From IMG/VR virus record IMGVR_UViG_3300021478_000079, positions 1-36,904 of that record: 36,904 nt of DNA; one strand, written 5' to 3'. Below are positions 1 through 36,904 of this stretch, one piece after another. Both the position numbers and the translations under genes were made by a program. Every line of letters begins with the position of its first letter. Positions within the stretch are counted from its first letter, which is position 1. The notes under the pieces are model-generated. The model was given only the letters and a program-made list of their open reading frames with translations. It was not told the DNA's origin and did no database searches. Source of the DNA: a virus.

Positions 1-589
1 AAAGAGCAATAAAAGCGTCCCGAACTCCAGCTGTGCCGAACTCTAAAGTGGCTTCCAAATGAGTCAACATCGATCTTGCATCGTTACCAAGTAAAATATT
101 TTCTATATTATTCACATCGTTCAACGAAATATTACTTGGCTGGTCGCCGTTCAAACCGCCCGTAGCATTGATATAGGACACACTCGAGCTGAAAAGATCT
201 CTCATTAGGAGATCTTCCTTTTCCCTCAACCATTGTCCTAGCAGTGCTGTGAACTTGGTTAACGTCTTAGAATTCTCCCAAAGAACCAATTGCTCATTAG
301 TAACAATAGACTTAGCATAGATCTCCATAGTGGCGTCAATGTCTGTACGAACAGGCACTTCGCTAGCAGGATCAATACCAGAACCATCAAGTTGCCCGCC
401 ATCTGTAGAAAGCCGCTCAAACCTGCTCATACGAGTGGTTTTTCCGATATAGCTTTCCGCATGGTGTAGATCTACCCCGAAAGAGTGGATCAAGTTGAAC
501 ATTGGCGTTGACAAAAGATCTTCCGACGCCTGAACGGGAAGTTCTGGCGCCATATTTTGAATGCCGGTAATACCGGTTGAAAATGTCAT
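1..589 (-). CDS. Major capsid protein, N-terminal part (cut by window edge)
   Basis: Seen: an open frame of 196 codons starts at ATG 589 behind a GAGGTG ribosome site and runs off the left edge without a stop. Residues 45-120 show the run of a P22-coat/N4-gp56-type capsid protein: a YIGKTTRMSRFERL segment, then acidic and Gly-rich turns, then IVTNEQLVLWENS and a helical LGQWLREKEDLLMRDLF. The order scaffold, small protein, capsid on the minus strand supports the call. The C-terminal part is at 36536-36904, so the gene spans the ends of the window. The family call is from recognition of the fold pattern, not from a search. Confidence 0.82.
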   Translation of the reverse strand, partial: MTFSTGITGIQNMAPELPVQASEDLLSTPMFNLIHSFGVDLHHAESYIGKTTRMSRFERLSTDGGQLDGSGIDPASEVPVRTDIDATMEIYAKSIVTNEQLVLWENSKTLTKFTALLGQWLREKEDLLMRDLFSSSVSYINATGGLNGDQPSNISLNDVNNIENILLGNDARSMLTHLEATLEFGTAGVRDAFIAL

Positions 590-723
590 GATTTGCACCT
601 CGCAAAACAGGTTTAAAATATCCTACTGGCGAAGTAGTAATATCTGCCTGCACTGGCGGGGTGCGATTCAGCCTGGGCTAGCGAAGCCCGGATCAGCTAA
701 ATTCAACTTAGCAATTAAATTAT
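590..723 (-). promoter_or_regulatory. Capsid gene leader with hairpin
   Basis: This 134-base gap precedes the capsid gene and has no convincing reading frame. It holds a GC-rich hairpin (stem GGGCT/AGCCC at 675-679 and 685-689, loop AGCGA, extended by one GC and one GT pair) about 85 bases upstream of the start. There is no T tract after it in either direction, so it is not a simple terminator. An mRNA-stabilising or processing element for the highly expressed capsid message is an inference. Confidence 0.4.
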
Positions 724-912
724 TTATTCGTCAATGTCCGTCCGCTTTAATTTTTGTTTTCGATATGGCAAAAGTAGAAAATAAGCGATATGCTTACTCA
801 ATTCATTTTGAAAATATTGATATCTATCGGGCGCACCATGCGAAATCATTTCTGCCCGCGATAATGCTGCTTCCAATTCTTGATAATCATTTATAGAATA
901 ATCATTTTCCAT
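724..912 (-). CDS. Small protein between scaffold and capsid
   Basis: A 62-residue protein whose ATG overlaps the scaffold stop codon (TAATG), so it is translationally coupled to it. It has an acidic N-terminus with helical content (YQELEAALSRAEM) and a basic end (YRKQKLKRTDIDE). I do not recognise the family. Its place between the scaffold and coat genes suggests a head-assembly accessory role, which is inference from position only. Confidence 0.6.
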   Translation of the reverse strand: MENDYSINDYQELEAALSRAEMISHGAPDRYQYFQNELSKHIAYFLLLPYRKQKLKRTDIDE

Positions 913-1646
913 TAGCTAACCCCTTTCAATAGTTTCTGCATTCTTTCCCAATTAGCGGCCTTTCGTTCGGCTGAAAGTTTAGCGCTTGCTGTGGCTTCTC
1001 CCATTTGCGATAAACCAGTAGTTGACATGCTTTTTGGTTTAGCAAAGTTAGCGTCTGCTTTAGCGGCTTCTTTCTTAGCTGTTGTTGAATTTGGAATTAG
1101 TTTCTTAACCACTTTGTAGATATCCGAACAGGACTCAAAGTTTTCTGGCTGTCTAAGTAATGATCGATAAAGTTCCGGATGGTGATATTCTAAGTAAGCC
1201 CCATTTTCTTCATTAACGACTTGCTCATAATCGGGGAAAGCCTGCAATAACTTCTGAGGGAGGGCCTTTTTCTCATTTTCCGCCATTTGTCTGTGAAATT
1301 CTGCATCTCTTTTGGCAATAGCTGCTTGAATTTTCTTTTCGAGTCTTTCATCTTCTGTTTCATCTTGAGGTTCTTGATTGCTATATTGACGAGGAGTATT
1401 CGCAAGCGCTGCTTCCATTGCCGCTTTTAACGCCGCATTTTCGGCCTCTTTTTCATTGGCTCTTTTAATAGCTTCCGCTTTTTCGATGGCTTCTCGCTTT
1501 CTTTGCTCTCTGAATGCTTTCCAATTGGGATCGCCCTCTGGTTGTTGCTGCAAATTTGTATCAACTTTAACTTGATCCAAATTCGTATCAACTTTAACTT
1601 GATTTTGCACCATTTCTGGTTGCGTTTCTTGCGTATTCGGATTCAT
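912..1646 (-). CDS. Putative capsid scaffolding protein
   Basis: A 244-residue, highly charged, Gln/Glu/Lys/Ala-rich protein with no membrane segment. Residues 45-130 are long helical, coiled-coil-like stretches (REQRKREAIEKAEAIKRANEKEA), and the C-terminus is basic (ERKAANWERMQKLLKGVS). Composition, length and position just upstream of the major capsid gene and downstream of the portal fit a phage scaffold, which fills the procapsid and leaves during maturation. The ATG at 1646 has a GAGGAA ribosome site. Near residues 16-32 it contains a duplicated QVKVDTNLD segment. Scaffold sequences diverge quickly, so the call rests mainly on context. Confidence 0.68.
   Translation of the reverse strand: MNPNTQETQPEMVQNQVKVDTNLDQVKVDTNLQQQPEGDPNWKAFREQRKREAIEKAEAIKRANEKEAENAALKAAMEAALANTPRQYSNQEPQDETEDERLEKKIQAAIAKRDAEFHRQMAENEKKALPQKLLQAFPDYEQVVNEENGAYLEYHHPELYRSLLRQPENFESCSDIYKVVKKLIPNSTTAKKEAAKADANFAKPKSMSTTGLSQMGEATASAKLSAERKAANWERMQKLLKGVS
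1551..1603 (-). repeat. Tandem 26-bp direct repeat in scaffold gene
   Basis: Two 26-base copies (1551-1576 and 1578-1603) differ at one base and are separated by a single base. They encode a duplicated DQVKVDTNL segment in the N-terminal region of the scaffold-like protein. This looks like a recent in-frame slippage duplication. Confidence 0.85.
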
Positions 1647-1658
1647 TATAGGTTCCTC

Positions 1659-1937
1659 ATGAGTGAAGTTGATTTAGATGAAGAAAAAAAATTACAAATT
1701 ATTAAAGAATTAATGGCAAAGTTCAATGAATACCAAAAAACAATTGCTTTTATGACTGCGGATGCGCCTATTGAAATACTATGCCTGCCTGCGCCTATTG
1801 AAAAAATACTACTCTCCAACGGCTTGTTGCGTGTCTATGATCTTTTCGATTGCGACTTTGCTAAAATCAAAGGGTTCGGTGTCAGTCGCATCCGGGATCT
1901 TACAGCCCGCTTGGATCAGTTCTTCTCTATGCTGTAA
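1659..1937 (+). CDS. Small protein resembling RNA polymerase alpha C-terminal domain
   Basis: A 92-residue plus-strand gene inside the leftward late operon. Residues 1-32 are charged and helical. Residues 41-92 (APIEKILLSNGLLRVYDL..., then IKGFGVSRIRDLTARLDQFF) follow the helix, turn, helix-hairpin-helix order of the alpha-CTD of bacterial RNA polymerase, including the KGFGxxRI hairpin. It fills the only sizeable gap between minus-strand genes here (1647-1808) and then runs 129 bases antisense to the 3' end of the next one. There is no clear ribosome site; a weak ATTATA box at 1645-1650 could give a near-leaderless message. Inference: a moron that modulates host transcription. The antisense overlap keeps confidence moderate. 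Confidence 0.6.
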   Translation: MSEVDLDEEKKLQIIKELMAKFNEYQKTIAFMTADAPIEILCLPAPIEKILLSNGLLRVYDLFDCDFAKIKGFGVSRIRDLTARLDQFFSML

Positions 1938-2450
1938 AAAGTACTCATGCTCTGATGGCATATCTATTTTCTGATCGGCTCTAATATATCTCCAAAAATA
2001 GAATGGATCTGTATTAACGAACTTTCCATTTACATATTTCCATCCCTTATAAAACGCATCAGTCCAAGCTTTCATCGTTTGATAGCGCTTATCTACCATT
2101 TTAAGACTGTGTAGTTCCGCCATTACAACGGCTGAAGGTAATATCCACAATCTATGAGTAATCTTATCCAATCCCTTGTTGTAAAGAAAAACGGCTTGAT
2201 TTGGTCTTGGCTTGGGAAGATATGGCCAAGCGTAGTATTTGTGGCGTTTTAGGTTCTTTATGAGAGGGTCTTCTGCAATCAAGCGAATAAGGCAAAATTC
2301 ATTTTCGTCAATGATAGTTTTGTGGTTCTCAATGGTCTTGCGGAATTCACGCATTGCATCGCTTGTTAGCGCATGGCCAACTTCTAAAGCGTCATATTTC
2401 GTGTTGTCCGCTAATGCTTTTTTAGATAATTCTCCTGCCGAAATTCGCAT
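1809..2450 (-). CDS. Conserved-looking phage protein of the head module
   Basis: A 213-residue soluble protein. ATG at 2450 is preferred because AGAGG lies seven bases upstream; a TTG three bases earlier is possible. Residues 80-170 are rich in aromatic residues (HKYYAWPYLPKPRPNQAVFLYN, with WxDAFYKGWKYVNGKF and DPFYFWRYIRADQ further on), typical of a globular domain. I do not recognise the family. It lies between the portal and scaffold genes, so a head-assembly or virion role is likely by context. Its last 129 bases are overlapped antisense by the gene at 1659-1937. Confidence 0.68.
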   Translation of the reverse strand: MRISAGELSKKALADNTKYDALEVGHALTSDAMREFRKTIENHKTIIDENEFCLIRLIAEDPLIKNLKRHKYYAWPYLPKPRPNQAVFLYNKGLDKITHRLWILPSAVVMAELHSLKMVDKRYQTMKAWTDAFYKGWKYVNGKFVNTDPFYFWRYIRADQKIDMPSEHEYFLQHREELIQAGCKIPDATDTEPFDFSKVAIEKIIDTQQAVGE

Positions 2451-2477
2451 CAAACAAGCCTCTTCATATAATTTTGT

Positions 2478-2744
2478 TTATATTTTCTCCATTGCTGGCC
2501 TGTTGGCTTTGGTAGAAACTTTAGAAGTTCTTTTTTTAGAAGCTTTACTCTTGTTTTTCTCATGATTACCTATTGGAACATTAATATCATTGGCGATCGG
2601 CTCTAGCATTTTCGCAACAGCTTCTTGTAATTCAGGTGGAAGTTCTATATAATTTTCTCTCTCAAAAGAAAGATTCTTTTCTATAGATTGAATATGTTCG
2701 CGCTTTTCTTCCGGAATTGGATGATGTCTTTCAAATCTATTCAA
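2478..2744 (-). CDS. Small charged protein, unknown function
   Basis: An 88-residue protein starting at a TTG that overlaps the stop of its upstream neighbour (TTGA), so coupled translation is likely. The N-terminal half is helical and acidic. The last 30 residues are Lys/Ser-rich (HEKNKSKASKKRTSKVSTKA), a disordered basic tail of the kind that binds nucleic acid. No family recognised. It belongs to a run of tiny charged genes between portal and scaffold. Confidence 0.5.
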   Translation of the reverse strand: MNRFERHHPIPEEKREHIQSIEKNLSFERENYIELPPELQEAVAKMLEPIANDINVPIGNHEKNKSKASKKRTSKVSTKANRPAMEKI

Positions 2745-2953
2745 TGGTCACACTCATTAGTTTTAACATGTGTGCAAGGCCGAAGCTTCGCATTCATTGG
2801 TAAAAATGCGCCTGCTGCGGTGGGATGCCCATCAGGCGTTAAATTCAAGTTCTTTTCCCATTGCTGGTTTGGCACAGCAGGGCCCCAGCCTTTCTTAATA
2901 ACATCCGCTGTTTTGTCTTTAGCATAATCCGGGGCATGGTGTCGCTTTTTCAT
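2741..2953 (-). CDS. Small basic protein, unknown function
   Basis: 70 residues. Of two in-frame ATGs (2959 and 2953) the second is preferred, because AAAGG directly abuts the first and sits six bases before the second. It contains KKRHHAPDYAKDK and a Pro/Gly-rich centre (GWGPAVPNQQWEKNLNLT, then DGHPTAAGAF), and ends with two Cys and two His (CTHVKTNECDH), a possible small metal site. The WEK element recurs in the neighbour at 3122-3319 (HWEKKLTDVTL), hinting at distant relatedness. Function unknown. Confidence 0.55.
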   Translation of the reverse strand: MKKRHHAPDYAKDKTADVIKKGWGPAVPNQQWEKNLNLTPDGHPTAAGAFLPMNAKLRPCTHVKTNECDH

Positions 2954-2974
2954 AGCCATCCTTTTTATAATACG

Positions 2975-3004
2975 TCCTGGGTTTTGTGCCTTGGGTACCC
3001 AGGA
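2975..3004. promoter_or_regulatory. Inverted repeat upstream of the 2953 gene
   Basis: A perfect 8-bp inverted repeat, TCCTGGGT (2975-2982) and ACCCAGGA (2997-3004), with a 14-base loop. It sits about 20 bases upstream of the start of the 2741-2953 gene in the 160-base gap 2960-3121, which holds no credible gene. There is no T tract, so an operator or mRNA structure is more likely than a terminator. Confidence 0.4.
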
Positions 3005-3121
3005 AAACCAATCATATATTTCGGGCGATCAACCCCTATTTCAGCACACTATCGCAGTGATCCGCTAGACCGAATTTTACGTTGTCAGTCCCAACGTTTA
3101 ACAAGAGGCAACAAAACATTC

Positions 3122-3319
3122 TTAATGCTGTGCCTTATGCTTCTTAGCGTATGATGCAAGCGCATTCACAGATTTTTTATACTCTTCTTCTTGACTGAAC
3201 TCGCCAGCATTATATTTGCCATCTGCAAGAGTTACGTCAGTTAATTTCTTTTCCCAATGGCCCTCGTTAAACTGAGGCATTGCTTTCATCTTTGCATGAG
3301 CTTCTTTGCTATGTGCCAT
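3122..3319 (-). CDS. Small charged protein, unknown function
   Basis: 65 residues with a good AGGAGA ribosome site before ATG 3319. It is Lys/Ala-rich with an amphipathic C-terminal helix (EEEYKKSVNALASYAKKHK). There is no membrane segment and no family I recognise. It is part of the portal-to-scaffold cluster of miniproteins and may be a minor head component. Confidence 0.55.
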   Translation of the reverse strand: MAHSKEAHAKMKAMPQFNEGHWEKKLTDVTLADGKYNAGEFSQEEEYKKSVNALASYAKKHKAQH

Positions 3320-3328
3320 ATAGTCTCC

Positions 3329-3448
3329 TTAGCCTTTCTTATGTTTAGAAGGCATTTTTTCTTTACCTTTCATGGTTTTGCAAGAAGCGTGACCATGATG
3401 CTTTTCTTTCTCATGAGGCTTTTTCTCATGCTCTTTCTTATGTGTCAT
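3329..3448 (-). CDS. 39-residue His/Lys-rich miniprotein
   Basis: A very short frame with a strong GGGGAA ribosome site before ATG 3448. It is placed 8 bases after the portal stop and 9 bases before the next start. About half the residues are His or Lys (MTHKKEHEKKPHEKEKHHGH), with one Cys. This may bind metal or DNA. The basic character resembles tiny phage proteins that coat or neutralise nucleic acid, but that is only a suggestion. Confidence 0.5.
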   Translation of the reverse strand: MTHKKEHEKKPHEKEKHHGHASCKTMKGKEKMPSKHKKG

Positions 3449-3456
3449 TAGTTCCC

Positions 3457-5454
3457 CTATACCGCAACAGCGGACTTTTCTTGTTGTGTAGCTTTATTTA
3501 TATCCCTAAGATATACCGCTAATTCAAGGTTATTTTTGAAATTTTGTAAATCCATTTCTTCAAGTTCAACCATTGTTTTGATCATATCTAGATCTGCTTG
3601 GCTTGATTTATGTTCGGCGCTAGCTTTCAAGTCTTCAATCTTTGCCATAGTTTCTTGAGCTTTTGCCATATCGAGAGTAATCTTTGCTTGATCTTTCTGC
3701 TGTTGCTGTTGCATTTCTTGCTGTTGCTGCTGGGCTTGTTGTTGATTCTGCTCTTCCATGTCGGAAATGACCTGGCGTTTATTTGTAATAAACGCAGCTC
3801 GTATAATAGATTTATCGGCGATACCCATGCCAAGTTCTTTGAAGTGGAGTAATTGCTGCAATTCCATCTGACGCTGGGTTGTACTATAATTACCTTCCTC
3901 GACTGCAATTGCGTATTTCTGGCTGTGGCTAGTCCAGAACCTTGGATCTGCGTCATGGCCGAGAATGTTACGAATCTTACCCTTGCTAAAGTTCTTACGA
4001 ATAGCCTGGAGTCTGATTTTACCGTAAAGACGTTGAGTATAATCAAGCTTGTCGAAGATTGTTTGTAAAGTGGTAAGTCCTGCTCCTTGGCGAAGCATGG
4101 AAAGGATACCACTTTTATCGTCCGTCGCAGCGCCGAGAAGCTCTTCATTGACACCTGATATTTTTGTAATATCTTCTGCTAAACTATTTGATAGCTCCAT
4201 AAGGCTTTGAGGAATGGCCACAGGCTCTATACGCTGGATTTCGCTTGGTTGCCTTCCTGCTTTCAATGGAATTAAGAAGCCGTCGCCACCACTTGATTGT
4301 CTAAAACATTTAGCATCTGGAACAACATCCACTGGATAAATCCAACCAGCATTTAAAGAACTTTGTAATATCTGAAGCTCAATAACCTTGCGCATATTAT
4401 ACAGAAATTGCGCATCTCTTAGGTTCCGGATAATCCCCTGCTTCCTCCACGCATATGCCTGGATGTCTTGTTCTATATAACATTGCGTTGGCACAAAAGG
4501 GTATTGATCAATCGAAAGGAGGTTCTTGCCGTGATAGACTGTTTTGCCGCCTAACGCTATTACTAGCTTGACAGTGGGGATATCCACCTTCTTCACTTGA
4601 AGCCATGGCTGTTGTGCAAGCACCTTTTCGATCATTCCCTGTTCTTCGGTATCATCTTCTTCCCATTCCACAGCCTCGCCCGAGTGCGGATCCAATATAA
4701 TCTTTCCGGGTCTTGTTGTGCGGTAGTAGAATTCGTCGTAAGTAAAAAGATTGTTGATCGCTACGTTTTGAAGTTCAGCTTGAAGGGGAAAGCGGCCGTC
4801 TTTCATGCCGCCAGGATTCATTTTATCGATCTCTTTGGCGTAGCCAGGTATAAGGAGCTTCGCCATCATCTTGCTTGTCCAGCGCCTTCGCCAGATACCG
4901 TTGCAGTCGCTGAGGTCTTGCTTCCTAGTGTACTGATCAATCAAATAATTATTAAATGCGACCGCATCTGTAAAAAAATCTCCTGACACCGGATCGTAGG
5001 TATAGTCAGGGTAAAGATGAAGTAACGTTTCGCCCGTATCACAAGCCCCTTCAAATGATTGCGAAAGATATTCTTGAAAGCCGTCACGATCGTCGCACCA
5101 ACGCATAACCATGTTGTAGTCATCTGCAAGTGGGTCATCGCCTTCGTGCTGCGGCATTGTAACCGTTGTCTTTCGATTCTTTCGCTGAAAACCGCAAATC
5201 ATATTAATATGACGTCGCACTAAATTGAAAAAAAACTTTTGAACGTTCTGCGATGTATTGCCGTAGACTTGATTATAAAGCTGCTGGTCGCCAACTTTAA
5301 AGCGTTTGTCAATAGCGCCCTGTAACCAATATGTGGAATTTGTAGTATAGTTGCATTGGTAAAACCAATCCATCATTTGCTTGAGATCTTTTGCGGATAC
5401 ATCCGTCGGATCGATGTAACCTAGAGAATAATTGCCGGACTCATATGAACCCAT
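3457..5454 (-). CDS. Portal protein (P22-like)
   Basis: A 665-residue portal, the dodecameric ring at one capsid vertex through which DNA is packaged and ejected. Seen: an N-terminal helical region; VRRHINMICGFQRKNRKT near residue 80, typical of the P22-type portal (a start of helix, then GxxRxNR); a middle wing and stem region with LRDAQFLYNMRKVIELQILQ; and SGVNEELLGAATDDKSGILSM, the ISGVNxExLG signature of this family. The C-terminal 120 residues are a Gln-rich coiled coil (QQQAQQQQQEMQQQQQ), like the barrel helix of long portals. Length matches P22-like portals of about 650-750 residues. It lies downstream of the terminase genes, as expected. Confidence 0.92.
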   Translation of the reverse strand: MGSYESGNYSLGYIDPTDVSAKDLKQMMDWFYQCNYTTNSTYWLQGAIDKRFKVGDQQLYNQVYGNTSQNVQKFFFNLVRRHINMICGFQRKNRKTTVTMPQHEGDDPLADDYNMVMRWCDDRDGFQEYLSQSFEGACDTGETLLHLYPDYTYDPVSGDFFTDAVAFNNYLIDQYTRKQDLSDCNGIWRRRWTSKMMAKLLIPGYAKEIDKMNPGGMKDGRFPLQAELQNVAINNLFTYDEFYYRTTRPGKIILDPHSGEAVEWEEDDTEEQGMIEKVLAQQPWLQVKKVDIPTVKLVIALGGKTVYHGKNLLSIDQYPFVPTQCYIEQDIQAYAWRKQGIIRNLRDAQFLYNMRKVIELQILQSSLNAGWIYPVDVVPDAKCFRQSSGGDGFLIPLKAGRQPSEIQRIEPVAIPQSLMELSNSLAEDITKISGVNEELLGAATDDKSGILSMLRQGAGLTTLQTIFDKLDYTQRLYGKIRLQAIRKNFSKGKIRNILGHDADPRFWTSHSQKYAIAVEEGNYSTTQRQMELQQLLHFKELGMGIADKSIIRAAFITNKRQVISDMEEQNQQQAQQQQQEMQQQQQKDQAKITLDMAKAQETMAKIEDLKASAEHKSSQADLDMIKTMVELEEMDLQNFKNNLELAVYLRDINKATQQEKSAVAV

Positions 5455-5518
5455 GAAATCCCCATGTGAAATAAAAGTTTTTATATCACATAAGGATTAT
5501 AGATACACTATTTATGAA

Positions 5519-5695
5519 TCATTTTAAAAACATATCGCAAGTGTTATGTTCAATGCGCTCGATTTGCGCTTTCTCATAATATTGTCTTTCCATGATCTCA
5601 TCGGTTTTCCATCGTATAGAACCCGTGTTTTGCCACGTGAAAAACGTGATGAAAATATTGATAGATGTAAGAATGTAAAGCGGTATGTTTTTCAT
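5519..5695 (-). CDS. Small membrane protein (58 aa)
   Basis: Starts at ATG 5695, overlapping the stop of the 5692-5916 gene as ATGA, with AGAGGA seven bases upstream. One N-terminal hydrophobic segment (IPLYILTSINIFITFFTW) is followed by a charged helical tail (EIMERQYYEKAQIERIEH). Together with its coupled partner it forms a pair of single-span proteins with charged tails. A holin/spanin-like lysis role is possible, but no family signature is seen. Confidence 0.6.
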   Translation of the reverse strand: MKNIPLYILTSINIFITFFTWQNTGSIRWKTDEIMERQYYEKAQIERIEHNTCDMFLK

Positions 5696-5916
5696 TTCTT
5701 GTTCCTCTCTTCAATTGCACATAAACGCCCGTGGAAATCTTTCATTTCTTGATGGATTGCTGTAATTTCTGTATGTATTGCTGCGATTTGATTTGTACTT
5801 TGAATATAAAGAGGAATCGTAGTTCCCAAAGTAGTCAGCATGATCAATGCAAGAGATATGACCGTCGATCGATCTATTCTTGAATTATGCAGTTGTTTAT
5901 TGTTACGTCTAGACAT
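5692..5916 (-). CDS. Small membrane protein with coiled-coil tail (74 aa)
   Basis: A basic N-terminus (MSRRNNKQLHNSRIDRS), one membrane span (VISLALIMLTTLGTTIPLYI) and a heptad-like tail (IAAIHTEITAIHQEMKDF). The last base of its stop lies inside the next gene. The topology resembles inner-membrane spanins and small phage membrane proteins; the tail is too short for a classical Rz. The gene at 9532-9726 has a similar plan. Function unknown. Confidence 0.6.
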   Translation of the reverse strand: MSRRNNKQLHNSRIDRSTVISLALIMLTTLGTTIPLYIQSTNQIAAIHTEITAIHQEMKDFHGRLCAIEERNKK

Positions 5917-6006
5917 ATAACTCCCGTTGTTAACCCGATTAAAGAATATACCAGGCGATCGGGAATCGCTTTTCGGATGCCTCCTAGGTATATTTAAAGC
6001 ATAACA

Positions 6007-6687
6007 TTATTCTGTTTGTAAATCAATACGAGCTATAATTTTATATCCATAAGATTCAAGAAATTCCATTGCCCATTTAATTTTATCTTCCACTCTTTGA
6101 CCTGCGGGTTGGCCTTTATGCCATAATTCTAAGTTCTCAATACGATTGTCGTCTCGTATGCCGTTCTTATGATGAACGCTTTCTCCCTTGTGCAAGGGCC
6201 TCCCGAGATGAGCACTCATCACCCAAACGTGTTCCAATATTTTATTCCCTGTGTGGCAATTTATGTGACCAGCACGAGATATTATCCTATATCCTTGTTG
6301 AGTTAAATGGCCTTCTTCCCCAGTCTTAGATTTGTTTATAAGCCTGCATTTTGGACTGCATGTGAGATTCATGGTATATCTATTAAAGGAAAATAAAGAG
6401 CCACAAACAATACATGTATCCTCAACATTGTCAATTGCAGTCTTTCTTCTCATCGCTGATTTGCAACGATTAGAACAATATTTGCGGACTGAAAATGACT
6501 GATATTGAAATTCTTTTTTACAATTTGGGCAAATAGCATTACGAATTGCTTTTTTCTTAAGATATTCTGCCTGTAATTCTTTTCTTCTTACTTTCCCTTG
6601 CGGACTTTTCCAATATTCCGAGGCCTTAATCCTCGCTAGTCTCATATTTTCGCTTTGAATTTTTTTTAACTCTATGGTGTGCATCAT
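6007..6687 (-). CDS. HNH homing-type endonuclease with Zn fingers
   Basis: 226 residues. Two Cys pairs (CPNCKKEF and YCSNRC, then CIVCGSLF and CSPKC) form Zn-ribbon-like DNA-binding elements in the first 120 residues. The HNH core follows: EHVWVMSAHLGRPLHKGESVHHKNG, then the DDNRIENLELW end of the beta-beta-alpha-metal fold. It is a free-standing gene between the large terminase and the small membrane genes, with an AGGGAG site before a double ATG. Such enzymes usually spread themselves. It could instead assist packaging, as HNH proteins beside terminases do in some phages, but the sequence looks like the mobile type. Confidence 0.85.
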   Translation of the reverse strand: MMHTIELKKIQSENMRLARIKASEYWKSPQGKVRRKELQAEYLKKKAIRNAICPNCKKEFQYQSFSVRKYCSNRCKSAMRRKTAIDNVEDTCIVCGSLFSFNRYTMNLTCSPKCRLINKSKTGEEGHLTQQGYRIISRAGHINCHTGNKILEHVWVMSAHLGRPLHKGESVHHKNGIRDDNRIENLELWHKGQPAGQRVEDKIKWAMEFLESYGYKIIARIDLQTE

Positions 6688-6735
6688 CGCTCCCTATTAA
6701 GGGACGATCATACCATATCGATTATACCAAATCTA

Positions 6736-8031
6736 TTAAAAAACATTCAAACCTTGATTAAATTGATCGTACATATCATTTTCTTGAAATACTTTCCTTC
6801 TTAATTGATCATAGGATATATTTTCATCTGGATGACTGAAAATACCTTCTGGAAAAGCGCTATAAATAGCATATCTAAGGGCATCACAACAATGATCAGA
6901 ACTTTTTGATTTATCTGGTTTATCTTCACCTCTTGAAGCGGCTTTACTGCACCAGGAATATGATTGAATCTGTTCTTTTAAAATGGTGCAGGATCTATGA
7001 ATAACAATATTTTTCCCTGCTATAAACTTTCCTACGGTTTTTATTCCAGATATGACATCATTTTTGGCGTCTAAGACTGGAATTTCTGCGTGTCTTAAAG
7101 AAACTTTTAAACTTGCGGCAGCTGGATCGACATAAACAGCTGAAATATTTTTATGTCCAATAAATTCTTTTATGTCTCTTACAAGCTCTTCATCCGTTTT
7201 TGATCGGCCTTTTTTTGCAGAATCATAATAATATTCTGCTTCTACGCATATTTGAGGCCATTGATTTGGATTTATCGCGCATAGAACTGCTGCTGTAGCA
7301 TTTGTCGTCCCGTAATCTATGCCGACAATATAATAACAAGGATTGTAAAGAGGTTTGTCATATTCATTGTAATGATCGAAATTATCATAAATTGCACCAT
7401 GACTTAGCGCCCACTGTCCTAATATGTATCTGTTATACCATAATCCAGTGTATGATGCTTTCAACTGTTGTTTATAAGCAGGATCCAAAATCGGGTTATC
7501 ATCTAAACAAAAGTTCCAATGAACCAAATCGAGAGCAGGATTATCCAAATAATCTTTCTTAATGAAATGCGCAGGGCCTTCAGGGTTGCACGTAGCTAAC
7601 AGTTTCGCACCGGGGACACGTAAACGCGATTCTAACATCTTCCAGAATGGTTCCGGCAGATTCGTTGCTTCGTCCACATAAGCTAAGGCCAATGTAGATC
7701 CTTGGATCGTGGAAACAGCGCTGACATCTGGCGCCCCCACGAACCAGACATCTCTTCCATAAAGGCGGCTCATTTGCGCTTTCTCGGTTGGACATGGGAA
7801 ACCTAACCTATTGTAGAGGTGTTTGAGAATGTTTCTTTGTATTGAGGTGCGATTTACGCCAATGATCATTACATCGCCCGTTCCATCTTCTTTACGTGGG
7901 CCATGCTGTAAATCGTATATGAGGCGTTCTATGCTTGCATGGGTTTTGCCAGAGCTGACAGCCCCTACCCATATGTTAAAGCGGTGAGTGGCTTCGCAAA
8001 AGGATTTATCCTGTTTTGGACTTGTCGCCAT
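6736..8031 (-). CDS. Terminase large subunit
   Basis: The 431-residue packaging motor, with ATPase and nuclease. Walker A GAVSSGKT (residues 23-30), Walker B LALAYVDEA with the catalytic Asp-Glu at 120-121, coupling motif ATCNPEGP (146-153). The RNase H-like nuclease carries acidic residues in GIDYGTT (D239), AVYVDPAAAS (D302) and SDHCCDALRY (D379, D383). This domain order is that of PBSX/SPP1-type large terminases (about 420-450 residues). Its start lies inside the end of the small-subunit gene. Confidence 0.95.
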   Translation of the reverse strand: MATSPKQDKSFCEATHRFNIWVGAVSSGKTHASIERLIYDLQHGPRKEDGTGDVMIIGVNRTSIQRNILKHLYNRLGFPCPTEKAQMSRLYGRDVWFVGAPDVSAVSTIQGSTLALAYVDEATNLPEPFWKMLESRLRVPGAKLLATCNPEGPAHFIKKDYLDNPALDLVHWNFCLDDNPILDPAYKQQLKASYTGLWYNRYILGQWALSHGAIYDNFDHYNEYDKPLYNPCYYIVGIDYGTTNATAAVLCAINPNQWPQICVEAEYYYDSAKKGRSKTDEELVRDIKEFIGHKNISAVYVDPAAASLKVSLRHAEIPVLDAKNDVISGIKTVGKFIAGKNIVIHRSCTILKEQIQSYSWCSKAASRGEDKPDKSKSSDHCCDALRYAIYSAFPEGIFSHPDENISYDQLRRKVFQENDMYDQFNQGLNVF

Positions 8032-8407
8032 TAGCTTCTAGTTGATTTATTTTATTTTGAAGTTGATAAATTAATTGATCTTTATCAATATTCTCTTGAT
8101 TAGGCGATTTTATCGCTTCTTTTTGTTGTCCCTGGCCACAATCTTCAATTCCTAACCTCTCTAGCATTCGAGTATTTCCTTTCATTGCCTGTGAGTATTG
8201 CATCCATAAAATATCTTCTACTTTCCTGTTATTTTGTTTAAATTTCGAGGCGTAAGTGGTGTAATGACATCCAAATTCTTCGAAAAATCTATCATAAAAA
8301 TTCGAAACGTCAATATCAAACCATGAAGCTATATTAACGGCTTTCATGCCGGAAACTACCATGCTTTTTACTATTTCCCAATTAATTGGTTTTGGAGGTC
8401 TTGCCAT
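8006..8407 (-). CDS. Putative terminase small subunit
   Basis: 133 residues directly upstream of and overlapping the large terminase. The N-terminus (MARPPKPINWEIVKSMVVSG, then MKAVNIASWFDIDVSNFYDR) is a helix-turn-helix for recognising DNA. The C-terminus (KDQLIYQLQNKINQLEANGD) is a coiled coil, suited to ring assembly. Both features and the position fit a small terminase subunit that selects viral DNA for packaging. Confidence 0.75.
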   Translation of the reverse strand: MARPPKPINWEIVKSMVVSGMKAVNIASWFDIDVSNFYDRFFEEFGCHYTTYASKFKQNNRKVEDILWMQYSQAMKGNTRMLERLGIEDCGQGQQKEAIKSPNQENIDKDQLIYQLQNKINQLEANGDKSKTG

Positions 8408-8879
8408 TTTTATTCTTTATTTTTTGACCGCATAATTCACATTTATTGCATTCTTCAGTGTGTTCCGATTCAGATATAACTTGAATGATATCGTTTGTCA
8501 ATTCCTCTTCCGTAAACCCTGCAATAAGCAACTGTTCCATATCCCATTCATTGGCAAGCATATCAAAATCGAATTGGCCGTAGGTTTTGTTATCCTTGAT
8601 AATTCTTGCTTTCATCAATAACTCGTCAAGTTCATCATCAATGATACACGGAACTTCTTTCCACCCTAGCTTCTTAGCCGCTCTTACACGCTGATTGCCT
8701 GCATAAACAGTTAGCACTTTGCCTACACGATTGACAAGACAAGGGCGCGCATCAAAAAAGCTTGGATCTTCTTGCAAGGAAGTGCGAAGCTTTTCCATCT
8801 GATCTTTTGTGATAGTGCGTGGGTTTCGTTCAAGAAGTGTCAATTCTTTGATAGCAATATATTCAATTGTTTTAGGCAT
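8382..8879 (-). CDS. ParB/Srx-fold protein with C-terminal Cys motif
   Basis: 165 residues, taking ATG 8879 over an upstream GTG. Residues 5-95 show the ParB N-terminal fold: LLERNPRTITKDQMEKLRTS, then PCLVNRVGKVLTVYAGNQRVRAA with the GNQR nucleotide-binding motif, then KKLGWKEVPC. Members of this fold bind CTP or ATP, and some are nucleases. Such proteins often sit beside phage terminase genes or DNA methyltransferases; no methyltransferase is present here. The tail has CNKCELCGQK, a small Cys cluster that may bind metal. It overlaps the small terminase gene by 26 bases. Function in packaging or DNA processing is inferred. Confidence 0.8.
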   Translation of the reverse strand: MPKTIEYIAIKELTLLERNPRTITKDQMEKLRTSLQEDPSFFDARPCLVNRVGKVLTVYAGNQRVRAAKKLGWKEVPCIIDDELDELLMKARIIKDNKTYGQFDFDMLANEWDMEQLLIAGFTEEELTNDIIQVISESEHTEECNKCELCGQKIKNKNGKTSKTN

Positions 8880-8918
8880 TTTTGTCTCGTAAAATGTCAC
8901 TTGTTGAAAAGCGTTTTG

Positions 8919-9122
8919 TCAATTGTCGTCCTCATACCTATCCAAATAATTTAAAACGAAATCAATTTCAAGTATAGCGCCAGCTTGGAAATAAGGATGC
9001 ATGAAAGCATCTTGTTCGATGATGTCGCGTCGTTGTATTTGAAGCTCGATCGTTAGGTCGTCTTTGAGGGATGCGAAGCAGGGAAGGCAAGCGCAAAGAG
9101 TGAGTAGAAGAATATATTTCAT
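8919..9122 (-). CDS. Small exported protein (67 aa)
   Basis: Begins with a signal peptide (MKYILLLTLCACLPCFAS), giving cleavage after CFA or, less likely, lipid attachment at one of the Cys residues. The mature part is about 50 acidic residues with no known motif. Its ATG overlaps the stop of the upstream Cro-like gene (ATGA). A periplasmic role such as lysis timing or superinfection control is possible. Confidence 0.6.
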   Translation of the reverse strand: MKYILLLTLCACLPCFASLKDDLTIELQIQRRDIIEQDAFMHPYFQAGAILEIDFVLNYLDRYEDDN

Positions 9123-9337
9123 TTTAAATCCTTAATTCTTGGATGGGTGAATGGGCCTAATACGTTATCTTGCTTTACCACACCATTTGTATATGCTTCC
9201 ACAGCAATGGACAGTTTTTTGCTGACCTTATTGACCCCACATAGAACATTTCTAACGTGAGTATGGTGAAAGCCTAACGCTTGAGCCAATTCTTTTGTTG
9301 TTATATTGGAATAAAATAAATATTCTTTTAAATTCAT
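9119..9337 (-). CDS. Cro/CI-like helix-turn-helix regulator
   Basis: 72 residues, GAGGTG ribosome site. Residues 10-50 (NITTKELAQALGFHHTHVRN, then a VLCGVNKVSKKL stretch) form a Cro/Xre-type HTH. It is the first gene of the leftward late operon and faces the start of the rightward early operon, the usual place for a Cro-like switch protein. It probably binds the intergenic region 9338-9437. Confidence 0.75.
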   Translation of the reverse strand: MNLKEYLFYSNITTKELAQALGFHHTHVRNVLCGVNKVSKKLSIAVEAYTNGVVKQDNVLGPFTHPRIKDLK

Positions 9338-9340
9338 GAT

Positions 9341-9372
9341 ATCACCTCATCAGTAAATATAACATATGTGAT
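9341..9372. promoter_or_regulatory. Possible operator between divergent operons
   Basis: Short inverted half-sites ATCAC (9341-9345) and GTGAT (9368-9372) flank an AT-rich spacer just upstream of the Cro-like gene. Symmetry is limited to five bases, so this is tentative. Confidence 0.3.
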
Positions 9373-9408
9373 GATTTTTTTGCTATGAACACTTTTGCGA
9401 CAATTGAC

Positions 9409-9437
9409 TTGCTAAATATTCTGACATTTGCTATATT
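9409..9437 (+). promoter_or_regulatory. Sigma70-like promoter of the rightward early operon
   Basis: TTGCTA (9409-9414), a 17-base spacer and TATATT (9432-9437) precede the first rightward gene by about 95 bases. The leader after it has two small hairpins (CGCAAG/CTTGCG, then TCCG/CGGA). Confidence 0.5.
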
Positions 9438-9531
9438 GAGTCTATTCGCAAGTGCTCCTTGCGTTCCGAGTAACAACGGACAAGTGAGCTGGTGGATTAA
9501 GCAAAGATTTAAAAATTAAGAGGTGATTAAA

Positions 9532-9726
9532 GTGGAATGGCTACATACAGGATCAATAATAGTTTCGGTGATAGGTGCAATCTATTATTTTGGAAGAGAT
9601 ATCAAAACTGATATAGCATTGCAGACTGCGCGTTTAGATACAACAAATGCCAGGCTAGATGCGTCTAATGCAAGATCGGATCAATTATATCAGATGTTTA
9701 TAGATCTGCTTAAGGAAAAGAAATGA
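9532..9726 (+). CDS. Membrane-anchored coiled-coil miniprotein (64 aa)
   Basis: GTG 9532 is chosen because AAGAGGTGA lies seven bases upstream; a GTG at 9523 overlaps that site. One membrane span (SIIVSVIGAIYYFG) is followed by a repeated seven-residue pattern (LDTTNARLDASNARSD) and an LYQMFIDLLKEKK end. Similar small anchored coiled coils ending in LYxMFIDLLK are common in phages and prophages. Function not established. Confidence 0.65.
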   Translation: MEWLHTGSIIVSVIGAIYYFGRDIKTDIALQTARLDTTNARLDASNARSDQLYQMFIDLLKEKK

Positions 9727-9803
9727 ACAGTGAATGGGAGCATACGATTACGATTATTATGTGCATTTTGATTATACAGCTTTTTTTTATGATTAAAAAT
9801 TAA
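9723..9803 (+). CDS. 26-residue single-span membrane peptide
   Basis: The ATG overlaps the preceding stop (ATGA). After seven polar residues almost the whole chain is one hydrophobic span (TITIIMCILIIQLFFMI) ending in KN. Coupled translation and the close fit to the next ribosome site support expression. No family recognised. Confidence 0.45.
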   Translation: MNSEWEHTITIIMCILIIQLFFMIKN

Positions 9804-9816
9804 TGAGAGGAAATAA

Positions 9817-10092
9817 ATGAACTACCGCGAATTTGAACTATACGTTCCAGGGGATGATTATAACCCGGACGATCCGTATGAGCGCATGAAAGATTTAGAG
9901 CACTACGAAGCAAAAGTCGAAAATGCGCAAGACTATTTTGCTGGTTTAGTTGAGGAGCTTTACAAATGTGATGAAGAGCTAGACGTTGATCGAGTAGTTG
10001 ATTTGCTTGAAGAGATTGGCGGTCAACTTTGCGTGAAGATACCAACTAAGATATTGAATATCAAGCGTGATCCAATTTTTGTGAGGCATTAG
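9817..10092 (+). CDS. Acidic hypothetical protein (91 aa)
   Basis: Strong GAGAGGAAAT ribosome site before ATG 9817. The protein is very acidic and largely helical (KVENAQDYFAGLVEELYK; DRVVDLLEEIGGQL), with no membrane segment. An early acidic protein beside recombination genes could be a DNA mimic or inhibitor, but no signature supports a specific call. Confidence 0.65.
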   Translation: MNYREFELYVPGDDYNPDDPYERMKDLEHYEAKVENAQDYFAGLVEELYKCDEELDVDRVVDLLEEIGGQLCVKIPTKILNIKRDPIFVRH

Positions 10093-10230
10093 ATGGCGAA
10101 AAATAGAAGGGTGCCGAAAGTTTTTATGAGAAAAGTCCTTGAAACTGAGGGGCTAGAAAGAAAATTAGGTAAAATGAAAGAATTAAAAAAATCAGTTATC
10201 AAACAAATAGAAGGATTAAAAAGGGTTTAG
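10093..10230 (+). CDS. Basic miniprotein (45 aa)
   Basis: ATG follows the previous stop directly and its own stop lies one base before the RecT-like start. Lys/Arg-rich and helical (LERKLGKMKELKKSVIKQ). Probably a nucleic-acid-binding or helper peptide; family unknown. Confidence 0.55.
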   Translation: MAKNRRVPKVFMRKVLETEGLERKLGKMKELKKSVIKQIEGLKRV

Positions 10231-10231
10231 A

Positions 10232-11086
10232 ATGAATCAATTAGCAGTTTATATGCCAAATTCTGAAGAAATGACCAATTTGCAGGTGATCGCAAGAAGC
10301 GCTGCTACTTCAGGTCTTTATAATGGAATCGGTAGCGAGCAAAAAATCTTGATGATCATACTTTACGCAAGAGAGATGGGGATACCTGTTTTTCAAGCGT
10401 TAAATGGCGGCGTATGGAACATTCAAGGCAAGATTGAGATATCAGCCAGGCTAATGGCCGCAATGATTAGACGGGCTGGCCATAGCATGAAAGTGACCGT
10501 TTGCAATGAAAATGAATGCACGATTGAAGGAACTAGGTCGGATAACGGAGATACGTTCTCTGCTTCTTTCACGATGAAAGACGCTCAAAAGGCAGGGCTT
10601 GCAGGGCGTGGATCGTGGAAATCGTATGCTGAGGATATGCTATATGCAAGGGCAATGAGCAGGCTCGGAAGAAGGCTGTTTCCTGACGTTATTGGAACAG
10701 CATATGTTGAAGGTGAAATAAGAGATTCGCAAATGAAAGTTGCCGATTATGAAGAAGTGCCGACGCATGCATCTGGCAAAGTTGAGAAAGCTCCCGTTGA
10801 AGGAATGAAGCAGTTGGAAGATAAACAAGATGAGGAAGTCGCAAATGAAGAAATAATTTGCAAAGAGCAAGTTCAAGTGATAGAAGATATTTTGAACCAA
10901 TGTGCGCCTAAGTGCGTAGCTAGCTTTAATAAATATTTGCAGAAAGAAGGCATCGACTGCTTAGAAACTTTGCCGTTGCGTTTATTTGAGCACGTTAAGA
11001 GCACTTTGACAGAACAAAGAGACAAATACCAGGGGGCGATGAATGAGCTTGCAGCAGCAGAAGCCGTGGCAGCTTCAAGAAATTGA
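10232..11086 (+). CDS. RecT-like single-strand annealing protein
   Basis: 284 residues. The first 165 follow the layout of RecT-related annealing proteins of phages: EMTNLQVIARSAATSGLYNG, then AREMGIPVFQALNGGVWNIQ, GKIEISARLMAAMIRRAGH, then a GRGSWKSYAEDMLYARAMSR core and LFPDVIG. A linker rich in Glu and Lys leads to a helical C-terminus. These proteins pair complementary single strands in recombination and concatemer formation. No partner exonuclease is recognisable next to it. RusA downstream fits the same pathway. Confidence 0.75.
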   Translation: MNQLAVYMPNSEEMTNLQVIARSAATSGLYNGIGSEQKILMIILYAREMGIPVFQALNGGVWNIQGKIEISARLMAAMIRRAGHSMKVTVCNENECTIEGTRSDNGDTFSASFTMKDAQKAGLAGRGSWKSYAEDMLYARAMSRLGRRLFPDVIGTAYVEGEIRDSQMKVADYEEVPTHASGKVEKAPVEGMKQLEDKQDEEVANEEIICKEQVQVIEDILNQCAPKCVASFNKYLQKEGIDCLETLPLRLFEHVKSTLTEQRDKYQGAMNELAAAEAVAASRN

Positions 11087-11204
11087 AGAAAACTTTAGCG
11101 AGTGGTCAGAGATGGGCTACTCGCTTTCATCATATTTGTTTGAGTTGTTGAAAAAAGAGAGGGACGAAAATGATTATTTGCGACGAAGAATCGGACGAGA
11201 GTGA
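11043..11204 (+). CDS. Overlapping small protein (53 aa)
   Basis: Starts inside the end of the RecT-like gene in another frame (44-base overlap) and ends 35 bases inside the next gene. Helical sequence with WSEMGYSLSSYLFELLKKER. The overlap chain resembles that of the other genes in this operon. Function unknown. Confidence 0.5.
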   Translation: MSLQQQKPWQLQEIEENFSEWSEMGYSLSSYLFELLKKERDENDYLRRRIGRE

Positions 11205-11412
11205 TATTGACTGCAACGATGGTCAATGTGCGCGCTGTAAGAAAAAAGCCAGTTGGGTTGAATTAGAGCTTCCCGACGGTTCGGATCACTGGCTTTGCCT
11301 TCACTGCTTTAAGCTTTATGAAGAAGAATTTCATAATTTCACTGAGATTTTTTTAAACGGCTTTCTTCCATCGAAAGTTTTAAAAGTTGATAAAAATTTT
11401 GCACTTGAATAA
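11170..11412 (+). CDS. Zn-ribbon miniprotein (80 aa)
   Basis: GAGAGGGACG ribosome site before ATG. Two Cys pairs, CARCKKKASWVELE and then CLHCFKLYEE (residues 18-45), form a four-Cys Zn ribbon, preceded by an Asp/Glu-rich start. Likely a small DNA-binding or protein-binding adaptor in the early region. One of several Zn-ribbon miniproteins in this window. Confidence 0.65.
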   Translation: MIICDEESDESDIDCNDGQCARCKKKASWVELELPDGSDHWLCLHCFKLYEEEFHNFTEIFLNGFLPSKVLKVDKNFALE

Positions 11413-11575
11413 AAAGCCTGAATGAATAATTTTATCTATATCCCAGAAAAAAAGAACCGTGATGAAAACATTTAAATTTTTTTTAAGTCGCAATAACATA
11501 TCGAGATTATCCTGTGCCAGCAAAGCTAAGATAATTCGAAATGTTGTTACGGATAAGGTATATTACAAGACAGTT

Positions 11576-11602
11576 AAAAAACCCCGAGTGATTAGCTCGG
11601 GG
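11576..11602 (-). terminator. Intrinsic terminator, minus strand
   Basis: Stem CCCCGAG (11582-11588) and CTCGGGG (11596-11602) with a seven-base loop, followed on the minus strand by TTTTTT (11581-11576). No annotated minus-strand gene lies upstream of it, so it may end a small antisense RNA facing the leader of the replication gene. Confidence 0.7.
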
Positions 11603-11703
11603 CTTACCAATTCAACGGCGTACTGGGATGTTGCGCCAGTCCTTAACACCAAACAAAGGAGGTAAAGCACTTAACAACTTTACAAACTTTAATTTACCAA
11701 AGA

Positions 11704-11768
11704 AAAATAGGTTTCTTCAGATAAGGCATCTTGTTCTACACGAGATCTTATCTGAAGTCTCCTATTTT
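11704..11768. repeat. 65-base interrupted palindrome before the initiator gene
   Basis: Three nested stems: AAAATAGG (11704-11711)/CCTATTTT (11761-11768), CTTCAGATAAG (11715-11725)/CTTATCTGAAG (11747-11757) and ATCT (11728-11731)/AGAT (11743-11746). That makes 23 paired bases around an 11-base loop. It lies about 47 bases before the start of the initiator. It could be an origin structure, an operator or a control element in the leader RNA. Confidence 0.8.
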
Positions 11769-11815
11769 CACAAGACATAATTTTTAATTTATTTCTAGAA
11801 AAGGAGATGCCCAAA

Positions 11816-12799
11816 ATGACTCGCATTCGCACAAAAAAGACAAAATTTTACTTTATAGTTTCTAACGCTACAGCTCAAGATTGTACTCTTTCTTTCGAAG
11901 CACTTGGTCTTTTAACCTATTGCCTTTCAATGTCCGAGGAATGGGAGTTTAAGCCCAAATTGATAGCCAAGAGCAGAGGATGCAGCAGAGATAAAGCCTA
12001 CAAATTGTTCAATGAATTAATCCAATCCTTTCATTGCATTAGAATAAAGATACCGAATCCAAAAGCGAAGGGCCTTCCCGGTGAAGTTGAATATGAAATA
12101 TTCTGTGATGTGGAAGATTGCAAGGCCAGGATCAAAGAATTGGAAACGCAGCCTGTTTTCCTTGAGCATGGTGATAATTTCAAAAAATGTTTTCGACGTC
12201 CGTGTTTTCCGGATACCGATAGTCCGGATCCGGAAAACACGGACGTAATAAATAAACAAGCTAAAGAAAGTAAAATCTTAAGAGAACAAACAAAACAGGA
12301 GCCTCACGAAAAACAGCCTGTTGTTGTTGTTTTTTCTGAAGATGAAAAAGAGAAGCGGCTTCTCTTAGAGAAGTACAATCTTCCTGAAGCATCGATCGAA
12401 TTTTACTTGAACATTTCCCTTCAGCAATTACGAGATTCTTTGCTCGCTTACGACCAATATGCCAAAGATAGAGTGTTAGATAACCCGAAAGGAGCAATAA
12501 GACAAGCGATAATTGGCGCTTGGAAGCCTAATCTAACGAAAGAAGACAAAGTAAATCACAAGCAACATGAGAAAGAAGAACGATCACTCATCGCTGAAGA
12601 AAACAAGAGAATATCAAAACAATTGAGAGCGGGACTAGAGCATAAGTTCGAATATAAAGATTTTAAGATGGTGAAGGGTTTTGAAATATCAGATTCTATG
12701 ATACATCTTTATTATCCGTCTGGTCGCTTTCCGCTTCCATATGAAGAAGTTGAATTTAGAGCTCTTTTGGAATATTACATTAGTAATATATTGAGCTGA
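11816..12799 (+). CDS. Replication initiator, lambda O-like HTH protein
   Basis: 327 residues from ATG 11816. An ATG at 11807 directly abuts the AAGGAG site, while 11816 has a nine-base spacing. Residues 25-70 (SFEALGLLTYCLSMSEEWEF, then KLIAKSRGCSRDKAYKLFNEL) form the winged-HTH domain seen in phage initiators. A Pro/Asp/Thr linker (CFPDTDSPDPENTDV) follows, of the kind common in this family, and a charged helical C-terminus. It should bind the origin and recruit host replication proteins; no helicase loader is recognisable beside it. A 19-bp perfect inverted repeat lies within the linker coding part. Confidence 0.72.
   Translation: MTRIRTKKTKFYFIVSNATAQDCTLSFEALGLLTYCLSMSEEWEFKPKLIAKSRGCSRDKAYKLFNELIQSFHCIRIKIPNPKAKGLPGEVEYEIFCDVEDCKARIKELETQPVFLEHGDNFKKCFRRPCFPDTDSPDPENTDVINKQAKESKILREQTKQEPHEKQPVVVVFSEDEKEKRLLLEKYNLPEASIEFYLNISLQQLRDSLLAYDQYAKDRVLDNPKGAIRQAIIGAWKPNLTKEDKVNHKQHEKEERSLIAEENKRISKQLRAGLEHKFEYKDFKMVKGFEISDSMIHLYYPSGRFPLPYEEVEFRALLEYYISNILS
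12196..12246. repeat. Perfect 19-bp inverted repeat inside the initiator gene
   Basis: Arms 12196-12214 and 12228-12246 are exact reverse complements, both beginning or ending in the ACGTCCGTG/CACGGACGT element. CCG/CGG inside adds three more pairs, leaving a six-base loop. It lies in the part encoding the Pro-rich linker, where lambda-type initiator genes carry their origin. Candidate replication origin. Confidence 0.85.
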
Positions 12800-13104
12800 T
12801 GCCCAAGCTATATTATAGACCATTTTCCCGGCGTCAGGAAAATGATCGACACATATGCTACGATCATATCGAGCAAGACCTCGGAATGATAGATCATATC
12901 GGTGGATTCAAAGTAATGGCACGAAAGGATAAAATGAAAATACCATGCTTCTTCTTTTTTCATGATTGGCATCTTCTCCCAGATCTTGGACTTTTGTATT
13001 ATCGCGGACTCCTTAAGGCACATACTGCCTTTTACATATGCCAAAAGTGCGGAAAATTAAAAATTAAATTGATTGAATTCATGTATGAAAATACGAATAC
13101 TTAA
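12799..13104 (+). CDS. Zn-ribbon protein with MKIPxFxxFHDW element
   Basis: 101 residues; ATG shares its A with the initiator stop (TGATG). The second half reads MKIPCFFFFHDWHLLPD, then YICQKCGKLKIK, a two-Cys half ribbon. The same MKIP...HDW...CxxC order recurs in the gene at 13234-13419, so the two are paralogues; this one has an extra 46-residue N-terminus. Function unknown. Confidence 0.6.
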   Translation: MPKLYYRPFSRRQENDRHICYDHIEQDLGMIDHIGGFKVMARKDKMKIPCFFFFHDWHLLPDLGLLYYRGLLKAHTAFYICQKCGKLKIKLIEFMYENTNT

Positions 13105-13237
13105 ATGCCCAAAATGTAAAATTGATACCAACTTACGTAGCGTTTCGCCATTGCTAATAGCAATACTTTATGTATGCGATGAATGTAATTGTAATTATTA
13201 CTATTATGAACTGGCGTATGAAGAAATTGAACGATGA
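13085..13237 (+). CDS. Zn-ribbon miniprotein (50 aa)
   Basis: ATG 13085 lies within the end of the previous gene and its stop overlaps the next start (ATGA). CPKCK near residue 9 and CDECNCNYYYYE near residue 31 give a four-Cys ribbon. Middle member of a three-gene Zn-ribbon cluster. Confidence 0.6.
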   Translation: MKIRILKCPKCKIDTNLRSVSPLLIAILYVCDECNCNYYYYELAYEEIER

Positions 13238-13419
13238 AAATACCGCGCTTTGGTCTCTTCCATGATTGGAAATTTGTTTCTATTTATAATTTTATTGATA
13301 CTTCCTATAAAAGTAGGGCTGATAGCTGTATATTGACATACTTTTGCTGCCGATGCAAAAAGATTAAACAAAAAACACTATATGCATCCGGTCATTTAAA
13401 AATGGAAGATTTCGAGTGA
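13234..13419 (+). CDS. Zn-ribbon protein, paralogue of 12799-13104
   Basis: 61 residues beginning MKIPRFGLFHDWKFV, then FCCRCKKIKQKTLY. It matches the second half of the 12799-13104 product in order and spacing. Overlaps the RusA start (GTGA). Function unknown. Confidence 0.6.
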   Translation: MKIPRFGLFHDWKFVSIYNFIDTSYKSRADSCILTYFCCRCKKIKQKTLYASGHLKMEDFE

Positions 13420-14030
13420 AAATAATAATCCCAGGCGATCCCATACCTAAAGCAAGCGTTAGATTAGGTAAACGAGGAGCATATGATTCGCAAAAGTTTG
13501 AACGAAGCCAAGTTTCATGGAAAATGAAATTGGCTTTACGTGAACAAAATGGAAAAATGGTTGAATCACAGGGTATTTTTGTGTCATTTTTGTTCAAATT
13601 CCTGCCTATCGGGACATCAATATTGGAAAAAAATATGTGTTTATGGGGATTAAAGGAACATGATGTAAAACCGGATTTTGACAATCTTTGCAAATTTTAT
13701 TGCGATTCTGGTAACGGCATTCTATGGAAAGATGATGCTAAAATATCTAAAGGTCAGTGGCATAAGAAATTTTCAAACTTTCCCTGTACAATTATAACCT
13801 ATAATGCGATAAAAAAAATTACTATGAACACAGAGCTAGAAAAAGTTATAAAAGTCTTTACGCCAGAGCAAGTTTTGGAGCTAATCGATGATTTTACGCC
13901 GATTATGCAAAGCTGCGAGGACGATTTTCTTGAGAATCGAGAAGAATTTTTCCTCCCGGTTCTGGCCTCCAGACTGGTGATCTTTGCTAATAAGTGGTCG
14001 AAGAAGCTAGGTAAGATTCAGGATGCGTGA
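13416..14030 (+). CDS. rusA: RusA-type Holliday junction resolvase with C-terminal extension
   Basis: 204 residues from GTG 13416. Residues 1-131 are RusA: IPGDPIPKASVR at the start and the catalytic block DVKPDFDNLCKF, then NGILWKDDAKIS. D87 and D89 plus D106/D107 match the metal-binding aspartates of the family, and K93 the conserved lysine. It cuts branched DNA left by recombination before packaging. RusA is usually about 120 residues; here residues 135-204 (EKVIKVFTPEQVLELIDDF, then REEFFLPVLASRLVIFANKW) form an extra helical domain, possibly a fused separate gene. A weak internal ATG at residue 137 lacks a ribosome site. Confidence 0.9.
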   Translation: MKIIIPGDPIPKASVRLGKRGAYDSQKFERSQVSWKMKLALREQNGKMVESQGIFVSFLFKFLPIGTSILEKNMCLWGLKEHDVKPDFDNLCKFYCDSGNGILWKDDAKISKGQWHKKFSNFPCTIITYNAIKKITMNTELEKVIKVFTPEQVLELIDDFTPIMQSCEDDFLENREEFFLPVLASRLVIFANKWSKKLGKIQDA

Positions 14031-14193
14031 CGTAATTTGCAAGTTGACAAATGAAGAATTGGGAAGCTCGTTAGTTATGACAAATAAGACTATGTTCATT
14101 TTCGATCGTGACGGCGATTTCATTACAGAATTCGACGCTAGGTTTTGTCCTGTGTGCGGAGAAATACTACAAAATGAGGTGGCTGATGAATAG
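14023..14193 (+). CDS. Small protein with CxxC motif (56 aa)
   Basis: ATG overlaps the end of the RusA gene by eight bases. Contains IFDRDGDFITEFDARFCPVC, a half Zn ribbon at the end. The stop codon lies in the first copy of a tandem duplication (14176-14231). Function unknown. Confidence 0.5.
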   Translation: MRDVICKLTNEELGSSLVMTNKTMFIFDRDGDFITEFDARFCPVCGEILQNEVADE

Positions 14194-14231
14194 ATTGCTT
14201 TCAGAGGTGGCTGATGAATAGATTGCTTTCA
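14176..14231. repeat. Exact tandem duplication of 28 bp
   Basis: 14176-14203 and 14204-14231 are identical and adjacent. Each unit carries a GAGGTG ribosome site, an ATGAATAG start context and the beginning of a gene, so the duplication created a dead start followed by the live one at 14214. Confidence 0.9.
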
Positions 14232-14366
14232 AATGTATTCAGTCATTTTTTATGTCCAGGCTGCAATCAATTGAATCTATATACCTATGCAAATCCATTA
14301 AGCGAGTATTGTTCGAAGTGTTCATTTAAACAACTAGAACAAAAAAAAGGACAAGAAAATGCATAG
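14214..14366 (+). CDS. Zn-ribbon miniprotein (50 aa)
   Basis: Starts in the second copy of the 28-bp duplication with GAGGTG six bases upstream. CPGCNQLNLY (residues 14-23) and CSKCSFKQLE (33-42) give a compact four-Cys Zn ribbon. Overlaps the next gene. Role unknown; similar to the other small Zn ribbons of the early region. Confidence 0.6.
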   Translation: MNRLLSNVFSHFLCPGCNQLNLYTYANPLSEYCSKCSFKQLEQKKGQENA

Positions 14367-14433
14367 ACTGCTTTTAACGGCCTGCCTTTGCGTTTTGACT
14401 GCTTGTGGAAATATGCATGGGATCAATGAATAA
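14359..14433 (+). CDS. 24-residue lipoprotein
   Basis: MHRLLLTACLCVLTACGNMH has a short basic start, a hydrophobic core and a lipobox LTAC-G. After cleavage only nine residues would remain. Overlaps both neighbours (ATG inside the previous end, TAATG with the next start). Tiny phage lipoproteins can be Rz1-like outer-membrane spanins or exclusion factors; here there is no nested Rz. Confidence 0.5.
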   Translation: MHRLLLTACLCVLTACGNMHGINE

Positions 14434-14984
14434 TGGAAGAATTGAGCGCTTGTAAATTCTATATTGCAAACATCAAATTGGTGGGATACGGTCAAACTCA
14501 AAGTTACCAATGTGTTTGTCAAAAATGTAAAAAATTGTTCTTCAATATCACTACAAAACGAAACTTGGAAGATTTATTTTGTTCATGGTGTGAGCCAGAT
14601 GAATCATTGTTAACGGAAGAAAATTTTTCAGACGTTAATTTTGTTGGAAACATCATAGGATGGGAAATTAAATGTACCGCCATTGAAAAAAAACGTTCTT
14701 TCTATAATTATAAAAAAGTATATAAGAGAGATGGTTATCAATGCCAGTATTGCGGTTACTCTATGAGTCTATATAACGATTTTCGTGCTTTGCACGTAGA
14801 TCATATAAAACCATGGAGTGGAGCTGGTGGCAATTCCTTAACATATCTAGTAGTTTCCTGTGCGGAATGCAATTGTCATGCAACAAATAAATGGTTCAAT
14901 TCTTTTATGGAAAAGAAAGAATATGTAAATGCAAGAAATGCAGAAAAACAATTTCAAAAGCAAAAAAAGAAACAGAGGCACTGA
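14433..14984 (+). CDS. HNH endonuclease
   Basis: 183 residues. A Cys-pair finger (CVCQKCKKLFFN; CSWCEPD) comes first. The HNH domain reads RDGYQCQYCGYS, then LHVDHIKPWSGAGG and CAECNCHATNKW, giving the paired CxxC structural zinc and the DH metal-binding site. It is located in the early operon among miniproteins. Most likely a free-standing homing enzyme, though HNH proteins can also help packaging. Confidence 0.88.
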   Translation: MEELSACKFYIANIKLVGYGQTQSYQCVCQKCKKLFFNITTKRNLEDLFCSWCEPDESLLTEENFSDVNFVGNIIGWEIKCTAIEKKRSFYNYKKVYKRDGYQCQYCGYSMSLYNDFRALHVDHIKPWSGAGGNSLTYLVVSCAECNCHATNKWFNSFMEKKEYVNARNAEKQFQKQKKKQRH

Positions 14985-15137
14985 ATGAAAAGATATTTAT
15001 CACTGTTCTCATTTTGTATATTGACTTCTTGTGGCTACATGTCATGGCCTGAATGCTTAGAATTGATGGAGCCCGTCGAGGAATTGATTGTGAGCGAAAT
15101 TGAAAAGGAGAACGAAGATGCCGTTATTGCCAGGTAA
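14985..15137 (+). CDS. Small lipoprotein (50 aa)
   Basis: MKRYLSLFSFCILTSCGYMS carries a signal peptide with lipobox LTSC-G; the mature 35 residues are strongly acidic (EPVEELIVSEIEKENED). The second lipoprotein within 700 bases. Overlaps the following gene. Candidate for envelope function such as lysis or superinfection exclusion. Confidence 0.55.
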   Translation: MKRYLSLFSFCILTSCGYMSWPECLELMEPVEELIVSEIEKENEDAVIAR

Positions 15138-15264
15138 AAAGAACATTGGGAAAAATATAGAAAACGAACAGGGGGAAGGAAAACCGCATAAGCAAGCTGT
15201 TGCTATCGCTCTTAATGTCGCACGTAAATCAGGTGCTCATATCAAGAAAAAAGGAAAAAAGTAA
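15118..15264 (+). CDS. Small basic phage protein, KPHKQAVAIAL family
   Basis: 48 residues. The order MPLLPGKKNIGKNIENE, then GKPHKQAVAIALNVARKSG and a Lys tail is a pattern I recognise from many phage genomes (MPL, K-rich, IG/ISxNI, GxPxKQAxAIALxxAR). AAAAGGAGAACG ribosome site. The function of the family is not known; likely nucleic-acid or virion associated given the charge. Confidence 0.65.
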   Translation: MPLLPGKKNIGKNIENEQGEGKPHKQAVAIALNVARKSGAHIKKKGKK

Positions 15265-15473
15265 TGATTACAGAAACAAAGATAGAAGAATATTTCACAT
15301 ATCATAATCCAGAAGGAATAGACCCTAAAAGATTCGAAATAATTAGAGAATCAGCTAAGAAATTAGCAAAAGATATTCTCGAAAATGGAGGAAACTCAGA
15401 CGAAATATGCAAATCAATACAATCACTACGAATCGTTGTATATCATGCAATCGCTTCTATTGTTTTACCATAA
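15264..15473 (+). CDS. Acb2/Tad1-type cyclic nucleotide sponge (anti-CBASS/anti-Thoeris)
   Basis: 69 residues, start overlapping the previous stop (TAATG). The pattern YFTYHNPEGIDPKRFEIIRE, then SAKKLAKDILENGGNSDE and IQSLRIVVYHAIASIVLP agrees with the small helical-hairpin proteins grouped with Acb2 and Tad1 (FxYHxP..RY..IR..A..LA..I....P.S.E...AI..L.......ANA.IA). Acb2 hexamers sequester cyclic di- and trinucleotides made by CBASS, and some relatives bind gcADPR of Thoeris. Here the usual ANAAIAR end is degenerate (YHAIASIVLP). Identification is by remembered pattern and has not been searched. Confidence 0.75.
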   Translation: MITETKIEEYFTYHNPEGIDPKRFEIIRESAKKLAKDILENGGNSDEICKSIQSLRIVVYHAIASIVLP

Positions 15474-15486
15474 AAGGAAAAAAGTA

Positions 15487-15729
15487 ATGAAGAAAGACGA
15501 AATCGAAACTATTAAAGACCGCCTTTACGAAATCTATGCATCGGTATGCGATGAACAGACTGAAGTTGCATGTTTTAAAATCGGTAAGCTGATCGGTGAA
15601 TTTGATATGATTTTAGCTGATGATGAGGAAGAGGGCGAAGATCAGCAAGAACAAAGAGCTAATATCCAAATAAACAAACAGGTTTTAGATTACATTCAAA
15701 AACTAATGGACAAAGATAATGGATCGTGA
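15487..15729 (+). CDS. Acidic helical protein (80 aa)
   Basis: ATG 15487 is favoured by AAAAGGAAAA upstream, not the longer frame that reaches back into the previous gene. Helical, with an acidic central stretch (DDEEEGEDQQEQ). Unknown; may work with the sponge gene it follows. Confidence 0.6.
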   Translation: MKKDEIETIKDRLYEIYASVCDEQTEVACFKIGKLIGEFDMILADDEEEGEDQQEQRANIQINKQVLDYIQKLMDKDNGS

Positions 15730-15856
15730 AATCAGAAAAATAAAGAAGACAGCTAAGAAAGAAGTTAAAGAACTCGGTAAGTTAGAAGCCATGGACAAGA
15801 AACGGGATAAAGCTTGTGAATTAGGAGCTAAAGAAATGCGGAAGAAAAAGAAATGA
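15719..15856 (+). CDS. Basic helical miniprotein (45 aa)
   Basis: Overlaps both neighbours. MDREIRKIKKTAKKEVKELG, then a LEAMDKKRDKACELGAKEM stretch and KKKK end: one long basic helix. Similar short Lys-rich coiled proteins occur beside the KPHKQAVAIAL family in other phages. Function unknown. Confidence 0.55.
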   Translation: MDREIRKIKKTAKKEVKELGKLEAMDKKRDKACELGAKEMRKKKK

Positions 15857-16140
15857 TTGATTGCATCCGATACAAGCCTGTCAACAAAGGTTCCCTTCTT
15901 GGCTTCGCCGATATCGCTGTTGAAGGTCTTCCGCTTGTGCATATTTACGGATGTGGAGTTTTCCAAAAAGAAGGAAGACGATGGGTAACGATGCCATCCA
16001 GAGAATGGATAGATGAAGAAACGGGGTTGAAAAAGTTCTATGCCTACATAAGATTAGCAGAGCCGGGTAGCATGTATCAATTCTCTCATGATGCCATGCA
16101 TTGCGTGCTTCCTCATATCGATCCTCACATGATACTTTAG
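15853..16140 (+). CDS. SpoVG-like small DNA-associated protein
   Basis: 95 residues, ATGA-coupled. The sequence KPVNKGSLLGFADIAVEGLP, then a CGVFQKEGRRWVTMPSREW stretch has the SpoVG-type layout (beta strands, then a strand ending in W/FVxMPS). Phage relatives occur in early operons beside recombination genes. SpoVG proteins bind DNA or RNA; the phage role is unknown. Last gene of the rightward operon. Confidence 0.5.
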   Translation: MIDCIRYKPVNKGSLLGFADIAVEGLPLVHIYGCGVFQKEGRRWVTMPSREWIDEETGLKKFYAYIRLAEPGSMYQFSHDAMHCVLPHIDPHMIL

Positions 16141-16187
16141 TGGTACAAAAGCCTTTTTAGTAGTGCGAATGTCTATTTTAGTTGTAC
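16136..16187 (+). repeat. Three spaced direct repeats TTTAGTNGTRC
   Basis: Copies at 16136-16146, 16156-16166 and 16177-16187, spaced 20 and 21 bases (two helical turns). The first contains the stop codon of the preceding gene and the last ends two bases before the stop of the convergent gene at 16189. Could be protein-binding sites at the operon boundary. Confidence 0.6.
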
Positions 16188-16188
16188 A

Positions 16189-16410
16189 TTAGCTCAAATC
16201 AGGCATGATAAAAGTTCTTGATTCGTTCCGATTCCAAACATCAAGCGCGCAATTAAGCATATCCTTACAAAATCCGTCATCACGACCTAGCTCTTTAGCT
16301 AGAATCACAGCGCACATAAAAACAGTTGTTAAAGGGTATTCTCTATCAGCTAATGCATCGTTTAGCCGTTCTGCAAGCGCGTAGGCATCTTTGTTTATTT
16401 GACAAGCCAT
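16189..16410 (-). CDS. Hypothetical protein, last gene of accessory region (73 aa)
   Basis: GAGGTAAACA ribosome site before ATG 16410. A mostly helical soluble protein (DAYALAERLNDALADREYPL, then MCAVILAKELGRDDGFCKDML). It is separated from the rest of the leftward operon by 340 bases and a terminator, so it probably has its own promoter. No family recognised. Confidence 0.6.
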   Translation of the reverse strand: MACQINKDAYALAERLNDALADREYPLTTVFMCAVILAKELGRDDGFCKDMLNCALDVWNRNESRTFIMPDLS

Positions 16411-16752
16411 TGTTTACCTCAAAAAATCGTAGAAAAATCGTCATAAATTTATAAAATTCCGGACTCAGGCCCTAACCCAACTCCCAACGAGGGCGCTTTG
16501 CGACTCTAAAGAGTTTCTGCTTTCGCTTCATCAGGCAAAAATGGGGAGCTGCCCCACAACAATATCCGGATCGGTGGGCTTGTGCTTCTTTAACTCAGTT
16601 ATCCGTAAATTCCGGATAAGTGAGAATAAGTTGCTTAAAGTAATGTTTTTTGTCAACGTTTTATCTTTCACTTTTTATAACCTCAACGATTGCCATAAAG
16701 ATCACAAAGCCAATGATGAAGTATGATAAGTTTATTATAAATGATTGCATTG
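16411..16752. other. Gene-free gap with terminator and inverted repeat
   Basis: No credible gene. It holds a minus-strand terminator (16537-16556) and an operator-like inverted repeat, AGTTATCCG (16597-16605) and CGGATAAGT (16613-16621), with one mismatch. Further TCCGGA motifs lie nearby at about 16458 and 16565. Together these suggest a regulated promoter for the 16189-16410 gene. Confidence 0.45.
16537..16556 (-). terminator. Intrinsic terminator, minus strand
   Basis: Stem TGGGG/CCCCA (16542-16546 and 16552-16556) with a five-base loop, followed on the minus strand by TTTTT (16541-16537). Suits the end of the accessory operon, about 200 bases after its last overlapping gene. Confidence 0.55.
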
Positions 16753-16959
16753 TTAAATATATTCCTTCTCACTTTCCAATACATCCCAAATACAACTAAT
16801 TTTATCTAAAAACTTTTCTTTTTCAATGGTTGAAAGACACGCTCGAATGAGTAACACAGATAAAAGCGTCTGACCTTCACCGCCTGAAAAATCTTCCGAG
16901 TCCAAAAGAACAAATATCTTTTTGGCCATTTCGTTATATTCATCATGTGTTTTACTCAT
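16753..16959 (-). CDS. Helical miniprotein (68 aa)
   Basis: ATGA-coupled to the gene before it. Helical and acidic (EYNEMAKKIFVLLDSEDFSG, then CLSTIEKEKFLDKISCIW). Its plan, a KIF-type helix, a central LL..L..R helix and an FL..I end, loosely resembles the 16956-17162 product, suggesting a duplicated gene. Function unknown. Confidence 0.55.
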   Translation of the reverse strand: MSKTHDEYNEMAKKIFVLLDSEDFSGGEGQTLLSVLLIRACLSTIEKEKFLDKISCIWDVLESEKEYI

Positions 16960-17162
16960 CGCCCATTCTCATATTCATTTTCTTTTCCTAATTCATTTAT
17001 TTCTTTATATAATTCTAAGAACTGTTCAAGTGTAACTCGATTTTGTCTATTCATTCTTGCAACAAGATCTATCAAAATAATTATTCCTTCCTGGGGGATA
17101 ACTTTTTCCTGAATAAATATGCTTAAGATTTTATTGGATAAAGCTTTCAAATTATCATTCAT
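16956..17162 (-). CDS. Helical miniprotein (68 aa), possible paralogue of its neighbour
   Basis: Coupled at both ends. SNKILSIFIQEKVIPQEGII, then LIDLVARMNRQNRVTLEQFL. Both this gene and the one after it start in the same ATGGGCGATGA context, which fits a local duplication. No family recognised. Confidence 0.55.
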   Translation of the reverse strand: MNDNLKALSNKILSIFIQEKVIPQEGIIILIDLVARMNRQNRVTLEQFLELYKEINELGKENEYENGR

Positions 17163-17490
17163 CGCCCATCCTCACACCGCAAACTGCGCAATGATATTCA
17201 CCTCTCCAGTTTTGGTTTCTAGCATCTTGCCATTGCGAATTACGGCATCGTTTGCATGTAAAGAAGACTCCAGCATCTTTGAATATGCATGTATCAATTT
17301 CACACATATCCTCATTCATATAAACTTCTGCTTTCAAAACCATTGTTAAAACAAGCGGGATCAAGAAAAGCATGTATAGCAAAAGAGTGTGTGTATCTGA
17401 ATTATTACGATTTTTTCGGTTTATTTGGGCAGATGCTTTCTTCTCATTTATCAGTCGGCGTAGTCGAGTGCTAATGCAGTTATATTTCAT
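17155..17490 (-). CDS. Membrane protein with Zn ribbon (111 aa)
   Basis: Strong GGAGGAAAG ribosome site. Basic N-terminus (RLRRLINEKKASAQINRKNR), one membrane span near residues 36-53 (TLLLYMLFLIPLVLTMVL), then a four-Cys ribbon, CKRCRNSQWQDARNQ and CAVCGVRMGDE. Hence a membrane-anchored metal-binding domain. No known family; an envelope-associated host-interaction role is possible. Confidence 0.65.
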   Translation of the reverse strand: MKYNCISTRLRRLINEKKASAQINRKNRNNSDTHTLLLYMLFLIPLVLTMVLKAEVYMNEDMCEIDTCIFKDAGVFFTCKRCRNSQWQDARNQNWRGEYHCAVCGVRMGDE

Positions 17491-17743
17491 GACTTTCCTC
17501 CATGCATTTCATTACTATAGGTAAATTAGTAGTAAGATTCTTGATGTGATTCTTAAAGAATTGTCTGTGATTTTTTGATTCAATCGCTGCCCTACAGACT
17601 GCATGAATGATAAATACGTGAAATCCAGTATTTAAAACATGATTTGGAATCCCCTCAGATTTTAATTTTTTTAACAAAGCAATTAATGTATTTCCGATTT
17701 CTTCTTGAACTTTAAATATTGCCTTTGATTCTTCTTCTGTCAT
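17480..17743 (-). CDS. Helical protein (87 aa)
   Basis: Starts within the stop of the preceding gene (ATGA) and overlaps the next by 11 bases. Helical, with FKVQEEIGNTLIALLKKLKS and FHVFIIHAVCRAAIESKNHR. Similar in size and helix layout to the two miniproteins downstream. Unknown function. Confidence 0.55.
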   Translation of the reverse strand: MTEEESKAIFKVQEEIGNTLIALLKKLKSEGIPNHVLNTGFHVFIIHAVCRAAIESKNHRQFFKNHIKNLTTNLPIVMKCMEESHEI

Positions 17744-17892
17744 TTTTCAAATTCCTCTTCAAAAAAACTTTTAGCTAATAAAAAAGCTGCTTTATAATGA
17801 TCTGGCCATTTGAGAACGCATTCAATCAGATCCGCTTCATCTTTGGTCAGTTGAGTCAGATACTTCGTCATCTTTTCTATTTCCTCTTTCAT
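17740..17892 (-). CDS. Helical miniprotein (50 aa)
   Basis: Excellent GAGGTG site before ATG 17892. KYLTQLTKDEADLIECVLKW, then a KAAFLLAKSFFEEEFEK end. The start context GAGGTGGCTGATGAA is identical to that at 14176 and 14204. Overlaps the end of the upstream gene by 56 bases in another frame. Confidence 0.55.
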   Translation of the reverse strand: MKEEIEKMTKYLTQLTKDEADLIECVLKWPDHYKAAFLLAKSFFEEEFEK

Positions 17893-18058
17893 CAGCCACC
17901 TCAACATTTAGTAAAAGCCTATCAAACAGCGCATCAACTGAATCTGTTAGATCAGTAATTGTAATTTTATTTTTGTATTCTTGCAGTTCGGGCGCTGTTC
18001 GAATAAAATCAAATAAATACCATTTCATATCTCTATATTTATCTCTTGACCACTGCAT
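17837..18058 (-). CDS. Hypothetical protein (73 aa)
   Basis: ATG 18058 is preferred over an upstream GTG because AGGGA sits before it. Aromatic start (MQWSRDKYRDMKWYLFDFIR) and acidic end. The stop lies 56 bases inside the next gene. No family recognised. Confidence 0.5.
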   Translation of the reverse strand: MQWSRDKYRDMKWYLFDFIRTAPELQEYKNKITITDLTDSVDALFDRLLLNVEVADERGNRKDDEVSDSTDQR

Positions 18059-18231
18059 TTTAATTCCCTTTTTGTGTAAAAAGCATAATTCCGGTCGCAC
18101 CCACCATGTTTATTATTTAAATCTTTACAAATTTTTTTTGCTATTTCTTCATCTTCAAAGGCATCCCCTATTTCAAATAAAGATCTTGAGGAAATATAAA
18201 TGATATAAATGTATTTCTTTCCGTCACTCAT
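18025..18231 (-). CDS. Hypothetical protein (68 aa)
   Basis: Small alpha/beta-type sequence: KKYIYIIYISSRSLFEIGDA, then a FEDEEIAKKICKDLNNKHGG helix and YAFYTKRELKC. Coupled to its upstream gene. This beta-alpha-beta plan occurs in small phage proteins of unknown role. Confidence 0.55.
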   Translation of the reverse strand: MSDGKKYIYIIYISSRSLFEIGDAFEDEEIAKKICKDLNNKHGGCDRNYAFYTKRELKCSGQEINIEI

Positions 18232-18452
18232 TCATTCCTCAATGTACATAATTTTTCTCTAGCATATTTTATATTTCTTTCAATTGTACCTTCGAAACGA
18301 TTAGACATCTCAAATAAAGATATTTCCGTTAATGATAAGCGCACGTCTGACGCCAAATCTTTAATTTTAATTGATATCTCTTCCCACTCTTTGAGGCGAT
18401 TTTTGTTTAATTGAATTGTATATAATAAATCTTGTTCTGTCATTTCGTCCAT
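18228..18452 (-). CDS. Helical coiled-coil protein (74 aa)
   Basis: AAAGG site before ATG 18452. EQDLLYTIQLNKNRLKEWEE, then ISIKIKDLASDVRLSLTEIS suggests a coiled-coil hairpin. A 21-base leader repeat lies just upstream. Unknown function. Confidence 0.55.
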   Translation of the reverse strand: MDEMTEQDLLYTIQLNKNRLKEWEEISIKIKDLASDVRLSLTEISLFEMSNRFEGTIERNIKYAREKLCTLRNE

Positions 18453-18453
18453 A

Positions 18454-18474
18454 TTAAATCCTTTGTAAGGTCTG
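18454..18474 (-). repeat. Leader repeat, copy 1
   Basis: 21 bases before the 18228-18452 gene match 18741-18761 with two differences. The shared part includes the AAAGG ribosome site and a CAGACNTTAC stretch, so it is a reused leader rather than just a ribosome site. Confidence 0.7.
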
Positions 18475-18477
18475 AAT

Positions 18478-18738
18478 TCATTCGTATTTCTTTTTTAATC
18501 GTTCATATTCTTCACGTTCATTTTTTTCTTGATATTCGAAAGATTCTTTTTGCATTGATAATCTATTTCTCTCGTCATATTTATCTAATGCTTCCTCATG
18601 GCATTCCGTAAACCAATCAATTATTCTTTGATCACAACCATAATCATCTTGAGTATAATAATTTATGTGCATGTCAATCTCTCTTTCAATTCCATGCATA
18701 GAAAATGACAACTTTATATGACAAGAATGTTCACCCAT
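18478..18738 (-). CDS. Hypothetical protein (86 aa)
   Basis: AAAGGG site. HIKLSFSMHGIEREIDMHIN, then an acidic charged helix (ERNRLSMQKESFEYQEKNER) with a Lys end. No family recognised. Confidence 0.55.
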   Translation of the reverse strand: MGEHSCHIKLSFSMHGIEREIDMHINYYTQDDYGCDQRIIDWFTECHEEALDKYDERNRLSMQKESFEYQEKNEREEYERLKKKYE

Positions 18739-18740
18739 GA

Positions 18741-18761
18741 TTAAACCCTTTGTAACGTCTG
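18741..18761 (-). repeat. Leader repeat, copy 2
   Basis: Second copy of the 21-base leader, directly before the 18478-18738 gene. Two mismatches to copy 1 at 18454-18474. Confidence 0.7.
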
Positions 18762-18832
18762 ATAATGGAGGTTATGTTGCCTAAAAAGCGATCTGTCTCA
18801 TTTGTCTTTATTAAGCAATACTAATAATTCAT

Positions 18833-19036
18833 TTAAATATCTTTATTCAATTGCGCAAAGATATGATCATATTTTTTTTGACATTGAACTTCCGAACCTT
18901 CGAATAATTCAATACATGAACCATCTTTATATTGCGCAAATAACTTGAAGATATTTTTTGAGTCTAATTTTTTAATGTAAATTTCATCTAATTGATGAAA
19001 GTTCACGCAATAACCTTGGTTTATTTCACTCCACAT
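18833..19036 (-). CDS. Hypothetical protein (67 aa)
   Basis: Overlaps the upstream gene by 11 bases. Compact beta-rich sequence (QLDEIYIKKLDSKNIFKLFA, then a QYKDGSCIELFEGSE turn) and helical end. Unknown function. Confidence 0.55.
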   Translation of the reverse strand: MWSEINQGYCVNFHQLDEIYIKKLDSKNIFKLFAQYKDGSCIELFEGSEVQCQKKYDHIFAQLNKDI

Positions 19037-19217
19037 CTTTGTCCTCTTTCATATATTTAATTAAACCCTCGATATCGTCTTTAAGTTTCTTAATGGCCTG
19101 CTCTTGGTCTTCCCCTTGCTCCACTCTCATAGTTAAGATGGAAGCAGAATGACAAGCTTTCCAAAAGGAAAATCTAAGTTTTTTTTCGCTAATCGTTATC
19201 AGGATTTCATCATTCAT
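19026..19217 (-). CDS. Hypothetical protein (63 aa)
   Basis: Begins with a short beta segment (MNDEILITISEKKLRFSFWK), then an acidic helix (GEDQEQAIKKLKDDIEGLIK). Overlaps both neighbours. Unknown function. Confidence 0.55.
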   Translation of the reverse strand: MNDEILITISEKKLRFSFWKACHSASILTMRVEQGEDQEQAIKKLKDDIEGLIKYMKEDKDVE

Positions 19218-19602
19218 TTTTGATCTCAGGCGGTTTTGGAAGCTCCATCCAATGAGTTATATCGTCCGAATCCATTTCATGTTCTATATCTTTCCACGCT
19301 CCCACATATAACACTAAAACTTCTGCAGAAAGAAACTCCCAGGCTCCTCGCGGCTCCAATCGAGCTATTGCAATAGGCTTTGGCTCATCAGTTCTTTTAA
19401 AATTAGCCAAAACAAGTACATAAGCATTAAATTTAGGCAATCGATCTTTAACATCATACCAAATCGGTCTAACGCCAATTGTATTAGCATCAACCAAATA
19501 AGTCTCATATCCGTCTATTGCATGCCAATGTGAGCACATTGAAGTAATTGGTAAAACCAGCGCACTAGATTTATCTATGTAAGAATTTTTTTGCTCACTC
19601 AT
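19210..19602 (-). CDS. DUF551-containing protein
   Basis: 130 residues. The C-terminal part, VKDRLPKFNAYVLVLANF, then DDITHWMELPKPPE, carries the DUF551 marks (xxRLP, VLV, THWMPLPxPP). DUF551 proteins are common in early or accessory regions of phages and prophages. Their biochemical role is unknown. GGAGGAGATG ribosome site; start overlaps the HTH miniprotein before it. Confidence 0.8.
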   Translation of the reverse strand: MSEQKNSYIDKSSALVLPITSMCSHWHAIDGYETYLVDANTIGVRPIWYDVKDRLPKFNAYVLVLANFKRTDEPKPIAIARLEPRGAWEFLSAEVLVLYVGAWKDIEHEMDSDDITHWMELPKPPEIKNE

Positions 19603-19744
19603 TCATCTCCTCCGTCAATTTCTCAACAATCCTCAAAGCCTCATCATGGCTTACCTTCAGCTTTCTTTGCAGCATAGATACCGTTACACTTCCATGCATA
19701 TCAAGCATCTGATCTATCTTCTCCCTAATCGCTTGATTCATCAT
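19595..19744 (-). CDS. Winged-helix-like miniprotein (49 aa)
   Basis: Coupled to the TM peptide before it (ATGA). EKIDQMLDMHGSVTVSMLQR, then a KLKVSHDEALRIVEKLTEE helix, gives the helix-turn-helix rhythm of small winged-helix domains, so a DNA-binding regulator is plausible. Confidence 0.5.
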   Translation of the reverse strand: MMNQAIREKIDQMLDMHGSVTVSMLQRKLKVSHDEALRIVEKLTEEMNE

Positions 19745-19839
19745 TTGCACCGATACCGTATATCTTTATAAATCAAATAAATCATTCCGATCACTGTAAT
19801 CACTCCGATTATCTCTAAAAATATATGTAGGATTTGCAT
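19741..19839 (-). CDS. 32-residue single-span membrane peptide
   Basis: GAGGGAAAT ribosome site before ATG 19839, which overlaps the preceding stop (TAATG). Almost all hydrophobic (ILHIFLEIIGVITVIGMIYL) with a basic end (YKDIRYRCK). Could be a small inner-membrane peptide such as an exclusion or holin-like factor; no family recognised. Confidence 0.55.
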   Translation of the reverse strand: MQILHIFLEIIGVITVIGMIYLIYKDIRYRCK

Positions 19840-20030
19840 TAGATTTCCCTCAAAAACTTTTCCAAATCTTCCCGTTTGTACATTGGCCAGCCCGTCACTG
19901 GATGCGTGTAAACACGAATCTTATTGGTTCTATTCCTATGCCATGTAGCAAGAGTCTGTCTTGAGATACCAAGAAACTCGGCAGCTTTTTTGCGATTCAG
20001 GTATTGATCTAATCTATTGAACTCTGTCAT
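19839..20030 (-). CDS. Excisionase/MerR-type HTH protein
   Basis: 63 residues from ATG 20030, chosen because GAGGTG lies eight bases upstream; a longer frame uses an upstream TTG. LNRKKAAEFLGISRQTLATW, then a YTHPVTGWPMYKREDLEKFL end is the HTH_17/excisionase-type winged helix. First gene of the accessory operon, so probably its regulator rather than an excisionase, as no integrase is present. Confidence 0.78.
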   Translation of the reverse strand: MTEFNRLDQYLNRKKAAEFLGISRQTLATWHRNRTNKIRVYTHPVTGWPMYKREDLEKFLREI

Positions 20031-20050
20031 ACTATATACACCTCTAGCCA

Positions 20051-20079
20051 ACTTTATGTGAGTATAGCATTTATGACAA
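20051..20079 (-). promoter_or_regulatory. Sigma70-like promoter of the accessory operon
   Basis: On the minus strand TTGTCA (20079-20074), a 17-base spacer and TAAAGT (20056-20051) precede the HTH gene by about 20 bases. It overlaps the start of the divergent gene at 20073, so the two are probably co-regulated. Confidence 0.5.
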
Positions 20080-20321
20080 CGAAATATGAACAGCTTTTAT
20101 TATTTGAAGTGCCGTTTGATGAGAAAATTCGTAACCTAATGGCCGAATGCAGGGCATCTAATATCAGAACGCATAAGGCGCAATTCGGCAAGATTGGCGC
20201 TCAGAATAAGCGTATTGACGAACTTGAGAAAAGATTAGATGCAATTGAGCGTGGTTTGTGCCAATCCGGTAAATCTGCTTTACACGAAAAAATAGAGTTC
20301 TTCGAAGAGGCTTATCAATGA
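20073..20321 (+). CDS. Coiled-coil protein divergent from the accessory operon (82 aa)
   Basis: ATG 20073 (an in-frame GTG at 20058 is possible). No ribosome site is visible. FEVPFDEKIRNLMAECRASN, then a coiled coil IGAQNKRIDELEKRLDAIER. A short intracellular protein of unknown function; could regulate the adjacent operon. Confidence 0.5.
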   Translation: MTTKYEQLLLFEVPFDEKIRNLMAECRASNIRTHKAQFGKIGAQNKRIDELEKRLDAIERGLCQSGKSALHEKIEFFEEAYQ

Positions 20322-20360
20322 ATCTACTAATTTGACATGAATTAGTCGATTTCAGTAATG

Positions 20361-20400
20361 AAAAAAGCGACTGAACTTAACTAAGGAAAGCTCAGCCGCT
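20361..20400 (-). terminator. Intrinsic terminator of the late operon
   Basis: On the minus strand GCGGCTGA (20399-20392) pairs with TCAGTCGC (20374-20367) with one GU pair, followed by TTTTTT (20366-20361). It lies 35 bases after the last fibre gene. Confidence 0.7.
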
Positions 20401-20434
20401 CAGCCTATCTTGTTTCAAAAGGAGGCAAAGATTT

Positions 20435-21211
20435 TTAGAGCAGCACAACATAATAAAGCATTGTAATCTTTATCGAGTTATCATTTGCGGCATTTCCTGT
20501 GATTTCCGTTGCAACATCATTAAACGCATTTACTGCTATATTTTCTAGATTTGTTATTATTGTCTGTTCGGCTGAGGGAGAAGCTGTATTGTATGTGCTT
20601 GTGCTACTTACAAGAACTGCGTTACTTGTCGTTGTGGCTATTGCTGTTGAAGTCCCATAATAAATTTTTATTGCCTGACCAGCGGCGGCCACGAATACAT
20701 TTGTACCGCCATAAATAAATTTTGATATCCATAATGCTACAGGAACGATAACTTTTCCAGCGCCTTGAGCCGCTACAATCTGTATGGGCGTTCCGTGTAG
20801 TGCTTTAATTTGCGCTGATGTTAATGTCACACTAGCAGAGGTAAAGCCTAAAGGGCCAGCAGAGGCCGGAGAGCTAACAAAATTCGTTCCATTAGAAGTT
20901 AAAACGTTTCCGCTTGTGCCAGCAGTTGATGGATAAGTAGCCGTTGAGGCGACCCAGTTTGTGCCGTCTGCAATTAATATCGTTCCTGCTGCGGTTGCAG
21001 TTGATGGATAAGTAGCCGTTGAATAACCAGGATTTGCCAAACCGCCGCCTGATTGTAAAACTTGACCGGCTGTACCTGCTGCGGTTGCTGTTATAGCACT
21101 ATTTCCTTGACCTAAAAGCACACCATGATTTGTTAAAGTTGCAACTCCTGTTCCTCCATTTGGAACCGTGACAGGTGTAGCAATACTACTATTAGGGAAA
21201 TTATATGCCAT
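20435..21211 (-). CDS. Tail fibre protein
   Basis: 258 residues. Starts MAYNFPNSSIATPVTVPNGG, where NGGTGVATLTNHGVLLGQGN is a tail-fibre repeat used in many phages, followed by TATYPSTA and GNVLTSNGTNFVSS repeats. The C-terminus (from about residue 120) is a beta-rich domain with no known motif, likely the receptor-facing tip. Shares its first residues with the next gene (MAYNFP). Confidence 0.75.
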   Translation of the reverse strand: MAYNFPNSSIATPVTVPNGGTGVATLTNHGVLLGQGNSAITATAAGTAGQVLQSGGGLANPGYSTATYPSTATAAGTILIADGTNWVASTATYPSTAGTSGNVLTSNGTNFVSSPASAGPLGFTSASVTLTSAQIKALHGTPIQIVAAQGAGKVIVPVALWISKFIYGGTNVFVAAAGQAIKIYYGTSTAIATTTSNAVLVSSTSTYNTASPSAEQTIITNLENIAVNAFNDVATEITGNAANDNSIKITMLYYVVLL

Positions 21212-21212
21212 T

Positions 21213-21893
21213 TTATCTCGCTGATGTTAACGTATTTAATATATAGCCATAATCTACCAAGATCGTTCTAGATGTTGTTCCAGCTGTCTTTTGAATCTGT
21301 GCCTGCAATCCCATAGGATTTGTTGTAGGAATATTTGTTGTGACCGTTCCAACAGAAACACCATTAACAAAAAATGTTGCAATAGGTGTGAGCGGAACAA
21401 CGACAATAGTCAATCTAGTCCATCCAGTACCAACTGTTGAAGAAGAATTAGTCGCAGTTTCAGTATTTGCATTTCTTGCCACTAATTGCCATTTTCCCGA
21501 ATTTGTTCCGTCCGTATATCTAAACTCAATAGCGTTCGTTCCCTCAGCAGGATTGAAATTATCCAAGGCACCGACACGAACTGTGAAAGTATCTGTTCCG
21601 TTGGATAGCACTGGAATCATCACAACCCATTCTAATGTAATTGATCCCCCATCCATTACAAGGGATTGCTCCATCAAATGGACGTTAGCAGCGCCAGCGG
21701 TATTTGTGCCTGTGGCAATAGTCCAGATGCCCGGATGATTCGCAACGCCTGGTGTATTTTTAGTTACTGCTCCTGTATTTACAAGATTTTCATTCCAAGG
21801 CCCATCATTAAACGACATCATGTCATCATAGAACATTTGAGTTGTGGAGGGGTTGAAAGTCGATCCGCCGGAAGTGGGGAAGTTATATGCCAT
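21213..21893 (-). CDS. Fibre protein with lectin-like domain
   Basis: 226 residues, start MAYNFPTSGGSTFNPSTTQM. The rest has the strand order of a concanavalin/LamG-like jelly roll: DGPWNENLVNTGAVTKNTPG, ITLEWVVMIPVLSNGTDTFT, IEFRYTDGTNSGKWQLVARN, TRLTIVVVPL, then FFVNGVSVGTV. Probably binds surface glycans. Follows the tailspike-like gene. Confidence 0.68.
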   Translation of the reverse strand: MAYNFPTSGGSTFNPSTTQMFYDDMMSFNDGPWNENLVNTGAVTKNTPGVANHPGIWTIATGTNTAGAANVHLMEQSLVMDGGSITLEWVVMIPVLSNGTDTFTVRVGALDNFNPAEGTNAIEFRYTDGTNSGKWQLVARNANTETATNSSSTVGTGWTRLTIVVVPLTPIATFFVNGVSVGTVTTNIPTTNPMGLQAQIQKTAGTTSRTILVDYGYILNTLTSAR

Positions 21894-21902
21894 CGATTAA
21901 TC

Positions 21903-23282
21903 CTAATTTGCGTTCCACTGAGTGCCATTATAAATCAATTCGACAGATGCAAAAGTCGTATTTAAAACTAATGTTGCGGCTCCATCGATATTTTTCCCGT
22001 TTCCGCTAATAGTTATGTTATTGGTATTTGCTGTGCCAGTATTATCCTTGATTATTACTTTCTGGCCAATGGAAGGGGTGGCTGTAAGGTTTATCGTTCT
22101 AGACACTGAACTATCAACAATAACAATCGCATCTTGTGGCAATACCGTATATGGATAAGCGCTAGGAATTTTGACTTGCACAGCACTATTTGCAAACACA
22201 AATGGGTTTTGATTTGTGACAGTGATATTCGTTCCTGCCTGTAAAAAGCCAAGTCCCGAATAATTTAACGTTCCAGCTCCTGATATTGCAGCGGTTGCAT
22301 TGCTCGTGCTGATTAAAGTCATATTTATAGTAGCTGTGGCACCAACCCCAATGGTTACTGATGGTGAAGTTCCACCACCTAGGAAGCCCATTTCACTAAA
22401 GAAATTTCCGCCAGTTAAAGCGACAGCTGTTGTATTACCGGAATTTATCTGGCTATATGCCGTTGTGAATGACCCTGAAGACACTGTTATTGGGAATTTA
22501 AGAAGGCTTTGCTCAAACTGGAGCACGCCATTTGCCAGAGTTCCTGGAATAGTTGGATTGAAAGAGCCATTTTCAATGTCACAGAATCCCCAATACATAG
22601 TACCAGGGCTATTCATAGTAAATGGGGCGAGCGCACCGTTTATACTACCTGTACAATAAGCAATATTAATTTCTGCACTCGCTGATGTGCTTGTGAAGGC
22701 AATTCCACCATTATTAAATACGTTTAGATAACATCCGGTTAAATTAACCGTAGATGCCGCATTTCCACTGACAGTCAAGAAAGGCGCGCCATTAGTTACA
22801 AGCTGAATGCCTGAAATTGTTACAGTTCCTGTACCTGTAAAGGTGCAATTTCCATTTATTATTACATTAGAGGCTGTTATAAAATTTCCATTTAAACCAG
22901 CATCGGCAGCAAATGCGATTAAATTAACACCGCTTTTTAAAACGGGATTTTCAGTATAAGTGCCTGCGGTTATGAAAATGTCATCACCTGCACTGGCAGC
23001 ATTAATCGCAGCCTGAATAGTGGTATGGGTGCCTAAATTAGCTACCGGATTTACTACCCATTTTGCATATCCAGGCATTCGGAAAGTTACAGTTGGGCCG
23101 CCATTACTAGTTGTCCATGGTGAAAATGCATCTGGCGCAGTTGCAGATGATGAATCAGTTCCAAAGAGGTTAAGATTGTTAGCCACAGGAACGGCAAAAT
23201 TGCCGTCATTGGTGGTGTATTTGGTGGCAATTTGAGGGGGCAAAGGACCGCCCCCTAAACCTACTATATGAAATTCGCTCAT
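21903..23282 (-). CDS. Tailspike-like protein with beta-helix
   Basis: 459 residues. After an N-terminal attachment segment, residues 80-110 (LGTHTTIQAAINAASAGDDI, then FITAGTYTENPVLKSGVNLI) are the hallmark start of a pectin-lyase-type right-handed beta-helix. Many short strands of polar and Thr/Ser residues follow. The end (IIKDNTGTANTNNITISGNG, then a ATLVLNTTFASVELIYNGTQ strand) is a typical fibre C-terminal domain. No clear catalytic pair seen, so glycanase activity is only possible. Confidence 0.8.
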   Translation of the reverse strand: MSEFHIVGLGGGPLPPQIATKYTTNDGNFAVPVANNLNLFGTDSSSATAPDAFSPWTTSNGGPTVTFRMPGYAKWVVNPVANLGTHTTIQAAINAASAGDDIFITAGTYTENPVLKSGVNLIAFAADAGLNGNFITASNVIINGNCTFTGTGTVTISGIQLVTNGAPFLTVSGNAASTVNLTGCYLNVFNNGGIAFTSTSASAEINIAYCTGSINGALAPFTMNSPGTMYWGFCDIENGSFNPTIPGTLANGVLQFEQSLLKFPITVSSGSFTTAYSQINSGNTTAVALTGGNFFSEMGFLGGGTSPSVTIGVGATATINMTLISTSNATAAISGAGTLNYSGLGFLQAGTNITVTNQNPFVFANSAVQVKIPSAYPYTVLPQDAIVIVDSSVSRTINLTATPSIGQKVIIKDNTGTANTNNITISGNGKNIDGAATLVLNTTFASVELIYNGTQWNAN

Positions 23283-23623
23283 CTATATCCTCCAACTGTC
23301 AAAAATGTAGGATTAGTGCTTGTCCTAACCCATACATTTTGCCCCGCCCTTCCATTTAAGGTGCCAGAACCATAAGGGGGATTGTCAGAGTGATTTGCTT
23401 GTAAATCGATAACCAATGTTGCGCTAGCAGGCCAAACCTGATGCAGATTTACACCATCAAAGCTAATATCAACAGCAACAGCGCCACCGTTCCATACTTC
23501 CATGATTTTAATATTATCAAGAAACCCATTCGGGAACATCGGCTGAAATGTTCCCGTTAGAGTTGTAGTATCAAATTGCCCGGCAGGTATTGCCTGAAAC
23601 CATGCTTGCTCAGGATTGGACAT
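23279..23623 (-). CDS. Small virion-associated protein (114 aa)
   Basis: Beta-rich (FQPMFPNGFLDNIKIMEVWN, then AVAVDISFDGVNLHQVWPAS). Overlaps the start of the next gene by four bases. Probably a small tail/spike partner or adaptor. No family recognised. Confidence 0.55.
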   Translation of the reverse strand: MSNPEQAWFQAIPAGQFDTTTLTGTFQPMFPNGFLDNIKIMEVWNGGAVAVDISFDGVNLHQVWPASATLVIDLQANHSDNPPYGSGTLNGRAGQNVWVRTSTNPTFLTVGGYR

Positions 23624-23837
23624 CTTGCGCCTCCACTGGTGGATCGTCTGGGACTTTAATTTCTGCGACTTTTTGCGCTTCTATCTGCGCTCTGATATTA
23701 TCTTCAACCTGGCCAATGTACTTTTGACATTGGAACAAAGCCTCTTTAATATGCTCAATTGGAGCATCATTATCACACATGAAATGGTAGACTTTATCCG
23801 CAACAGTGAATTCTAATCGTACGATGTTCTTTAGCAT
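23610..23837 (-). CDS. Small acidic protein (75 aa)
   Basis: Starts with a beta segment (MLKNIVRLEFTVADKVYHFM), then a coiled helix (IGQVEDNIRAQIEAQKVAEI) and a Pro/Asp tail. May be a chaperone for fibre trimerisation given its place between fibre genes; inference only. Confidence 0.5.
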   Translation of the reverse strand: MLKNIVRLEFTVADKVYHFMCDNDAPIEHIKEALFQCQKYIGQVEDNIRAQIEAQKVAEIKVPDDPPVEAQDVQS

Positions 23838-23850
23838 TTTTTCCCTATAG

Positions 23851-26181
23851 TTAGCTTAATATCCAAATAGTGATGATTATATTATCTCCAGCACCTAAGG
23901 CGCCAGCTCCATTATTCTTAGTATGCACAATAATTTGGCCTGCTGATTGTGTAACTCCTAGATAGCCCATTCTCGCATCATTTGTGGATGCATTTAAGTT
24001 GGCCACAGTAACTATAATAGCGGATGTTGTCAAAATTTTGTTGCTAACAATTGTAAAATCTTGAGTTCCTGCTGCGGCTGTTGTAAAACCTGTCCATGTA
24101 GTTGCTAAAACACGACTATTCAAAGTAACTGTTACAGTTGCGGAAGCTGTTGAGGCAGTATCTGGGGTTACCGCAACTAAGCCAGGTGTCGTTGCGCCAG
24201 AGGCAAGCGTTACTCCACCTGTTCCTGATTGGACAGTAGTGGTTGATGTTGTATTTACAGAACCTAATGTAACTGTTTTAGCGGCAGCTCCTGTGCCGAT
24301 TTGCAATGTGGTAATAGCCGCATCATTGCTAATATTCATAGCACCTGCGCCTGTAGCAATTGCTAGAGAACCACCTACGGTTGTAACTGTCGACGCACCA
24401 GACCCGGCATTTAATACTAAATTGGTAGCACCAGTTGCATTACCAATCGTAATGGTTTTGGCTGCTGCATCAGCACCAATATTAATAGCGCCTGTTCCTG
24501 TGACAAATCCTAAGGTTCCGTTCGTAGTTGTGTATGTACTACCTCCTGTACCCGTATTAATATTTACTGCTGTCGCACCAGTAATATTACCTATGGTAAT
24601 TGTCTTTGCAACTGCGTCTGTGCCTAGATTTATCGCGCCTGTTCCGGTATTTAATGTATAGGCACCATTCGTTAACGTATATGTGATCCCACCTGTGCCA
24701 GTGTTTATAGCGACAGCCGTAGCGCCTGTAATATTTCCTATTGTAATAGTATGAGCAATAGCATTAGTGCCCACATTTACGCCGCCCGTTCCTGCATTTA
24801 ATGAGATGGCTGTAACTCCTGTCGAATTACCAATATTGATCGTATGATCTGCTGCGTCAGCGCCTAAAGAGATAATTCCTGTACCTGTTGTAAGATTAAA
24901 GGCGCCATTAGTTGTATTAAAGGACGCTGCCGCCGTTCCTGAATTAATTACAACTTGCGTTGCGCCCGTTACATTACCTATAGTAATAACTTTTGCAGCT
25001 CCATCAGTTCCGACGTTAATTGCGCCTGTTCCTGTAGATAGTCCCCAAGAACCATTTGTAGTCGTCCACAGATTTGCCCCCGTACCCGAATTATGGATTA
25101 TAGAAGTCGCACCTGTGACGTTCCCAATGGTAATTACTTTCGCGGCAGCATCTGTTCCTATATTTATCCCGCCAGTTCCGGTGTTGAAACTTAATGTCCC
25201 ATTTGTGGTTGTGTAAGTTGAACCGCCTGTTCCTGTGTTGATATTTACAGTTGTCGCACTAGTAATGTTTCCTATAGTCACTGTGTGGGCAATTGCATTC
25301 GTCCCTAAATTCAACGCGCCAGTTCCCACATTCAATGAGATAGCTGTAGCGCCAGTACTATTTCCTAAAGTAATCGTTTTCGCAGCCGCATCGGCTCCAA
25401 TGTTGATTGCTCCTGTACCGCTAGTAATTGAGAAAGCTCCATTTGTAGTATTAATTGAAGAAGCCGCTGTACCAGCATTTACAACAACTTGCGTTGCGCC
25501 TGTGACGTTACCTATAGTGATAACTCTAGCGGCAGCTCCTGTACCAATATTAATTGCATCCGCAGACGCATCTTGACCAATGCTTATGGCTGTTCCGCCA
25601 GACGCCCAGGTGCCCCCAGCCGTAAAAGTAACTGTTGTGGCGCCTAAAGTAGTGAAAGCCCCTGTATTTGGTGCAGTTCCACCAATTGCGGGATTTGACG
25701 CAAAAACTGCCGCAAGACTTTTCGGCTGTACTGCAAGAGGCGTCCCAGGATTTAAGTTTGTTCCTGCTACCGCTTGAGCATCCGTTGCCTCTTGAATAAG
25801 GCCGACAGCCGCTTCTGTAGCCTTATTCGCTCCTGCTAAAACTACACTATTTACAAAGGTAAATACATCATTTGCAAGAGGAACAATAGATCCTGCAGGC
25901 GCTGTGCCCGCTTCTAGCTGTGCTAAAGTGGATAATTTAACCGTTCCGAATGTGCTGGTGCTTGCAGGCGCCCCACCTGCTACGTTCCAAATACCCGCAC
26001 CAGTGGTTTCATAGATGATTGGAGGGCTTACTGAATTGTCTTGCCATCTTGTGCCTGGCGGATAGATATCCTGTGCTGTAGGCGCTCTTAAAGGTATTCC
26101 GATAAATTGAGGATAAACATAAGCGTCTACACCAACTGCAAACGGGGTTCCTCCGCTAGTATTACTTAAAGAAGCTGTCAT
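23851..26181 (-). CDS. Long repeat-rich tail fibre
   Basis: 776 residues from ATG 26181 with an AGGAGG site (an upstream ATG is not needed). The N-terminus (YPQFIGIPLRAPTAQDIYPP, then GTRWQDNS) resembles a virion-attachment domain. From about residue 190 to 650 it is built of beta-solenoid repeats such as VITIGNVTGAT and GTGAINIGTDAAAK, roughly 9-10 units. The C-terminus is a beta domain (TSAIIVTVANLNASTNDARM). The longest fibre in the window; probably forms a rigid shaft. Confidence 0.8.
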   Translation of the reverse strand: MTASLSNTSGGTPFAVGVDAYVYPQFIGIPLRAPTAQDIYPPGTRWQDNSVSPPIIYETTGAGIWNVAGGAPASTSTFGTVKLSTLAQLEAGTAPAGSIVPLANDVFTFVNSVVLAGANKATEAAVGLIQEATDAQAVAGTNLNPGTPLAVQPKSLAAVFASNPAIGGTAPNTGAFTTLGATTVTFTAGGTWASGGTAISIGQDASADAINIGTGAAARVITIGNVTGATQVVVNAGTAASSINTTNGAFSITSGTGAINIGADAAAKTITLGNSTGATAISLNVGTGALNLGTNAIAHTVTIGNITSATTVNINTGTGGSTYTTTNGTLSFNTGTGGINIGTDAAAKVITIGNVTGATSIIHNSGTGANLWTTTNGSWGLSTGTGAINVGTDGAAKVITIGNVTGATQVVINSGTAAASFNTTNGAFNLTTGTGIISLGADAADHTINIGNSTGVTAISLNAGTGGVNVGTNAIAHTITIGNITGATAVAINTGTGGITYTLTNGAYTLNTGTGAINLGTDAVAKTITIGNITGATAVNINTGTGGSTYTTTNGTLGFVTGTGAINIGADAAAKTITIGNATGATNLVLNAGSGASTVTTVGGSLAIATGAGAMNISNDAAITTLQIGTGAAAKTVTLGSVNTTSTTTVQSGTGGVTLASGATTPGLVAVTPDTASTASATVTVTLNSRVLATTWTGFTTAAAGTQDFTIVSNKILTTSAIIVTVANLNASTNDARMGYLGVTQSAGQIIVHTKNNGAGALGAGDNIIITIWILS
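24230..25610 (-). repeat. Coding repeats of the long fibre
   Basis: Repeats with the signature TIGNxTGAT, roughly every 36-45 residues, with occasional short units. Units run long, short, long, long and then the same order recurs, so part of the array duplicated as a block. Edges are approximate. Confidence 0.7.
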
Positions 26182-26240
26182 TTTATCCTCCTGGTGAAAG
26201 CACCAATTTATCAATTAAAGTCTTTATTCACTATCTTAAT

Positions 26241-26708
26241 TCAAGTTAAACGCTGATAGGGCGCATTCCTATTTTTAAGAAGTGCGAACACAGAAGCGCC
26301 AGCCGATGGCGCTTTCCCTTTCCACCATTTTCCCCATCTGTTTTGTCCATCTGTTCTTGCAGGAACAGCGCCCGATTGCAATAATTCCGCTATAACCCTT
26401 GGCGTTTGTGGATATTGGTAGATTGGCCCTTCTCTATTCGGGTATTTTCCAAGGAATTGAACCATTAGATTCCCCGTTTTGTCATCATAATCCATGCCTG
26501 CTACGTTGCTTGATGGCATGCCTGGTGGTGGTGCGCGTGGTGGTGGAGGCGCTATTGTTCCACCTTCGGTTGCCGCCTCTTCTTGAATTGTCGCCATAAC
26601 ACTTTGCAATAATTCTGCTAGCGCCTGTTGAGATGCAAAATTTAAGCTAGGCCCGCTAGTTTCCAAATAATCAATAATGCTTTGGGTATAAGCAATTAAT
26701 TCGTCCAT
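26241..26708 (-). CDS. KTSB-domain protein
   Basis: 155 residues, ATG 26708 overlapping the previous stop (TGATG). Residues 65-155 match the KTSB pattern: DYDDKTGNLMVQFLG, then IYQYPQTPRVIAELLQSGA and a final GKWWKG. The N-terminal helix is followed by a Pro-rich hinge (APPPPRAPPPGMPSS). KTSB domains occur in phage and bacterial proteins linked to RNA or DNA binding; role here unknown. Confidence 0.7.
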   Translation of the reverse strand: MDELIAYTQSIIDYLETSGPSLNFASQQALAELLQSVMATIQEEAATEGGTIAPPPPRAPPPGMPSSNVAGMDYDDKTGNLMVQFLGKYPNREGPIYQYPQTPRVIAELLQSGAVPARTDGQNRWGKWWKGKAPSAGASVFALLKNRNAPYQRLT

Positions 26709-27367
26709 CACCGACCTTTAAATCGTTGTAAAAGCGCTTGACCTTGCTGCAATATCTGGGCAACTCCCGGGTCTAAACCTTGGGCGCCATTTCCTGCCTG
26801 TTGTGCATTTCCTTGATTTGGCTCCTGCGCCATTTGTCCGTTTCCAAAAACACTCTGTACAATGCTTGACCAATCTGTTTTATGGTCTTTCTCCATCTGT
26901 TTGATAACTTTTCTGTGCTTGTCATCAAGAAACTTTAAAGCTTTTGCCCCTGCTTCAATTGGGGTATTACCTTCCTTAATCAGATCAGAAATATATTGAA
27001 AAAGGCCTGGCGAATATTGTTGAATTATATTTCGATTTTCCTTTGCTGGCTCTTTGCCTTCTTGCTCTTTTGGCTCAAGTTTATCTTTTAGAAAGTTAAG
27101 GCCCTCTTGCACATCAAGACCCATCGCTGCGCCTTTTTCTAAAAAACCGCCAATTTTTGGACTAACTTTATTTATTCCTTTAATTGCTAAATCAGGCGGA
27201 ATGTATTTACTTAAGAATGGAAGAAGCTTTGAGCTTAAACCTACCCCCGACGCGCTTATTGCAAGATTTCCTGCTGTTTTAACGCCTCGTTTAACGTTGG
27301 AATTAAAACGCTCATTCCTTTCAATCTCTCTTTCATTGGCTTCTTCATCGGGTCTTAATGGTTTCAT
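26708..27367 (-). CDS. Putative internal virion/ejection protein
   Basis: 219 residues, helical and charged at the start (MKPLRPDEEANEREIERNER), a Gly/Ser/Leu segment (AGNLAISASGVGLSSKLLPF), and a Gln/Gly end (QGNAQQAGNGAQGLDPGVAQ). Lies between structural genes; ejection proteins of short-tailed phages have such compositions. No family recognised. Confidence 0.55.
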   Translation of the reverse strand: MKPLRPDEEANEREIERNERFNSNVKRGVKTAGNLAISASGVGLSSKLLPFLSKYIPPDLAIKGINKVSPKIGGFLEKGAAMGLDVQEGLNFLKDKLEPKEQEGKEPAKENRNIIQQYSPGLFQYISDLIKEGNTPIEAGAKALKFLDDKHRKVIKQMEKDHKTDWSSIVQSVFGNGQMAQEPNQGNAQQAGNGAQGLDPGVAQILQQGQALLQRFKGR

Positions 27368-28698
27368 TTATTTAATCCTCTTGAATTTGGAAAAAACCAA
27401 GTATCGGCCCAATTCGGAATTAAGTCAGAAACGCCTTCCGCTAACTCTCTTTTTTGCCGTGGACTTAACCCTAGTTTATCGGCATCGTCACTAAGTTGTT
27501 GAAAAAAGCCTCTTTCATTAAAATTTGGATCGATATCTTTTAGATTCTTTGCAATAGCTAAAAAACTATCGTCCCGAGTAAAGGCATCTTCAATTTGCAT
27601 AGCTAACTTTTTAGAATTTTCGATCTGGCCAAAATAACCCAAAGGCTTATGGTTTTTTAATAGTTTTTTTACACTATCGCTTCTAGGCCAAGCAACTTGT
27701 GCTCTTGCTTGTGGTGACATACCAGTCCCAGAAAGTAAATTGTAAAATTCCTCTAGATTATCAGCGTCTCTATAAATCTTTTGAAAATTCTGAAGCTTTT
27801 CAATGAATTCATCTTGTTTGAAAAAAGAAGTTAAGGCGCCATGCCCTGACATTAATTTATTTAGGTCTGTTTTAGCTTTAGCTATATCTAAGGCTTTGTT
27901 TGTCCATTTATTCACGGCATCATCTTCTGATATTCCGTTTTTTGCTATATCTCTTTCAAGACCACGCAAAAGATTTACTTGCGTTTCACCGGATACATCC
28001 TTCAATGTTCCAGCCGCATCTTTGTGTAATTTTTTTTGTAAGGTATCGTCGAATGATGTTTTTATTCGATCTTGCGTATCTCTTAGCCTTGCATCCTCTG
28101 CTCTTTCGGCCTCGGGTAGAGCGGATAATCTATCAAAATCCTGTTGGGTCTTTTGCGCTACTTCTGGGTAAGTTAATTCGGGGAATCTATCCCAATTAGA
28201 CGAAAGTCGATCTTCAAATTCTTGTGGTGTTGGAGGTTTATATGTTTTGACTTCTTCTCTCAATGGATTCTTAGGCTGTATTTGTTCTTGTCCCAGTGAT
28301 TCGCGTGGAACATTTTCGCCAGGCTGTTCTTGCGATTGTAAAGCCGCTTTACTTCGCGGCCTATTATCGAATTGTTGCATTGCCGCTTCGACGCGAGGAT
28401 CTTCTTGTCTTTGAGCTTGTCCTTGGGCCGGCTGACCTCGCCTCATATTATTTCTAAGGCCTTGTTGCTTTAGAAGCTCTGTTCCGCTTTGAACAATTTG
28501 AGGGGTTGCACCTGGCGCGCTTGCAAGTGCTGCGAATCTTTGGAATGGTGAAAGGTCTGGATTATCTCCAATGTCTTTTAAAGATGACGCTAATCTTCTT
28601 CTTTCAATTTCTTTTGGAACATGCTCTTGAATGCCTTCACCAAGCCCCTTTCCAAACATTGCCAAGACTGAAGGCTTTTTCTGAACTACCGTAACCAT
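27364..28698 (-). CDS. Putative internal virion/ejection protein
   Basis: 444 residues, ATGA-overlapped with the next gene. Starts MVTVVQKKPSVLAMFGKGLG, then a GEGIQEHVPKEIERRRLAS amphipathic helix. A Gln/Pro/Arg-rich disordered part covers about residues 75-165; the remainder is long helices. Size, position and composition fit a DNA-ejection protein, but I cannot assign a family. Confidence 0.55.
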   Translation of the reverse strand: MVTVVQKKPSVLAMFGKGLGEGIQEHVPKEIERRRLASSLKDIGDNPDLSPFQRFAALASAPGATPQIVQSGTELLKQQGLRNNMRRGQPAQGQAQRQEDPRVEAAMQQFDNRPRSKAALQSQEQPGENVPRESLGQEQIQPKNPLREEVKTYKPPTPQEFEDRLSSNWDRFPELTYPEVAQKTQQDFDRLSALPEAERAEDARLRDTQDRIKTSFDDTLQKKLHKDAAGTLKDVSGETQVNLLRGLERDIAKNGISEDDAVNKWTNKALDIAKAKTDLNKLMSGHGALTSFFKQDEFIEKLQNFQKIYRDADNLEEFYNLLSGTGMSPQARAQVAWPRSDSVKKLLKNHKPLGYFGQIENSKKLAMQIEDAFTRDDSFLAIAKNLKDIDPNFNERGFFQQLSDDADKLGLSPRQKRELAEGVSDLIPNWADTWFFPNSRGLNK

Positions 28699-29391
28699 TT
28701 AAAACCCCCTTGGCCCTTGTAAAAAGTTAGGAAGCTGAGGACTAGCTGACATATTACCACCTCCATAAGGACTTGTATTCGCCCCTACCTTATTTCCCCC
28801 AAGGCTTGTCTTATTAACGCCCGTCTTATTAACGCCATTGGCAAAGCCATTTGCAGCCCCTGCGGCAGCACCTGCTGGTCCGCCAGTGGCGAAGCCTATG
28901 GCAGCCCCGGGAAGCGCTCCGCCTAAGCCTGAAGCTAAACCATGGCCAAAGCCGGGCTGTCCTTGTTCCATTACATTTTCTGTAACAGGGTTCAAATATT
29001 GCTGGCCTATGCTTTGAAGCCCTTGTGCGCCTTGTTGCCTCAATTGCGCTCTAATTGCACCTAGCCTCTCTGAAAGATCCGTTCCGGCATTGATAGCGGC
29101 ATTTTGAAAACCAGAGCTTGATAAACCACCGGCTCCCATACCAGCAAATTGCTCGCTAATCCCTGGCAAAATGTCTTCATTAAATTGGCGCATTTGAGGT
29201 GCTGCAAAGGCGTTAAAGTCCGCACTATTATCACTAAGTAAATTACGATAATAATCAGCCGTATCACCGAATGCTCCTCCAGCGCCGGGGCCAGCATTTG
29301 CGGCGCCTAATTGACCATGCGCGCGCTGTTGCTCTGGTGTAAGCGTTGATAATTGCCTATATCTATTTCGCGAACCTGAAAACCAGCCCAT
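28699..29391 (-). CDS. Putative ejection protein with glycine-zipper segment
   Basis: 230 residues. Helices SADFNAFAAPQMRQFNEDIL, then a PGISEQFAGMGAGGLSSSGF, and a GLASGLGGALPGAAIGFATG segment followed by GPAGAAAGAANGFANG (about residues 150-185), a glycine zipper able to insert in membranes. The repeated NKTGVNKTSLGGNK tail is low complexity. The plan matches pilot/ejection proteins that open a channel into the host. Family not firmly assigned. Confidence 0.6.
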   Translation of the reverse strand: MGWFSGSRNRYRQLSTLTPEQQRAHGQLGAANAGPGAGGAFGDTADYYRNLLSDNSADFNAFAAPQMRQFNEDILPGISEQFAGMGAGGLSSSGFQNAAINAGTDLSERLGAIRAQLRQQGAQGLQSIGQQYLNPVTENVMEQGQPGFGHGLASGLGGALPGAAIGFATGGPAGAAAGAANGFANGVNKTGVNKTSLGGNKVGANTSPYGGGNMSASPQLPNFLQGPRGF

Positions 29392-29392
29392 T

Positions 29393-29875
29393 TTATTGCT
29401 CCTGAATATATTCTAAATAAGCTTTACATCTATTATATGTTCCATCCGACGTTATTTGAATATTTGGCCCTATCACACGTATCGTGTCAGAATTGCCGAA
29501 TACCGTAGAAGTAAGCGTTGTTGAATTCGTGGCGCATGCCCAAAGGGCTATTTGCTCATAATTAGCATCATTAACGATATTATGCGGCCTGGTTATTACC
29601 CCTGCTGTAATGGGGCCAATATCAACAACGATCCTTAGAATGGTTCTAAATACTTGGTTTGAACCACCATCTAAAACATCATTAGTTCCTGGTATAAATG
29701 CTTTTCCTGATAGTAATTCTTGATCTAAAAACCAGCCAATTTCACGAATGTTTACAGCGTTTGTAATCTTTTTTAATATTTCAACGAGAAAAGGCCTGGC
29801 CTCATCCCAATTTTCTGGAACAACATCATATACAGGAACGTAGCTTTCTAACTGTTGGCTATCTTGTGATATCAT
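29393..29875 (-). CDS. Virion structural protein (160 aa)
   Basis: Taken from ATG 29875, which overlaps the previous stop as ATGA; a TTG 18 bases earlier is possible. Contains VVPENWDEARPFLVEILKKI, then an FLDQELLSGKAFIPG hinge and beta-rich rest (IRVIGPNIQITSDGTYNRCK). Short proteins of this form occur beside tail fibres, where they act as fibre-base or adaptor proteins. Confidence 0.6.
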   Translation of the reverse strand: MISQDSQQLESYVPVYDVVPENWDEARPFLVEILKKITNAVNIREIGWFLDQELLSGKAFIPGTNDVLDGGSNQVFRTILRIVVDIGPITAGVITRPHNIVNDANYEQIALWACATNSTTLTSTVFGNSDTIRVIGPNIQITSDGTYNRCKAYLEYIQEQ

Positions 29876-30468
29876 ATGCCTATTGCCATCCAATATAAAT
29901 TAGTAAATTTAGATGTGCTCGTTTGTGTTGTTACAAACTCTGTCAAAGTCGCATTATTTAATATACTAAAACGTATGGTAGAATTATCGCTAGTAACAAC
30001 AGTGCAATTAACTGAATAAACTGCGGTTATAAAAGGTTTAGGGAAAGTGATCGTCGTAGATGAGCTGGAAGCAACAGCAGTAGAGCTCCCATATTGTAAA
30101 ACTAAACCACCGGGAAGAAATGTAGCCCCATTTGCTGTCGTCACGGGCATGAAATTGCGGGTAAATTTTATATTTTGATTTCCCCCTGTAAGAAAGAAAA
30201 GGGATTGGTCATTAGAATAGCCGTCATTATTTGTTGTATCGAAAAGTTGTCCAATTCCAGAAATTGCTGCTGGGGCTGCTTGCGGAATCATATGAATATT
30301 TTTATGCATTCCAGTAATTCCACCTGGGGGAACTCCTGAAGTATCATTAAAAGGAACATGATCCACACCATAAGCTATATTTAATTGCTGAAAGTTGCCT
30401 TGCAGATTCAAATAATCTTGATCAAGTGGCACGAGGCCTGTAGGTATATTTGGCTGATATGTTGGCAT
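29872..30468 (-). CDS. Tail fibre protein, gp53-like C-terminal domain
   Basis: 198 residues. After an N-terminal attachment part (GLVPLDQDYLNLQGNFQQLN), the end reads LPGGLVLQYGSSTAVASSS, then TITFPKPFITAVYSVNCTVV and FTNLYWMAIGI, the pattern of the gp53-like/tail-fibre C-terminal domain (GG..lQ.G..., T.TFP..F......V, YW.AIG). Host recognition or fibre tip. Confidence 0.72.
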   Translation of the reverse strand: MPTYQPNIPTGLVPLDQDYLNLQGNFQQLNIAYGVDHVPFNDTSGVPPGGITGMHKNIHMIPQAAPAAISGIGQLFDTTNNDGYSNDQSLFFLTGGNQNIKFTRNFMPVTTANGATFLPGGLVLQYGSSTAVASSSSTTITFPKPFITAVYSVNCTVVTSDNSTIRFSILNNATLTEFVTTQTSTSKFTNLYWMAIGI

Positions 30469-30476
30469 AAAGCACC

Positions 30477-32834
30477 TTAAATATTTGTTAGTCTTCCAGC
30501 GCGTCTAATATGCAAAATTTGAGCATCGATCTGCACTGGTGATTGTTGTTCTATTCCATTCATTTGCGCGTTATTAAATGTGTATTGCAAAGTGATAAAG
30601 TTGGATCTTGTAGGACAAAAAACCCTCTGCCAAAACTTCGACCCATCAATTTTATTAAAGCCAGCGGATGATGTAGGAATTATTGAGTTAAAGAATGTAT
30701 CTGGAGTGTCTGGCGAAAGACCATCATCTATTGCATTGAAAGGCGCAAGATTTGATTTGTCTTCATCGTTATAATCCAGATAAACATTTAACGAAATTGC
30801 TCCTGATTCTGTAGAATTCATTAAGATATCGAGGTAGCCCAATTGAATATTCTGGCCCTCATCCATAAAATTAAACTTCTTGCTAACGATAGAGAAATTA
30901 TCCAGAATGTTTATGAGACCACCGCCTTGATAAGTAAGTAGGCCACCAGTCGTTGCAATGCTAAAAGCATCATCGGTAGGATTGTAAGTGTAGAGCGTAA
31001 ATGTGTTAGCGTTTAAGACATTTACTCCATAAACTCCACCGTTTAAAAACGAAAAATTGCCAACGATTCCACTAATTCCAATTATCGAGCCATCGTCGCC
31101 CGGCACAATATTTGTTACTAAGTTATGATTTGGGCTTGTTATCGTGATGGGGCTTCCACCTACGATATTTGTAATAAATAACGTTGTGTCATTGGTTATA
31201 GCGACGCCAATGCTAGGCGTGGTTCCTGCAAGTTTAAGAATGAAGCCTTGTTGATTTCCACCAAGAATAATGGGAGAACCAAAAGGATCATCAATCCAAG
31301 GGAAGGGGCAATTAATCCAAGCTTGTGGGGTATTAAGCCATGTTCTACCTGATTGTTCTTGATAATTGCCAAGAGCGGTTAAACTATCATTAAACAATGC
31401 CCAACTATCGTTTTCATAGTTATAAACCAAGCGAATATTAGGAAATATTCGAGAGGCACTAGCTACAAGACCATCATAAAAACCCGTCAGCGGAATAGTC
31501 CAATATGCCAAACGATTTGGGAAATCCCTAATTCCCTGGACTCTAGCGACGCCATTATTTAACCCATTGAATTTGTAAACTAAATCAGGGATCTTAATAT
31601 CGATTCTTTCGCTTTTATAACTATCGCATTCAACAATGCCTTTATCGCCTATGCCAACTAATGATGTATCAAATTGAACGCTTGAAAATGTGCTTTCTGT
31701 TCCTAATTCTGAATTTACTCGTTCTATCTGAAAAGGGGCTATTGATCTACCTGTATATCGAAGCTGCCAAGTACTTCGCTCACAATAGACAATTAAATTG
31801 TCTCTAACAAATCCGATGCTTACAATATCTTCGCTTGTAGGTATATCAAGAAAGCCTCCCTGACCTCTAATATCACTCCTCCAAGAACCCGCTGCTGGCG
31901 GCCCTGCTGTAAAAGCTATGAAAGGATTGCCGATCGTGCTCCATCTAATGCGATTGGAATAATTGAGGCTACTTGCTGACGTTGGCCCTGGCCCTTCCCA
32001 AGTATTAAATGTAACCATTCGGCCGCGAAAAGGTAGATTGCAAAGCCAGTTAGTTAAGAAATTGGTTGCGTCGATTTGGCTCCAAGCCGACGGAAAGAAA
32101 TTAACCCATGTTGTGCCATCTGTTATACGAGGAGGGTCTGCTGATGCGGCAAAAGATCCACTGTTATTTGTTACCCAAAATAACTTGGCGCCTGTTCCGA
32201 AAGGGCTTTGTGCAGTTCCACCAATCCAATAATTTGTTGACCAAAAAAAATTTATTCCCGCGACATTAGCATGTGCGGCATTCCATGTCGTGCCAGGGAT
32301 AAACTGCTCAAACATTCCTAAGCCTGCGTTGTAATCATAGGCATAGTTTTGGTCAAAAAAGATTGTTTGATCATTAGCGCTATTGGCAAGTTCACGTATT
32401 CTAATGCCCATAACAGGCAAACCAGGAAAGAATTGAACCGCTGTTAATGCATTGGATCCGGTGATTGTTAAAAGCCCTGTAGTAAGATTGAGCGTTGCTG
32501 TTCCTATGCCATTATTCAAAAGATTGATTAATCCTGATTCGCCTGGCGTGCCTGGATCAGTAAAAATAGCCGTTCCAACAGTAAATGAGGATATGCCTGG
32601 CTGAATTGGATTGGGAATAATAGTCGTTGAGAAATTGCCCGCTCCGTCTGTGGTGCCTAAATTAAGCTGAAGGCGCCCAAGCAAAGAAACGCCACTCTTT
32701 CTAATGATCTTTTCACGCCATACAATAGCGTTTTGAAGCGTAGGGTAAGCATCATTCGGCAATAAGAATTCTTGCCTCTCTTGGACTAGGCCTGTGCTTG
32801 GACCTGTGATTGGAAGGGATTGATAGCCTGCCAT
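30477..32834 (-). CDS. Tail hub / tubular B-like protein
   Basis: 785 residues, beta-rich. The start NDAYPTLQNAIVWREKIIRK, then SGVSLLGRLQ resembles the pattern that opens T7 gp12-like and P22 stabilisation proteins (N..v..G...KR.G). Propeller-like blades follow, with DIPTSEDIVSIGFVRDNLIV, YCERSTWQLRYTGR, then a domain (SPNHNLVTNIVPGDDGSIIG, then GNFSFLNGGVYGVNV) like those in the 35 kb genes. Forms the tail tube or plug. The HNH gene upstream overlaps its first 83 bases. Confidence 0.75.
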   Translation of the reverse strand: MAGYQSLPITGPSTGLVQERQEFLLPNDAYPTLQNAIVWREKIIRKSGVSLLGRLQLNLGTTDGAGNFSTTIIPNPIQPGISSFTVGTAIFTDPGTPGESGLINLLNNGIGTATLNLTTGLLTITGSNALTAVQFFPGLPVMGIRIRELANSANDQTIFFDQNYAYDYNAGLGMFEQFIPGTTWNAAHANVAGINFFWSTNYWIGGTAQSPFGTGAKLFWVTNNSGSFAASADPPRITDGTTWVNFFPSAWSQIDATNFLTNWLCNLPFRGRMVTFNTWEGPGPTSASSLNYSNRIRWSTIGNPFIAFTAGPPAAGSWRSDIRGQGGFLDIPTSEDIVSIGFVRDNLIVYCERSTWQLRYTGRSIAPFQIERVNSELGTESTFSSVQFDTSLVGIGDKGIVECDSYKSERIDIKIPDLVYKFNGLNNGVARVQGIRDFPNRLAYWTIPLTGFYDGLVASASRIFPNIRLVYNYENDSWALFNDSLTALGNYQEQSGRTWLNTPQAWINCPFPWIDDPFGSPIILGGNQQGFILKLAGTTPSIGVAITNDTTLFITNIVGGSPITITSPNHNLVTNIVPGDDGSIIGISGIVGNFSFLNGGVYGVNVLNANTFTLYTYNPTDDAFSIATTGGLLTYQGGGLINILDNFSIVSKKFNFMDEGQNIQLGYLDILMNSTESGAISLNVYLDYNDEDKSNLAPFNAIDDGLSPDTPDTFFNSIIPTSSAGFNKIDGSKFWQRVFCPTRSNFITLQYTFNNAQMNGIEQQSPVQIDAQILHIRRAGRLTNI

Positions 32835-33351
32835 GCTGGTTCTTTAGCCTCCCCTTTTTCTTGGCATCTTGCATGTTCTCTTTTGCTGTCCCTGCCCATA
32901 AATGATCTGGGTTACAGCAGGAAGGATTATCGCAATGATGACAGATATAGAGACCGCTTGGAATTTCTCCTTTAAAAATTTGATAGCTGATCCTATGAAC
33001 ATGAGATTTTTCTTGGGTCTCATGATTCGTTGTGTACCCATATCCATTGGGATGCAAGTCTCCTTGCCATTCCCAACACTTTTTATCTGTAATTCTAATA
33101 TTATGAAGTAATTTGCATTTTGTAGTGCAATAAAGGCGTTTAGTTCCTTTTCCCACAAATTTTTCATTACATTTTTTACAAAACCGTGCATTATTTTTTT
33201 TCCAAGCCGTTTTTCTTTGATCAGCGATTTTTTCTTTATTTTTTGCCCGATTTTCTCTCTTCCAGGCGTTATAACAATTCTTACAATAGGTAGATCCTTT
33301 CCAAGAATTTTCTAGCGTTCTTTCTACTTCACATTTTGTACATTTTTTCAT
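32752..33351 (-). CDS. HNH homing-type endonuclease
   Basis: 199 residues, AAGGAGTCACC ribosome site. Two Cys-pair fingers (CTKCEVERTLENS; YCKNCYNAWK), then CKKCNEKFVGKGTKRLYCTT. HNH core: HVHRISYQIFKGEIPSGLYI, then CHHCDNPSCCNPDHLWAGT. The last 83 bases overlap the tail hub gene, so insertion close to that start is compatible with a mobile gene. Free-standing; no sign that a neighbour is split. Confidence 0.9.
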   Translation of the reverse strand: MKKCTKCEVERTLENSWKGSTYCKNCYNAWKRENRAKNKEKIADQRKTAWKKNNARFCKKCNEKFVGKGTKRLYCTTKCKLLHNIRITDKKCWEWQGDLHPNGYGYTTNHETQEKSHVHRISYQIFKGEIPSGLYICHHCDNPSCCNPDHLWAGTAKENMQDAKKKGRLKNQHGRLSIPSNHRSKHRPSPREARILIAE

Positions 33352-33405
33352 GGTGACTCCTTTTTATTAAAGGATATCACTTTCTATATATTGTGTCCAT
33401 TGGCA

Positions 33406-34575
33406 TTAGAATCCTTGACCGATTCCCCATCCTATCCCATATCCACAACCGGATTGAGTTGAGTTAAATAATGTAATATTTGGCTGCTGTATTTCTTCGA
33501 CCGCTTGACGCTCTAATACAAGACCTTCTTGGCGCATAAAACCTTCGCGTAAGTTCTCTACCCCTTCCATATCTTGGCGATCGCGTAGTATTTCCATTGC
33601 GGATCCGTATGCTATATACTGCGCCCATTGATTTAGTATTGGGTGATCGGTCGTATTCATAAATTGAGCCGGCGTCTGATAGGTTTCTACCTCAACAAGA
33701 TATACATTATCGGGAACTGGTCGTATTGTGAGTTCGTTATTCCAGAATAATAGATTATACGGACGCCCAACCTGATATGTTGCTGCCCAAACATTTATCA
33801 AAGTGCCTGCTGCTGGGGCGACAGGAAAATTTACGGTTATTTGTGTGGTAACATAATTTACTGTCCCACAATATTGTGGAGTAAGAGGGCTTGGTGGATA
33901 AGGTGAATTGGGCAGATTTGCATTTTGTGCGTTACCCAATGGTGCTAAAGGAGGTATTGCAGGCTGTTGGGCATTAGTTGTATCTAGATAAACATTATCT
34001 CCAACGGCATTTTGATTCAGAAAGAGAAGCTGGCCTGTTGTAGTATTACTGCCAATGCCAAATCCATTTAAAATTGCTCCGCCGTCATCAATAATACGTA
34101 TTGGATTTCCATTAACATCAACTCCTCCAATCACTAATTGAGTGCTAAGAATACCAAAATTAGGCTGAGGAAATGGATTTACGTTGTTTCCAAATAAACT
34201 AAATGTAAAAGACGTAGTAACGCCATCTCCTCCAATTGGCTGGAATTGCGTGGGGTATCGTGGATATAGATTATAAAGCTGATCTCTGTTCTTAAAGAAA
34301 TTACCAGGAATACCCTGAAAATAAACAGGTGCCCTAAAACCCTGCATATTATTAACGTCAACGGGATAGCGATCCACGTTCGGAATTGTCAAAAACTTAT
34401 AGACCGAACGTTGCTGATCAATCTTAATGGCATATGGAAAATCCGTATTGTAAAACAGATTTACAGCCGCTTGAATGTCGGCATCGCTTAAGGCCGATGT
34501 ACTGGCCGAAGCGGTTAAGCGCCTAACCTTCTTTGATATGAAGGTATATGTTGAATCCGCTTGGGCTAGTGACAT
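33406..34575 (-). CDS. Head-tail connector / tubular A-like protein
   Basis: 389 residues. Begins FISKKVRRLTASASTSALSD, then ADIQAAVNLFYNTDFPYAIK, a helical start like tail-tubular proteins. A large inserted beta domain (residues 110-260) is followed by helical ends (MNTTDHPILNQWAQYIAYGS, then AMEILRDRQDMEGVENLREG). Located between the capsid and hub modules. Likely the ring that joins the portal to the tail. Confidence 0.62.
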   Translation of the reverse strand: MSLAQADSTYTFISKKVRRLTASASTSALSDADIQAAVNLFYNTDFPYAIKIDQQRSVYKFLTIPNVDRYPVDVNNMQGFRAPVYFQGIPGNFFKNRDQLYNLYPRYPTQFQPIGGDGVTTSFTFSLFGNNVNPFPQPNFGILSTQLVIGGVDVNGNPIRIIDDGGAILNGFGIGSNTTTGQLLFLNQNAVGDNVYLDTTNAQQPAIPPLAPLGNAQNANLPNSPYPPSPLTPQYCGTVNYVTTQITVNFPVAPAAGTLINVWAATYQVGRPYNLLFWNNELTIRPVPDNVYLVEVETYQTPAQFMNTTDHPILNQWAQYIAYGSAMEILRDRQDMEGVENLREGFMRQEGLVLERQAVEEIQQPNITLFNSTQSGCGYGIGWGIGQGF

Positions 34576-34587
34576 AACACCTCTTAA

Positions 34588-35022
34588 TTAGAAACCAACT
34601 GCCACGAAACGGTGTAACCAATCGCCTTGTTCATCCCTATCGAGAGGTGCTTCATCCTTTCTTATGGGTTCTCCATCCACGCTTACAAGCCCTGATCTCT
34701 TAGGAAGAAACTTCGTGTCATCGTTAACCTCCTTAACCAATCCGAGAGGGACTTCATAAACTTTTCCAGGAATAAAATGCCAAATTTGAATTGGATCTCC
34801 TGCATATCTGCAATATGGTTTTGTCAATCTCTCATGTCGACCACGCGAATTCATATATTCAGCTTTGACAATCTTTGAATCTTCCTTGCGCAGAGCTTCC
34901 AATTCTTTCTTGTGCTCTGGTTTAAAATTCTTAAACCCATCATCTGGGACGCTATTTGTTAAAATATTGATGCGTCCATGTAATTCGCCAGATGCTGTTG
35001 CCATTGGTACTGTTACACCCAT
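34588..35022 (-). CDS. Phage structural-module protein (144 aa)
   Basis: Charged centre (HKKELEALRKEDSKIVKAEY, then MNSRGRHERLTKPYCRYAGD), then IWHFIPGKVYEVPLGLVKEV, a beta segment. Ends LHRFVAVGF. I recognise similar proteins beside phage connectors in other genomes but not their function. Confidence 0.6.
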   Translation of the reverse strand: MGVTVPMATASGELHGRINILTNSVPDDGFKNFKPEHKKELEALRKEDSKIVKAEYMNSRGRHERLTKPYCRYAGDPIQIWHFIPGKVYEVPLGLVKEVNDDTKFLPKRSGLVSVDGEPIRKDEAPLDRDEQGDWLHRFVAVGF

Positions 35023-35023
35023 A

Positions 35024-35413
35024 TTAATTACCTATGTTATTCAACGACTGAAAAGGAACTTCATTCGTTGTATTGTTATATTGAAGATTTCTTGACCCAA
35101 AAGGCGCTAATGTCGCTGGGGCAAGAACATTACCACTAGGCAAAATAAAAGGATCAAACTGACTGCTATCAATATTAACTGTAAATTGCAGTCCATTTAT
35201 CGCTGTTATAGTGCCAACTAAATTATTTGCCTGAAACATGCCAAAATTAATCGGCACTTGAAGCCTTATTGCCATGCCCACAATGTAAGTGTTAGCCTCA
35301 GTTGTATTATTAACTATATCAGCAGTTATCACCATTGGCGCAGATTGCGTAATTGCCACAATTTGCAATGCACTTGGAATCTGAATCACTGGTTTTAAAT
35401 ACTGATTGGCCAT
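35024..35413 (-). CDS. Small capsid- or tail-associated protein with a fibronectin-like beta domain
   Basis: 129 residues. IVGMAIRLQVPINFGMFQAN, then NLVGTITAINGLQFTVNIDS aligns with part of its upstream neighbour at 35465-36526 (VVGQKIEFTVPGSFGMIQLN, then YNFTINVDTTNY) and with a region of the tail hub. A domain duplication; possibly decoration or head completion. Confidence 0.6.
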   Translation of the reverse strand: MANQYLKPVIQIPSALQIVAITQSAPMVITADIVNNTTEANTYIVGMAIRLQVPINFGMFQANNLVGTITAINGLQFTVNIDSSQFDPFILPSGNVLAPATLAPFGSRNLQYNNTTNEVPFQSLNNIGN

Positions 35414-35425
35414 TTAACCTCAGAT

Positions 35426-35456
35426 TTGAGTCGGTTACAAAACATAACCGACTCAA
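35426..35456. promoter_or_regulatory. 12-bp perfect hairpin between head genes
   Basis: TTGAGTCGGTTA (35426-35437) and TAACCGACTCAA (35445-35456) enclose a seven-base loop. It fills the only gap between two late head genes. No T tract follows on the minus strand, so it may be an mRNA stabiliser or a weak attenuator after highly expressed head genes. Confidence 0.65.
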
Positions 35457-35464
35457 TAAAATTG

Positions 35465-36526
35465 TTAGCTTGGAACTGGAGAATTGATCGTCCCCGTTTC
35501 CATTTTAAAGGCCTGCCATACAATTACATCATTAGCTTGTCCGCCTGGGCTAAATTGTCCATTCGGAACTAACATGTAAGGAATGAAAATACCTGATCTG
35601 AAGGGCACTTTAGTGAAATCATACCCAGTAGTTACTTGCGTAATCGGGTTGAATGTCGCTGCCTGTCCAGCTGGCGCAATGGTTGCAAACAATTGCGTTG
35701 TTGGCGACCCAGTGCTTGCAGGCATTGCAAATGCTGTATAATTAGTAGTATCGACATTGATTGTAAAGTTATAGGCGTCAACAATGCTTACTACAATTAT
35801 AGGCTTGTTTTGTGGTTGATAGAAATTATTTAGCTGAATCATTCCGAAAGAGCCTGGCACAGTAAATTCAATCTTTTGGCCTACAACCAAGTTATTAATC
35901 TGAGACGTTGTTACTTGAGCGTTTGTAGCTTGTGTAACTGCTGTGATTTGATAGGTGCTTGGTGCAACAGGCGTTACAATACCAGATGGGTTTTGTGTTA
36001 GCCTACGTACTATAAATGACGTTGCAGATGTTGCAAATGCTGATGAATTTAATCCCAAAAGCGTAAATTGTGAACCTGTTACGCTTGATATGGTAAATAT
36101 CATTCCTGAAATTTGCTCCATACCAACGGCATTATAGATGATGACTTGATCGCCATTGCTATAAGTGTTGGTAACGCTTGCTACCGCAGCTGATGCTTTA
36201 GTAATAGTTGTGCCTGTTAATGCCGCTTGAGGTGCGGGATTAGTAGTCACATATGTAAAGCCAGCAGATGGATTGGATGAAGCATTTTGAAAGTTATCTA
36301 CGATAACTGCTGTAGATCCAGCCTTTCCCCACCTAATACCGTCATTAACGGCGGTAATACCGCCCCCAAACCATTCTCCCATAAAAGCACCTGTCGGTGC
36401 GTTAGCGATGGCTTTGGTGTAGTTATAGGTCTTAAAATAATCCGCTCCTGATGGCAATGGAATAATTTGATTAACAGCAGTTGCTGGCTGTGTGAAAGTT
36501 CCTTGAGAAACAATAGTAAAAGCCAT
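35465..36526 (-). CDS. Capsid-proximal structural protein with duplicated beta domain
   Basis: 353 residues, directly downstream of the capsid gene. Two internal beta domains of the form G..I.....P..FGM.Q.N........FT (SNGDQVIIYNAVGMEQISGM and VVGQKIEFTVPGSFGMIQLN). Ends FIPYMLVPNGQFSPGGQAND, then a VIVWQAFKMETG strand. Such a protein may decorate the capsid. The FGMxQ form is shared with the 35024-35413 product. Confidence 0.65.
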   Translation of the reverse strand: MAFTIVSQGTFTQPATAVNQIIPLPSGADYFKTYNYTKAIANAPTGAFMGEWFGGGITAVNDGIRWGKAGSTAVIVDNFQNASSNPSAGFTYVTTNPAPQAALTGTTITKASAAVASVTNTYSNGDQVIIYNAVGMEQISGMIFTISSVTGSQFTLLGLNSSAFATSATSFIVRRLTQNPSGIVTPVAPSTYQITAVTQATNAQVTTSQINNLVVGQKIEFTVPGSFGMIQLNNFYQPQNKPIIVVSIVDAYNFTINVDTTNYTAFAMPASTGSPTTQLFATIAPAGQAATFNPITQVTTGYDFTKVPFRSGIFIPYMLVPNGQFSPGGQANDVIVWQAFKMETGTINSPVPS

Positions 36527-36535
36527 GATATCTCC

Positions 36536-36904
36536 TTATGATGGTAGGAATGTGGTTACATTCAAGCCAGAGATCCAGTTTTGGTTTGTAATCGCCCTTG
36601 CAATTGCAAACTTGGCATAGAGTTGGCTATTTTGCGCAACACTAGAAACCACCCAAGGCGGACGATAACCAATGACGGCTGTATAGTTGTTTTGTTCGAT
36701 CTTAGCGGCAGCTTCAAGGCCATACATTGGAATTGTATAGACGGTATTGCCCTTAAGAGAGATGCCAGGGGTTCTTGCTGCTTTTGAGCTTACAAAGAAC
36801 CTAAAGCGTGAAATCGAGCAATATTCTTCTGGTCTGATGCCCTCTTGGGTCGGATATGCCGCTTTAAGTAATACGCCTTGTACTTTCTGAAGGTCTGCTG
36901 CAAG
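36536..36904 (-). CDS. Major capsid protein, C-terminal part (cut by window edge)
   Basis: A 122-residue end piece whose frame begins at 36904. LQKVQGVLLKAAYPTQEGIR, PEEYCSISRFRFFVSSKAAA, then ISLKGNTVYTIPMYGLEAAA and a final NWISGLNVTTFLPS are the C-terminal strand series of the P22-coat/N4-gp56-type capsid. The N-terminal 196 residues are at 1-589. The gene order (capsid, then the 35465 protein) is continuous with the left arm if the ends are joined. Confidence 0.82.
   Translation of the reverse strand, partial: LAADLQKVQGVLLKAAYPTQEGIRPEEYCSISRFRFFVSSKAARTPGISLKGNTVYTIPMYGLEAAAKIEQNNYTAVIGYRPPWVVSSVAQNSQLYAKFAIARAITNQNWISGLNVTTFLPS

Follow-up and report, generated by a model that had tools for sequence, protein, structure and literature searches.

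A long palindrome within a phage replication initiator gene: a probable in-gene origin built as a mirror-image iteron array

The initiator gene and its palindrome

The DNA analysed here (the window) is a viral contig of IMG/VR, 36,904 bp in length. It carries genes in the order RecT - initiator - RusA, with a long inverted repeat inside the initiator gene:

10232-11086, + strand: gene of a RecT-like annealing protein (context; PHROG match)
11807-12799, + strand: replication initiator gene, 330 aa, with a winged-helix N-terminal domain, a linker and a C-terminal domain (PHROG matches, relatives and structure model)
12196-12219, + strand: left arm of the palindrome (24 nt, 22 of them paired; the outer 19 nt perfect)
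12223-12246, + strand: right arm of the palindrome, pairing with the left arm
13416-14030, + strand: gene of a RusA Holliday-junction resolvase (context; PHROG match)

The 330-aa protein matches PHROG families annotated as replication initiation and DnaD-like. An AlphaFold2 model was confident for the winged-helix domain at approximately residues 10-120; confidence was ~50 at the palindrome-encoded residues 130-147 and below 50 at residues 158-176. The closest structural neighbours, at Z 6.4-7.2, were N-terminal domains of three kinds (DnaB, RepA_N initiators and DnaD), and other winged helices scored equally well. The RepA_N structures 4pql, 4pt7 and 5kbj (Z 6.6-7.1) were likewise level with generic winged helices, and the modelled resemblance to RepA_N, DnaD and DnaB is thus of a generic, supportive kind. 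Foldseek returned generic winged helices and no match at E <1e-3, and a sequence search of the PDB yielded chance matches only.

In a Pfam scan up to E 10, HTH_36 was the sole match (E 0.053, under Pfam's cut-off); neither RepA_N (PF06970) nor Phage_rep_O (O-protein) was detected. The DnaB_2 C-terminal domain (PF07261), present in 5 of 33 relatives, was also not matched. PF13730 (HTH_36) was matched by 23 of the 33 aligned relatives. Given the missing profile matches, the initiator does not belong to RepA_N, Phage_rep_O or DnaB_2 by sequence. By homology it can be grouped with the HTH_36-type initiators, though under Pfam's own cut-off. A search of viral contigs with this single protein found no relative, scans of genome contigs found no close cellular relative, and a terminase search gave no useful clue to the host.

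The two exact 19-base arms that a preliminary description had placed in the initiator linker were confirmed as perfect reverse complements (12196-12214 and 12228-12246). Extended inward, they form 24-nt arms that are 92% complementary, with 2 mismatches and 3 nt between the arms. The repeat occupies codons 130-147 of the gene, between the winged-helix domain and the low-confidence linker and C-terminal part. It is present in one copy, and no other perfect inverted repeat (loop ≤40) in the 36,904-bp record exceeds 12 bp; in dinucleotide shuffles of the record (n=20) the maxima were 10-13 bp. When the peptide was kept and recoded with the codon usage of the phage, none of 20,000 synonymous versions reached the score of 19 (maximum 16); therefore, the palindrome is not accounted for by the peptide that it encodes. 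Minority codons are frequent within it (CCG four times, CGA, CGT, ACC and AGT). The palindrome is far above chance and above codon constraint. An intrinsic terminator was rejected, as there is no U-tract beside the stem.

An exact 17-mer of the arm was matched in viral contigs by two single-arm occurrences, in L005 and L006, which lie among other phage genes and were taken as chance. Elsewhere in the record, a 28-bp unit GAGGTGGCTGATGAATAGATTGCTTTCA is perfectly duplicated in tandem at 14176-14231, just 3' of the RusA gene, and a 27-bp unit CAAATTCGTATCAACTTTAACTTGATC occurs twice at 1551-1603 with a 96% match. The long gap 5' of the initiator gene contains a GC-rich hairpin followed by TTTTTT (11576-11606, - strand) as well as an imperfect inverted repeat of 31 nt (11704-11768, 77%). 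By analogy with pSK41, these two features together could be signs of an RNA antisense to the leader of the initiator gene; no promoter support was found for such an RNA at 11576-11768, and the terminator scan did not list the hairpin.

Iterons in the linkers of related initiators

Distant relatives of the initiator were identified by tblastn in phages and plasmids (best E 5e-12), with motif columns common to them; they include S. aureus plasmids with an annotated replication initiator. Most of the 12 genes fetched carry repeated CCGGATACGGAAAAT-type units in 15-bp steps in the linker, 3' of the HTH. When the survey was widened across viral contigs, 170 genes were usable, of which 104 remained once redundancy was removed. 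Direct repeats with a 15-bp step were present in the linkers of 63% of these 104 relatives and in 0 of 520 codon shuffles. The unit consists of a CCGnnnnCGG core and an A-tract, 15 bp in all, and lies at the same linker position. The core CCGTATCCGG is translated as NPYPG in phage L010 but as TVSGK in phage L020; since it is read in differing frames across phages, the DNA and not the peptide is conserved and apparently under selection. The earlier suggestion that DNA determines the peptide of the linker is thus supported, and so is that of a candidate origin inside the initiator gene, by the 15-bp iterons at the same place in related initiators.

The phage studied here lacks the head-to-tail order of units, which is not universal in the family and was not taken as defining; the best 15-bp-step direct repeat of its linker scores 7, not above background. 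Inverted repeats with a score of at least 11 were found in the linkers of 25% of the 104 relatives, compared to 2.5% in shuffles, and this phage has the highest inverted-repeat score among the relatives surveyed. The iteron cores are themselves dyads.

An iteron matrix built from 45 relatives, with this phage and its close relative L019 left out, was run on both strands of the whole record. Together with the cores read from the sequence, it gave the following units:

12194-12203, - strand: degenerate outer core ACGGACGTCG, read from the sequence, one 15-bp step leftward
12204-12218, - strand: iteron unit CGGTATCCGGAAAAC, inverted, in the left arm (matrix match of 13.0 bits)
12224-12238, + strand: iteron unit CCGGATCCGGAAAAC, in the right arm (20.3 bits, the best matrix match in the record)
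12239-12248, + strand: degenerate outer core ACGGACGTAA, read from the sequence, one 15-bp step rightward

A further match (12219-12233, - strand, 14.4 bits) covers the palindrome centre; the next unrelated one is at 31484 (15.9 bits), and no second cluster of matrix matches was found anywhere in the 36.9-kb record. Between the inner cores (12209-12218 and 12224-12233) the step is exactly 15 bp, which is the register of the family. This register is extended on both sides by the ACGGACGT half-cores at 12239-12248 (+) and 12194-12203 (-), and both outer cores match in half only. The palindrome is thus a four-unit iteron array (two good and two degenerate units) with its left half reversed, A-tracts outward and one dyad at 12221. 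The contrast drawn at first between a single palindrome and iterons was therefore not quite right: the arms are the iterons of the family, inverted and in the 15-bp register, and the palindrome is no alternative to iterons but an array whose halves face each other.

The association of iterons with this type of initiator was also recovered from DNA patterns alone. Of the 35 viral loci retrieved with a pattern for an outward-facing iteron pair, 32 lie in an ORF that encodes the N-terminal domain of this initiator type; for a direct iteron pair, 80 of the 90 viral loci examined were in ORFs with that domain. In a limited literature search, which is weak evidence, the 15-bp in-gene iterons of the HTH_36-type initiator family were not found described as such.

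Downstream of the array, relatives carry TACTAA-type motifs in repeated form. Among 74 genes, TACTAA was present in 44 (15.6 expected) and CACTAC in 27 (2.2 expected). In L007-L175, TACTAA, CACTACTAA and AGTACTGA are repeated 100 bp after the iteron array, often at a spacing of 15-16 bp. Its sequence suggests a conserved element for unwinding or for the recognition of single strands, perhaps DnaA-trio-like. It is degenerate in this phage.

Iterons serve control too in other systems. An autoregulatory operator, through which the initiator would chiefly repress its own gene, at transcription or translation, with the origin located elsewhere, would accord with the iteron nature of the palindrome units, with the dyad as the usual form of an operator and with the other hairpins in the 394-bp gap 5' of the gene. 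However, the palindrome lies 390 bp into the gene, where the family has multi-unit arrays, and the record holds no other cluster of matrix matches. We therefore regard an operator of this kind as improbable; control and origin roles are compatible and not exclusive.

Close relatives and the symmetry of the array

Three relatives were compared with the phage initiator. L196 is a full-length homologue (33% identity overall, 37% in the C-terminal domain) with a palindrome at the same place, CCGACGCCTGATTTTCCGTCGCCGG-ATGTC-CCGTCGACGGAAAATCAGTCGTCGG, whose 25-nt arms are paired at 23 of 25 positions around a loop of 5. Its geometry is shared with this phage but its sequence is different. L196 was retrieved by the outward-facing-pair pattern, so that its inner symmetry was selected for, whereas the long outer arms and the homology were not. 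It is the one full-length homologue known with a comparable palindrome.

L019 is the closest relative by the N-terminal domain (67%). No indel occurs across the aligned palindrome; an imperfect dyad and the unit register are kept, but the strong palindrome is absent. In three of the four units CGGA is changed to AGGA in register, as judged by eye and without statistics. In L019 1801-2460 (= L176 from 3001), a one-base deletion relative to this phage just past the linker puts the N-terminal and C-terminal parts in different frames (an assembly error, decay or frameshifting). The expectation that relatives with the same initiator would share the palindrome thus held in part: it is lost in L019, where the register is kept, and present in L196 in a different sequence.

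The third relative, L324, was found by a search with the C-terminal domain; it has a different type of N-terminal domain and no palindrome. Hence the palindrome tracks the type of N-terminal domain and not the C-terminal domain, though few cases are known. The C-terminal domain (PVVV ... WKPNLTKE) is joined to quite different N-terminal domains in L324 (2485-3459) and L196 (7599-8633), and from these sequences the halves of the initiator seem to be exchanged like modules.

The comparison with L019 bears on whether the palindrome acts as DNA or as RNA. In this phage, the palindrome RNA folds at -41.9 kcal/mol (z -9), as a hairpin working in the mRNA would, for example in ribosome pausing or in protection of a processed message. 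Such folding is, however, expected of any DNA palindrome, there is no Rfam match, and the iteron matrix accounts for the sequence. The aligned RNA of L019 folds no better than shuffles (z 0.04). Because L019 keeps the register without a strong palindrome or RNA hairpin, DNA binding is favoured, and a role in RNA appears highly improbable. An inserted mobile element of the REP/RPE type within the coding frame was rejected, with practically no probability left to it: although the palindrome fits the frame, it is present in a single copy in the record, shows no indel relative to L019, and its arms match the iteron of the family.

As to the symmetry itself, hairpin-templated correction or template switching may have made a semi-palindromic iteron array perfect, in which case the units would be functional and the symmetry not. 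The dyad nature of the cores, by which arrays readily become near-palindromic (as in a quarter of the relatives), and the absence of strong symmetry in L019 favour this explanation, but L196, with the same geometry in another sequence, would require either selection or another, independent event. We give it a probability a little short of even; it bears on the symmetry alone, is compatible with a role in the origin and takes nothing from the probability of that role. Conversely, a single-dyad array may constitute a functional class, in which symmetric initiator binding, and perhaps cruciform extrusion, loads helicases both ways from one compact site, and which would be selected in the initiator lineage of this phage and L196 independently of the unit sequence; we consider this rather unlikely. 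As L019 shows at the sequence level, perfect symmetry is not obligatory. The symmetry may strengthen dimer binding, or hairpin-templated repair may have produced an array no less functional than direct repeats.

A candidate origin inside the initiator gene

We propose that the palindrome is, very probably, the initiator-binding part of a replication origin located inside the gene of its own initiator. Judging by the iterons, it would be a known kind of origin in a mirror-image arrangement and not a new kind. In-gene iteron origins are already known; an array that is compact and has one long dyad represents a variant of them. The array is flanked on the right by:

12247-12300, + strand: A+T-rich flank, candidate unwinding region (12250-12299 is 74% A+T)

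By analogy with lambda O, SPP1 gp38, the pSK41 and pPR9 Rep proteins and PLE RepA, the winged-helix N-terminal domains of several initiator molecules would bind the cores from both sides. The resulting complex would open the A+T-rich DNA rightward (12247-12300), and the C-terminal domain would bring in the helicase-loading machinery. The linker peptide RPCFPDTDSPDPENTDV would be a passive translation of the DNA site. GC skew does not support an origin: it follows the coding strand, and the check suggested in the preliminary description was uninformative. At 9001-16000 the skew is positive over the block of + strand genes; outside that block it is mainly negative, and what it marks is the early gene block, not an origin.

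The closest known systems are the HTH_36-type initiators of phages and plasmids with in-gene iteron arrays (for example Geobacillus phage GBSV1 ORF3, S. aureus plasmid pV030-8 and the pPR9/pUSA03 hybrid Rep; PMC5703833), with which this phage has in common a related N-terminal domain (tblastn/HMM), the linker site, the 15-bp unit and the A-tract. Their arrays are mostly direct repeats, whereas the halves of the array described here face each other, and the C-terminal domain of this phage is of another type, without a match in phage or plasmid records. A winged-helix N-terminal domain is also present in RepA_N replicons (pSK41, pTZ2162) and in the V. cholerae PLE RepA. The pSK41 origin is located within the dispensable linker of the rep gene (PMC5703833), and RepA_N and PLE iterons are semi-palindromic about an A-tract (PMC5703833, PMC7145576). 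However, this phage has no PF06970 match and a different iteron sequence, and the PLE origin is in a non-coding region, unlike the in-gene site found here.

The gene of lambda O carries iterons and A+T-rich DNA in its middle, each iteron being an imperfect inverted repeat (PMC7466680). The ori-lambda iterons are ~19 bp, whereas this phage has a 15-bp register and one overall dyad. In SPP1, the repeats bound by gp38 are located in gene 38 itself, and oriL includes an A+T-rich unwinding element (PMC6316719); the oriL repeats are direct and those of this phage mirror-image. In-gene origins thus have precedents in pSK41 and pPR9-type Rep (PMC5703833), lambda O (PMC7466680) and SPP1 gene 38 (PMC6316719). 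By analogy, the location of the palindrome is consistent with an in-gene origin of the lambda O type and with initiator binding, and the palindrome would work like the origins of lambda O and of RepA_N/pPR9 plasmids without membership of the initiator in Phage_rep_O or RepA_N by sequence.

If the proposed origin is correct, the origin of an uncultivated phage can be read from its sequence. In many initiators of phages and plasmids, the unusual Pro/Asp/Thr/Glu/Asn linker would then be mostly the sequence of a DNA-binding site in an arbitrary frame. As related initiator genes carry direct arrays in some cases and mirror-image arrays in others, it becomes testable whether the orientation of iterons affects initiation and its direction.
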